The notes beneath the pieces were generated by a model. That model was given only the letters and a program-made list of their open reading frames with translations, was not told the origin of the DNA and made no database searches. A stretch of 64,000 nucleotides of DNA from Eunapius fragilis (lineage: Eukaryota > Porifera > Demospongiae > Spongillida > Spongillidae): positions 8,591,263 through 8,655,262 of the forward strand of contig OY811973.1 in the NCBI GenBank assembly GCA_963681505.1. The letters run 5' to 3'. Shown piece after piece: positions 1 through 64,000 of this stretch; the first letter of the stretch is position 1; each line of letters starts with the position of its first letter. The translations under genes were made by a program, and so were the position numbers.

Positions 1-834
1 TAGATTTAAATGCTGAAACTTTACACAATAGTAAATTACCCTAAGCCTCACATTCGTTGTAAGCTACGGTAAAATCGGATATATGGTTTGTTCATTTCAG
101 GTCCAACGTTGTATACCCCGTATTTACGGGGTATACCCCCGAAACGGAAGAGATTAACAGCGCTGCTACGCGTCAGAATGGCCTCTGGCAGCGCGTTGCA
201 CAATTAATCGCGCGCTGAAATTTATCGCGCTCTTTACGTTTTTAGCGCAATCACCGCAATGTATCGCGCGTGCACGATTAAGCGTTGTGCAGTAATAATT
301 TCTTTTATATGAAATTCAACACAATAGTACAACAATAAATAAATCCAGGAACCTGTTGTGGACAAACAAGTAAGGGTGGATTCCGGAGTTGAGCAAGGTC
401 AAGCACATGTTTCTGAGCTAGAGTACTATAGAACGAATGCTGCCTGATTGGAGGCATCCACAAAGAACACATGAACCACTAGAACGCCAGTTTTAGAGAG
501 TATATTCAAGTCCTAGCGTACGGTTTTATTCATTTTTTCGCGGTAGGGGGAGTGGGGTATGATATATTGCGCATGCTCTGGTCTAGCTAAGGCCCCACCT
601 ACACGCGCAAGAGATTTAATCAGTTAACTGTCACACGCAGGAATCTCCAGCATCGGCGACGACACTACAATAAAATAATATATACTTTCCAATATACTCC
701 CTGGCTAATGCACAGTGGTATACATTTCATTATTCACGTTCAAAAAACAAATATACATTTCATAAATCTATCCTATGTTCAAACTGTATAAGTTTAGTGT
801 TCATACTTTTTGCTTATTTTTGCTTGCCTTAGTT
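1..834. other. Intergenic, 3' flank of beta-helix gene 1
   Basis: No gene seen. From 154 onward this matches 28641-29386. It contains a small palindrome at 111-137 (GTATACCCCG arms) and one unit of the 'CTGGTCTAGCTAAGGCCCCA' motif near 579-599, which is expanded to several copies in unit 2. Confidence 0.6.
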
Positions 835-3800
835 TCACGAATTGTCACTCATCAATGGTTCTCGATATACATATTCAAGTGCGGAGACATTTATTTGGTG
901 TGCAGCACTTGGAGCCATGTTTCCATCTGTATTATCTTCATTAATAACTCTTGAATAATGGAGGCAGTGAACATTAATATAATTGCTTTTCACATAATTT
1001 AGTATTCTAAACAAAAGGATGCACAATAAGCAGAGGAAAGCACTCCCAACAAAGATTACAGTTGGGACTGCAGAGATGATGTGTCCATTACCATTGTACA
1101 AGAAAAAGAGCACTGCTGAATGAAGAACAATATTGATGTGGAAAAAACCTTCTAGTAGGCTCACTAACCAATGTTTGTATAGGGCCAGTCCTACCATTAC
1201 AATCATAGATGCATGAATGGCTATAATGATTAGCAGAACTATGGTTGGCTGATTGTTAGAAAAGAAGCTGAATACAACACAAAATAGTATGCGATAGAAT
1301 AATGTTGCTCCAGTCCAAAACCGATACCGATCTTTAAATGGTGCTTCATAGCAGTCAATGAATGGCTTCAGTTTATTCATCCAACACATTACCTTCCAGT
1401 GGGACTTGGTCACTAGACATGGGGTGAGAAGCATCACTGCTGTGTATGGTAAAATGAAGAAAATGGTGACCAATAAACCAGCTGTAAAGAGGTATGTTTG
1501 TTGGTGGTCAAAGAATAGCATAGTACTATCATAATACCAGACATTAAATGAAATATTTTCAGATCTGACTGTTGCATAATTGAATATCGTTGTAACAATC
1601 CTTAGTAATTTTGCATATAATAAGATTACAAGTGTGGATATAACAGAAACCATGTTGTGTCTACATACCCGAGACATAAAAGATGAAAATTTGCTGGCTG
1701 TGATGATAGCTAACACCAGAACTACTATGTAAAATAAAAAAGAAAATTGCAACCATACTTTTGAATAACTGTTCATTCCATGATAAAAACATGTTTCGAT
1801 GCCAAGGTCTAAGTTAAGCCAAGCCACAAAAATAGAAAGGAAATCAGAAATGTTAGCTAATGCTCCATATGAAGTTGGAAAGAATACATTTTGAAATGTT
1901 CTTATAACGAATGCATACAGAAATATTCCATTGATTGTACCACTAGATACAGTGAGATTGAATACCATCAAAAAGACAATCAGAGCCATACCCATGAAGG
2001 CAAAAGGTACAATGAGCAGAAGGTGGACATTGGTACATGGCTTGCATTGTGAGGTCCCAAATGTCATACTAAGGTTACCTGCACACTGACCACAACCCAC
2101 ACCAACACGATTGTAATTGCACTGGGAATCAAAATGAAATACATGAATATTAGTTGTGCTACAACAATAATCAGAAGGACATGGATCTATCACTGAAAGG
2201 TTATCTTGAGGGTCGTTGCCAATCCAAGCACTTCCTACCTTTGATAATGTCTGACCAGAAATGTTACAATTTTGAACATAGTTATAAAGCATTGGATCAC
2301 ATGTGCATGATAAAGATAAATTGTCCATTTTAAATCCAGCAGGACAGGGTAATACTAATAGCGATATATTAATTTGAAACAAATTGGTTTGACCATCGTT
2401 GTATGAAAGCTCAGTAGTCAAATATAAACTTCCATTTTTGGGAATGTATGGTACGGTATAGGATTTACACTGATTTGTTGTCCTCAATGCATGATTAAAT
2501 TGTATTCATGTATCATCAGTGTATAAAAACACAGCGCTAGGGGCAATACCATTGCGCTGACCAATAGTTAATAATTTTATCATTATTGTTTCTCCTGGAT
2601 ACACCTTATAATTAATGGATGTCATTAGACATTTGTGCAGATCGCATAAACATATAATTCTTGGATCAGATGATATGACCGATGAAGTATTGTCATGGTA
2701 ACCAAAGTGATGGGTTATATCAAAAACCTCTCTGTTACAGTTATCGTCGCAATAGAGCAGATTACAATAGTCAATATCACCTCCATATATGGCACTACCA
2801 GCATCCTTTGCAAAATTACTTTCAAAATAAAGGTTAACTCCAGAAATTTTGTCTTTACCAATTCTACCATTATATTGATAAAAGCATGGTACTGTGTAAT
2901 ATGGTGATGGAATGGTAGATGCTACATATATGGCACCACCAGTAAGAGAGGCTGTATTATTTATAAAAGATACATTTGTTGGTGATGAGTAGGTTAAAGA
3001 AGATGCATACTCCAAATATATAGCACCACCATGCAGAGCACTGTTGTTGGCAAATATGACATTGGAAGAAGGTGAAAACATGATGGTCGATGAGCTCAGT
3101 GAAATAGCTCCTCCAATTACACCATTAATGACCCCAGCAAAAGTATTGTTTCCATTCAAAGTAATGATAGTGTTGCTATATGCCGTGACGTGTGAATTAT
3201 AAAATGTACAATTCATGAAGGACGCTTCAATTGATCTGAGACTTATACTACTAGCATTGAAAGTTGACCCATGTAGTGAAAATAGCCCTCTGCCAACTGT
3301 TATTATACCTATTGCATAATTGGTTTGCTGCATATCTGTAACCACACACTGTAATAGTGTCAAAGTTGTAACATTGTTTATCTCAATGAATATTGCATTA
3401 CCAGCTGAGTAATCACTCCTGAAGATGCAATTTTCTAGCACGATCTGAAATGTGATATTGATTGATGGAAATACATTTCCCATTGCTACAATAAAAAGGG
3501 ATGAACCATCAGATGCTGCATAATTGCACTCAAATGTCGTATTATTCATATATACAAGGGAATTACCAGTGTGTGGCAACAAATAATTAATGTAGAATGC
3601 ACCAAAGTAAGCCATTGCACGAATGATGAACACATCGCTGAGTCTAATATCAAAATTGGCAGTTGTATCTGACAGATAGATGTTAGCACCACACGAAGCT
3701 TGATTTCTATAAAAGGTGCTATTCTGTATTGTAATATTAATGTGGTATCCTTGATTTAAGATAATAGATAATCCAGTTCCTTTATAGTTTTGTGGTGAAT

Positions 3801-4662
3801 CTAATTCACACAAATTTGAGCCATCAAAAGAAGCATCTATACCCAAGCTGATAACCAGTGCTGAAAGAATTATTTGATTACGTTCATTATAGTCCCCATA
3901 TGGTTGATATTCAATAACCAAATTTCCTCCAGCTAAGGTATTGTCACCATTGCCGTAATATAAAGCATTTTTTGCAAATGCTTTACCATTACATGTGAAA
4001 TTTATTGTACTTGAACTGCTAAGTCCATTCTTTACAAACTGGTTGTTTCCAATGAATGATGACTGAATGATCTGTGAAAGCCCTAACAAATTTACTCCCA
4101 ACAATCCATATCCAGTACTATTTTGTATGGACACACCTTCCATCAGGAAGTTGTAAATATTGATCAAATGAATGCCAGCACTGTGGTCTGTGAAGCTAAA
4201 GTATATTCCACAGTTGATAAACGTGATATTTATTATAGTCAGGTTTGTAATGTTTACAAATATAAAGCCTGTCTCATTGTAGCTGGTGCATATAATATGA
4301 GTTGAGGATTCCATGTAGATAACATTGCTATCTTCATCATATGAGTCAAATCCATACTCAAGTACCTTTCTGGAGATGGGATATTGTGTGAGGTTTGGTG
4401 ATCCAATCATTTGAAAGTTATCTTTGTTAGCAACAATGACATGGGTGTCGAGAAAATGACTTCCTGGTATAAAGTTGAATAGAGCATCAGAGAGGAAATA
4501 TGAAGATGCATTATGGACATAAGTGTTCAATTCCAAACAAGGCGATCCAGGGCATTGGTTGATAGTGATGTTTGGTGTGACATACATAGTGGATACACCC
4601 TCTGATATTCCGAACAATGTGTGATGGGTTGCCACTAACATTATAATATGAAGATATTCCAT
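835..4662 (-). pseudogene. Beta-helix/multi-TM surface protein gene 1, one in-frame stop
   Basis: This is an intronless frame of 1,276 codons including the final stop, broken by a single TGA at 2508-2506. The frame is otherwise continuous on both sides. The layout matches the intact paralogue at 29387-33217. It has a hydrophobic N-terminus (possible signal peptide), then about 700 residues of N-glycan-rich repeats with motifs such as NNSALHGGAIY and NNTASLTGGAIY, typical of right-handed parallel beta-helices. A Cys-rich segment (CPSDYC, CGQCAG, CKPC) and about seven hydrophobic segments follow, with the juxtamembrane motif FKDRYRFWTG. The product would be a plasma-membrane protein with a large ectodomain. 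Its function is unknown; adhesion or recognition is only a guess. The start ATG at 4662 opens the hydrophobic leader. The stop could be a null allele, a sequencing error or, less likely, readthrough. Confidence 0.85.
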
Positions 4663-4855
4663 TTTACTATGTCTAAGAGCACAAAAATAAATTTACAAAT
4701 TATTGAAATGGTCAAGGTATTTATTAATACTACATGCAATAGGATATGCACAACATTAAAAACATCTATACTATAATTGCATGAAGCTTTCTTTGAGCAA
4801 TAATGGTAAGTATATGATAAAATATTCAAGTAATTGTGATTTTAAGCAGTAAAAA

Positions 4856-6665
4856 GCAGGTTTGCTGCATGGTTGTAATCACACACTGTAATAGTGTCAA
4901 AGTTGTAACACTGTTTATCTCAACTAATATTGCATTACGAGCTGAGTAATCACTCCTGAGGATGCAATTTTCTAGCATGATCTGAAATGTGAAATTGATT
5001 GAAGGAAATACATTTCCCATTGTTTCAATATCAAGGGATGAACCATCTGATACAGCATAATTGCATTCAAAAATCACATTAGCCCTATACCACAGAAGTA
5101 TTCAGAATGTTTGTGTGTGGCGAACAATAATCAGGAACTACGATAGTAGTTCCTATATAGGAATTGACCCGGGTCGTGAAATCATTTTTTTAAACGCGAC
5201 CCGTGTATAACTCGTGTACCGAGAAATGGATAGTGTTGCTCTTTGTTGCTATCAAACCATAAGGCAAAGACGACCGGTCAATTTAATGTTTTATTCCAGT
5301 TTTCGAACTGTTTGCTTTAAGAGAACAAAAAAGTTCGTGCTTTACCTCGTACCCAGGCCAAATCTTCTCGGTCGTCAACGTCGTCGTCGTCGTCTTCTTC
5401 TCGCGTGTGTGTAACTCCGGATAGGAATGGTTTTAAATAGCGCCAATTATACCAATCGCTTTAGAATCTCCTGGAAGGACATCAGATGTATGAATAAAGC
5501 ATAAAACTGACATACGTAATCATTACGTAATGCGTGGTGTTAAATAGAAGCGTTCCCATGGCGACATTTACGTATATTTAGAATTGCGCAAACAAAAGAG
5601 GAAAGCTAAACAGCGAGACCGACGAGTTAGAATTCCCCCGCGTTTCTTACAGTGATCCCAAACAAAAGTGGACGTCTGCTCGTGACGATAATGGTAACGG
5701 GGGGGGGGGGGGGGGGGGGGGGGGGGGCGGGGCACTTGCCAGTATTAATAATCGATAAAAAAAGGATAATAAAAAAATAGAGGAAACAAGTAAAGAAAAA
5801 CATTCTCTAACGAGAAAGTTGGTGGGATATAGGAATTGGAGGCAAAGGTGGTGTAAAAAGGAAGGGAGCAAGGTTTTTGGAAAAGAAAAATGAGACAAAA
5901 ATCCTATATTTAGCACTTTTGTTCTGTTACATGTACATGTGCTAAATATAGGATTTTGTCTCCTTTTTTCTTTCCAAAAATTGTTCCCTTCCTTTTTACA
6001 CTACCTTTGCCTCCAATTCCTATATCCCACCAACTTTCTCATTAGAGAGTGTTTTTCTTTACTTGTGAACATAGAATGCACCAACGAAAGCTATTGCACA
6101 AATTATAGATGCATTGTTAAGACTGATATCAAAGTTGGCACATTGATCTGATAGATCGATATTAGCACCACACCAGGCTTTATTTGTATAAAAGGTGCTA
6201 TCCTGTATTGTAAAAGCTTGATTTCTGTAAAAGGTGCTATCCTGCATTGTAACATTGATGTAGTATGTTTGATATAAGATAATAGATAATTCAGTTCCTT
6301 TATTGTTTTGTGGTGAATCTAATTTGAGCCATCAATAGAAGCATCTATACCCAAGCTGATAACAATTGCTGTAAAAATTATTTGATTACTTTCATTATAG
6401 TCCCGATATGGTTGATATTCAATAACCAAATTTCCTCCAGCTAAGGTATTGTCACCATTGCCATAATATAAAGTATTTTTTGCATATGCTTTTCCATTGC
6501 ATGTGAAATTTATTGTACTTGAACTGCTAAGTCCATTCTTTACAAACTGGTTGTTTCCAATGAACGATGACTTAATGATTTGTGAAAGCCCTAACAAATT
6601 TACTCCCAACAATCCATTTCCGCTACTATTTTGTATGGACACACCATCCATCGGGAAGTTGTACA
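4856..6665 (-). pseudogene. Truncated beta-helix gene fragment
   Basis: Two blocks, 4856-5131 and 6066-6665, align with the ectodomain of the neighbouring gene (about 3320-3580 and 3590-4160). They are separated by the Helitron-like element at 5132-6065. Recognisable peptides include FECNYAVSDGSS and SIQNSSGNGLLGVNLLGLSQ. No signal peptide or TM region remains, and frames are interrupted near 6200 by a small duplication. It is a partial tandem copy of the upstream gene that received an insertion. Removing the insert rejoins the flanks in good agreement with the intact gene. Confidence 0.85.
5132..6065 (+). mobile_element. Helitron-like foldback element B
   Basis: It begins TC immediately after A5131 and ends ACTTG before T6066, with no target-site duplication. 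The 5' end carries an 8-bp stem with a GATA loop (GGAACTAC/GTAGTTCC), followed by ATATAGGAATTGACC. The middle has a GTC/TTC-rich tract (5366-5402) and a run of more than 25 G near 5700. The 3' end is a hairpin (5787-6065) with arms of about 128 bp and a loop of roughly 20 nt. The arms show a few mismatches, so this copy looks older than the others. It is inserted in a beta-helix pseudogene and has no transposase. Confidence 0.8.
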
Positions 6666-8084
6666 AGGGTCTAATAAGAAGGGGAAATGTAATAGTCCTC
6701 ACAAACACAATGTCTTACAAATGTAGGACTCTTACATTTCCCCCTCTTATTAGAAGTGGGGTTCATCTACTGGTGTCTACTGGATGGAATGGTCCAAGAG
6801 GGGAGGGGGGAGGGAGGTGTCCTAATGTGGAAGTGTGGCAACTAAGGAAAAGGGAGCCGTCAAGAAAAATTCGGCCTGGGGGAAAAATCGGTGGTTCGGC
6901 AGGACCGAAAAAGATGCTAAAAATCATCCGGTTAATCCAAAATGGGTTCAGGCACATAAACACCCTGAGCACCCAGACATTAATCTTATTCTCTGTGAAA
7001 ATGGCTGATTCAAGTGAATAGAGAGATGCCAAAAGTGGGTCAGAAAATTGTTGTAAAAGGTACCTGAACAAGCACCTAATTCCTCAGGAGAGTTGTGGGG
7101 GATGGGACATGTCAGTGGACTCTTATTAGAATGGGATGTTCAGAACTGGTTTGATAAATCACACTAAAAACTGTTATGAGGTTGCCATGATGCAAAAACC
7201 TTTACATGTGATGTGTACATATGACCCTTCCCTACATGGTTCCAGCAATATGCACAAGCAGTAAATACATGTCCATGTAAACAGGGAAATAGTTAATGCA
7301 TGTTTATGCTTAAATGTGAGAGGTGTTGGATGTGTACCAACATCCTCTTTATAATGGAAGAAACAGCAACACTCATCACATGGTCATGTGCAGGGATTGG
7401 GATATGTGGGAGGGGCCAGAGGGATGGGAGTGCTTTATCACCATGTACCCTTCCTCCTCTCCTTCCCCTTACCTTCTCTCATTCCTCCTTCCCTCCCTCT
7501 AGTTATTGATGTATGCAGCATGGGGAAGTCATTATAAAAATATTCTTCTAGGCATGCAGTACCCTATTGCAGTGAATCATTATAATTCAAGGCATTCATC
7601 CCCTGTATATAATTATCATTGCTTATATTCACATACGTTTATTTACATGGTTATTGGAACAATTATCAAAGATATCAAATCTATAAAATACTGGGCATTG
7701 ATCACGTACAGATTGACAACAGCTCCTCAACATAAGCACCATATTGCATCACATGCAGCATGCGTTTTGCTTTTATATGCATCATTTATGAATTCACTGA
7801 GCATGCACAATGCATTTATAATTTATATAATTCATCTGCACTATAGCTCTCCCTTTATAACAAGTATACGTGGCTCCTCGAAATAAACGTACAATTGTTG
7901 TAAATAGTAAACCAGACACATTGTCATCCAGCTGAAAGAAAAACTAGGACAGACTTTGTTACAATCTCTGTGATCGAATAGCGGATCGTTTTTTGACAAG
8001 GCAGGACCATATTTGGCGGACGAATAATATCCGCCAGCAAGATATCGGTATGTGGTTACGGGTATTGTCTAGTAAGTATGGTTG
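6666..8084. other. Intergenic, no gene recognised
   Basis: A short foldback at about 6668-6763 has arms of the type CTAATAAGAAGGGGAAATGT, starting exactly where the beta-helix fragment ends. A related TCTTATTAGA motif recurs near 7120. Open frames in 6497-7886 show no recognisable domain, and the rest looks noncoding. Confidence 0.4.
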
Positions 8085-8650
8085 GACTGCATACTTAATG
8101 AATTTATACTTCTGTTAGATCACTATTGCATAGGAAGATTAACGAGTAATTCCATCAGTACTACTAATTCATTCATTTCACCATACTGTTACCATGTTGA
8201 AAGCACCATCATATTTGCATTCATAAATGGTGCAGAGTAGTGTGTTTTTCACCTCTGTCAGGATATCAATTTTGGTATCGAACTGGAGTGCTCATTCATA
8301 TACAGCCAGCCAGCAAGTTCAGTTGCTTTATTCGTTTCTAGGTCCAAGGGCAAGATTGAGATAGTATTTTTCACCATAAATGGTATTGACACCGAGTTCA
8401 TAACACGATTGTGAATTTGTCTTGACACACCTTTGATATTTTAGTGATCCAGCAAGTTATCTTAGCTCGAAGAAAAAATTCTATCGCTATCGATCATAAA
8501 AATTAATCTCAATATTAATAGTTAACGTATCAGTATTCATGAAGGTGCAGTATTAAGTAAAATTACGCGTAAGTAAGCCCAAGCAGGTATCCATGGATCC
8601 AGCGACCAGCTGTAAGTAATTATTATGTCGCTTGCATGTGATGCAATCCT
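8085..8650 (+). repeat. Third, diverged copy of the PHYH 5' flank
   Basis: This is collinear with 9895-10500 and 41735-42340, the sequence upstream of the two dioxygenase genes. Shared landmarks are CTGTCAGGATATCAATTT, ACACCTTTGATATTTTAGTG and TTACGCGTAAG, and the region just before the start codon, ATGTCGCTTGCA. Similarity stops immediately after the ATG, and no dioxygenase coding sequence follows. It is an orphaned promoter/5'UTR relic from an older duplication. Confidence 0.75.
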
Positions 8651-9039
8651 TGCGCTACGATTAGAAAGTAGGTTCCCTCCCATATACATCTCTATGGGAA
8701 AAATATCTTCCCATCTAGGTGTTAATAAAGTAACCTTTTGGAGTAACATATTGTATGCATGAGACATACAAGTGAGGTATCCTCTTTCTCTAATTAGTCC
8801 CTCCTCATCAACACATAGATCACACTCAAAATGTTAATGAGGAGCTGCTGTAAACAGCAAGATGATCAGAATTCTAGGGATACTTATAAGGAGTGGCATT
8901 ATGCCATACTTGGTTAATCATCTGCATTTTTGTCGGATATGCATGCATTTTGTGTAAATGGCTCACAGATTTTTGTTTGAGTCAGTTAAATATCAGTTAC
9001 ACAAGGAAAACCAAAATTGCTGCGCATTGCGAAGAAAGG
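8651..9039. other. Intergenic, partly shared with unit 2
   Basis: 8820-9010 matches 35262-35450 in unit 2 (AGATGATCAGAATTCTAGG and following). No coding function is recognised. Confidence 0.5.
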
Positions 9040-9476
9040 AGTACGTTTTGTTTGGCAATCTCAAGCAGATGCACTATTATTAGACTTCACGGATATTGAT
9101 ACAGATGCTCCACCCTACAGTTTCGTATACACCAGAATCGGTTCTTGAATCGGGAGTTCAGGACAAAAGAGGATGTGCAAACAAGCAGTGGAAGATTGTA
9201 GAGGTACTTTTACACCCTTTGTGACTTCAGTAGATGGATTCTGGCATTGGGAAGCTGAGCACTTCCTTGAGAGAATGTTGCAAAAACCTTTTGTACAAAC
9301 GTGTGGCTTCATCAGAGCAAGGCTTTCGTTTGCCATCACGAGAGCAGCCATGGAGCCTATGCCTAACGGATTCTAGAATAAAGTGGAGAAGTGGCCTGGG
9401 CTTTGATGATGGGGCCCCTGAGGCCCCCTTTATACTCGACCATGCATCTCCAACTGGGTTCCGGGCATATGATTAA
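9040..9476 (+). pseudogene. Retroelement C-terminal fragment, unit 1
   Basis: Broken frames read WQSQADALLLDFTDIDTDAP, GTFTPFVTSVDGFWHWEAEH and FIRARLSFAITRAA. This resembles the C-terminal region of reverse-transcriptase polyproteins abundant in sponges and cnidarians (recognised from memory). It matches 40905-41335 in unit 2, where more of the element survives. Several frameshifts show it is dead. Confidence 0.6.
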
Positions 9477-9527
9477 CTATTTATTTCTTAAAAATAAATA
9501 AATAAATAAACATCTTTAAAAAAATTG

Positions 9528-9687
9528 TCTAGTTGGACTTACCCGACCTTCGCGGAGATTTGTATCCATCTGATAGCGAGTGTAGACTATTATCACATAA
9601 TCAAGACTGTGGGGCTTTATATCAAGTATAGCCACATACGCTATCAGATGGATACAACCCGCGAAGGTCGGGTTACGCCCAACTAGA
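9528..9687. mobile_element. Short inverted-repeat element (MITE), unit 1
   Basis: Imperfect terminal inverted repeats of about 50 bp start TCTAGTTGG and share ACCCGACCTTCGCGG and ATCCATCTGATAGCG. The centre is about 50 bp. The copy at 41389-41521 in unit 2 has lost parts of both arms. Confidence 0.7.
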
Positions 9688-9689
9688 TA

Positions 9690-10494
9690 TTATATCCAGC
9701 ACTGATGAGACTTCGCCCGTTAGTTAAAATGAGGGTGGCTCAGCCAAATAGCAATGTGCGCCAACATATGTCCTAGCAGTACGGTATTCAAGCTCTAACA
9801 ACGGTTATATATTTTTGTGGTTTGAACACAGGCGTGAAATACCTTAGATATCAAAAGGACATTGCAAATCGGGAATATAATTTTTATGCGATATGCCTGC
9901 ATACTTAATGATTTTTGTTCTATGCTTTGTTAGATCACTATCGCCTTGCAAATCTTTCTATATTGCCTCTAAAAATAGGCTTTCTTCTCAAGATGCTTCT
10001 GTGACTATGATAACGAGTTAGTTCGATCAGTCATTTCACCACACTGTCACCATGTTTAAAGCACCACCATGTTAGTTTAATTAGATGCAGAGTAGTGCGT
10101 TTCTCACCTGTGTCAGGATATCAATTTCGGTATCGAACTGGAGTGCTTATGGTACAGTCAGCCAGCAAGTTCAGTCGCTTTAGTTTCTATACGTCCAAGG
10201 GGCGAGGTTGAGATCATAAATGGTATTGACACCAAGTTCATAACATGATTGTGAATTTGCCTAGACACACCTTTGATATTTTAGTGATCCGCAAAGCATT
10301 TCAGCTCAATGAAAATATTTCGCTATCGATAGTGTAAATAACGGTTTACTATATGAATATAATTGTATCACGTATTCATGAAGGTACCGTATTACGTCTG
10401 ATAAGGAAAATTACGCGTAAGGAAGCCCAAGCGATGCAGACGACTGCGACCTCTACCAGCTGTAAGTAATTTAATATTATGTCGCTTGCACGAG
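9690..10494 (+). promoter_or_regulatory. Upstream region of PHYH copy 1
   Basis: The region is conserved with 41530-42333 and, from 9895, with the relic at 8085-8650. No core promoter element can be assigned. A donor-like GTAAGT lies at about 10462 but is missing from unit 2, which lacks about 10 bp there. Confidence 0.4.
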
Positions 10495-11565
10495 ATGAAA
10501 TCCTTCCACGGTTCAGCCGTGTACACTGTGGTACCACCCCAGCCTCCCAAGAAGCCGGGACAGCTGGAACCTCACAAAGTGCAGGAGTTCTTCGACAAGG
10601 GCTTTGTGGTCCTCCCCTCGTTCTTCACGGCAGAAGACTTGGCCCCAGTCATCGAGGCCATTAACGACTGCGTCGACATCCTTGCCACAAAACTGTATAA
10701 CGCGGGAAAGATCAAGGACAGATGCGAAGGCGCGGGCTTCTACCAGCGGTTAACCCTTATCGAGCAGCAGTTCAGCGGGGCGGCGGTCCTACTGCACAAA
10801 ATGGGGTACCTGCCCCCAGCCTTCCAGAACCTCTGGTCCAACGAGAGACTCCTTAATGTCGTGGAACAGCTAATAGGACCGGACATAGCCGGCCATCCCG
10901 TTTGGAACCTCCGAACCAAGACGCCCCACAACCAGCAAACCACCGTCCCGTGGCATCAGGACAACGCCTACCTGGACCCTTCAGCCCTCCACACGCTCCA
11001 GCCCACGGCTTGGATCCCGCTCATCGACGCCAACATGGTTAACGGGTGCATGCAGGTGGCCTCTGGCGGGCATAAGGCGGGAATCACCGCCACCCACACC
11101 TGCTGCGCGGGAAACACATGGTACGTGGAACTCGACGAACTCGAGATGCAGAGAACACTGGGTGTCGACATGGCACGTGACCTAGTCACGTGCGAAGTTC
11201 CTTTTGGCGGCATCCTCTTACTGAACAACGCTGTCCCCCATCGCAGCCTAGAAAACCTGTCAAACCAGATAAGGTGGAGCCTGGACCTCCGCTGGCAGCG
11301 GCCAGACATGCCCAATGGGTTCTACAGCCTGAAGGAGAATGTGGTAATGAGAAGGGCTGGGGACCAGGATTACAAAATCGACTGGAGCAGATTTGCTGGA
11401 GTCAATCGCACGGAGCTACAGGCCAAGGCAGCTGGTCACAACAATGAGGATGAGTTTGACACCACCATCCATGGGCCGTGGATGAAGAGGTGGGAGATAG
11501 TACATCACAACAGGCACACACAGGGGCTTAAAGATGGCAGCTCTTGGCACGATCAAAAAGCTTGA
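10495..11565 (+). CDS. Phytanoyl-CoA dioxygenase family protein, copy 1
   Basis: An intronless frame encodes 356 aa. The PhyH fold of Fe(II)/2-oxoglutarate oxygenases is supported by the metal triad H154-x-D156 (PWHQDNAY) and H249 (VPHRSLEN), with R260 eleven residues later for 2-oxoglutarate, the usual PHYH spacing. Such enzymes hydroxylate fatty acyl-CoAs or small molecules; the substrate here is unknown. I see no clear peroxisomal signal. I start at ATG 10495 (MKSFHGS) because it is shared by both copies; in this unit the upstream ATG at 10435 runs into a stop. The gene is convergent with PTRHD1, with 160 bp between the stops. It differs from copy 2 at about six residues. Confidence 0.9.
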   Translation: MKSFHGSAVYTVVPPQPPKKPGQLEPHKVQEFFDKGFVVLPSFFTAEDLAPVIEAINDCVDILATKLYNAGKIKDRCEGAGFYQRLTLIEQQFSGAAVLLHKMGYLPPAFQNLWSNERLLNVVEQLIGPDIAGHPVWNLRTKTPHNQQTTVPWHQDNAYLDPSALHTLQPTAWIPLIDANMVNGCMQVASGGHKAGITATHTCCAGNTWYVELDELEMQRTLGVDMARDLVTCEVPFGGILLLNNAVPHRSLENLSNQIRWSLDLRWQRPDMPNGFYSLKENVVMRRAGDQDYKIDWSRFAGVNRTELQAKAAGHNNEDEFDTTIHGPWMKRWEIVHHNRHTQGLKDGSSWHDQKA

Positions 11566-11725
11566 TGAACATTGTGTGTGTGGTGTTGTCTTGTTAATCC
11601 TCACATCCCGGAGCTGAGACATTTTTACTTTGTGTCATGCTTGTATGCCATGTGGTTAGATTTATCCCTCCTCCTGAATACACCAACTCCCCCACCATTC
11701 ACATTTTAACATTTTTGAATTGTGT

Positions 11726-12127
11726 TTATTTGAATAGTTTGAATTTTCCGAACAAGTCTTGTACCTGGGATTTGGGGTAAGGTTTGGTGGCCAGGCAGGT
11801 GGGGATGTTCTCTGGCTGCTCGATCCAAAGCTTATGGTCCACCTCCCTTCCCAGGAGGGAGCCTGCCAGTGTAAGGAGGTCAGCTTCACTGTCAACCTAA
11901 GCAAAGAGGTAAAAAGGTATCCTTCTGACCATACAGCATCTCCACACAGTCCAATAGTCAATTATTCTAAGTCTACATAGGTGTGAAAGAGATGCCAGTG
12001 GGTGGTAATCCCACAGCATATTACTTTAAAACAATATTCATGAATGGTAATACCAGCACATCCGACTATCTAAAGAGTTAACATACATGTAATTTAAAGC
12101 ACGTTGACTAATGGAAATGCTGTTTGT

Positions 12128-12184
<57 letters not shown>

Positions 12185-15100
12185 GCGTGCGTGTGTGTGT
12201 GTGTGAGACCTGTGAATGTGATGCAGTGTAATTTGCCCTCTGTCAGGGGCTGCATACATTGATCCATATACACACAAATGTGAGTGTTAAGCCTCTCTAC
12301 TGTGCATTAGTACAATCCTCGAAAACCCATGTAAAAGCCTTATTCCTGTGACCCCTGATACATGTGTCTGTGCAATCTGAACAGTACCAGTTTCTACCAA
12401 CCTCAATGGGGGAATTGGGGTGGTTGTGGTGGTGGTGGTGGTGGTGGTGGTGGGGTTGTAAACCCCTTTGCATCAAATGCCCCTCTCCCTTTTTTCAATT
12501 TGGGTTGCTACTACAAAGGTTGATGTGCCCCTGAATTGCAATGTCAAATTGAGTAAACATAACAACCAAACAGCTTGCATGTGTTCAATATTGGCACGCC
12601 CAATCTCATATATACCCCCCTTGGGTATGACATGTATGCTGTTCACATATAAGTGCTATTGTGTACACACACAGTGAGTACACAGGTACACTTAAGTGCA
12701 TGTGCACACATGTAAAGGATCAGGCAAAGTCTTGTAAGAGTTTCCACTTACATGTACACATTCACATATCAGTGGATTGTTATTTCAGTGCACAGGGGTC
12801 TATGTTGTGTGAATGCAAAGTGTAATTACTCACATGCAAGGAAGTGACACGGCATAAATGTGACATTTCACCCATCTAATACTATAATTTCCAACGTATG
12901 TACGTACGTCCGCGTAACTCATTTATATACTCTGCCTAGCGCCTATTGGTTGCTAGGTATGTATGCATACCTAGCAACCAATAGGAACGACCACCTCCCA
13001 CAAACGTACATAGCAACGCGTACTTAGCGACCATACCTGCCACAAAACCTACATGCCTGTACAGGTAATCACATGGAGAAAGAATAAAAGCAATGCTATT
13101 GTGGTTCACTCTCAAGTCTCATCGTACAGACCGAGAACATGTAGCTACTATCTGACATAATAATTCCATGAAGTATTTGTATTGCGCGGGCATGTTATAG
13201 AGGTTGCGTAGTAACCGTATGCTAGAACAGGTGGTAGATTATATATGCAACATTGGGTAAAACAGCCGGTAAAAAAAAGAGGAGCTAGGAGGTAGACCAA
13301 CTGTTCATCTGGCAAATGAATAGCGAGACAAATAATCAACCTGTGATTTTTCATGGGGGCACGCTAGTAATTTTATATTAATATGGTGTTGATGTCACAT
13401 ATACCATATTTACAGTACATGTACTAATACATTTGTACCACATTTGATTAATGAACAATCTTTGTTTCAGTTAATTGGACCACATCACTATCTGATTAAG
13501 GATTAGTGGAGCAGCTCAACCCTGGGGACAAAGAACACTGACAAAGAACACGACAACGTTCCTAGCTCCAGATCAATGAAATATAAATAAACTACCACAG
13601 AACAAGTATGAAGTGGCAGTAAAAATATGGATGCTAGAAATTCTTCAATTTAGGATAAATGTTGAAATATTGGTCTTACATGTAGGACCTGACCTTGGAG
13701 ATATTAATTCAATATTGATTATTATACAATGCAATAGCTTCTGGGGGTTTGGTACGGTCTTCTGGGGGTTTGGTATGGTGGCCAGGTAGGTCTTCTGGGG
13801 GTTTGGTATGGTGGCCAGGTAGGTCTTCTGGGGGTTTGGTAGGTCACTCTCTCCATTGATGAGCTTCGAGCGCTTATTGCGTTGTGCAAAAGACACTACC
13901 TCTGTTTTGCTCAGAGCAAGACGCAATTAGTGTTTCGACTGTAAGCAATCACATGATTTTTCCTTATGCCTCAACAGCAATTAGCTCTAGAGCTCAAACC
14001 AAGTCGGCTCTGTGACACAAGGAGAACTATAGGATATAACGTCACATGCGTGTTTACCGTGCGACGTGACGGAGAATTTTGTAACGAAAGACACTCATTG
14101 GAAGGTAGCATACAAGTTTTCAACTTGGTAGGCCATATACTACACCACTGGAGATAAAACAAGACCATCGAAGTAATGCTCGCATACTTGCACATTGTCC
14201 AAAACGTTTCAGAGGTGTGTATAAAGCTTTCCTCTATATATACATAAGCAGCAAAGACATGTTGATCTTAGCATGGAAAATGGTGCATCCTTGGCTATCT
14301 CGGTCATGTGACATATGTGATTTCATCATATATCCCATAGTTCTCCATGAGACAAAGAGCCAACTCGGTTTGAGCTCGCAAAGGAAAAATCACGTGATTG
14401 TTTAGAGTTCATACTATAATTGTGTCATGGCATTGAGCAAAACAAGAGGCAGTGATTTGAGCACAACGAAAAAAGTGCTCAAAGCACAGCAGTCAAGGGG
14501 GCAACCTACTGGGCAAACATAGTTTAGGGACGAGTGCGCTTATTCCCCCCCCCCCCCCCCCCCCCCATCCCCGGGATTTGATACTGCTAATTAGTTCTTT
14601 AGAGGTGATTATTATTTAAAAAGGCAGTGGTTAACAATTGCATACTACAGCCATCACATGGTGAGACCAAAAGAGATCGTACATTTTGTGACGTATAGGA
14701 GTAAAAAAAAGCCTACATGATGTCATTACTACCATCATTGTCATGGAACCCCCTCCCCCCCCCCCCCCCACACCCCCAGGCTAGGGGCACTGAGAGGGAC
14801 CTGGTGACCTTAATTAAATCATTAGCCAGGCTGTATTTGAGTATTTGAGCTGAGGGTTATAACCGTGCACGCGTTGAATCCCTCCCCCCCCCCCCCCCCC
14901 CCCTCCCCCCCATTATAGCTAATTTAATATCTATGGGCAAATGCTGATCCCCGGGGGAGCTAGGGATATAACCAATGAAAGCCGAAATTGCCCGAAAACT
15001 AAAAGCGTGCAGCTCTCTAATTCCTAATAAAAACCCCCATCTTGCATGTGCAGTGATTAAGTGCATAATTTAGGGGGACACTACCTATAACTACACAAGC

Positions 15101-15528
15101 CAAATCTTAACAACCTGGTACAGGAATGACTGCTGAACGGATATGTTCCAGACTATTGCAACAACATTCATGTTGTCGCAACAATCTGATCTGGAACATA
15201 TCCGTTCAGCAGTCATTCCTGTACCAGGTTGTTAAGATTTGGCTTGTGTAACATTCCTGTGTCTGATTCTGAAACTAGTCCTGCTGAAGCATGTGCATAT
15301 TGTTTACGCACGTGATACATCACTTGCCTCTAACACTACTTTGTGCATGCGGTCGGCGTCCGTCAGATACTCACGAACGTTTGGGTCGTCCCTGAACGTG
15401 TGGAGGACGGCCGTCGTAGCGTGACATCCCTGCGCTATCATCGCTCCGATGGGCCACTTCTGTGCCCTCCAAAGGTCCCCGCGCACGGCAACGTACTGCA
15501 CTAGAACCACACTTTGCTTGGTCGCCAT
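11726..15528 (-). CDS. PTRHD1: PTRHD1-like peptidyl-tRNA hydrolase, copy 1
   Basis: Two exons: 15319-15528 (70 codons) and 11726-11896 (56 codons plus TAA), joined in phase 0 across a 3.4 kb GT-AG intron, giving 126 aa. Exon 1 has LVQYVAVRGDL, KWPIGAMIAQGCHA and MHKVVLEASD. Exon 2 has DHKLWIEQPENIPTC and ends KFKLFK. This is the full Pth2-superfamily core as in PTRHD1 (human about 140 aa), expected to act on peptidyl-tRNA or a related substrate. I start at ATG 15528 (MATKQSV); an ATG four codons upstream is possible. The gene is head to head with ABHD. Its intron holds microsatellites, foldbacks and a roughly 495-bp segment missing from copy 2. Confidence 0.85.
12131..12206. repeat. (TG)n microsatellite in the PTRHD1 intron
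   Basis: Long TG/CA run with a few GC interruptions; the shorter equivalent is at 43971-44022. Reading frames through it give His/Thr runs that are not genes. A (TGG)n run follows at 12420-12452. Confidence 0.9.
12876..13370. other. About 495-bp segment present only in unit 1, with a palindrome
   Basis: Flanking sequence (ATTTCACCCAT, then TAATTTTATAT) is contiguous in unit 2 at about 44685-44700, so this is an insertion here or a deletion there. It contains a 44-nt near-perfect palindrome at 12951-12994 (CCTATTGGTTGCTAGGTATG arms). No terminal repeats are evident. Small minus-strand frames look spurious. Confidence 0.6.
15093..15249. mobile_element. Foldback in the PTRHD1 intron, unit 1
   Basis: Inverted arms of about 60 bp start ACACAAGCCAAATCTTAACA and end near GGAACATATCCGTTCAGCAG, around a loop of about 35 nt. 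It is conserved at 46453-46610, so it predates the duplication. It lies about 70 bp inside the intron from exon 1 of PTRHD1 and could fold in the pre-mRNA. Confidence 0.8.
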
Positions 15529-15645
15529 CCCGTTCCGCACGCGAATATATTATACGACACCCACTTTAATGAATCTTAATAGTTAATAAATAAAGTAATT
15601 AAAAAAAGAAAAAAGGCACAAGCTATTATTAACTGCGCACAAATT
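15529..15645. promoter_or_regulatory. Shared promoter region PTRHD1/ABHD, unit 1
   Basis: 117 bp separates the divergent start codons of PTRHD1 (15528, minus) and ABHD (15646, plus). The interval is conserved in unit 2 (46890-47004). No TATA box is placed with confidence. It is a candidate bidirectional promoter, inferred from layout only. Confidence 0.55.
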
Positions 15646-16946
15646 ATGGGCTGGGAAACTGACCTGGATGTTATCCATACACTGGCGCACTTGCCTATAC
15701 ATCGCCTCTGCCTGTTCGTTAACCAGACTGCAGAAAACGTGTTTGACGACGCTCCACCGATACGCGTGCCAGTAACGGAATGCAACGAGTGGGTCACCTT
15801 CTTCATCCCCCACGTTTCCCTGGGTGCCGCGCTCCTCGCCCTGCTCGCCCTCTACGTCTGCCACTACGTCATGTCTGTCGTCCGCGCGCCCAGGGTGGTA
15901 TGTCCGACCCCGCCAGGGTCAAGTGGCTGAAGGAGCACTGTCCTCTTCCCCACACATTCCCCTATACCTTCCTCGCACCCTCCCCATACCTTCCTCACAC
16001 CCTCCCCATACCTTCCCACACCCTCCCCATACCTTCCTCTCACCCTCCCCTATTCCTTCCTCACACCCACACCTTCCTCACACCTCCCCACACCTTCCCA
16101 CACCTTCCTCACACCCTCTCCTACACCTTCACACTCTCCCACTCGTACCTTCACTCCAGCATGATGATGATCAAGTACATTGCGGAGTGCAAACGTCGCG
16201 GCCTTCGCTGCCCTCTCAAGGCGGCCATGTTGGTCTCCGTGGTCTGGAACCTGCCCATTGCCGAAAGGAACATGTACAAGACATTCAATAGACTCACCCT
16301 CAACAGGCATCTCTGCAAGCTGATCCACACTATTCTCAGGAAGTATGTGCGGGGTGGGTGTGGTTTAGGCGTGGTATTTATGGATGGCGCAAGGTGGGTG
16401 TGGTATTTGCCTATCCTCACATAATAAACTGCTCTATGTATGAGATTGTTACCTTAAGGATCCTAACAGGCATGTTCCAGGAAAGGACCATGCACTGAAA
16501 TGTATGGCTAATTACACATTCATTGCTTTTATAATGATAAACAGTTCAATTCTCAGTACATGAGTCATTTTGAACATTTCAAACTTCAAGAATATATCAA
16601 ATGTGTTAGCTTCCTTTCCTCAGCAAATTAAACATTTCAGTAAACTGATCTTTCATATTCATTTGAATTGCAGGTAACAGGTTGACCTTTGTATGCCCTG
16701 CAGGCTTCGAGGGCTGCAACCAACATGTGCTTTAGGCTGTAATTAACAAACTGACTAACTTTTTAACTATATCTTTCAGCCATGTCCAAAGATGATGTTC
16801 TAAGTAACAACGTAACACTTGTCGTGACCAGGAGGGGTGGCCATATTGGCTTTCTTGAAGGCCTTCTGCCATTGCCAAAGACGATGGTGGACCGAGCACG
16901 CACCCAGTTCACTTTGGCTGTCTTTGAAAAGGGTGTGACCTCATAA
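15646..16946 (+). pseudogene. ABHD1/3-type hydrolase, deleted copy 1
   Basis: Remains of the gene that is intact at 47005-54107. Exon 1 survives from ATG 15646 but has lost one T (TATGTCCGACC against TATGTTCCGACC), which shifts the frame. It breaks off at about 15942, joined straight to the pyrimidine-rich end of intron 5, so exons 2-5 are gone (about 4 kb), including the nucleophile serine. Exon 6 (16160-16342) is open with normal splice sites. A second loss of about 0.85 kb removed exons 7 and 8 with the catalytic aspartate. Exon 9 (16780-16946) still carries GGHIGFLEG with the histidine. No active hydrolase can be made. Confidence 0.9.
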
Positions 16947-17361
16947 TGCGTGGCTCCTACCCCCACCCCCCACCCTCATATGTGCACAACTGTCATCATT
17001 ATCTCTGTTTATATCTTGTAGATTAGTTGAATTTATTGATATAATTTTAATAACATTTGTTACCTGCAGTTAATGTTGTCACTGCTCACCACTCTTGTTA
17101 TGCACGTGTAGTTGTTTCCTGGTCCAATGAGCCACTCTTAGTCACGTATTAATATAGACAGAAATTGATTCTTCTTTCTTACTACTAAATTGTGGATTAA
17201 ATCAGTGTATTCAAAATAATGTTTTTAGTATGGTTATTTTGTGTGTGCCATAGTAGATCTAGCTTAGAAGAAAATGAAATTACTTTCGACCTTATACATG
17301 GAATTTTTAAAATGTATTTGGACAATACCAAATCAAACTGTGGAATTGAAGTGTTAAGGTA
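16947..17361. other. 3' flank of the ABHD relic
   Basis: Matches 54108-54533 in unit 2. No gene is seen. Confidence 0.5.
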
Positions 17362-18235
17362 TCGGAAGTTTCGTTAGAAACTTCCATATAGGATTTGACC
17401 CCGACTATGAATGTCATTAAAAAAACGCGACCCGTCTGTAACAACACTCCCGACGATCGGATCGTGTAGCTTGTTTTAGCAATCGATCTAGAAGTCAAAA
17501 ATGAGTAGTTTCGTTTTTGTTTCATGTCGCTGAACCGCGTGGTTGTTGAGAACAAGAGTGTACTGCCCGTCCTCGTACCCAGTCTCGGAACAAGGGGCGG
17601 GTCGTCTTCTCATTCTTCTTCTCCTTCTTGACAACGCATAACTCAGGACAGGAACATTTCTAAGCGATGAAAATTTCACCAATAGCTTCAGAATCGGCTG
17701 GAGGACTCGCTTTTATATAATATAATACTTTGATAAACAATCGACTATCAGCCTCCTATGTCTTGTTAGTCTCGTACCCAGACCGTCTATGACGTAAGCG
17801 ATTATCGCTGTAAACAGTATAATCACTACGTCCATACGTATGGACGTAGTGATTATACTGTTTACAGCGATAATCGCTTACGTCATAGACGGTCTGGGTA
17901 CGAGACTAATGTCTTGTATAATTAAATGGGTATGAAAAAAAATAAAGAAAACAAGCAAATAAAAACATTCTCTACGAGAAAGTTGGTGGGATATAGGATT
18001 TGATTATGACATTGGTGGTGTAAAAAGCAAGGAAACAAGGTCTTATCAGAAGGGAAAATGTCATAGTCCTATATTTAGCACACAAACAACACATGCCCTA
18101 GAAATGTGCTAAATATAGGACTATGACATTTTCCCTTCTGATAAGACCTTGTTTCCTTGCTTTTTACACCACCAATGTCATAATCAAATCCTATATCCCA
18201 CCAACTTTCTCGTAGAGAATGTTTTTATTTACTTG
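17362..18235 (+). mobile_element. Helitron-like foldback element A (unit 1)
   Basis: Starts TC after A17361 and ends ACTTG before T18236, with no target duplication. The empty site in unit 2 is at 54533/54534. The 5' hairpin is GGAAGTTTC-GTTA-GAAACTTCC, followed by ATATAGGATTTGACC. The 3' hairpin (17952-18235) has arms of about 130 bp with a single mismatch around a 22-nt loop. A separate palindromic MITE is nested at 17767-17908. The element is closely similar to 52129-52798, so the two are recent copies. Confidence 0.85.
17767..17908. mobile_element. Perfect palindromic MITE with 9-bp target duplication
   Basis: 142 bp, essentially all palindrome, beginning TAGTCTCGTACCCAGACC and ending with its complement. 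It is flanked by ATGTCTTGT at 17758-17766 and 17909-17917. It is absent from the sister element at 52129. A 9-bp duplication suggests Mutator-like mobilisation, which is an inference. Confidence 0.9.
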
Positions 18236-18645
18236 TCTTAAAATGGCTCTAATGTGCCATAGATTTACATGATATGACAACAGGGGTGACTCAAAGCCAT
18301 ATATTGCAGTTGTTTTAAAAAATAACCAAGTACATGTCTGATCAACTGGTTTTGTTACGTTCAACACGACATATGCATATGTTAGATTGGAACGAATAAT
18401 AATTAATCTGCCTTCACTTTAATATCCTCACTTTGAAAGGTTGATTTCACTCACAACATTGAGCCAGCCAATGAGTAGCAACCCTTACCCATCCAGTTAT
18501 TTCACTCAATAGTTTTTCCCACTTCAATTAAAGATAATGATAAGGGTTAGATGAAGCCATAAACTATTAATACTGCTGATTGGAAAAATGGATCACAAAT
18601 ACGTGTATGTGACTGTGTTCAGCCCTTATGGGCTTATAATTTTAC
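18236..18645. other. Intergenic, shared with unit 2
   Basis: Matches about 54550-54955 in unit 2. No gene is seen. Confidence 0.5.
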
Positions 18646-19387
18646 AAGGTTTTGGGAAAAGAAAAATGAGACAAAAATCTTATATTTAGTACTTCTTTTG
18701 GTTCTGTTACATTTACACGTGCTAAATATTCGATTTTGTCTCATTTTTCTTTTCCCAAAACCTTGTTCCCTTCCTTTTTACACCACCTTTGCCTCCAATT
18801 CCTACATCCCACCAACTTTCTCGTTAGAGAATGTTTTTCTCCTCTATTTTTTCATTATCATTTTTTACCGATTATTAATACTGGCAAGTGCCTCCCCCCC
18901 CCCCCCCCCCCCCCTCGCGGGAGAATTCTAACCCGTCTGTCTGCTCTCCTCTTTTGTTAGTACAATTCTAAACACGTAAATGTTGCCATGGGAACGCTTC
19001 AATTCAACACTAGGCATTACGTAATGATTGCGTATATCAATTTTATGCTTTATTCATACATCTGATACTTGAAGATGTCCTTCCAGGAGATTCTAAAGCG
19101 ATTGGTATAATTGGCGCTCTTTAAAACCATTTCTATTCTGAGTTATACTCACCCGAGAAGAAGACGACGAAGAAGATTTGGCCTGGGGACAAGGTAAAAC
19201 ACGAACTTTTTTTGTTCTCTTAAAGCGAACAGTTTGAAGACTGGAATAATACATTAAAATGACCGTCTTTGCATTCTGGTTCGATAGCAATAAAGAGCCT
19301 TTTCTTGGTACTCGAGTTATACGCGGGTGGCGTTTTTTTCACGACCCGGGTCAATTCCTATATAGGAACTACTATCGTAGTTCCTGA
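18646..19387 (-). mobile_element. Helitron-like foldback element D, reversed and truncated
   Basis: In reverse orientation it starts TC at 19387 after an A, with the same 5' hairpin as element B (GGAACTAC/GTAGTTCC). Internal sequence matches B throughout, including the CTTCTTC-type tract and a C/G run (18894-18914). One hairpin arm and the loop are complete; the second arm stops near 18646, so the last roughly 90 bp of the 3' end are missing. The unit 2 equivalent at about 54950 lacks the insert. Confidence 0.75.
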
Positions 19388-19489
19388 TCACTATAAAAAT
19401 TGAATGTTACATAAATCTGTACACAGAATTCTAACTGGATGGGGTTTGTGAACTTTGTACTCATGGCAACGAAAATATCTACAGCACCA

Positions 19490-20258
19490 AAACACCAGAC
19501 CCTTTATAATTATTTACTAACTCTATAGATATAGATAATAAGAGTCTCCAATGACCCAAAAGATGCTGTCTGCGAAAATAGAGAACAAGCAGTTTTTGTT
19601 TTTGATGTTTCCTCTGTTCCAAACAAGGCTTGTGCAGCCTCTTGGCTATCAGTGATACCATCCCCAGGTCTGAACCTCCACCTTGACAAGGCTGAATTCC
19701 AGACAATCTTAAAATGGTGGCTAGGTATTGACATGTTTGGTAGTAGTAGGTGCCCATCTTGTTCAACCCAGTCATTAGATCCCTTAGGTCACCGTGCCCC
19801 TAACATGGAAAAATAATGGGGATGTAATGTCACGACAACCAACTTGGGAATACCTTTTTTGAATCCCGCAGACAGGCTTGTGTTAGTGGACAAATGGAGG
19901 TAGGAGTTTGGGGCACGATGAACGATGCACCTGGCCAGCTGATGTTCTAGTGCCAAATTGAAATCTGGGAAAGCCATTGGTTTTTGATCTCACAGTTGCA
20001 CCACCGTTTAATCAAAGTATCCTCACTGAAGCGTGTATAACAGAGGGATCATCTGGCAGTGCTCAGGTTTCAGAACAAAGGAAACATGCCTCCAATGATG
20101 TTAAGTGCTCAGAGCTAGGTTGGTCTTGCATACCATTGGCTGTGGCTGTTGGGGAGCTGAAGCTCGCCTTCATCTTTCAAGCCTTGCCTCTCACCTGGCT
20201 GTCAGGGCAAATGCAAGGGCACTGCTATCCCAAGCTCAGCTCTGATATCTCAGCTTAA
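19490..20258 (+). pseudogene. Retroelement fragment, unit 1
   Basis: Broken frames contain FDLTVAPPFNQSILTEACIT, NDVKCSELGWSCIPLAV and an upstream NKACAASWLS-like segment. This is the same class of retroelement C-terminal region seen at 55170-55860, where the motif CIPLSVETYGCWG is better kept. It has frameshifts and an internal deletion near 20140. No RT core is present. Confidence 0.65.
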
Positions 20259-20845
20259 TTACACTATAGGTTGACATTCAGCTGTCCAGTCATAGGCGTT
20301 GTGTATTTTGTGTGTGATAATAATGATGAGAATAGTGTACACTTTCATGTATTCATGTGCATGTTTTATTGTATTATAAAGGGTCTGGTACCCATGTCGT
20401 AGCGATGTAGGCCCCCCCCCTATAAATGGGTCCCCCCGGCCCCATTTCCCTAGCGATTAGGGGCCGGCCGGCCTAATAACGCTTGGGAATTGGGACCCCC
20501 GCAAGGCCCCATTTCACTAGCGATTCGGTACCCCCTTAGTGAAATAGGGCCCCCACATTAATTCATATTAGTTCAATGCATATAAGGTACAGTTAGAAAT
20601 AGGGTGCATGGGTCTTGAAGCTAGTTACATGTAATTTTCGAACGGTACCTGAGGTTAACCTTTAGATAGCAAGTACGAAATAGGGCAAGTGTACTGATAT
20701 GCATATAAGACACAACTCAGAAACTAGTTGTCTTCTATTTGTCTTCAAGCACAAAAACACTTCACCGTTTTGGTGCCCTTTTAATAGATGCACATACATA
20801 GTCAGTGGTACCATTGGTAGCAAACTTCACACTGAATTATTTTGC

Positions 20846-22277
20846 CTAATTCAGGCATTCTGCAGGTACAGTGAAGGATAATGACATGATGCCGCAGTGC
20901 ACACCTCCTGATGGATAGTTGCTAGAGGAAATGCATAGTGTTAGTTCACTTCGTTCAAAACAGGATAACAGATGGAAACGCATCCTGCCTTGATCAAAAA
21001 TAAGAGTCCTTAAGTTGTCTCCTATTGCAGCATGGTAAGCAAATGCAATACTAAAGAGGCCACGGTCTGTGGATCCTGACTGTTGCTGCACTGGGTATTG
21101 TGTGACACTGAATCAAGGCTGAATCATTTGCAGCACACTTGTACACAGTGCTAAACTGCTCTTTTAGACTGAATGACAACGTTTCTGTATTACCCACAAG
21201 ACTGTCATAAAGGAAGACACTGCCATCACTAGCTTAAGGCTGTTGTAAGCCAATGTTCCTCGCCAGTGTAATGAATCTGTATACCTAGACATTGCACATG
21301 GTAAAGCAGCCATGATTATGTAATTACAACATACCATCTATATTCATTGGTTTTGAAGCCTTTAACCTGACATAGCACAGTAGGTTGAAAACCAGACATT
21401 GTTGGAAACTGATCTTGAAGAAGTATTAAATCAGAATAGATTACAAGATCATCCAACAAGCCTCCTTGTTCTAGAATTCTCTTATGATGTTTAGTCATTC
21501 CCAAGATCCAAGGAGAACACTGAGAAAAAGGCATGATTAAAAAAGGCAAATAATAAACTTTTTTACTTCATTGGATTTTTCAGTCCTCTTTGCCTTTTTA
21601 CTTTCTTGTTCAGCATTACAGCACATATCTAAGCGCATGGTTTAAGGATGCATTTTCATCTTATCACTCTATATATCATTTAATTGTTCAAATCTGTTGT
21701 TCCTTCCTGAGGATTGTCCTTTGAGCATCCATCTGATTATGTATGATCTTAAGTAAGGCTGCATTTTAAAACACTTAATCATTATTTGTATACACTCACC
21801 AGATGCAATGGTGCATGACCTTTCTGTAGCTTTGGATTAATCCTTTGACAACGTTCACACAAACTGATCTGGGTGTTGAAGAATATCAACTACAAGCATG
21901 CTTTAACCATGATTGTAACTTACGTAGGAGCACACTTGATTACACAGCTCAGGCCAGTAGTATATCTGTCGCTGATCTGAGCAAGCGTTTTGTCTCTACC
22001 CAGATGACCTTCTTCATGAACGGACTTTACAATTTTCAGTTGGTCTTCCTCCTTTTCAGTGACCATGCTCGGGCGTTGTTTAGTTTTTCCACCTCATTAC
22101 ATTGTACAAATGGCCAGCTTCAACACTGAAAAACGCAGCTCGCTTTCGAAGTCTCCGTTTGTATTCCTTGCTCACATCCGACGGATAGAGCGCATTTGTG
22201 ACATATTCAAAAATGGCGCTATACGAGCACTTTGAAGCAGATGCGTCGCACTCTACAGCCTCTCCTGTAACGCTCAC
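20846..22277 (-). pseudogene. Ginger-like integrase zinc finger plus Ulp1-like protease remnant
   Basis: Reading right to left: a segment IFEYVTNALYPSDVSKEYKR, then VHEEGHLGRDKT and, across a likely small intron (GTAAGT at about 21925), CERCQRINPKLQKGHAPLH. Together these form the HHCC zinc finger that precedes integrase cores in Ginger/KRBA2-type proteins. Further on are LLDDLVIYSDLILLQDQFP, a HWLTTA segment and QQQSGSTDRGLFSIAFAYHA, resembling C48 (Ulp1) proteases used by some DNA transposons. At the expected catalytic Cys (STDCG) there is CGT, Arg. The DDE integrase core is missing, and frameshifts occur between blocks. Family assignment is from remembered motifs. Confidence 0.65.
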
Positions 22278-22393
22278 AGCAGCTGGTTAACTAGAGAGAG
22301 TGTGCAGGTGGCACGCATGGGTGTGTACTTACGTTGTTCATGCAGACTGAATGACATCATACATGCATGAAAGCTTCAGACGGCAAAGTGGTG

Positions 22394-22740
22394 CACAGCA
22401 AAAAAACCACGCGAATCATAAAATGATTTGTCAACTGATTTGTTCAGAGAATCAGAATTTGATTTCATACATGATCTGCCTGTAATTCCATACATAAAAT
22501 CCATCATAATCATATGTTAAATCACAAACGGATTGTACATATGATTTCTACTGAAAAATCAACTGTAAAATCCAGCAAAATCACGCAGTGATTTTTGAAT
22601 GGATTAAGCATGTGATTTTTACATCGAATCATACACAGAATCATCTTATAAATCACAATGAATGATTTTTCAAATGATTTTTCAAATGATCTTTTGTCAC
22701 TCACAATATCACAACAGTGATATAAATACATAAATATAAA
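22394..22740. repeat. CACTA left subterminal repeat array
   Basis: Dense copies of TGATTT/AAATCA in both orientations with irregular 10-30 bp spacing, for example TGATTTTTCAAATGATTTTT near 22663-22690. The mirror region is 27940-28229. Comparable subterminal arrays in plant En/Spm bind the element-encoded TNPA protein; binding here is inferred. Confidence 0.8.
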
Positions 22741-22818
22741 TGCATAAAATCAAGACAGCAATATAAAGGATAAGATATAAAAATGGATACAAAACTGTTT
22801 GAAGTAGTAGAAGTATGG

Positions 22819-23970
22819 TTACGCAGATGTAGATGCCGGGGTGTTCTTTTTGCAAGCACGAGCTTTAGCAAGCGACTCAAGTCGCTTCTGCTGACAGGTT
22901 GATGTGTTAATTTCTTCCTCAATAACAGTTGGTAGTTCAGGTGTCGGTACTGTTATCCTGAAGGTCTTGACTGCCTCACTGTTGCTATGTATTCAATGTA
23001 CCAACTTGTACAGCTTCCTGTACAGCCTTGTCACGAGCAATCTATTGCCAGATAAAGTGAGTACTTTAAATATGTACATTCAAAATGTACACTTACATAT
23101 GTTAAACGACTTCGTTTTAAGGCCAAACGACGTTTGGCTTTCTTTTCAGGGTTTTCATTTATGATGGTACTGTTGCGGCGACTTGAATAGTAGTTCTAAG
23201 CCATTCAGCCAAAGAAAGTCATTCAGCTCTGGTTATAATACATTGAATATTTACCTTTAGTCTTTTCAGAATAACTTTCCTTGGTGGGATGGTATGTTTA
23301 TAAAGCTGTAAATGCGACTCCACTGACTTCACCAGGTCACATTTTAATGCTTCATCTATCCCACCCCAAGTCAGATCTTCTAATGCAGTTGTCAGTTTCT
23401 CACTGAACTCATCGAAGACAAGTTGCACGATATTCTGCAATGACAGAACAATTCATTACTTTGTCAATATTATAGTAGGTACAACTCACCAATGGAATAA
23501 TGGACTTGGTAGTTTTTCCTGATTGTGTAAAAAAGTACATGTATATGCTTGTTCAGGAGGTAGTGGTACACACTGATATACTATTTAAAAAGGGGATAGC
23601 ACCAATGCACAGTACATATAGCAATTACAAAACAAAATTAGTATCAGTTTAAAAGATCTCGTCACATAACCGCACCCGCATGTGTGCGGTGGGATGTATC
23701 GTGGGATTACTGCACGTTCTCAATGATAGTACATGTAGTTTGTATAGTACGATGGTTAAAGATATGACAATAATTGTTCTTTGAAGTGACGCCAATTAAT
23801 GCGCGCTTGGTAACGTACCTGCTGCCTCTCGATCTTGGAGTGCTGCTTTTGAGGAGTCGTTCTTCGAGATCTTCCAATCGGTGGCATACATCTTCCAACT
23901 TTTCTTCAATATCCAATAACCTGTGGCGTAAATCAGCGACATCTCTTTCTCCGCGGCCTTTCGTTGCCAT
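22819..23970 (-). CDS. CACTA-encoded second protein, divergent from transposase, unknown function
   Basis: ATG at 23970 opens MATKGRGERD followed by a heptad-like coiled coil (LRHRLLDIEEKLEDVCHRLE), ending at a GTACGT donor after 23819. Well-bounded further exons are 23255-23434 (VFDEFSEKLTTALEDLTWGG), 23097-23195 (basic, EKKAKRRLALKRSR), 23002-23041 and a last exon ending with TAA at 22819-22821. Phase does not match directly between the first and second, so one small exon is unplaced, and the last intron would be only about 31 nt. I do not recognise a domain. A coiled-coil and basic protein next to subterminal repeats could be a TNPA-like DNA-binding partner (inference). Confidence 0.55.
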
Positions 23971-24032
23971 GTGCTGGCTTGAACGATAATTATTTTGATG
24001 TTACGTGGAATTTGATATATACGGTTTCAACA
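23971..24032. promoter_or_regulatory. 62-bp divergent promoter of the CACTA element
   Basis: Only 62 bp lies between the minus-strand ATG (23970) and the transposase ATG (24033). It contains AATTTGATATATACGG, a possible TATA-like stretch at 24010-24020. A shared bidirectional promoter is inferred from spacing. Confidence 0.5.
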
Positions 24033-27000
24033 ATGGCAAAGCGACGTCAAACTGATTCTGCACTCTGTGATTGCCAGATGTGTAAAGGAAGGTTTTCCTA
24101 CTGCTACACGACAATTAAAAGGCACCGACGGCTGTATGGTCTTGAAAATACAAGTCTACCGGCAGGCACACAAGCATCGTTTGCTTCAGAAGGTACATGT
24201 ACAAACATACATACGTACTGTTAGACTTAGAGTAACCAGCAGTACTGTTAGACATAGAGTAACCAACTAATATCCTGTGTTACGGGTGCTATTATATATC
24301 ACAGTCTTGTCTGGATATTATATTAGCTTATGCCAATATATAATTATTTACATAACATTCATGCATGTAGGAAAGAGTACATGTATCTATATTTTTATAC
24401 CCAATGTCCACCATAACCTACAATAACATACAGGACCCACAATATGGATGTTTTACTTTTATTGGGATTCAAAGAATGAAATTAATATTTAGTCCATGTG
24501 CCAACCAATCCCTTATGTTCATATTACAGAGCAGTTACAGAACAGCGGGGTAATGGTGAGAAATTGGATGGATTATTGTCATTTTTAATATCATTTAAAT
24601 ATGTTACTGTTTACAAGTTAACTTTGCTGCCATTCATACATGGTGAATGTAAGCATGCTTATTTTCTATATGCATTAGATGTGAATTGCCAAGACGAAGA
24701 AATGCTAACACCAAGTACCACATCTCATGTATCTGGTGAGTGTCAATGTAGCCTCTTCATCTCAGGCTAATTTATAATGTGTAGATGTAAATTATGTTAG
24801 TGAAGATGAGAAGGAAGAAGTACAATCCAGTGACTCAGGTATACTTTGTATGCATATAGGAATGTGGATCTTTGAAAAATAAGGATAATTCTTTTTAGAT
24901 GAATACTTTGAACGGTTTCCAGATGATTATCATGAGTGTTGCAAGTCAGGTAAATTCACTTATTAGGATTAATATAAACACATATTTTAAATGCACACGT
25001 ATAAACAGATGAACTTGATTGTGGTGATATAAATCAGCCTGTAAGCAGTGGTTCATCTGTTGTGGAGGCAACTGATGGTGATGGTGATGGTGATGATGTT
25101 GATGATAATAATTCTAATCATGATGATGATCATGAAGTTGATGGTATTGGTAATGGTGATATTGATGACACTGAGCCAGTGACTGAGGATAGGAGTTTAG
25201 TTAGAGAAACAGTTACAGTGCAAAATAAAAGAATTACATTAAAATTGATTTGTACCTTCCTTGTTGAAATTTATATCAAGCACAAATTGTCACAATCCGC
25301 CATGCTATGTATTTGCAACTTGATTTACATTGTGCTGAAGATCGTAGCAAATCCTATGTACCATGTTTTTCCAACTACTCTTTATGGGGTTTTCAAGAAT
25401 GCTACAGTATGTGACATTAAAAAGGAGAAATACGTTGTGTGTCCTAATGATAGCTGCAACCATCTTTATAGTTTGGAAGAGGCACAAATGCTCAAAGTTT
25501 GCAATGTAATAACATTTGGCTATAAATGTGGAAAAGAACTTGGATACATTAAAAAAACTTTCTCACAACAGAAGTGGCATCCATATAAGGTATACTACTT
25601 TATTGCACCTTCTGTGTGGCTAAAAACTATGTTTCATAAGAAAGAATTCCGTGACCTGGTTTTAAGTCCACATGAATCAACTTTGGGTATTCAGGATGTA
25701 CTGTATATGATGCAGATATGTGGAAAACCTTTTTATTCAATCCTCTTGATAATACAGAAGCCTTTCTTTCTGACCCCAAAAATATTGCACTTTTGCTCAA
25801 CATTGACTGGTTTAAGCCATATAGGCGATCCGAATACAAAGTTTCAGCTGTCATGTTGACCATACTAAACTTACCTCGTGAAGAACGTTTTAAAGACAAG
25901 TGGACTATGATTGTAGGCATCATTCCTGGTCCTACTGAGCCAAAGGGCAATATTAACACTTATCTCAAGCCACTTGTAGATGATTTATTGTCTTTGTGGG
26001 GTGGCCTATCTTTGCACCCAGATGGAAGTATTATCAAAGCATGTTTATTAGGGATTTCAGCTGACTTACCAGCTTTAAGAAAAGTAACTCAATTTTTAGG
26101 CCACAAAGCCAATTTGGGCTGTTCAAGATGTACTTTCAGTGCTGAGAGAGAGGCATCATCAAAAGGTTCAACGGGTAATATGAGTTATTATACAAAAATT
26201 ATGGCACCATCTAGAACTAAAGATCAAGTACTACAACAAGGTACTGAGTTTTGTCAAGCGAAAACTAAAGCAGAATCTTTAGAAATTCAAAAAAGGAATG
26301 GTGTACGCTATAGTGAACTTCTTAGACTGCCATATTATGACTTAGTCAGGATGTCAATAACAGATCCCATGCATACTATATGGCTGGGAATGGTTCGTAA
26401 TGAAATTAAACTCTGTATTTCCAAGCTCACAAAATCACAGTTGACTCGATTCAACAGTCGCATCAAAAATATTACTGTTCCATATGATGTTGGACGTCTT
26501 CCCTCTGATTGGAATGATCAGAGTGATTTCAATGGAATGACAGCACAGCAGTGGAAAAACTTCGCCCTGATTTATGCCAGACCCTGCTTTTCCGGTCTTC
26601 TGCCACAAAATGCTTATAAAAGCATATGCCTACTGTGCGAAATAGTTGAACTCATTACAAAGCCAGTATTCAATGATGATGACAATTTAAAATTGTATCG
26701 ACTTTTGCATGAACACCATAAAATTTTTGAAACTGTCTATGGCAAGTGGCAAGTGTCCGTTAACTACCACATGGCATTACATATACCAGAAGTTATTGCG
26801 AAACTGTCTATGGCAAGTGGCAAGTGTCCGTTAACTACCACATGGCATTACATATACCAGAAGTTATTGCTGATTATGGACCACCCCAAGTATATTGGTG
26901 CTTTTTTTATGAACGAATGAATGGGATGCTTTCTGATATTTCCTGTAACAATAGAAACATTGAGCTACAAATACTCAATAGAATCTTTCAAAGGTTTACC

Positions 27001-27723
27001 TTGGATGATAAGTATCTAGGCACTGTGCCACAAGAATGTGAATATGACTCATATACAAAGGCATTGAGACGACTAAAAGTTTCAAATGCATGTGAAAGTA
27101 ATCAGAAGTATAATGTCATCGAGCAATACAAGGCAATGCAGTCCCTTTTAAACCCTTCTGAAGATGCTTATAGTTATTACAGAAAAATTGATAATGGAAG
27201 TGCAGCTACAGAATGGAAGGTTGTGTTCCTACATCCTAGAAAATATCACATTAAAATGAGTGAAGATTTTTATGTTGAACTTAAAGAGTTTTGTGCCAGT
27301 GTCTACGATTATGAAGTTTATTTGAGTGAGTACATTGATAAGTTTGCCAGGTGTATCGTTAATGGAGTTACATACTCATCAGATTACAACAGTTCGGACA
27401 GAGGTTCAATAGTGAAAGCAATGTTTGTTTTAACTGGAACACAAGAGCTGCATCCATATTATATTATACGTTTCTTCTTTAGAATAACCATCAGGCATAA
27501 ACAACGTGAACTAGAGAATATGCCAATGGAATTTATTTACCTGGCATATGTTACATGGATGAACTTTAAGTCACCAGAACGTGATAAACTGTCTGGATTA
27601 TACATGGTGAATAAGACCTTTTATCATCGTGACCGAATTATCAGTCCCAGACGATTTCTTGGCCGTTGTACTCTAGTCGAGGACAAAAGCTCTTCATTTT
27701 TTGTAACTGACATTCCACATTAA
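24033..27723 (+). pseudogene. CACTA tnp2-type transposase, two lesions
   Basis: Exon 1 (24033-24192) encodes MAKRRQTDSALCDCQMCKG with a Cys cluster. A likely exon starts at 24530. Then come acidic small exons 24679-24735, 24785-24838 and 24899-24949 (57, 54, 51 nt, all phase 1-1), and the large last exon from 25009, which starts with an Asp-rich stretch. The core shows RMSITDPMHTIWLGMVRN, FLGHKANLGCSRC and LNLPREERFKDKW, matching tnp2 transposases. Two faults break it: a one-base frame change near 25700 (between GIQDV and YDADMWK) and a 71-bp tandem duplication (26730-26800 repeated at 26801-26871; 71 is not a multiple of 3). Beyond the second fault the frame is open to 27723. Confidence 0.88.
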
Positions 27724-28229
27724 AAGTTCTATTTCAGTGGTTTATATTGTGTTTGTTTTTGTTTCCATGTGCCTTTCAGTTTGTGTCTATACTTGTGTAC
27801 ATGCAGTGAACATTCAATAGAATATTAATCATTGTATGACCAAGAAACTTATTTGGGTGACTTCATTTGGTAGTAGCATGCAGTACATGGCAGCTGAAGA
27901 AAGTACTGATAGTTGTAGTACTGATATTATAAAATGAAACAGCACTTGAAAATCGTATGTCAAATCTTATGAAAATCAGTAAAATCATATGATAAATCTA
28001 ATGTAGATTTGGGACATTATGATTTGCTAAATCATACACAAAAACATACGCGAATCAAACTCCGATTCCTGTATTGATTACAAATCATTTCAAATATTCC
28101 GTTACATTTTGAATCAATTGAACAATCACAGTTAGATTTTCCAGACACTGAAATCCATAGACAAATCAATAAAATCAATTCAAAATCAATACCGAATCAA
28201 AATATGATTCGCGCCTTTTTTTTGCTGTG
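27724..28229. repeat. CACTA 3' flank and right subterminal array
   Basis: 27724-27935 is the probable 3' UTR. From 27940 to the right end at 28229, AATCA/TGATT motifs recur densely, mirroring 22394-22740. Confidence 0.75.
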
Positions 28230-28358
28230 GTGCATGTAATGCAATGTACTTTATGTTAGCAAAGGGGGCCCTCCTGGGGCCCCAAAACCCTAGTGAAATG
28301 GGGCCCATGAGGGGGTCCAAATCACTAGCATTTTGGGGCCGGGGGGCCCCATTTCACT

Positions 28359-28395
<37 letters not shown>

Positions 28396-28986
28396 AAATC
28401 GCTCCTACACCCAGCCTACCCTTCCAACGCTTTCCTTTCAAACCTGCTACACTTGTTTCTACACCATTTTTGCTATGGAAACCTGTTTTGCCTGGTGTTT
28501 TAGATATTTTCGCTGCCGTGAGTACGATGTTCACAAACCCCATCGGGTTAGAATTCTACGTATCGCGGTTAGAATTCTACGTATTGCATGTCAGTAAAGC
28601 TTTTATGAACTGTTTAACGACCTATTCATCGCTAGCGCGCTTAACAGCGCTGCTACGCGTCAGAATGGCCTCTGATTTATCGCGCAGTTTACATTTTTAG
28701 CGCGTGCACGATTTAAACATTGGGCAGTAATATATTCAACACAATAGTACAACAATAAATAAATCCAGGAACCGGTAAGGTGGATTCCAGATGAGCAGGT
28801 CACGCACAAGTTTGTGAGAGTATTACAGAACGAATGCTGCCTGATTAGATCCACAAAGAACACATAAACCACCAGAACGTTATTAATCACAGTTGTAGAC
28901 AGTATATTCAAGTTCAAGTGTATTTGTTGGTTTTATTAATTTTTTTCGCGGTAGGGGGAGTGGGGTATGATATATTATGCATGCGT

Positions 28987-29191
28987 GACCCCACTGGCCT
29001 AGCTAAGACCCCACCTCAGCCCTGGTCTAGCAAAGACCCCACTTCAGCCCTGGTCTAGCTAAGACCCCATGCACCTCAGCCCTGGTCAAGCTAAGGCCCC
29101 ACATCAGCCCTGTGCTAGTTAAGGTCCCACCTCAGCCCTGGTCTAGCTAAGGCTCCACCTCAGCCCTGGTCTAGCTAAGGCCCCACCTACA
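28987..29191. repeat. About 27-bp tandem repeat, roughly 7 units
   Basis: Unit of the type CAGCCCTGGTCTAGCTAAGG then CCCCACCT, lying just past the 3' end of beta-helix gene 2. Unit 1 has a single copy near 579-599, so the array expanded after the duplication or contracted in unit 1. Confidence 0.9.
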
Positions 29192-29386
29192 TGCACAAGA
29201 GATTTAATCAGCGAAGACACTACAATAAAAAATTTGGATACCCCATATATATGTTATTCTCCCTGGCTGATGCACAGTGACATACATTTCATTTATCACG
29301 TTCAAAAAACAAATGTACATTTTAAAGTTCAAACTGTATAAGTTTAGTGTTCATACTTTTTGCTTACTGTTGCTTGCCTTATAGTT

Positions 29387-32300
29387 TCACGAATTATCAC
29401 TCATCAATGGTTCTCGATATACATATTCAAGTGTGGAGACATTTGTTTGTTGTGTAGCACTTGGAGCTATGTTTACACCTGTATTATCTTCATTAATAAC
29501 TCTTGAATAATGGAGGCAGTGAACATTAAAATAATTACTTTTCATCACACAATTTAGTATTCTAAACAAAAGAATGCACAGAAAGCAGATGAAAGCACTC
29601 CCAACAAAGATTACAGTTGGGACTGCAGAGATGATGTGTCCATTACCATTGTACAAGAAAAAAAGCACTGCAGAATGAAGAACAATATTGATGTGGAAAA
29701 AACCTTCCTGAAGGCTCACTAACCAATGTTTGTATAGGGCCAGTCCTATCATCACAATCATAGACGTATGGGTGACTATGATAATTAGCAGGACTATAGT
29801 TGGCTGTTTGGTAGGAACCAATCCAAACACTAAACAGAATACTATGCGATGGAACAATGTTACTCCAGTCCAAAACCGATACCGATCTTTGAATGGTGCT
29901 TCATAGCAGTCAATGAATGGCTTCAGTTTATTCATCCAACACATTACCTTCCAGTGGGACTTGGTCACTAGACATGGGGTGAGAAGCATCACTGCAGTGT
30001 ATGGTAAGATAAAGAATATGATGACCACCAATCCAGCAGTAAAGAGAGGAGCGTGTTTGGGACCAAAGTAGGGTACAGCACTATCATAATACCAAACATA
30101 ATTTGAATTATTGCAATTGATGGATTCAATTGCTGTATAAGAAAATATTGCAATAACTACCCTTAAGAGTTTTGCATAGAAAAAAATCATTAGGGTAGAA
30201 ATTACAGGAACCATGTTGATCCTGGAAATAACTGAAGACCACCTGCTAACTACAATGATAGCTACCACCAGAACTGCCACATATAATGGAAAACAAAATT
30301 GTAACCATACTTTTGAATACGCATCCATTCCTTCATAAAAACATGTTTCGATGCCAAGGTCTAAATTAAACCATGCTATAAAAACAGATAGAAAATCCAA
30401 GACTTTAGCTACTGCACCAAATGATGTTGGAAAAAAGATATTGTCGTATAACCTTATTATAAAAGCATACAAAATGATTCCATTGATTGTACCACTAGAT
30501 ACAGTGAGATTGGAAAGCATCAAAATGACAATGAGACCCATTCCCATGATAGCAAAAACTATAATAAGCAAAAGGTGGACATTGGTACATGGCTTGCATT
30601 GAGAGGTCCCAAATGTCATACTGAGGTTACCTGCACACTGACCACAGGCCACTCCCACACGATTGTAAGTGCACTGGGAATTGAAATTATATACATCTAC
30701 ATTTCTTTGGTTTGTGCAATAATCAGAAGGGCACGGATCTATAACAGATAGATTACCTTCTGAGTTGTAACCAATCCAAGCCTCTCCAGACTTCAGTAAT
30801 GTTTGATTGGCTACATAACAGTGATCTATAGCTTCACCTAGCAGTGGATCACAAATGCATGATGAAGTAACACTGTCCATTACAAATCCAACTGGACAAG
30901 GTAACATCATTATGGTTATAGTTAAGTTATATATATTGGCTTTACCAGAAGTCCAAGTAAGCTCAGTTGCCAAATACAATTTCCCCTCTCTGGTAACATG
31001 TGGCATTTCATAAGCTTTACAGTAATTACTTGACCTCAAAACAGATGTAAATGATAAAATTGGACTTTCTGAGTACACGAACACAACACCAGGAGAAATT
31101 CCTTCGTTTTGACCAAGCGTTAGGAACTCTACAGTGATATGTTCCCCTGGATACACAGTTTTGATAACTGATGCATGGTTGCACCCTGTGGCATTACAAG
31201 TGCATATTTTTTGTGGGTCTGATGAGATCAGTGATGTAGAATTATCATGATAACCAAAGTGATGAGTTTTATTGAACAAATGTGCATTAGATTTACAATT
31301 CTCACAGTAGTCTAATCGACAATGATCAATATCACCACCATATATGGCACTGCCTGCCTCTATTGCAATATTTCCTTCAAAATACACATCAATATGAGCG
31401 ATGGAGACTTTATAAAATTGATAGAAGCATGGCATGGAATAATACTGTTGTGGTAGTGGGGACACCACATATATAGCACCACCAGCCAGGAGAGCCGTAT
31501 TATTTATAAATGACACATTGCTTGGTGATGAATAGTTTAAATATGATCCTATCATATAAATTGCTCCACCATACACAGCACTATTGTTGAAAAATATGAC
31601 ATTGGAATGAGGTGAGAAAATAATGGTAGATGAACTGAGGGAAATTGCTCCTCCGTTTGGACCATTAGTAGAGCTATTGAATGTAATGTGTCCATGCAAA
31701 GTAATAGTTGTGCCTTGAGAAGCAGAAATTCGTGAATTATAAAATGTGCTAGTTGTGATTAACACTTCTGTTGACAGTAGAATTGTAGGGCTATCTCTAA
31801 AGAAGCAATCATACAATATAGCACTTCCTTTGTTAACTGTTTGTATTATTAATGCACTTTTAGTTTGAAGTGTATCTGTGATGCAGCATTGTTGAAGAAT
31901 CAAAGTAGCAGCCTTGTTTAACTCAAATATCATTGCAGATCCCTCGTCTGAATAGTCACTTCTAAAAGTGCAATTTATTAAAAGAACCTGAAACATGTTT
32001 TGGCTTGTTGGTGATAACACTCCATCTATATCCATTTCAATGGAAGAACCACCAGATAAGGCATAGTTGCACTCATATGTCACATTATGCATACTTAAAG
32101 AGGAGTGAATTGGCTCTAATGAATGTGGTGCCTTATAATCAATGTACAGCCCACCTAAGGCAGATACTGCACGAATAATCAAACTATTGTACAGAGAAAT
32201 ATCAAAGTTGACAGAAGTGAATGATACATAAATATTGCCACCACACACAGCTTGATTCCTGTAAAAAATGCTATTTTGTATTGTGATATTGATGTAGTAC

Positions 32301-33217
32301 TTTTCCTGGGTTATATTAAGAACTAAACCAGTTCCAGGGCTGCAAAACGTAATTGGATTAGGAAGAGATGCAACTCCTAAGCTGAAAACTAGAGATGATA
32401 TATCCATTTGACTGCTTCCATTATAATCGCCAATATCTGTGTATTCAATAAACATGTTGCCTCCAGCTCCATTAGGGTTACCAGTGCCATTATAATATAA
32501 AGTGTTTGATGGGTAGGCTTTACCATTGCATTTGAAACTATTTGCAGTGTTATTCTGCAGATCATTCTTTATATGCTGGTTATTTCCTATGAATGATGAC
32601 CTAACGATTTGTGAGTGTCCCAGCAAATTGACTCCCAATAATCCATATCCAGTACTATTCTGTACGGACACACCTTCCATCAGAAGGTCGTAAATATTTA
32701 TCAAATGAATGTCAGCACTTTGTGCTGTGTAGTTGATGTACACTCCACAGTTGACAAAAGTGATGTTTATAATAGTCAGGCTAGTAATGTTTACAAATAT
32801 AAAGCCTGTTTCATTGTAGCTGGTACATGTAATATGTGTTGAGGATTCCAAGTAGGTCACATTGTTATCTTCATCATACAGGTCAAACCCATACTCACGT
32901 ACCTTTACAGAGATGGGATATTGTGTGAGGTTGGGTGATCCAATCATTTGAAGGTTAACTTTGTTAACAACAGTTACATGGCTCTCAAGGTAATGATTTC
33001 CTGGTAAAAACTTGAACAAAGTATCAGATAGAAAATATGAAGATGCATTATGGATATAAGTATTTAATTCCAAACAAGGAGATCCAGGACATTGGTTGTA
33101 GGTAATTGAGATGTTCGGGGTTACACACATGGTTTGCATACCCTCTGTTATTTTTAATAAAATGTAACATTGTAATAACATGTTATAAATTAAAACAATC
33201 ATTCGAAAATGAGCCAT
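29387..33217 (-). CDS. Beta-helix/multi-TM surface protein gene 2 (intact)
   Basis: A single uninterrupted exon encodes 1,276 aa. I start at ATG 33217 (MAHFRMIVLIYNMLLQCYIL), because this begins the hydrophobic leader; an upstream in-frame ATG at 33262 adds 15 polar residues. Ectodomain to about residue 800: repeats with NITIQNSIFYRNQA, FNNSAVYGGAIY, INNTALLAGGAIY and IEAGSAIYGGDID, typical of parallel beta-helix ladders, with many N-x-S/T sites. A Cys-rich neck follows (CPSDYC, CGQCAGN, CKPC at about 750-875), then about seven TM segments to about 1,240 with LPYTAVMLLTPCLV and PFKDRYRFWTG, and a short cytoplasmic tail. This looks like a cell-surface receptor or adhesion protein; ligand and signalling are unknown. 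Its neighbours are further copies of itself. Confidence 0.85.
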   Translation of the reverse strand: MAHFRMIVLIYNMLLQCYILLKITEGMQTMCVTPNISITYNQCPGSPCLELNTYIHNASSYFLSDTLFKFLPGNHYLESHVTVVNKVNLQMIGSPNLTQYPISVKVREYGFDLYDEDNNVTYLESSTHITCTSYNETGFIFVNITSLTIINITFVNCGVYINYTAQSADIHLINIYDLLMEGVSVQNSTGYGLLGVNLLGHSQIVRSSFIGNNQHIKNDLQNNTANSFKCNGKAYPSNTLYYNGTGNPNGAGGNMFIEYTDIGDYNGSSQMDISSLVFSLGVASLPNPITFCSPGTGLVLNITQEKYYINITIQNSIFYRNQAVCGGNIYVSFTSVNFDISLYNSLIIRAVSALGGLYIDYKAPHSLEPIHSSLSMHNVTYECNYALSGGSSIEMDIDGVLSPTSQNMFQVLLINCTFRSDYSDEGSAMIFELNKAATLILQQCCITDTLQTKSALIIQTVNKGSAILYDCFFRDSPTILLSTEVLITTSTFYNSRISASQGTTITLHGHITFNSSTNGPNGGAISLSSSTIIFSPHSNVIFFNNSAVYGGAIYMIGSYLNYSSPSNVSFINNTALLAGGAIYVVSPLPQQYYSMPCFYQFYKVSIAHIDVYFEGNIAIEAGSAIYGGDIDHCRLDYCENCKSNAHLFNKTHHFGYHDNSTSLISSDPQKICTCNATGCNHASVIKTVYPGEHITVEFLTLGQNEGISPGVVFVYSESPILSFTSVLRSSNYCKAYEMPHVTREGKLYLATELTWTSGKANIYNLTITIMMLPCPVGFVMDSVTSSCICDPLLGEAIDHCYVANQTLLKSGEAWIGYNSEGNLSVIDPCPSDYCTNQRNVDVYNFNSQCTYNRVGVACGQCAGNLSMTFGTSQCKPCTNVHLLLIIVFAIMGMGLIVILMLSNLTVSSGTINGIILYAFIIRLYDNIFFPTSFGAVAKVLDFLSVFIAWFNLDLGIETCFYEGMDAYSKVWLQFCFPLYVAVLVVAIIVVSRWSSVISRINMVPVISTLMIFFYAKLLRVVIAIFSYTAIESINCNNSNYVWYYDSAVPYFGPKHAPLFTAGLVVIIFFILPYTAVMLLTPCLVTKSHWKVMCWMNKLKPFIDCYEAPFKDRYRFWTGVTLFHRIVFCLVFGLVPTKQPTIVLLIIIVTHTSMIVMIGLALYKHWLVSLQEGFFHINIVLHSAVLFFLYNGNGHIISAVPTVIFVGSAFICFLCILLFRILNCVMKSNYFNVHCLHYSRVINEDNTGVNIAPSATQQTNVSTLEYVYREPLMSDNS

Positions 33218-33599
33218 TTTTCTTTCCCTATGAAAAGAAACAAACATTTCAGTAAAATCCAACTAATAATTGTCCAATAATTAAATGTTAAAATATTTGT
33301 ACTTGAGGCATCTCAAACCAGTAGCAGTTTTTCCAAAGAAGATTATTTAGTTGTGGAAGGATTTGAGGGATGGGCATTGAATGCATAAATGTAATTTCAA
33401 CCCTAACCAACCAGCTAATTAAAATGCTGACTTCTTAGTGAGGTTATTGCATAATTTTACTGTAACTCAGCCTCAAGTAACTAAGTTAGGCCTGAAGTGT
33501 TCATCATTATCCACTTTATGTATAAATGTAATCGATACTGCAGCCAGATTAATAACTACCATTCTTGCATTGAAACACAGAAACAGAAGTACATGAATG
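33218..33599. other. 5' flank of beta-helix gene 2
   Basis: No gene seen. The region should hold the promoter of the minus-strand gene; no motif is assigned. Confidence 0.4.
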
Positions 33600-34204
33600 C
33601 AGGGGCAGATTCATGGGGGAGGGGGGTCTTTGGGGTTTGAAGACCCCCAAGTAATGAATAATTATTTACATGTGTGGTTAATTAAATCAGTTATCTTACC
33701 GCGAAATGAAGCTTTACAGGATGTAAGCGCGTCAATCCAATGGATCTCAGATCCTTTTTCTGAGGAAACAGGTAGATCTAAGTAAACTAAATTTCAGTCT
33801 GCTAAGCATATAATATTAAATGCTTAATATACATGTGTATTTGGATCAGCTGTTGGTCACGGTGAGGCTTCGAGGGCATTGCGTTAATTATTGAGCAGCA
33901 GGAACCACAGCAGTGTGAAGAGCAAGACACAATTGTCCCCGTGGATTTGCGTCATTTGCCCAATGAAGAAGACTCATGCCCAAGTCAGTGTCTTATGAAA
34001 TGGATCTTATCATTAACGTCTTCTTTGAAGGTACCCAAAGGGGCGCTTCATCCAGCAGTTGCCACTGGTGGGGCTTTGGGTGCACACAATGGTGTTGCGT
34101 TAATTATTGAGCAGCAGGAACCACAGCAGTGTGAAGAGCAAGACACCAACTCCATCGGTCAAATACACCTGCAGTTAATGCTAGCCAGTGTTACCGACGA
34201 ACAT

Positions 34205-34888
34205 TAACTATTCCAATGCTGGACCATTTAATTACTGACCTTGACAATCGTTTTGAAGAAGCAGCAGCAGGCATTGTAGGAGAGTTAGCACAAATTCTGC
34301 CTTCTGAATTCTATTCAGCTTAATCCAAGTCATTTGAAAGAGGTTTTACAGCTATATAAGGATGACCTTCCATCAGCTAAGGCATTACATACTGAGCTGG
34401 ATTTATGGCGAACAAAATGGAAATGTGAAACTGTCAAAGCAAAACAGCTTGATACGCCTACAAAGGCTCTAAGTTTTGTTCACAAGGATTACTTTCCAAA
34501 CATTAATGTAATCCTTGTCATATCAGCTACTCTTCCAATAACTAGTTGTGAGTGTGAAAGGTCAATTCGCATGCTAAAATTCACAGCAAAAAAAGACGCA
34601 AATCATATTTTGATTCCACAAGTGATCTGTTTTTTCATATCTGATCAAAACTGTTATCACTTTGGTACAGATATGAAAAAACAGATCACTTGTGATATCA
34701 AAATATGATTTGCGCCTTTTAATGCTGTGAAACACCACTTCGAAGCACTATGGGTAATGACAGATTAAATGGTTTGGCATTGATGCTGATTCATAGAGAT
34801 GTGGAGTTGAATCCAGATGCGGTGGTTGAAGAGTTTTCTCATCGTTACCCACGCAGGCTTTTGATAATTAACCCTTTTTCAGAGTAGC
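34205..34888 (+). pseudogene. hAT transposase C-terminal dimerisation region, broken
   Basis: Segments read PMLDHLITDLDNRFEEAAAG, NPSHLKEVLQLYKDDLPSAK, SATLPITSCECERSIRMLK, and after the foldback insert LRSTMGNDRLNGLALMLIHR followed by VELNPDAVVEEF. This is the conserved hAT C-terminal region of ZMYM/P52rIPK-like transposases. A frameshift occurs near 34310. A 148-bp foldback (34582-34729) splits the CERS helix from the RLNGLALLHIHRD block. No DDE core or BED finger is present. Confidence 0.82.
34582..34729. mobile_element. Foldback MITE with CACTA-type ends
   Basis: 148 bp: two arms of about 62 bp around a 24-nt loop. It begins CACAGCAAAAAAAGACGCAA and continues to ATCATATTTTGATT; the right end is the complement. 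These ends match the CACTA element at 22394-28229 (CACAGCAAAAAAA...CGAATCATA). It looks like a non-autonomous derivative inserted in the hAT coding sequence. No clear 3-bp duplication is visible. Confidence 0.85.
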
Positions 34889-35106
34889 TAGCCCAAAGAT
34901 TATACTTGATGCTGTCAATTTTAAGTTGTTTTGGAACAGTATCATTGTGAAAAGTGCTTGAATTTCATGCCAAATAAATGAAAAACTTAAAAAAACGGCT
35001 GGGGCTGTGCCCCAGCCACCCCATGACACGTGGGGGTACGCCCACTCCCGTAACCTCCCCCTTCATGAATTTAATCTTAGGAATTCCTGGATCCGCCCCT
35101 GGAATG

Positions 35107-35917
35107 AGTTACATTTTCACCTTTGTATCATGTGCAAACTACTTGTGTTATTGTGTACTGATGTGCCATTGTAATAAGAATTAATTCCTGCTACCAGTAG
35201 CATGTATTTAATCCGCCAAATATATGCAGAACACACAAAAGGCATAAACATGCACAAAAGATCACACTCAATATGTTAATGTAAACAGCAAGATGATCAG
35301 AATTCTAGGAATACTAATAAGAAGTGGCATGGTGCCATATTTGGTCAATCATCTGCATTTTTGTCGGATATGCATGCATTGTGTGTAAATGGCTCACAGA
35401 TTTTTGTTTGAGTCAGTTAAAAACCAGTTACACAAGGAAAACCCAGAATGGGCATAGCGAAGAAATGTCCGATAAAGAAAGTATTTCAAAATTCCAAAAC
35501 AAGCAATTGCAATATGCCTTCACTGGAATGAAGATTAAAAATTTGGAGACAATGGTTTCACCTCTACCACATAAATGTAAATATCTGAGGTGGGCACACA
35601 CACATGTAACAGTGAACAATGGTTTGATGACGTATGGTGTGACTAATCAGAATAAGAAGCACTACATAAAGTTGAACGTGACCAGGGGCACGCGCAGGAT
35701 AAACGCCTAAGCTATATTATAGGAGACATTCGTAGTATCATGGGACTCTCGACTGTCTGACCTAGATGGCAACATTACAGTGGAAGAAGTTCCCACCCAC
35801 ACATGATTAATGCAAGTCACGTCGACTTGGTCTAGAGTTGGAATCCAATTGGATCAGTGCAGCACTAAATCCATTAAGAATACCAGTTTGTCAGAGGCAG
35901 TTATTTTAAATAACTGT
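35107..35917. other. Intergenic, partly shared with unit 1
   Basis: 35262-35450 matches 8820-9010. A plus-strand frame of 128 codons at 35324-35710 has no recognisable domain and covers the shared sequence, so I do not call it a gene. Confidence 0.4.
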
Positions 35918-36923
35918 GGATGAACTGAGAGAAATAGCTCCTCCATTTAGACCATTAGTAGAGATGCAATATTTCTATCCACAGTAATGGTTGTGCCTTC
36001 ATTTGCAAAAATTTGTGAAAATGTGCTATTTGTGATTAACGCTTCCACTAAGTGTAGATTGACGGAACATCGTACAATCCAAATAGTCCTTTAGAATTAA
36101 TTGATTTTACAACGAATGCAGCTGCAGTTTGCAGTATATTTGTGATGGAACATTGTACAAAAGTAACAAAAGCTGCATTGTTTAGCTTAATTGCTATTGC
36201 CTGTTCCAACTCAGAATAATCACTTCTAAAAATGCAATGTATTAAATTAACCTGTAACGAATTCTGGCTTGTTGGTGAAAATACTCCATATATGTCCATT
36301 TCAATTGAAGAACCACCAGAGAGTGCATAGTTGCACTCAAATGTCACATTAAGTGTACTTAAAGAGGAACAAATTGGCTCTGTAGATTGAACTACTCCAT
36401 AATCAATGTACAGTCCACCAAAGGCCGACTCTGCTCGAATAATGAAAATATTGCAGAGTAATATCAAAGCTGATTGAATAGTATCAGAACCTGCGGCAGC
36501 AGGTTCAATATAGGATTGATTGAGGGTTGATGAATGTCATTAATAAAACTTAACTAGCGTCTGGAGGGACAACGGAGAAACGGATCGCTTATCTCTTTAT
36601 CGCGGCGGAATGAGAGCACAACGATCTACAGTTCTACGTTTGTTCCGTGTCATAAAACGGTGTGGTTTTAGAGAAACAAACAATTTCCTGTTTCTCGTGC
36701 CCAGTCCTAAAATAATTCTCCATCGTCGTCGTCGTCGTCGTCTTCTTCTTCTTCTTCTTCTTCTTAGGAAGGTGTAACTCGAGCTAGGAACGGTTTAGAA
36801 GGACGGGAATAGTACCAATCGCTTCGAAATTTACCGGCACGTTATCCTTACATGTCATATAGACACATATCAAGTTCTATTTAATAATGTATGTAATAGA
36901 TATTTATTAATAATTTTAGGCAG

Positions 36924-36931
36924 TATAAATA
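36924..36931 (+). promoter_or_regulatory. TATA box of the first element C frame
   Basis: TATAAATA, 81 bp before ATG 37012. Confidence 0.55.
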
Positions 36932-37011
36932 CTCTAACCTGCACTAAAAATATCTGGTGTTCCTATCGCAGTTTAGTTGTTGCTTTGGCTAGTGAAGTTG
37001 TTTTTCTAAAA

Positions 37012-37716
37012 ATGCCTTTGCGTAATCAAAAGAAGAGATCTAAGCAACGAGCGGAATACCTCCATAAGCAAGACGAGAACAAAGCTAAAGCCCGAGCGCT
37101 CTACAAGGCCGATCCCGAAAAGAAGAAGGCCTCTGTACGCGACAGCTACAAGGCCGATCCCGAAAAGAAGAAGGCCTCTGTACGCGACAGCTACAAGGTC
37201 GATCCCGAAAAGAAGAAGGCCTCTGTACGCGACAGCTAAAACGCAGATATTGAATCTAAGCGATCTGCTAAAAGGTGGCGATATGAAGAGGACCTGGAGG
37301 AGAACCGTGCTGCTAAAAGGCGGCTATATGAAGAGGACCTCGAGGAGAACCGTGCTGCTAAAAGGCGGCTATATGAAGAGGACCTCGAGGAGAACCGTGC
37401 TGCTAAAAGGCGGCGATATGAAGAGAACCTCGAGGAGAACCGTGCTGCTAAAAAGCGGCGATATGAAGAGGACCTCGAGGAGAACCGTGCTGCTAAAAGG
37501 CGGCGATATGAAGAGGACCTCGAGGGAAACCGCGCTGCTAACAGGCAGATATACGAGGACAATTCAGCTGCCATTAAAGCATCTAAAAGGAGTCGGTATT
37601 GGAATGACCCCGCTGTCCGATTGGCTAAATGTGCTTCCGAGAGGACGCGGTACCGCAGGGGTCACAGCATGCACTACCACTACCACCCAATGGTATGTTA
37701 TGGCATGTTGTATTAA
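37012..37716 (+). pseudogene. Charged repeat protein in element C, one internal stop
   Basis: From ATG 37012 the frame reads MPLRNQKKRSKQRAEYLHKQ, then three 15-residue repeats (ADPEKKKASVRDSYK type). A TAA at 37237-37239 replaces the expected Tyr codon of the repeat. The same frame continues with six to seven 15-residue repeats of the type RYEEDLEENRAAKRR and ends in a basic region with HSMHYHYHPM before TAA at 37714. Both repeats are 45 nt long. I recall this KADPEKKKASVRDSYK type from many sponge predicted proteins, but cannot verify it or assign a function. The alternating acidic and basic helices suggest a nucleic-acid or scaffold role. Confidence 0.65.
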
Positions 37717-38728
37717 CATTAAAAAGCTGTGCATGCAACATTTGTAGAGCATAGTCGGGCGGTGTTTGGTCGGGCTTGTCACCCTACTACCTGACCAAAC
37801 GCGGTAGTAGGGCCCGCACAACTATGTACAGCACGGATCTGCACAAAACCATTCACTTCACATGTAAAGCATGCAACTGTGTGTACAGTAGTATAGTGTC
37901 TATTGTTTTAATCTGATGTATAAAAAGGCTTATTTGAAGGCTTCCTTATCTGTCTAGCCATGTACATGTGTTGCAACTATGAATATAATTGCAGTTGCAA
38001 GGGCTGAGAACTATAGGTGAAATGAAAATAACTGCTACCTTATCCTTCTCCCATATAGCTACTCCTTGTATGAACCCAAATCTCATGCACTAATGGAGCT
38101 TCTAAGTGAAGTAAATGATGCCTTTTGTAAGTCTCATCCATTGCTATAGCTCAAAAGGTTGTTACTAGATCTGCCCATGCAGCAGTAAGTAAGATTGGGG
38201 CAGAGGCATTGGTTTCTAAAGCACATGTATCAATTCATGATACATGCAAAAGTGTGGTATTCACCTAACTTAAGCCAATCTCATGTACATTTCAAGTGCT
38301 TTGTCCATTGTACACACCACCAGCACTAGCAGCAGACTTTCTTGCCACCACATGCCGCCAATAGTCTTGTACTTTTGCAAATCAACTTTTTATAGCTACC
38401 ATAAGGTACTTCTACTCTCACATTTATGTAGTGAAAAATTCAGACATTCTGCCCACACTCATAACGCTGCAGACCCTGTCCACAGATATTACTCACCTGA
38501 AATATCAATCTACATGGTGCCATGTTATCCCAGATCTACATGCAGTCATGTAGTTCACTTCCTGAGTTCCCACACTATCCAGCTTTACTTCATGTAGGCT
38601 ACACCTCCATGTTTAGATTGGAGCCTTTTCAAATTTGACCAATAAAATTTTAGCACATGCCGTTAATATGATGGAATTGGACCAATATAAATATAGCACA
38701 GTCTGTACATGTGTTAAGGCTTTGCAGG
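37717..38728. other. Spacer between the two element C frames
   Basis: No domain-bearing frame. A short inverted repeat near 37752-37817 (AGTCGGGCGGTGTTTGGTCG region) is visible. The rest is unassigned. Confidence 0.4.
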
Positions 38729-38736
38729 TATAAAAG
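38729..38736 (+). promoter_or_regulatory. TATA box of the second element C frame
   Basis: TATAAAAG, 155 bp before ATG 38892. Confidence 0.6.
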
Positions 38737-38891
38737 TCAGTCATGCACCCGCTGAATTATAGTGCACTTTGCAAAAAGAGGTAAGAATTTAATAATATAC
38801 TCTGTGTGGATTCACGTGTAAACTTGCTTGAAAAAAGAATAAGGTAAAAATTTTTAAAATCATTCTCTCAGTCTCTGTCACGTACATGTAG

Positions 38892-39425
38892 ATGTCAGCT
38901 GAAGACCTTACGGGGTTTTTTAATCAAGAGGGGTCGGAGGAGGAAGAGGACGACATACATCCTCCGACTCCTCTCCCCTTCACCCCGCCACCTCCAGAAG
39001 CCCCGCCACTCCTACAACCACCAGCAGCACTGCCCCCACCACCACTACCAGCAGCGCTACCCCCGCCGGCACCACCAGCGCTGCCCCCGCCGGCACCACC
39101 AGCGCTGACCCCGCCGGCACCACCAGCGCTACCCCCGCCTGCACCACCAGCGCTGCCCCCGCCGGTGTTCCTGGCGGAACAACAAGCAGGGATAATCCCG
39201 CCACCACCACCACCAGCTGTGCTCCCGCCGGTACCACCGCCGCCTGTGCTCCCTCCCTGGCCTGCATGGCCACTGCCACCCTGGCAGAATGCAGCATGGC
39301 GGGGAGGCCGGGGAGGAGGACGTCCCCGCAGGAGACGAGGGCGCGGGCAAGGACAATTAACAATAAACACTACTAATTCATATAATTATAATTATTATTA
39401 TTTAAGTTATTTATTATTGCATTAA
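38892..39425 (+). CDS. Acidic, proline-rich, RG-rich protein in element C
   Basis: 177 aa from ATG 38892. Three zones: an acidic N-terminus (EEEEDD), a central run of about 100 residues of Pro/Ala with PPAPPAL heptads, and a C-terminal RGGRGGGRPRRRRGRGQGQ tail followed by a Tyr/Asn-rich end. It is low complexity and probably disordered; RG-rich tails often bind RNA. The frame is open in a repetitive GC-rich tract, and the antisense frames are shadows. It may be the N-terminal part or first exon of a larger element protein. No family is assigned. Confidence 0.5.
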   Translation: MSAEDLTGFFNQEGSEEEEDDIHPPTPLPFTPPPPEAPPLLQPPAALPPPPLPAALPPPAPPALPPPAPPALTPPAPPALPPPAPPALPPPVFLAEQQAGIIPPPPPPAVLPPVPPPPVLPPWPAWPLPPWQNAAWRGGRGGGRPRRRRGRGQGQLTINTTNSYNYNYYYLSYLLLH

Positions 39426-40005
39426 GAGATAAAGGGGATCGTCCAAATTATATATGCTCTTCCTACATTTCATCGACGGTGAAAAAAAACCTATGAAACA
39501 AGTAAATAAAAACATTCTCTAACGAGAGAGTTGTTGGTATATAGGATTGACCAATGGTGGTGTAAAAAGCACGGAAACAAGAGTGACAGAAATTTTACTG
39601 GAAAATTGAAATAGGCCTATATTTAGCACACAATATAACACATGCCTGAGTAATGGACTAAATATAGGCCTATTTCAATTTTCCAGTAAAATTTCTGTCA
39701 CTCTTGTTTCCGTGCTTTTTACACCACCATTGGTCAATCCTATATACCAACAACTCTCTCGTTAGAGAATGTTTTTATTTACTTGTGATAAATAGATATT
39801 AGCACCACATTGAGCATTTCTATAAAAAGTGCTATGTTGTATTGTAGTATTGATATAGTACATTTTCTGAAATAGCAAAAGACAGTTCCAATGTAATTTT
39901 CTGGAGAGTTGGAATTACACATATCATCAAAGACTCATCGTAATTCGTTTAATTATTGTCTGAGTATGAAACTGCCAATACAGAGTGAATCATTATTGTG
40001 TCTAC

Positions 40006-40170
40006 GTCATGCCGCATCACGTAAAAAGGAATGCATCGAAATTGGACAAACCTAGTTAGTTAACTAACGTAACACCGATGCGCACACGGCACAAAGGCCT
40101 TCAACCGCCATGTTGTTTGCTAATTTGCAAGCCCATTTCATGCATTCCTCATTACGTGACGCGGCATGAC
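40006..40170. mobile_element. Imperfect foldback
   Basis: Arms start GTCATGCCGCATCACGTAA, with its near complement at 40140-40170 (TTACGTGACGCGGCATGAC). It is about 165 bp in total. No coding capacity. Confidence 0.6.
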
Positions 40171-40255
40171 TAAAATGCGGCATGACTAAAACGCAGCATT
40201 TGCATCTTTGACAAAGTCTTTGCACTGTGAATGGGAATTCCTCCAAGTCAAACCA

Positions 40256-41335
40256 GACTGTGCAAATGCTTTTAAACTACTCAATGAGAAGATCAAGAAG
40301 GAATTCTTTTCAGCAAAGTAGAGGAAGGTTTGTTTGATCTGCCAACATCTCTAGCAGGACTAGGGATTTTTGACCCCACCAAGACTGCATCTTTAGCCTA
40401 CCAGACATCTAGTGAAGGAACTAATGTGTTTGTTGAAGCACTGAAAGGAGTTAATGTCTTTGATCCAGCACAACATATAGAGACTCTTTGGGCTGCCAGA
40501 AAACATGAAGGATGAAACATACCAATCTATACTATTAACAGTATTTTGATGCAGTTAACACCAAATAGCCTTAAAAGAGCTATTTGAGGCAAAACATCAG
40601 CATGGTTGGCTGTTCTACCACTTGCTACCTGCCACTTTGACCTGGCTCTGTTGGCTCAATTTACAGATGGTTTAGGCGGTTCACTACATGTGTGTCCCGA
40701 CAGACTTGTATTCAAAGTGTGATGGTTGTGGAGCCTCACTAACAATGCTACATGCCTATTACCCAGAGACATAATGAGATTAGAAATTGCGTTGGAGATA
40801 CTAAATTGTTGCTGTGTGGACACAGGTTGTCAGAGAACCAATAGTCAGAGAGGCAGAAACACAAGTAGGTGACTCAGAACTGAGGCTTGATTCGGGAGTA
40901 CGTGGTGTTTGGCAATCTCAAGCAGAGGCACTATTATTAGACTTCACGGATATTGATACAGATGCTCCACCCTACAGTTATCGTATACACCAGAATCAGT
41001 TCTTGAATCGGGAGCTCAGGACAAAAGAGGATGTGCAAACAAGCAGTGGAAGATCGTAGAGGTACTTTTACACCCTTTGTGACTTCAGTAGATGGATTCT
41101 GCATTGGGAAGCTGAGCACTTCCTTGAGAGAATGTTGCAATAGCCTTTTGTACAAACGTGTGGCTTCATCAGAGCAAGGCTTTCGCTTGCCATCATTAGA
41201 GCAGCCAGCTTATGCCTAAGGGGTTCCAGAGTAAAGTGGAGAAGTGGCCTGGGCTTTGATGATGGGGCCCCTGAGGCCCCCTTTATACTCGACCATGCAT
41301 CTCCAACTGGGTTCCGGGCATATGATTAATTATTT
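40256..41335 (+). pseudogene. Retroelement polyprotein C-terminal half, unit 2
   Basis: Broken frames read LFDLPTSLAGLGIFDPTKTA, VFVEALKGVNVFDPAQHIET, then REPIVREAETQVGDSELRLD, LLLDFTDIDTDAPPYSYRIH and GTFTPFVTSVDGF. The LP-x-x-xGGLGI block normally follows the RT thumb in a retroelement class common in sponges and cnidarians (recognised from memory). The last 430 bp match 9040-9476. Several stops and frameshifts make it non-functional. Confidence 0.65.
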
Positions 41336-41388
41336 ATTTCTTTTAAAAAATTAAAATTAAACATCTTTAAAAAAATTGTCTAGTTGGA

Positions 41389-41521
41389 CTTACCCGACCT
41401 TCGCGGAGATTTGTATGATAGCGAGTGTGGTCTATTATCACATAATTAAGACTGTGGGGCTTTATATCATGTATAGCCACATACGCTATCAGATGGAGAG
41501 GTCGGGTTACGCCCAACTAGA
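41389..41521. mobile_element. Short inverted-repeat element (MITE), unit 2
   Basis: Copy of 9528-9687. It lacks CCATCT in the left arm and about 20 bp in the right arm. Confidence 0.7.
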
Positions 41522-41529
41522 TATTATAT

Positions 41530-42333
41530 CCAGCACTGAAGAGACTTCGCCCGTTAGTTAAAATGAGGGTGGCTCAGCCAAATAGCAATGTGCGCCAACA
41601 TATGTCCTAGAAGTATGGTATTCAAGCTCTAACAACGGCTATATATTTCTGTGGTTTGAACACAGGCGTGAAATACCTTAGATATTAAGAAGACATTGCA
41701 AATCGCGTATATAATTTTTATGCGATATGCCTGCATACTTAATGATTTTTGTCCTATGCTTTGTTAGATTACTATCGCTTTGCAAATCTTTCTATATTGC
41801 CTCTAAAAATAGGCTTTCTTCTCAAGATGCTTCTGTGACTATGGTAACGAGTTAGTTCGATCAGTCATTTCACCATACTGTCACCACGTTGAAAGCACCA
41901 TGTTAGTTTAATTGGATGCAGAGTAGTGCGTTTCTCACCTGTGTCAGGATATCAATTTCGGTATCGAACTGGAGTGCTTATGGTACAGTCAGCCAGCAAG
42001 TTCAGTCGCTTTAGTTTCTCTACGTCCAAGGGGCGAGGTTGAGATCATAAATGGTATTGACACCAAGTTCATAACATGATTGTGAATTTGCCTAGACACA
42101 CCTTTGATATTTTAGTGATCCGCAAAGCATCTCAGCTCAAAGAAAATGTTTCGCTATCGATATTATAAATTATGATTACCGGTACTATACGAATTCATTG
42201 TATCACGTATTCATGAAGGTACCGTATTACGTCAGATAAGGAAATTTACGCGTAAGGAAGCCCAAGCAGGTAATATCCAGCGATGCAGACGACTGCGACC
42301 TCTACTAATTTAATATTATGTCGCTTGCACGTG
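41530..42333 (+). promoter_or_regulatory. Upstream region of PHYH copy 2
   Basis: Collinear with 9690-10494. It lacks the 10 bp with the donor-like GTAAGT, so the ATG at 42283 is in frame with the gene here only. Confidence 0.4.
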
Positions 42334-43404
42334 ATGAAATCCTTCCACGGTTCAGCCGTGTACACTGTGGTACCACCCCAGCCTCCCAAGAAGCCGGGAC
42401 AGCTGGAACCTCACCAAGTGCAGGAGTTCTTCGACAAGGGCTTTGTGGTCCTCCCCTCGTTCTTCACGGCAGAAGACTTGGCCCCAGTCATCGAGGCCAT
42501 TAACAACTGCGTCGACATCCTTGCCACAAAACTGTACAACGCGGGAAAGATCAGGGACAGATGCGAAGGCGCGGGCTTCTACCAGCGGTTAACTCTTATC
42601 GAGCAGCAGTTCAGTGGGGCGGCGGTCCTACTGCACAAAATGGGGTACCTGCCCCCAGCCTTCCAGAACCTCTGGTCCAACGAGAGACTCCTTAATGTTG
42701 TGGAACAGCTAATAGGACCGGACATAGCCGGCCATCCCGTTTGGAACCTCCGAACCAAGACGCCCCACAACCAGCAAACCACCGTCCCGTGGCATCAGGA
42801 CAACGCCTACCTGGACCCTTCAGCCCTCCACACGCTCCAGCCCACGGCTTGGATCCCGCTCATCGACGCCAACATGGTTAACGGGTGCATGCAGGTGGCC
42901 TCTGGCGGGCATAAGGCGGGAATCACCGCCACCCACACCTGCTGCGCGGGAAACACATGGTACGTGGAACTCGACGAACTCGAGATGCAGAGAACACTGG
43001 GTGTCGACATGGCACGTGATGTAGTCACGTGCGAAGTTCCCTTTGGCGGCATCCTCTTACTGAACAACGCTGTCCCCCATCGCAGCCTAGAGAACCTGTC
43101 AAACCAGATAAGGTGGAGCCTGGACCTCCGTTGGCAGCGGCCAGACATGCCCAATGGGTTCTACAGCCTGAAGGAGAATGTGGTGATGAGAAGGGCTGGG
43201 GACCAGGATTACAAAATCGACTGGAGCAGATTTGCTGGAGTCAATCGCACGGAGCTACAGGCCAAGGCAGCTGGTCACAACGATGAGGATGAGTTTGACA
43301 CCACCATCCATGGGCCGTGGATGAAGAGGTGGGAGATAGTACATCACAACAGGCACACACAGGGGCTTAAAGATGGCAGCTCTTGGCACGATCAAAAAGC
43401 TTGA
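42334..43404 (+). CDS. Phytanoyl-CoA dioxygenase family protein, copy 2
   Basis: 356 aa, intronless, with the same iron and 2-oxoglutarate ligands as copy 1 (H154, D156, H249, R260). It differs from copy 1 by about six substitutions, such as K/Q in LEPHQVQEFF, D/N in INNCVD, K/R in GKIRDR and L/V in MARDVVT. None touches the active site. ATG 42283 would extend the protein by 17 residues, but this extension does not exist in copy 1, so I prefer 42334. The gene is convergent with PTRHD1 copy 2 (161 bp between stops). Confidence 0.9.
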   Translation: MKSFHGSAVYTVVPPQPPKKPGQLEPHQVQEFFDKGFVVLPSFFTAEDLAPVIEAINNCVDILATKLYNAGKIRDRCEGAGFYQRLTLIEQQFSGAAVLLHKMGYLPPAFQNLWSNERLLNVVEQLIGPDIAGHPVWNLRTKTPHNQQTTVPWHQDNAYLDPSALHTLQPTAWIPLIDANMVNGCMQVASGGHKAGITATHTCCAGNTWYVELDELEMQRTLGVDMARDVVTCEVPFGGILLLNNAVPHRSLENLSNQIRWSLDLRWQRPDMPNGFYSLKENVVMRRAGDQDYKIDWSRFAGVNRTELQAKAAGHNDEDEFDTTIHGPWMKRWEIVHHNRHTQGLKDGSSWHDQKA

Positions 43405-43565
43405 TGAACATTGTGTGTGTGGTGTCGTCTTGTTAATCCTCACATCCCAGAGCTGAGACATTTTTACTTTGTGTCATGCTTGTATGCCATGTAGTTAGAT
43501 TTATCCCTCCTCCTGAATACACCAACTCCCCCCACCATTCACATTTTAACATTTTTGAATTGTGT

Positions 43566-43967
43566 CTATTTGAATAGTTTGAATTTTCTGAACAAGTCTT
43601 GTACCTGGGATTTGGGGTAAGGTTTGGTGGCCAGGCAGGTGGGGATGTTCTCTGGCTGCTCGATCCAAAGCTTATGGTCCACCTCCCTTCCCAGGAGGGA
43701 GCCTGCCAGTGTAAGGAGGTCAGCTTCACTGTCAACCTAAGCAAAGAGGTAAAAAGGTATCCTTCTGACCATACAGCATCTCCACACAGTCCAATAGTCA
43801 ATTATTCTAAGTCTACATAGGTGTGAAAGAGATGCCAGTGGGTGGTAATCCCACAGCATATTACTTTAAAACAATATTCATGAATGGTAATACCAGCACA
43901 TCCGACTATCTAAAGAGTTAACATACATGTAATTTAAAGCACGTTGACTGATGGAAATGCTGTTTGT

Positions 43968-44007
<40 letters not shown>

Positions 44008-46889
44008 TGCGTGTGTGTGTGAGACCTGTGAATGTGATGCAGTGTAATTTGCCCTCTGTCAGGGGCTGCATACATTGATCCATATACACACAAATGTGCG
44101 TGTTAAGCCTCTCTACTGTGCATTAGTACAATCCTCGAAAACCCATGTAAAAGCCTTATTCCTGTGACCCCTGATACATGTGTCTGTGCAATCTGAACAG
44201 TACCAGTTTCAATGGGGGAATTGGAGTGGTGGTGTGGTGGTGGTGGTGGTGGTGGTGGTGGTGGTGGTGGTGGTGGTGGGGTTGTAAACCCCTTTGCCCC
44301 TCTCCCTTTTTTCAATTTGGGTTGCTACTACAAAGGTTGATGTGCCCCTGAATTGCAATGTCAAATTGAGTAAACATAACAACCAAACAGCTTGCATGTG
44401 TTCAATATTGGCACGCCCAATCTCATCTATACCTCCCTTGGGTATGACATGTATGCTGTTCACATATAAGTGCTATTGTGTACACACACAGTGAGTACAC
44501 AGGTACACCTAAGTGCATGTGCCACACATGTAAAGAATCAGGCAAAGTCTTGTAAGAGTTTCCACTTACATGTACACATTCACATATCAGTGGATTGTTA
44601 TTTCAGTGCACAGGGGTCTATGTTGTGTGAATGCAAAGTGTAATTACTCACATGCAAGGAAGTGACACGACATAAACGTGACATTTCACCCATAATTTTA
44701 TATTGTTGATGTCACATATATCATATATGACATATATACATTTATATATATGTGACATATATCATGTCACATATTTACAGTACATATACTAATACATTTG
44801 TACCACATTTGATTAATGAACTATCTTTGGTTCAGTTAATTAGACCACATCACTATCTGATTAAGGATTAGTGGAGCAGCTCAACCCTGGGGACAAAGAA
44901 CACTGACAAAGAACATGACAACGTTCCTAGCTCCAGATCAATGATACATAAATAAACTACCACAGAACAAGTATGAAGTGGCAGTAAAAATATGGATGCT
45001 AGAAATTCTTCAATTTAGGATAAATGTTGAAATATTGGTCTTACATGTAGGACCTAGCTGACCTTGGAGATATTAATTCATTATTGATTATTATACAATG
45101 CAATAGATTCTGGGGGTTTGGTACAGTCTTCTGGGGGTTTGGTATGGTGGCCAGGTAGGTCTTCTGGGGGTTTGGTACAGTGGCCCGGTAGGTCACTCTC
45201 TCCATCGATGAGTTTCGAGCGCTTATTGCGTTGTGCAAAAGACACTACCTCTGTTTTGCTCAGAGCAAGACGCAATTAGTGTTTCGACTGTAAGCAATCA
45301 CGTGATTTTTCCCTATGCCTCAACAGCAATTAGCTCTAGAGCTCAAACCAAGTCGGCTCTGTGACACAAGGAGAACTATAGGATATAACGTCACATGCGT
45401 GTTTACCGTGCGACGTGTCGGAGAATTTTGTAACGAAAGACACTCATTGGAAGGTAGCATACAAGTTTTCAACTTGGCAGGCCATATACTACACTGGAGA
45501 TAAAACAAGACCATCGAAGTAATGCTCGCATACTTGCACATTGTCCAAAACGTTTCAGAGGTGTGTATAAAACTTTCATGTATATATACATAAGCAGCAA
45601 AGACATGTTGATCTTAGCATGGAAAATGGTGCATCCTAGTGGCTATCTCGGTCATGTGACATATGTGATTTCATCATATATCCCATAGTTCTCCATGAGA
45701 CAAAGAGCCAACTCGGTTTGAGCTCGCAAAGGAAAAATCACGTGATTGTTTAGAGTTGATACTATAATTGTGTCATGGCATTGAGCAAAACAAGAGGTAG
45801 TGATTTGAGCACAACGAAAAAAGTGCTCAAAGCACAGCAGTCAAGGGGGCAACCTACTGGGCAAACATAGTTTAGGGACGAGTGCGCTTATTCCCCCCTT
45901 CCCCCCCCCCCCCCCCCCATCCCCGGGATTTGATACTGCTAATTAGTTCTTTAGAGGTGATTATTATTTAAAAAGGCAGTGGTTAACAATTGCATACTAC
46001 AGCCATCACATGGTGAGACCAAAAGAGATCGTACATTTTGTGACGTATAGGAGTAAAAAAAAGCCTACATGATGTCATTACTACCATCATTGTCACGGAA
46101 CCCCCTCCCCCCCCCCCCCACACCCCCAGGCTGGGGGCACTGAGAGGGACCTGGTGACCTTAATTAAATCATTAGCCAGGCTGTATTTGAGTATTTGAGC
46201 TGAGGGTTATAACCGTGCACGCGTTGAATCCCTCCCCCTCCCCCCCCCCCCCCCCCCCCCCCCTCCCCCCCATTATAGCTAATTTAATATCTATGGGCAA
46301 ATGCTGATCCCCGGGGGAGCTAGGGATATAACCAATGAAAGCCGAAATTGCCCGAAAACTAAAAGCGTGCAGCTTTCTAATTCCTAATAAAAACCCCCAT
46401 CTTGCATGTGCAGTGATTAAGTGCATAATTTAGGGGGACACTACCTATAACTACACAAGCCAAATCTTAACAACCTGGTACAGGAATGACTGCTGAACGG
46501 ATATGTTCCAGACTATTGCAACAGCATTCATGTTGTTGCAATCTGATCTGGAACATATCCGTTCAGCAGTCATTCCTGTACCAGGTTGTTAAGATTTGGC
46601 TTGCATGTGTAACATTCCTGTGTCTGATTCTGAAACTAGTCCTGCTGAAGCATGTGCATATTGTTTACGCACGTGATACATCACTTGCCTCTAACACTAC
46701 TTTGTGCATGCGGTCGGCGTCCGTCAGATACTCACGAACGTTTGGGTCGTCCCTGAACGTGTGGAGGACGGCCGTCGTAGCGTGACATCCCTGCGCTATC
46801 AGCGCACCGATGGGCCACTTCTGTGCCCTCCAAAGGTCCCCGCGCACGGCAACGTACTGCACTAGAACCACACTTTGCTTGGTCGCCAT
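43566..46889 (-). CDS. PTRHD1: PTRHD1-like peptidyl-tRNA hydrolase, copy 2
   Basis: Exon 1 is 46680-46889 and exon 2 is 43566-43736, again 210 and 171 nt, phase 0, GT-AG, giving 126 aa. It is nearly identical to copy 1, with one visible change (M/L in KWPIGALIAQGCHA). The stop codon is TAG instead of TAA because of one base. The intron is about 480 bp shorter than in unit 1. ATG 46889 is 115 bp from the divergent ABHD start. Confidence 0.85.
43971..44022. repeat. (TG)n microsatellite in the PTRHD1 intron, unit 2
   Basis: Shorter than the unit 1 copy. A longer (TGG)n run follows at 44225-44279. Confidence 0.9.
46453..46610. mobile_element. Foldback in the PTRHD1 intron, unit 2
   Basis: Equivalent of 15093-15249, same arms. 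The right arm carries a 4-bp CATG insertion near its outer end. Confidence 0.8.
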
Positions 46890-47004
46890 CCCGTTCCGCA
46901 CGCGGATGTATACGACACCCAATTTTAATGAATCTTAATAGTTAATAAATAAAGTAATTAAAAAAAGAAAAAAGGCACAAGCTATTATTAAATGCGCACA
47001 AATT
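46890..47004. promoter_or_regulatory. Shared promoter region PTRHD1/ABHD, unit 2
   Basis: 115 bp between divergent ATGs, conserved with 15529-15645. Here it serves two intact genes. Confidence 0.55.
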
Positions 47005-50000
47005 ATGGGCTGGGAAACTGACTTGGATGTTATCCTTGCACTGGCGCACTTGCCTATACATCGCCTCTGCCTGTTCGTTAACCAGACTGCAGAAAACGTG
47101 TTTGACGACGCTCCACCGATACGCGTGCCAGTAACGGAATGCAACGAGTGGGTCACCTTCTTCATCCCCCACGTTTCCCTGGGTGCCGCGCTCCTCGCCC
47201 TGCTCGCCCTCTACGTCTGCCACTACGTCCTGTCCGTCGTCCGCGCGCCCAGGGTGGTATGTTCCGACCCCGCCAGGGTCAAGTGGCTGAAGGAGCACTG
47301 TCCCGCCTTCTTCGAAGTCTACTGGCCCACGCCGTGGGCTCCGCAGGCTCACTTGCAGACGGTTCTGCGCACCGTGGTGCAAAAGCTCCACCCGCTGAAA
47401 TTGCCCCGGAGGAGGTTAGGAGCGTGTGCTCGTTTTTAATAAATACAAGCAGTTGGCGCGCGTAAAAGAATATTTGGCAGGTGCATGCCCATGTGTTGTG
47501 TGGGTGGGATACGCTCACTGCGTGTGAAGGACCGTCGGTGTGCAGTCATAGTGTTGTATATGTGTGTTAGTGATAGTTAGTATGTAGGTGGTCGTAATGA
47601 ATATTGATACCACCTAGCCTATATCCAAGTAGCACCCCACCTGTGTCCTTCCTTCCTTCTGAACCAAACTTGACAGGGAAGACGTGCGCATGAGCGATGG
47701 AGGGCACGTGAGTGTAGACTGGTACAACGAAGGGTTCCCTCACCAACCAACAGTCATTATCCTTCCAGGAATCACCGGTATGTGGCTTCTGGCGAACCCT
47801 GTATAGAGGTGCATGGGAGGGTATGGGGTGGAGAGGGAGGAGGAGGAAATGAGGGAGGTGGGATAGATGCAAGGGAGGAACAGAGGAGGAGGAGGATGAG
47901 GAGGAGGGAGGTCTGATGTAGTTGTACATTGCTAGTCTGGCTAGCTGCTTAAGCTTGTGGATCAAACTTGTAGTCCATGTCTGTATTATCTGCATCTAAC
48001 GCCATGCAGGCATACACTGGTTGACTTCCAAGTGACCTGTCCTGCAAGCGACTCAAATGAATATGGATAAAAGTTCAGTTAAACCTTTCCGATGGTTTAC
48101 TGATGGTTTACTGATGGTTTACTGAACTTTTCCCATATTCATTTGAGCTGCAGGCAAACAAGGCGCCCAGAAGTAAAGCCATGTGTGACACACTTTGCTA
48201 TTGACAATATGTCAATGTCAATTGTTCCCACATTCCTTCTTTGTTTGACCACACCCCTTCATTAGGAAGCAGTGACGAAGCTTACGTGCAGCACTGGATT
48301 GATGACCTGACCAAGATAGGCTACAGGTGAGGAGGAGAGCCTGTGTAAGGACAGGGGAGGAGGAGAGCCTGTGTAAGGACAGGGGAGGAGGAGAGCCTGT
48401 GTAAGGACAGGGGAGGAGAGCCTGTGTAAGGACGGGGGAGGAGAGCCTGTTTAAGGACAGGGGAGGAGGAGAGCCGGACAGGGGTGGAGTCCAGTGTAGG
48501 GCTAGGTACTACACCCAGATGGGTTAGGTATTAATGACCACACCCAGATGGGCTAGGTACTACACCCAGATGGGTTAGGTATTTATGACCACACCCAGAT
48601 GGGCTAGGTAATAATGACCACACCCAGATGGGCTAGGTATTAATGACCACACCCAGATGGGCTAGGTATTAATGACCACACCCAGATGGGCTAGGTATTA
48701 GTGACCACACCCAGATGGGCTAGGTATTAATGACCACACCCAGATGGGCTTGGTAATAATGACCACACCCAGATGGGCTTGGTAATAATGACCACACCCA
48801 GATGGGCTAGGTATTAGTGACCACACCCAGATGGGCTAGGTATTAGTGACCACACCCAGATGGGCTAGGTAATAATGACCACACCCAGATGGGCTAGGTA
48901 TTAGTGACCACACCCAGATGGGCTAGGTATTAGTGACCACACCCAGATGGGCTAGGTATTAACGACCACACCCAGATGGGCTAGGTATTAGTGAACACAC
49001 CCAGATGGGCTAGGTATTAGTGACCACACCCAGATGGGTTAGGTATTAGTGACCACACCCAGATGGGCTAGGTAATAATGACCACACCCAGATGGGCTAG
49101 GTATTAATGACCACACCCAGATGGGCTAGGTATTAGTGACCACACCCAGATGGGCTAGGTATTAATGACCACACCCAGATGGGCTAGGTATTAGTGACCA
49201 CACCCAGATGGGCTAGGTATTAGTGACCACACCCAGATGGGCTAGGTAATAATGACCACACCCAGATGGGCTAGGTATTAGTGACCACACCCAGATGGGC
49301 TAGGTATTAGTGACCACACCCAGATGGGCTAGGTATTAGTGACCACACCCAGATGGGCTAGGTATTAGTGAACACACCCAGATGGGCTAGGTATTAGTGA
49401 CCACACCCAGATGGGCTCAGTCTCTGTTGTTTTCTTTACAAACTCTTAATTGTATTCATTGTTTTCAGGTCTGTCGTCCTGAACTATAGAGGCTGTGGCA
49501 CTACAACACTCTCTGTAAGGGGAGCAGATGGTGCACATGTAGAAGCATAAACGTTCATTGTTCCCATGCTTCACCCTTTGATCATTGTCTCTCTGTTATC
49601 TCTCTCTCTTTCTTTCTCCCCCCCCCTCTCTCTCTCTCTCTCTCTCACTTTTGTACAGAGGCTTTCTATTTTCAACACATGGGTGTGCAGTTTTATTTTA
49701 TTGCACGTACAACTAGAACTAGCTGTATAGTGTATTTGGGTCAGCAGTGTGCATGTGTGACTGGTAGTGTACATGTATGGCTGGTAGTGTACATGTATGG
49801 CTGGTAGTGTACATGTATGGCTGGTAGTGTACATGTATGGCTGGTAGTGTACATGTATGGCTGGTAGTGTACATGTATGGCTGGTAGTGTACATGTATGG
49901 CTGGTAGTGTACATGTATGGCTGGTAGTGTACATGTATGGCCTGTAGCCCTGATGGATACAACGTGTGCGGCGATAATGTATGCCGTTAAGCCCAGACAT

Positions 50001-53000
50001 ATACATGTTTAATTTGCCATCCCACCCACTGTATTTCTCATCTCTGTGATGTCTTGTGGGTGCATCGGTGGGCGGGGCATCTTGGTGTACAAAATGTCCC
50101 CTCATGCGCACACACACATGCACACAGACATGCACACCACACATGCACACAGACATGCACACACACACGCATACACACAGACATGCACACACACATGCAC
50201 ACAGACATGCGCACCACACATGCACACAGACATGCACACCACATGTACACACAGACATGCACACACACATGTACACAGACATGCACACATACACATGCAC
50301 ACAGACATACACACCCACACATGCACACAGACATGCACACACACATGTACACAGACATGCACACATACACATGCACACAGACATGCACACCCACACATAC
50401 ACACAGACATGCGCATACACAATCAACTCTTCTTAGGAAATATGTGCATGCACTCCTTTCCATTAAAAAATAGAAGCCAGTGTTACCCCGCTTTCTACAT
50501 TTCAGCAACTACATGTGTGTGGCTTGGTACTTACAGCTACATGTGTGTGGCTTGGTACTTACAGTTACATGTGTGTGGCTTAGTACTTACAGCTACATGT
50601 GTGTGGCTTGGTACTTACAGCTACATGTGTGTGGCTTGGTACTTACAGCTACATGTGTGTGGCTTGGTACTTACAGCTACATGTGTGTGGCTTGGTACTT
50701 ACAGCTACATGTGTGTGGCTTGGTACTTACAGCTACATGTGTGTGGCTTGGTACTTACAGCTACATGTGTGTGGCTTGGTACTTACAGCTACATGTGTGT
50801 GGCTTGGTACTTACAGCTATATGTGTGTGGCTTGGTACTTACAGCTACATGTGTGTGGGGGCTTCGTATTTAATTGGGTATCTCTATCCCAACATCCTCC
50901 AGACCCCACGGCTGTACTGTGGAAGTGACATCACCGACCTTATAACGGTGGTGGACCATATTGTGACCACACTTCCTGAGGCGCCCCTCATGGGCGTGGC
51001 TGTCTCCATGGGCAGGTAACCATGGGTCGTTGCCGTTATTGTGGTCAACTGACCAAGGGAGGGGTGGAGCTAGAGAGAGGCTGGGGGGACCAGGGGGTGC
51101 GTTTGTGCGGGCATGCTTGTCTGTAGGTAGCCTCCTCCCCAGACCCACATGCCACAATGATTGTCCCAGTGAACAGTACAATCATGCCACGTGCATACAA
51201 TTTGTACTGTTTGCAGCAATCCCCCATTACGCAATGTGGACATGCGGATGTGAGTAATTAGTAGGGCAGATGCCATCTGCATGTCTTGCATTCATTCAAC
51301 ACTGTTATCTTCACAATCTCCCCTCCACATCTTCTTCCCCACACATTCCCCTATTCCTTCCTCACACCTCCCCTATTCCTTCCTCACACCTCCCCTATAC
51401 CTTCCTCACACCCTCCCCTTACCTTCCTCACACCCTCCCCTAACCTCCCTCATACCCTCCCCTATACCTTCCGCACACCCTCCCCTTACCTTCCTCACAC
51501 CCTCCCCTATTCCTTCCTCATACCCTCCCCTATTCCTTCCTTACACCCTCCCCTATACCTTCTTCACACCTCCTTACCTTCCTCACACCTCCCTTAAACC
51601 TTCCTCACACTTCCCCTTACCTTCCTCACACCCTCCCCATACCTTCCTCATACCCTTCCCTTACCTTCTTCACACCCACACCTTCCTCACAACCTCCCAC
51701 CTCTCCACACCTTCCCACACCTTCCTCACACCCTCTCCTACACCTTCACACTCTCCCACTCCTACCTTCACACCAGCATGATGATGATCAAGTACATTGC
51801 GGAGTGCAAACGTCGCGGCCTTCGCTGCCCTCTCAAGGCGGCCATGTTGGTCTCCGTGGTCTGGAACCTGCCCATTGCCGAAAGGAACATGAACAAGACA
51901 TTCAACAGACTCACCCTCAACAGGCATCTCTGCAAGCTGATCCACACCATTCTCAGGAAGTATGTGCGGGGTGGGTGTGGTTTTGGCGTGGTATTTATGG
52001 ATGGTGCAAGGTGGGTGTGGTATTTGCCTATCCTCACATAATAAACTGCTCTGTGTATGGGATTGTTGCCTTAAGGATCCTAACACGCATGTTCCAGGAA
52101 AGGACCATGCACTGAAATGTATGGCTAATCGGAAGTTTCGTTAGAAACTTCCATATAGGATTTGACCCCGACTATGAATGTCATTAAAAAAACGCGACCC
52201 GTCTGTAACAACACCTCCCGACGATCGGATCGTGTAGCTTGTTTTAGCAATCGATCTAGAAGTCAAAAATGAGTAGTTTCGTTTTTGTTTCATGTCGCTG
52301 AACCGCGTGGTTGTTGAGAACAAGAGTGTACTGCCCGTCCTCTTACCCAGTCTCGGAACAAGGGGCGGGTCGTCTTCTTCTTCTTCTCCACCTTCTTCTT
52401 GGCAACGCATAACTCAGGACAGGAACATTTCTAAGCGATGAAAATTTCACCAATAGCTTCAGAATCGGCTGGAGGACTCGCTTTTATATAATATATGAAA
52501 AAAAATTAAGAAAACAAGTAAATAAAAACATTCTCTACGAGAAAGTTGGTGGGATATAGGATTTGATTATGACATTGGTGGTGTAAAAAGCAAGGAAACA
52601 AGGTCTTATCAGAAGGGAAAATGTCATAGTCCTATATTTAGCACACAAACAACACATGCCCTAGAAATGTGCTAAATATAGGACTATGACATTTTCCCTT
52701 CTGATAAGACCTTGTTTCCTTGCTTTTTACACCACCAATGTCATAATCAAATCCTATATCCCACCAACTTTCTCGTAGAGAATGTTTTTATTTACTTGTT
52801 ACACATTCATTGCTTTTATAATGATAAACAGTTCAATTCTCAGTACATGAGTCATTTTGAACATTTCAAACTTCAAGAATATATCAAATGTGTTAGCTTC
52901 CTTTCCTCAGCAACATTCCTGCATGACATAAACAGGTTTATTCATGTATGCATAACATGAATAAACACACATGCACACAAAGCACACACACCAAGCCCAC

Positions 53001-54107
53001 ACACACATAAAGCACGCACACCAAGCCCACTCGCACACAAAGCACACACACCAAGCCCACACACACACACAAAGCACACACCAAGCCCACACACACACAA
53101 AGCACACACACCAAGCACACGCACACACAATGCACTAACATGCTATTTACGTGCATACATGTATGAACACATGCACACAAGTACAGGCACACTCCATAGG
53201 ACTTCCCCAATAGACACACATGTACATGTACTATGGCTTGCTATGCCCCTCCAGCAATGAAGCACTCTTCAGACGACACAGCGAATTAGGACAACTGAGC
53301 TTCAACTACGACAAGGCTCTCAGAGTAAGCCCCTGTTAGGGACACCTTCTAAATAATGCACACCCATTCTGTCCACACAGTGCGTGTCCCTTGATGAAAT
53401 GGCTCACACGGTGACCCTCCCCATGTTCGGCTACAGGGACCTTACACATTTGTATGAGGACGGGTCCCCACACCTACGCACTTCCCATCTGCACATTCCT
53501 GTAGTGGCAGTCAACTCGGCAGATGACCCATTTTGCCCTGAGCGCGGTAAGGTTTATTTTTTGCTAACGTTTTGTCACAAGTAATCATACGACCACACTC
53601 ACAGCAGCCACACCCAACGCACTATGTTAGGCATTTCATTTTTGCTTACAAAAGTGCTGTAGACCTGTGTAATTTTTTAGGGTTAAGCCTGACATGCATG
53701 TGTCAACTTCCAGTCATTATGTTGCCTCCAACTCAAATTAAGCGTTCAGTAAACTGATCTTTCATATTCATTTTGAGTTGCAGGTAACAGGTTGACCTTT
53801 GTATGCCCTGCAGGCTTCGAGGGCTGCAACCAACATGTGCTTTAGGCTGTAATTAACAAAGTTGGGGGCACACACCTGTTCAGGTGACATGAATTTCAAA
53901 TTGACATTACCTTTTTTTTTTTAAATATATCTTTCAGCCATACCCGAAGATGATGTTCTAAGTAACAACAACATAACACTTGTCGTGACCAGGAGAGGCG
54001 GCCATATTGGCTTTCTTGAAGGCCTTCTGCCATCGCCAAAGACGCTGGTGGACCGAGCGCTCACCCAGTTCGCTTTGGCTGTCTTTGAAAAGGGTGTGGC
54101 CTCATAA
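47005..54107 (+). CDS. ABHD3: ABHD1/3-type alpha/beta hydrolase, nine exons
   Basis: Exons: 47005-47414, 47677-47777, 48266-48326, 49469-49514, 50903-51015, 51777-51959, 53255-53324, 53381-53546, 53938-54107. All introns are GT-AG and phases agree; the CDS is 1,320 nt, 439 aa (human ABHD3 about 409). A TM helix at about residues 55-78 anchors it in the membrane. The fold includes LPGITG (oxyanion region), VLNYRGCG, nucleophile S241 in AVSMGS (Ala where relatives usually have Gly), D376 in NSADDPF and H406 in GGHIGFLEG, 30 residues apart as in ABHD3. Vertebrate ABHD3 is a phospholipase for medium-chain and oxidised phosphatidylcholines. ABHD1 versus ABHD3 cannot be separated here. Introns 3-6 are mostly tandem repeats, and intron 6 also holds element A'. 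Confidence 0.9.
48041..48154. mobile_element. Foldback in ABHD intron 2
   Basis: Arms from CCTGCAAGCGACTCAAATGA with the near complement ending GAGCTGCAGG. The centre has GATGGTTTACT repeated three times. Related half-copies (CAGTAAACTGATCTTTCATA) lie just before the last exon in both units (about 16640 and 53745). Confidence 0.7.
48327..48480. repeat. About 28-bp minisatellite in ABHD intron 3
   Basis: About six units of the type GGAGAGCCTGTGTAAGGACA, directly after exon 3. Confidence 0.85.
48505..49418. repeat. 29-bp minisatellite, about 31 units, ABHD intron 3
   Basis: Unit: ACACCCAGATGGGCTAGGTA then TTAATGACC, with minor variants (TTAGTG, ATAATG, GGGTTAGG). Repeats adjoin without spacers. 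Unit 1 has lost this region. Confidence 0.95.
49761..49940. repeat. 20-bp minisatellite, 9 units, ABHD intron 4
   Basis: Unit CTGGTAGTGTACATGTATGG, nearly invariant. A (CT)n run is at 49600-49650. Confidence 0.95.
50105..50425. repeat. CA-rich ACACAGACATGCAC repeat, ABHD intron 4
   Basis: Irregular units of ACACACATGCACACAGACATGC. Frames through it in all directions give His/Thr or Cys/Val runs and are not genes. Confidence 0.9.
50508..50858. repeat. 28-bp minisatellite, about 12 units, ABHD intron 4
   Basis: Unit ACATGTGTGTGGCTTGGTAC then TTACAGCT. Each unit contains GGTACTTACAG, which looks like a weak splice acceptor. The array ends about 45 bp before the true acceptor of exon 5 (50902). 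Confidence 0.95.
51330..51770. repeat. Pyrimidine-rich repeat before exon 6
   Basis: About 24-bp units of CCTTCCTCACACCCTCCCCT filling the end of intron 5 up to the acceptor. A shorter version (15943-16155) is fused to exon 1 in the deleted unit 1 gene. Confidence 0.9.
52129..52798 (+). mobile_element. Helitron-like foldback element A' (unit 2)
   Basis: Inserted in ABHD intron 6. Starts TC after A52128 and ends ACTTG before T52799. The empty site in unit 1 reads GGCTAATTACACATTC at 16506-16521, matching the joined flanks exactly. The 5' hairpin is GGAAGTTTC-GTTA-GAAACTTCC; the 3' hairpin is 52515-52798 with about 130-bp arms. It is closely similar to element A but lacks the nested MITE and some internal bases. 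Confidence 0.9.
52960..53130. repeat. CA-rich repeat in ABHD intron 6
   Basis: Units of about 28-30 bp of the type ACCAAGCCCACACACACA. Noncoding. Confidence 0.85.
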
Positions 54108-55169
54108 TGCGTGGCTCCTACCCCCACCCCCACCCTCATATGTGCACAACTGTCATCATTATCTCTGTGTATATCTTGTAGATTAGTTGAATTTATTTAT
54201 ATAATTAAACATTTGTTACCTGCAGTTAATGTTGTCACTGCTCACCACTCTTGTTATGCACGTGTACTGGTTTCCTGGTCCAATGAGCCACTCTTAGTCA
54301 CCTATTTAATTGTAACAGAAATTGATTCTTCTTCCTTATTACTAAATTCTGGATTAAGTCAGTGTAGTTAACGTATTTAAAATGATGTTTTTAGTATGGT
54401 CGTTTTGTGTGTGCCATAGCAGATCTAGCTTAGATACAAATGAAATGAAATATTACCTTCAACCGAATTTTAGTATATCAGACAATATCAAATCAAACTG
54501 TCCATCAGCAGTGGAAGTTGAAGTGGTAAGATATGTTAAAATTGCTTTTATATTTTGGATGTGCCATAGATTTACATGATATGACAACAGGGGTGGCTTA
54601 AAGCCATATATTGCAGTTTTAAAAAATAACCAAGTTTGCATGTCTGATCAACTGGTTTTGTTAAGTTCAACACGACATATGCATATGTTAGATCGAAATG
54701 AATAATAATTAATCCGCCTTCTCTTTAGTACCCTCACTTTGAAAGGTTGATTTCACTCACTAAATTGAGCCAGCCAATGCAAGTAAGCAGCCCTTACCCA
54801 TCCAGTTATTTCACTCAATAGTTTTTCCTACTTCAATTAAAGATAATGATAAAGGTTAGATGAAGCCATATAAACTATTAATACTGCTGATTGGAAATAT
54901 GGATCACAAATATGTATATGTGACTGTGTCAGCAAACTCGCCCTTATGGGGTTATACTATAAAAATTTGAATGTTACATAAATCTGTACACAGAATTCTA
55001 ACTAGATGGGGTTTGTGAACTTCAAACTCATGGCAACAAAAATATTTACAGCACCAAAATACCAAACCCTTTATAATTATTTACTAACTAGATATAGATA
55101 ATAAGAGTCTCCAATGACCTAAAAGATGCTGTCTACGAAAATAGAGAACAAGCAGTTTCAGTTTCTGTT
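54108..55169. other. 3' flank of ABHD, shared with unit 1
   Basis: Collinear with 16947-17361, 18236-18645 and 19388-19600. It contains the empty sites of elements A (54533/54534) and D (about 54950). No gene is seen. Confidence 0.6.
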
Positions 55170-55860
55170 TGATGCTTCCCCTATTCCAAACAAGGCTTGT
55201 GCAGCCTCTTGGCTATCAGCGATACCATCCCCGGGTCTGAACCTCCACCTTGACAAGGCTGAATTCCAGACAGCCTTAAAACGGTGGCTAGGTATTGACA
55301 TGTTTGGTGGTAGTAGGTACCATCTTGTTCAACCCAATCGTTAGATCCCTTAGGTCACCGTGCCCTATAACATGGAAATATAATGGGGATGTAGTGTCAC
55401 GACAACCAACTTGGGAATACCTTTTTTGAATTCTGCAAACAGGCTTGTGTTAGTGGACAAATGGAGGTAGGATGCACCTGGCCAGCTGATGTTCTAGTGC
55501 CAAATTGAAATCTGGGAAAGCCTGTGGCTTTTGATCTCACAGTCGCACCACAGTTTAACCAAAGTATCCTCACTGAAGCGTGTATGACAGTGGGATCATC
55601 TGCTCAGGTTTTAGAACAAAGGAAACATGCCTCCAACGATGTTAAGTGTTCAGAGCTACGTTGGTCATGCATACCATTGTCTGTTGAAACTTATGGCTGC
55701 TGGGGAGCTGAAGCTTGCCTTCATCTTTCAAGCCTTGCCTCTCGCCTGGCTGAAAGACAAAATTGTTCCTAATCCCACACCACCTCTGGTTCTTGTCAGA
55801 GCAAATGCAAGGGCACTGCTATCCCGAGCATATGGTATCAGCTCTGATATCTCAGCTTAA
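55170..55860 (+). pseudogene. Retroelement fragment, unit 2
   Basis: Frames contain NKACAASWLSAIPSPGLNLH, FDLTVAPQFNQSILTEACMT and SCIPLSVETYGCWGAEACLH, ending near AKARALLSRAYGISSDISA-like sequence. It is better preserved than the unit 1 copy, but the coding frame changes at least twice. It matches the C-terminal part of the retroelement class seen at 59600-61300 on the other strand. Confidence 0.65.
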
Positions 55861-56417
55861 TTATACTATAGGTTGCTTTCAGCTATCCAGTCATAGTCGT
55901 TGTGTATTTTGTGTGTGATAATAATGATGATAATACTTTCACGTATTCATGTGCATGTTTTATTGTATTTCTATAATAATAAGGTGTATTTATTCTTGCT
56001 TCTGTACTTAATCATTCGTAACATTATTGGTTTACACGTACACAGCCCTTTATTGGTCAATAAATAATTATAAAGGTCTGTTACCCAGACTACCCTTCTA
56101 ACGCTTTCCTTTCAAATCTGCTACACTTGTTCCTACACCATTTTCGCTATGGAAAACTGTTTTGCCTGGTGCTGTAGATATTTTCGTTGCCGTGAGTACG
56201 ATGTTCACAAACCCCATCGGGTTAGAATTCTACGTATCGCGTGTCAGTAAAGCTTATTCAAAGGGAGGTTGGCATGTGTAATTTCTTAATTTTATTTTCT
56301 GTACTTGTCTTTCCGCCCAAGTGTCCAAAAAAAAAAAAGGCGAACTAAGGACAAACTTTTAAGGGCCTCCCTTTAATTGCTCAGATCTATATCGTTGGCT
56401 TGAACATTATCCAATTC
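55861..56417. other. Right end of unit 2
   Basis: Contains the Ginger-like empty site (CCCA at 56084-56087) and the sequence 56100-56256 shared with 28430-28600. No gene. Unique sequence begins near 56257. Confidence 0.7.
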
Positions 56418-56537
56418 TAGTCTCGTACCCAGACCCAGATCCATACAGCTGCGGATGGATTACGCCACCGCTACGTGAACATAGCGGTGATGTAATCCAT
56501 CCGCAGCTGTTGGGAATCTGGGTCTGGTACGAGACTA
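56418..56537. mobile_element. Palindromic MITE, second member of the TAGTCTCG family
   Basis: 120 bp. Same ends as 17767-17908 (TAGTCTCGTACCCAGACC) but different inner arms (ATCCATCCGCAGCTG). Flanks TATCCAATTC and TATCTAATGC agree at 8 of 10 positions, a probable decayed duplication. Confidence 0.85.
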
Positions 56538-56814
56538 TATCTAATGCGCGGATACAGCTGTTGTGTGAAATAAGTCAACATTTTCCAGCTCAATGATGCA
56601 GGTCAGTATACGCTTCTGGTAGTTAAATCACTGGGAAAGTGACTCAGTCTGTGTGTACTTGATTTGCACAGCAATACCCCAGTAACGGGTAACATTTAGT
56701 TGGGCGTGGCCCGACTAGGTAGCATTCAAGTCAACGATCTGAACAAATATGCGATCTTGGCGTCTTTTTTTCTTCTGATTTAAAGTTTCATATTCACTGC
56801 TCGGTTATTGCTGC

Positions 56815-57330
56815 TAAGGCTCATCATCGATGTGCTCTTCTTTTGAAGGGTTTTCACACTAGTGATATTTCTGTACTGCTACGGCTATACATTACCTATG
56901 TTCGTAGTCAGGTATGGTATCCTTGGCTTCATCAGGACATCAATTCCATTGAGAAAGTCCAACCGGCGTTTCTTTACCAGAGCCGTCTGCAATAGAGCTA
57001 AGCTTTCATACATGAATTATGACACTCGGGTATATTCAATCTCTTGAATCGCAGGGTGTACTTTGACCTATAGTGATGTGCTACAAGATAGTGTTTAACA
57101 TTGTTGATGTTGATGCATATCAGACTTTTTGTATTAACTCTAATCTTCATTTTACCAGAGGAAACCACTATAAACTTATGTCCAGGTCAATATCACATCG
57201 TCTAAACTTTTTTCTGAGCGTGTCATACCAATTTGGAACTCTCTGCCCAACTCAGTAGTATCTGCATCCTCCATCAGCACTTATAAAGCTCATCTGAGTC
57301 ATGTGCACCTAACCCCCTTTTAAAAACTAT
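56815..57330 (+). pseudogene. Non-LTR retrotransposon RT C-terminal remnant
   Basis: Frames read LLRLYITYVRSQVWYPWLHQ, INSIEKVQPAF, MCYKIVFNIVDVDAYQTF and RGNHYKLMSRSISHRLNFF, followed by IPIWNSLP-like sequence. This order (RT thumb, MCYKI, RGHxYKL, WNSLP) is typical of CR1/L2/RTE-like elements. Stops and frameshifts interrupt it; no endonuclease is present. Confidence 0.72.
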
Positions 57331-58258
57331 TCCCATATAAATAGTAGTAATAGGCAGTTTATAAGTGCATTCTTATGCCATTACTTGCCTTTTAGGTGTT
57401 CTTTTACTCATCTATAAATATACCAAATTTGACGCGCTTACAACACTTGTATCTGGAGACGCGTGGAATTCTCAACGGTGCGGGCGACGGTTGGCGAACT
57501 TTATACTCACGGCAGCGTAAATACCTATTTCACCAAAATCCGTTTACTTAGAAAAAAATGATCTGAAGAACAACATGGAAAAAGCGTTCTATGGTTGCGA
57601 AGATTATGTAACATGCAATTTTTGATAATGAGTATTAGGCTCTGCGCATCACTCTACTAGAGACCTTGCTCACGTCAGATCTAGACCTGCTGACATTCTG
57701 CCACATATAGTCACACACATCAGTTGGGGTTATAACCATGGGGCCCTGGGACAGGGTTGTGATGGAAGAGGACAAGGTTTTAGATTTAGTGTGCCAGGAC
57801 TTTGGAGTTTCAGTGTGGTACGTCCTTTTTAGGTGTGCCTAAGGCAGATTGCTGTAACAGGGTCTCTTTTAAAAGACACAAGGTGCACCATGGATAGCCT
57901 GGAAGATTCCTGCTATCTAGATGTATTGGAACTCCCAACACATTGTCCACACAAAGAAAGCAGAGGAGCCGTCAGTGGTGAAGAATGGTCCCTTTTGGAG
58001 ACAGCAGGAGTGCGACCCCTTCTAAAGAGGTACGTGGGGACTCTCACCTCCTTAATATGCCAGTAGCATGTTCCATAGAAGGAACAATATTGACATGGCA
58101 AGAACAAAGTATGGGGCATTGCTACTACAACGGCCAGAGGACCATGGATATTGGGGAAGATTAAGGAAAGGTTATGTAAACACCACCATAAAAAGAATTA
58201 AGGTGCACGTCACGTTTCAAAAATTATACATTTCTTTCCCTCTCTGCAGCCCAAGGGA

Positions 58259-58293
<35 letters not shown>

Positions 58294-59599
58294 ATGTAGG
58301 GCACAATGGGACATCAAGATGGCTGGGATGTCATGATGTAAAAATGTCACATGCCCTGTAAATCAATATGATAATATGACTGAGAGCTTGGTAGAGTTCA
58401 TGTACTTGGATGCAGTTGCAGACTAGATAGCTTGAGTACCTAGAAAGTCCATAGCAACAAGGAGCAAACAGCCATGAAATCACTTGTCCTTTTCAGCAAT
58501 GTACAATTAAATGTACAAAGTTTTGCGTTGCTCAAAGATTACTGGTACATGTAAGTCCCTCCTTCAAGTTCACATCACAGATGATTGCCAAGTAGAAGTG
58601 TGCAAAGGCAGGTGTACATAATTGACTTTCATTTTGAAAAACTTGAGATAGCCGACAAATTCTCCATCAAAGGAATTTAGTCTTCGATTTTCTCCAATAC
58701 AGTTGATTCCCACCAAATGAGAAAAGGTATATGCACACAGTGGATACCACCAGGGGCTCAACTGGATGTAGTTGTACTGTTCATACAAGGTTTTATTGCT
58801 GATGGATAGTGTGGAACTACTATTAATCCTTAGTTACATTCTGGATCCAGTGGAAGATCATGCTCCAAGGAGGACCTATGCAACTGCTAGTTGGCTGGAG
58901 TACCATGTATGTCATCCCATGACATCACTGTCACTAAAGGTGAGGGAGGCAGTCAAACACACCTTTAAGTTATCTGATGCTTTACTGACCATTCTCTAAT
59001 CTGAGTGCTGTACATTTTGTTTCATGCACATGTGGTCATACAAATACCACAGCATTACATTATGCATCTTATGAAAAAGAAAACTATCTTTGATTTCAAA
59101 CTGAAATTTCTATCAAAGGGCTTTTGAGAAGGAGATGTGGGCTATGGGGGAAAGGAATTGTAGTTGCTGCTTTGTGAAGATTCAGAACAGTCATCTGGTG
59201 ATGTCCTTTGAAACAAACTCTGCTGATAAGGTTGTACATAGAGATGATATTGTAAAAGGTGAGGTGATATGAGTGACAGAGTTGATGAGAGTGACAGTGT
59301 TGGTTACAGTGACAGAAACAAGAGGTAGATGACCTGATGATAATGTTAAAAATGATGCTATTACAACTCAGAACAATTGGGATTGATAATGAGAAGATAT
59401 CAGTTGCACTCATATTAGATATGCAGCCCTTGCAGGTAAGTTGTCCAGCTATCCACTCACAAAAACATGTTTTCAAGTCGTAGCCTAGTTACAACTTGTT
59501 CTTGTGTAGGTTAACAGGTAAATGTGATCCCCAGGCCTTTACTGTACACACGGGCCTTTAGGCCTTTAATGTAGACATTACATGTTAGAATACATGAAT
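57331..59599. other. Intergenic, no gene recognised
   Basis: Contains a run of over 30 G at 58259-58291. Open frames at 57833-58361 and 58772-58999 lack recognisable motifs. Frames in the flanks may be further retroelement debris. Confidence 0.4.
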
Positions 59600-61300
59600 A
59601 CATAGAAAAACTCAAAGGATGTCCTTGAGGCCAAGGGACGAAGCACATCTTGCCAATAAGGCTCTAGCCTCAGCCTTGAAGTTCAGCTTGCTGTAAAGCT
59701 CTGTGAGCATCTTACCTTTGTGGGACGAGGTGATGATGGCCAGGTGAAAAGCCAGGCGAGAGAAAGTGGATTGGGCTTCATTCCAGAGGTCTCTTCTGCA
59801 AGTGGGTTCTGGATACACACCCAACCCAGCTCTGAACACTTGGGGTTGTTTGCTCAATGCTTCCTGGCCTCCACCTCTTCCGCTGCAGCCCCTTCAGACA
59901 AGCTTGCTAGACAGGATTAAGGGAGAGGTCACTGTGATGTCAATGGAAGCATTTTCCCCTCTCTCCCAATTGAAGACAAGTACATCTGCTGGCTGGGTAC
60001 GGCTTAAGTATGGTGTAATGTCACTGCCGGACTCTACTCTTACTCCTAGATGGGCACGATGGCAAAACCCAACAATCACGTTATGCAGGTGGTTGTGGCG
60101 GGTGACAACATCACCACCCTGTTTACAGGTAGTAGCATGGTTGCCAAGGAGGTCAAGAGCTATGCCAGGGCAAAAAGAGCACGAGGAGCCTCTAGCTGTG
60201 TCTTTCCCTAGCTACCATTGGATGGAAATTTTCAGCTCATTACGGTCAAGGTGCAGGTTGAGCCAGAAGAAGGTGTGACCAGTAGTCAGGATGCAGCATG
60301 AGGTGCAGCCACAGAGAGCAGCCGAGCGTTGTTGGCAGGTGATGATGCTTCCAACAACAATGAGAACTGGTGGTCCTCTAGTTTCTTTGACAGTACCATT
60401 TGGTGGATGGGTGAGGCAGTGATTAGCATCCAAAGAGATTACCTCATACGGGGGGTCAAACTTGTTGAAGAGATCAACCGTGTGAGATAGGTGTGGATTC
60501 TGTGCATCACCATAGCCGGAAGCACAAAGGGAGGCAATATAGTGGTGCAAGCCCAAGACCTCCGTGACTTAGGTTCAGTTGGGCCTGCTGCCATGCACAA
60601 TCCGTATCTTCTACAACTATACTCCTATACTCTGTGCGAAGCATTGCCTAACCTCAACATCAAACAGCGAAGAGCCTCTGAGACTAGACTTGGCGGGGTA
60701 GCTCGAGCCAAATAGAATTATTTACAGAAGCTCACACACAAACATAGCAGAATCAAGGCAACCTGAGGATCTGAAGCTCCTACTTCCACCAGACTGGATA
60801 ATAACTTCATGGCCTCTGAACGTTTTGAAGTTGCATACTTTCCACAGAAAGGTAGTCCCCTAAGGGGCTCCTAGTAAGTCAAGATGAGGTACATGAAAGG
60901 ACTTCATAGATGGAGTAAACTTGCTGGTGTCGCCTTTACAAAACACCTCCCATTTGGACATATTTATAAAAATGCAAAGGATGGACCAAGAGAATCCAAT
61001 GGAGAAAGAGAGCAGATTTCTTGCCGGCTAAGGTTCCATTGTCAAGGTACCAGGCTTGATAGAGGATGTGGACACAGTCAATATCAGCTTCAATGGCATT
61101 TTAGATCTTCTGTAGAACAAGTGCAAAGAGCAAGGGGCCCTGGGCGGTCACCTTGTTGGACACCTGCTTCTGAGGAGATGCGACCCATGGGGTGCCACAG
61201 TATGGGACGAGTGCTTAGCACCATGTGGCCCAAGGTAAAAGCTCAGGGAAATGGAGAGTGCATTTGTCTAAAATGGCCTATCTGGAGACCAAATTAAAAG
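59600..61300 (-). pseudogene. Retroelement RT and C-terminal region, heavily broken
   Basis: Reading right to left: ILYQAWYLDNGTLAGKKSAL near 61060, which is the RT catalytic block (normally YLDDG) with Asn in place of the second Asp. Then come scattered segments, ASIDITVTSPLILSSKLV near 59900-59950, and LWNEAQSTFSRLAFHLAIIT to ARALLARCASSLGLKDIL near 59612-59790. It is the same element class as at 40256 and 55170. Many stops; no open RT remains. Confidence 0.6.
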
Positions 61301-61954
61301 CATTGCCTGCAGCGTTTAGGGTGTGATCTTGGTAAGGTGTTTGACACTAGTTGGTGACAGAGAGAGCAGATAAAAAAGATCCTGATCCTGCAACCATGTA
61401 AAGGGCACTACCCCAGGAAATAGACCACAAGCATGGAGAGACATGTGAGAGTGCCACATGGAAGGAGCAATAAGAACTGCACAGACAGGGACAACGCACT
61501 TCTTCTTGGCTGTGTGTGAAAATCGATTTGGTGTGCAACCTTCCTGGGATCCTAGGTGTGAAGTTAGTACAACAGCGCGAAGCTAAAGGAACCATTGTCC
61601 CTGGGGTTGCCGCTGAAGGTGAGCTATCGTATTGAAGGGAAGCCTCAGATTTGCCACGATGTCGGAAAGAACATCCTTGTGTGAACTGGTACCTGGGGAA
61701 AGAGGAGAAATGCATGAATATCGCTTGCTCAATCTCACCTATCATCGACAGCATTTGCAAGACGTGCAATGGGCGCCCGAGGAATGGCACTTGCAACAAA
61801 TGGCCGGCCTGTTGTGTCTCCCCCTCGAGGGAGGGTGATGACGCGTACATGTAGTTCGAACTGGGACAAAGGCGTCAGGAGTGCTGACGTGGAGGCGGTG
61901 AGAAAGAACACCGGGGGCTGTGATGGCGTGCAGACCTGGGAAAAATAAGAATCC

Positions 61955-62330
61955 TTAATAATTTTTCATAGACATTTGACAGGAACCATGCTGTATCGAC
62001 ATGTATCCTGGAAATAGCTGAAGACCACCTGCTGGCTGTGATGATAGCTACTACCAGAGTTGCTACTTATAATGTAACCATACTTTTGAATAGCTACCCA
62101 TTCCTTCATAAAAACATGTTTCAATGCCATGGTCTAAATTTAGCCAGGCTATAAAAAACAGATAGAAAATCTAAGATTTTAGTGAATTCACTCGACGAAG
62201 AGCTGAAAACAACGTTTTCATATGTCTCATTACAAAAACATACAATGAATTTGAGCAATACTCAGATGTACATGAGCTATAATTACAGAAATGTCACCTT
62301 GAGAGTTGTAACCAATCCAAGACCTTATTT
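61955..62330 (-). pseudogene. Beta-helix/multi-TM gene fragment (TM region)
   Basis: 61960-62190 matches gene 2 at about 30190-30410 (TM segments 2-3, around GIETCFYEGM), and 62283-62325 matches 30755-30785. The intervening part is lost, and the block carries indels. It shows that the family once extended beyond the two units. Confidence 0.75.
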
Positions 62331-63305
62331 GTTATTTTTTATGCGACATCGGTATTATATGGGGTAAAGTAAGCTACTTTTTACTTCTCCTTTCTTCCTC
62401 CATATTTAATCTGACCTGAAAGGCAAGCCTTATGAACTCTGGGCACGACTTTAGCTTATTTTGTAATGGTTACATCATAGAGGAGATCATTCTATTTCCT
62501 GGGACAATCCTTGCACTTGGCACTTGGAATATGCACAGGCTCAGCCATATATAGATCTCTTCTACAAATTTTCTATACCGAGTGCATGTACTGTTGGGAA
62601 GTATTTCCTTTCATTGCTATATTTAGACTTAAGGATGACCCCAATTAAAGGAAATACTTCCTGACAGTATCAAGAGCAGTATCCGGACAGAACAGGCACA
62701 TGGACCAACCAGACGTGTTCAACCCCAGCCACCACCTAATTACCATTTGGTACTCAGGAACAAGCCCAAACCAGTGGGAGGGACCACCAATCGCCAAGAG
62801 GAAGCATGAGGAGCTTCCATTGACAGGAGGCGAGCTCTGTTGGCAGGGGAGGAAGACATCAACTAGAAATATTGGGCTTGGATCATTCCTGACAAGACAT
62901 TCTGGGAGTCAGAGCAGAATTGACAGGGATTGCATTGGAGAGGGATACCTGAGAGTTGAACACTGCCACTGCCTGCTGTAGTACATGCTATCAGCACTGC
63001 AAAAGCCTGAGAATGACAGGGAAACATACTGAGTGCAGGTACTCTTGGTCACCTTGCTGCAAACCTGCAGGCATGGGGGAGATGTGGCCGTACAGGATGA
63101 GGTATCATTGTGCCCACCTGCATGATTGTGAGTGTGGAGTGAGGTCATGGTACCAGACCTGCTAGACATCCTTATTGCTGGCTAGGACAGAGGCAAACAT
63201 GTGGCGTCTGAATATCACTTCACCACTCTCACTGCGTTCAAGTTTGGGTTTACAATATATTTACTACTGATCAAATGTGGTGCAATTGTGTATGGAAATG
63301 GGACG
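62331..63305. other. Intergenic with a small foldback
   Basis: An inverted repeat at 62589-62669 has arms of the type GGAAGTATTTCCTTT. The frame 62700-62981 has no recognised domain. Confidence 0.4.
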
Positions 63306-63541
63306 GTGTCTAGCAAAATCACCCTTCTAGGTAGTTTTTGAAGCTTCAAATTTATTGATTTTCCGTGAATTTCAAAGAGCTTTTATCAAATGGTCCTTAC
63401 GCATCCAAAATTGGACTATCCATCATAAATTTATTAGGCAATGTATTTATAACTAGCCATACATTTCAATGCGAGCGTTACTTTCTTTTGCTTGTCCTGG
63501 AAAATTTTAAAAAGTACCACTAGGGCGATTTTGCTGGACAC
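63306..63541. mobile_element. MITE-like element with GTGTC ends
   Basis: 236 bp with ends GTGTCTAGCAAAATCACCCT and, inverted, GTGTCCAGCAAAATCGCCCT (18 of 20 identical). The interior is AT-rich. No target duplication was found. Confidence 0.7.
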
Positions 63542-63689
63542 TATTGTATATGCGACATTTCCGCTATAGTAAATGAAAGCTTTATATTTACTATGGTATT
63601 GATGTCACATATACCATATTTGCTAACAGAAATGTACCACATTTGATTAATAGTAAATACATGCATTGTAACTATCATGCAGTGTCTGC

Positions 63690-63893
63690 TCTACCATACT
63701 GATCATGTCCCCAGCTCAGGCTGGTGTGGCAGCCCTTGCAGCAGGGGCTCCGTACCAATGGACCCAAATGCCAAGGGATGGGTTGATACTGTATTCCATT
63801 GGCAGTGGAGACATATTTCAATTGGGGCATGATAACCTTCTCCATGAACCAGGCCTGCGCCCCCATTCAGTGCTTTTGGCAGCGAATTATGGC
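63690..63893 (+). pseudogene. Retroelement C-terminal fragment
   Basis: The frame LRTNGPKCQGMG, stop, YCIPLAVETYFNWG matches the motif CIPLSVETYGCWG at about 55670. It carries an in-frame TGA. Confidence 0.55.
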
Positions 63894-64000
63894 TAGTTGA
63901 ATATGGCCCTGATTCAGTCACCACAAGAGCCATCCTGAGCTCCCACATTTTAACTTCTTTTGTTTGTGTTTTAGTATGTTGTCCCAGACACTTTTAACCT

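Follow-up and report, generated by a model that had tools for sequence, protein, structure and literature searches.

Elements of a Helitron-like family in Eunapius fragilis end in a palindrome whose two arms appear to be kept matched within a copy, with some changes in one arm mirrored in the other, and whose loop has been inverted repeatedly. Three of these elements in the window (the whole 64,000-nucleotide stretch of DNA analysed), A, A' and B, are short non-autonomous elements that resemble rolling-circle transposons in behaviour and in which the 3' terminator has grown into a palindrome of 270-300 bp that reaches the very end of the element. We believe, with a probability of roughly 0.6, that arm copying and loop flipping both occur at the transposition stage of a rolling-circle element with a palindromic 3' terminator. 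The features in the window are as follows.

17362..18235, + strand: element A, whole (A|TC ... CTTG|T, 874 bp), with borders taken from copies with unrelated flanks
17362..17385, + strand: 5' end of A with a short hairpin (9-bp stem, 4-nt loop)
17767..17908, no strand: nested perfect palindrome in the body of A, with the 9-bp direct repeat ATGTCTTGT on both sides; absent from A'
17952..18235, + strand: 3'-terminal palindrome of A, loop at about 18083-18104
52129..52798, + strand: element A', without the nested palindrome; terminal palindrome at 52515-52798
5131..6065, + strand: element B; terminal palindrome at 5787-6065
38760..39785, + strand: 3' part of element C; terminal palindrome at 39499-39785; the upstream stretch recurs directly before C palindromes elsewhere
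18644..19387, - strand: B-like copy with a truncated palindrome; the lower coordinate is approximate

The element starts with TC and ends with CTTG. Where the 5' end could be located, the base before TC was A in all A copies (51/51) and all B copies (19/19); the base after CTTG was T in 54/54 A copies and in 28/29 B copies. Among the 70 copies with both ends, spanning 663-922 bp (A) or 790-1100 bp (B), the two flanks matched over 2 nt in 29, over 3 nt in 3, over 4 nt in 3 and over 5 nt in 1; as so few matches exceeded 2 nt, there is no consistent target duplication. In all of 30 loci, as matched, the base ahead of the palindrome's CAAG was A and the base behind its CTTG was T, so that both palindrome edges read CTTG|T, the right one on the top strand and the left one on the bottom strand. 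At the other end of the element, A and B each carry a small hairpin that differs in stem sequence and is self-paired in both; the start of B is of the TCAG type. The 5' end and the palindrome have in common the motif ATATAGGA(T/A)TTG, in a form specific to the subfamily (A and B). Each element's palindrome contains, in both arms, the motif found behind its own 5' hairpin (ATATAGGATTTG in A, ATATAGGAATTG in B), and ATATAGGATTTGA in A and ATATAGGAATTG in B, 3' of the 5' hairpin, are present inverted in the right arm and also direct in the left arm. We looked for the 5' end of a C element and did not find it. At 38892-39422, C has an open frame rich in proline and arginine, which gave no Pfam match, together with a TATA-like box; the region 38760-39498, found again right before C palindromes elsewhere, is perhaps a captured gene piece. 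Two peptides, one near C and one near the locus L081, had no Pfam match.

Palindrome detection recovered the four terminal hairpins of A, A', B and C where they had been placed from the letters alone, each 279-287 bp long. Their arms are self-paired as had been described: 135 nt and 99% complementary in A (17948-18082/18105-18239), 133 nt and 100% in A' (52513-52645/52668-52800), 129 nt and 100% in C (39498-39626/39658-39786), and 93% over the first 91 nt in B (5786-5876/5976-6066). Folded as single-stranded DNA, the palindrome of A (~284 bp) is predicted to form one hairpin, interrupted by a single mismatch and closed by a 22-nt loop, at -150.9 kcal/mol, compared to a mean of -22.9 kcal/mol (sd 3.7) for 200 shuffles (z -35). 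Short blocks recur in the window far above expectation, with 8 occurrences of the terminal block (at most 3 mismatches) vs 0.01 expected and 11 of the middle block vs 0.30 expected, some of these 11 outside the four hairpins. The blocks are not strictly conserved in every hairpin: in B, the terminal block deviates by 1-2 mismatches and the middle block by 2-3.

A search of the genome (218.9 Mb in 24 contigs, the window lying on the contig labelled C3) with an exact pattern for two middle blocks found at least 1465 palindromes, and the reversed-pattern control found 0. This number is a lower bound, since the pattern misses known copies, notably of the B and C types: of 92 extracted palindromes it misses 4/54 A, 16/29 B, 4/4 C and 4/5 others. 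An exact pattern for the 5' ends of A and B matched at 602 and 610 places. At C3:2405170-2405600, where a palindrome was expected, the expected terminal block was absent. The 92 palindromes are those left of 99 extracted after 7 that repeated a place or shared flanks were dropped (A 54, B 29, C 4, other 5). The 54 A copies comprise 29 picked for palindrome identity and 25 from other loci. B copies were picked by palindrome similarity to B (30 loci cut, best 40 scored of 2104 candidates), which biases B arm divergence downwards; the re-pairing tests described below compare the same copies with each other. A distant palindrome, G (L048:2815-3115), is ~0.6-0.7 identical to the others and has the same CAAG...CTTG plan with near-perfect arms.

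Both arms of 14 representative palindromes were aligned, and identity was scored at aligned sites. The two arms of one copy were 0.95-1.0 identical in 11 of the 14 and 0.89-0.91 identical in three (window B, K and D), whereas left arms of A, B, C and G were 0.61-0.83 identical between subfamilies. In the arm tree, arms grouped by subfamily, and left and right arms did not form two separate lineages; resolution within subfamilies is poor, with arms intermingled in the groups C/E/K and D/J, partly from letters at the loop edge. E (L013) differed from C at five stem positions, and each difference was present in both E arms. The original prediction that the blocks between the conserved ones differ completely was too strong, as the variable blocks align with intermediates: apart from small indels, 72-83% of aligned sites agree between the left arms of A, B and C, which are linked through H, F, D and J (0.88-0.91 to A), so that there is no total replacement between subfamilies. 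Gradual divergence with homogenisation suffices for these differences.

The central point of the prediction, copying of one arm from its partner, is supported by the two comparisons it had proposed, identity within against between copies and a search for mirrored substitutions; the outcome that it had named as a refutation did not appear. Among the 29 B copies, each arm agreed with its own partner at 0.973 of sites, compared to a mean of 0.957 (sd 0.0015, maximum 0.9636) over 2000 re-pairings. Minor states common to both arms of a B copy occupied 35 cells vs 9.0 expected (maximum 20), with 14 of the 35 coming from one column. The 54 A copies carried 5 mirrored substitutions (one each in L032, L042 and L054, two in L041), at arm positions 21, 61, 62, 64 and 68, vs 19 single-arm substitutions and 2 single-arm indels; all 5 fall among the 25 copies not picked for palindrome identity. 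By simple arithmetic, independent recurrence would yield far fewer than one mirrored A change. The mirrored change of L042 was in no other copy among the best 40 scored of 989 candidates, and those of L041 in no other among the best 40 scored of 1168, although C1:4844613 resembled L041 slightly more than the consensus copies did, by about one mismatch. Arm homogenisation with mirrored changes is thus observed in this family. Copying is not constant, as single-arm changes outnumber mirrored ones (19 vs 5 in A) and arms differ in 87 cells of the B copies. In the B sample, biased as noted, arm divergence showed no relation to body branch length (Spearman 0.20, p 0.29). We also considered that the arms drift independently, which the B re-pairings, the shared minor states and the arm tree rule out.

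Among copies with identical arms, the loop was found in either orientation. Relative to the body it was inverted in 6 of 54 A copies (48:6) and in 11 of 29 B copies (18:11, two of the 29 oriented by eye from the flanks). The body tree of B needs at least nine changes of loop orientation, 5 of them forced by well-supported branches and with no clustering; that of A, a weak tree with two long rows, needs 6, of which 2 are forced. Loop inversion is therefore recurrent.

Rolling-circle transposition uses one strand, according to part of one report (PMC5876387). We propose that the displaced single strand would fold the palindrome into one long hairpin (~130 bp) accessible to mismatch repair. Arm mismatches would then be repaired with one arm as template, or one arm would be resynthesised from the other, and new copies would begin with matched arms. 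Resolution of the folded end may sometimes leave the palindrome reversed. A cut by the terminating nuclease at either hairpin base is conceivable, because CTTG|T is present at both edges on the proper strand.

A possible, clearly less probable account is that the host maintains palindromes in general: arms would be corrected and loops inverted in the chromosome after insertion, by template switching, cruciform repair or arm-arm recombination, with no role for transposition. Other palindromes speak for it. The nested palindrome of A occurs in forms of 144, 135 and 126 nt, and the 126-nt form, in one copy (L040), has a 9-nt deletion mirrored in both arms. An unrelated palindromic repeat in the window (15092-15250 and 46456-46603) has a relative at L087:2383-2538; the arms of 15092-15250 and of this relative match at 61/61 positions each, yet the two are identical to each other at only 40/59. 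Arm copying may thus not be special to the element end or to transposition. The tested mirrored changes also look private to one copy, which fits change after insertion as well. Upkeep of inverted repeats is described for Caenorhabditis (PMC1803023), where they are actively maintained, and discussed for nematomorph mitochondria (PMC6649704), in the parts of these reports available to us; in both, arms stay matched while the sequence changes, though those repeats are not ends of mobile elements, unlike the palindromes here. Against host maintenance, the A palindromes are mostly intact and identical, although young copies would be so under any model. If general palindrome repair is the cause, this genome would be a good natural assay of it. 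In the nested palindrome a 9-nt deletion was present in 12 copies and lay in the same arm in all of them, so no flip was seen, a result that is not significant at the A rate of 11%. An empty form of the nested site was found at one locus (L026 = L059).

An unlikely variant is that the palindrome serves as a self-priming replication end. The displaced strand would fold back, and its 3' CTTG-OH would prime second-strand synthesis along the body. The nuclease would then re-cut the mirror-image CTTG|T at the other hairpin base, and the terminus would be regenerated by copying with its loop flipped. If true, a eukaryotic rolling-circle transposon would be resolving its terminus in a parvovirus-like cycle, which would also provide a route to the second strand.

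We consider it very improbable that selection alone, acting because both arms bind the same nuclease or must keep pairing, preserved the match through independent compensating mutations. The conservation of short blocks across subfamilies and the subfamily-specific motif common to the 5' end and the palindrome would fit such selection, whereas a near letter-perfect match over ~130 bp and mirrored changes in single non-coding copies of the young A family argue against it, and loop inversion is left unexplained. Selection would gain from mirrored changes confined to the conserved blocks; those of A lie at the arm positions given above. Hardly credible, finally, is a separate palindromic MITE sitting by chance at the 3' end: other palindromic repeats do occur in the window and loci, but the right edge of the palindrome is the element end, followed by unrelated DNA starting with T, its left edge joins the A-rich tail of the body, and no duplication spans it, and we rejected this candidate on the border evidence.

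How the single strand of a rolling-circle transposon becomes double is an open question on which the family bears. With self-complementary ends of ~130 bp, flipping loops and well over a thousand copies, it provides a sequence record of arm copying, and since mirrored changes and flips can be counted per insertion, the second-strand question becomes testable by sequencing alone. The terminal palindrome of parvoviruses exists in two orientations (flip and flop). Our palindromes resemble it in being terminal and in occurring in two orientations, and we claim no relationship. A primed, circovirus-like route to the second strand is discussed by the authors of the Helraiser work in the portion of the text that we draw on (PMC5876387).

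We describe the family as Helitron-like rolling-circle elements with an unusual terminus; the comparisons that follow draw on parts of the cited reports. Likeness to canonical Helitron1 (Helraiser/Helibat1) lies in the 5' TC, the A/T insertion without target duplication and a hairpin at the 3' end (PMC4778049). Canonical elements end in CTRR, with a short hairpin 10-12 nt before the 3' end (PMC4778049, PMC5148889), whereas here CTTG was found in 30/30 loci and that hairpin arrangement is lacking: Helraiser has a 19-bp palindrome 11 nt before its CTAG end (PMC4778049), and the ~284-bp palindrome described here includes the end, CTTG. The Helitron2-type FoHeli elements of Fusarium resemble the family in having hairpins at both ends and a TCAG-type start as in B (PMC5148889). 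They may also be alike in a 5' motif that returns in inverted form close to the 3' end (PMC5148889), although in A and B this motif is present directly in the left arm as well. FoHeli1/2 differ in their ATTTT end and in a hairpin 30-40 bp inside it, and the part of that report available to us makes no mention of a long terminal palindrome (PMC5148889). Helentrons/HINE/DINE-1 likewise reach high copy numbers as non-autonomous rolling-circle elements and carry hairpins; their 3' stem loops are short and their target is TT, in contrast to the A|T insertion seen here (PMC4067079). In a literature search of open-licence papers, we recognised no description of a Helitron whose loop flips or whose terminus is a long palindrome.

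Candidate partner genes are tied to the palindrome family by position. The genome has 91 matches to the Helitron_like_N profile, many in long open frames, and 11 of them are on contig C1. Three of the C1 matches are plus-strand genes with a 1977-aa frame, starting at 1405918, 1777642 and 11855656; each has a palindrome downstream, at 6807, 6801 and 6802 bp respectively, and the three palindromes have the same inner spacing (3/3, the third pair coming from a search made after the first two). The chance of a palindrome within a given 2 kb is 1-2%. For the other eight C1 matches there was none at ~6.8 kb among the palindromes listed, which beyond 6.3 Mb are only those of exact spacing. Two further 1977-aa frames are at C13:5075911 and C22:1330292. 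The B palindrome at L081 lies ~2.0 kb downstream of a Helitron_like_N remnant on the same strand. Four other places contain a 100-nt stretch taken from the far end of the L081 flank, and three of them (on C6, C5 and C19) are 0.5-1.7 kb downstream of Helitron_like_N matches. The A- and B-type 5' ends listed include none close to two of the 1977-aa genes (at 1.41 and 1.78 Mb), whose own 5' ends may therefore be of another type. A Helitron gene within the window was sought and discarded, as the 20 open frames scanned, of 38 listed, gave no Helitron match. At L032:1301-2560, an A element has inserted into a B-type palindrome, and the junction has TA-repeat letters. The window also codes for two PhyH-domain open frames and one Transposase_21 (tnp2) frame (10405-11562, 42274-43401 and 25676-26917).
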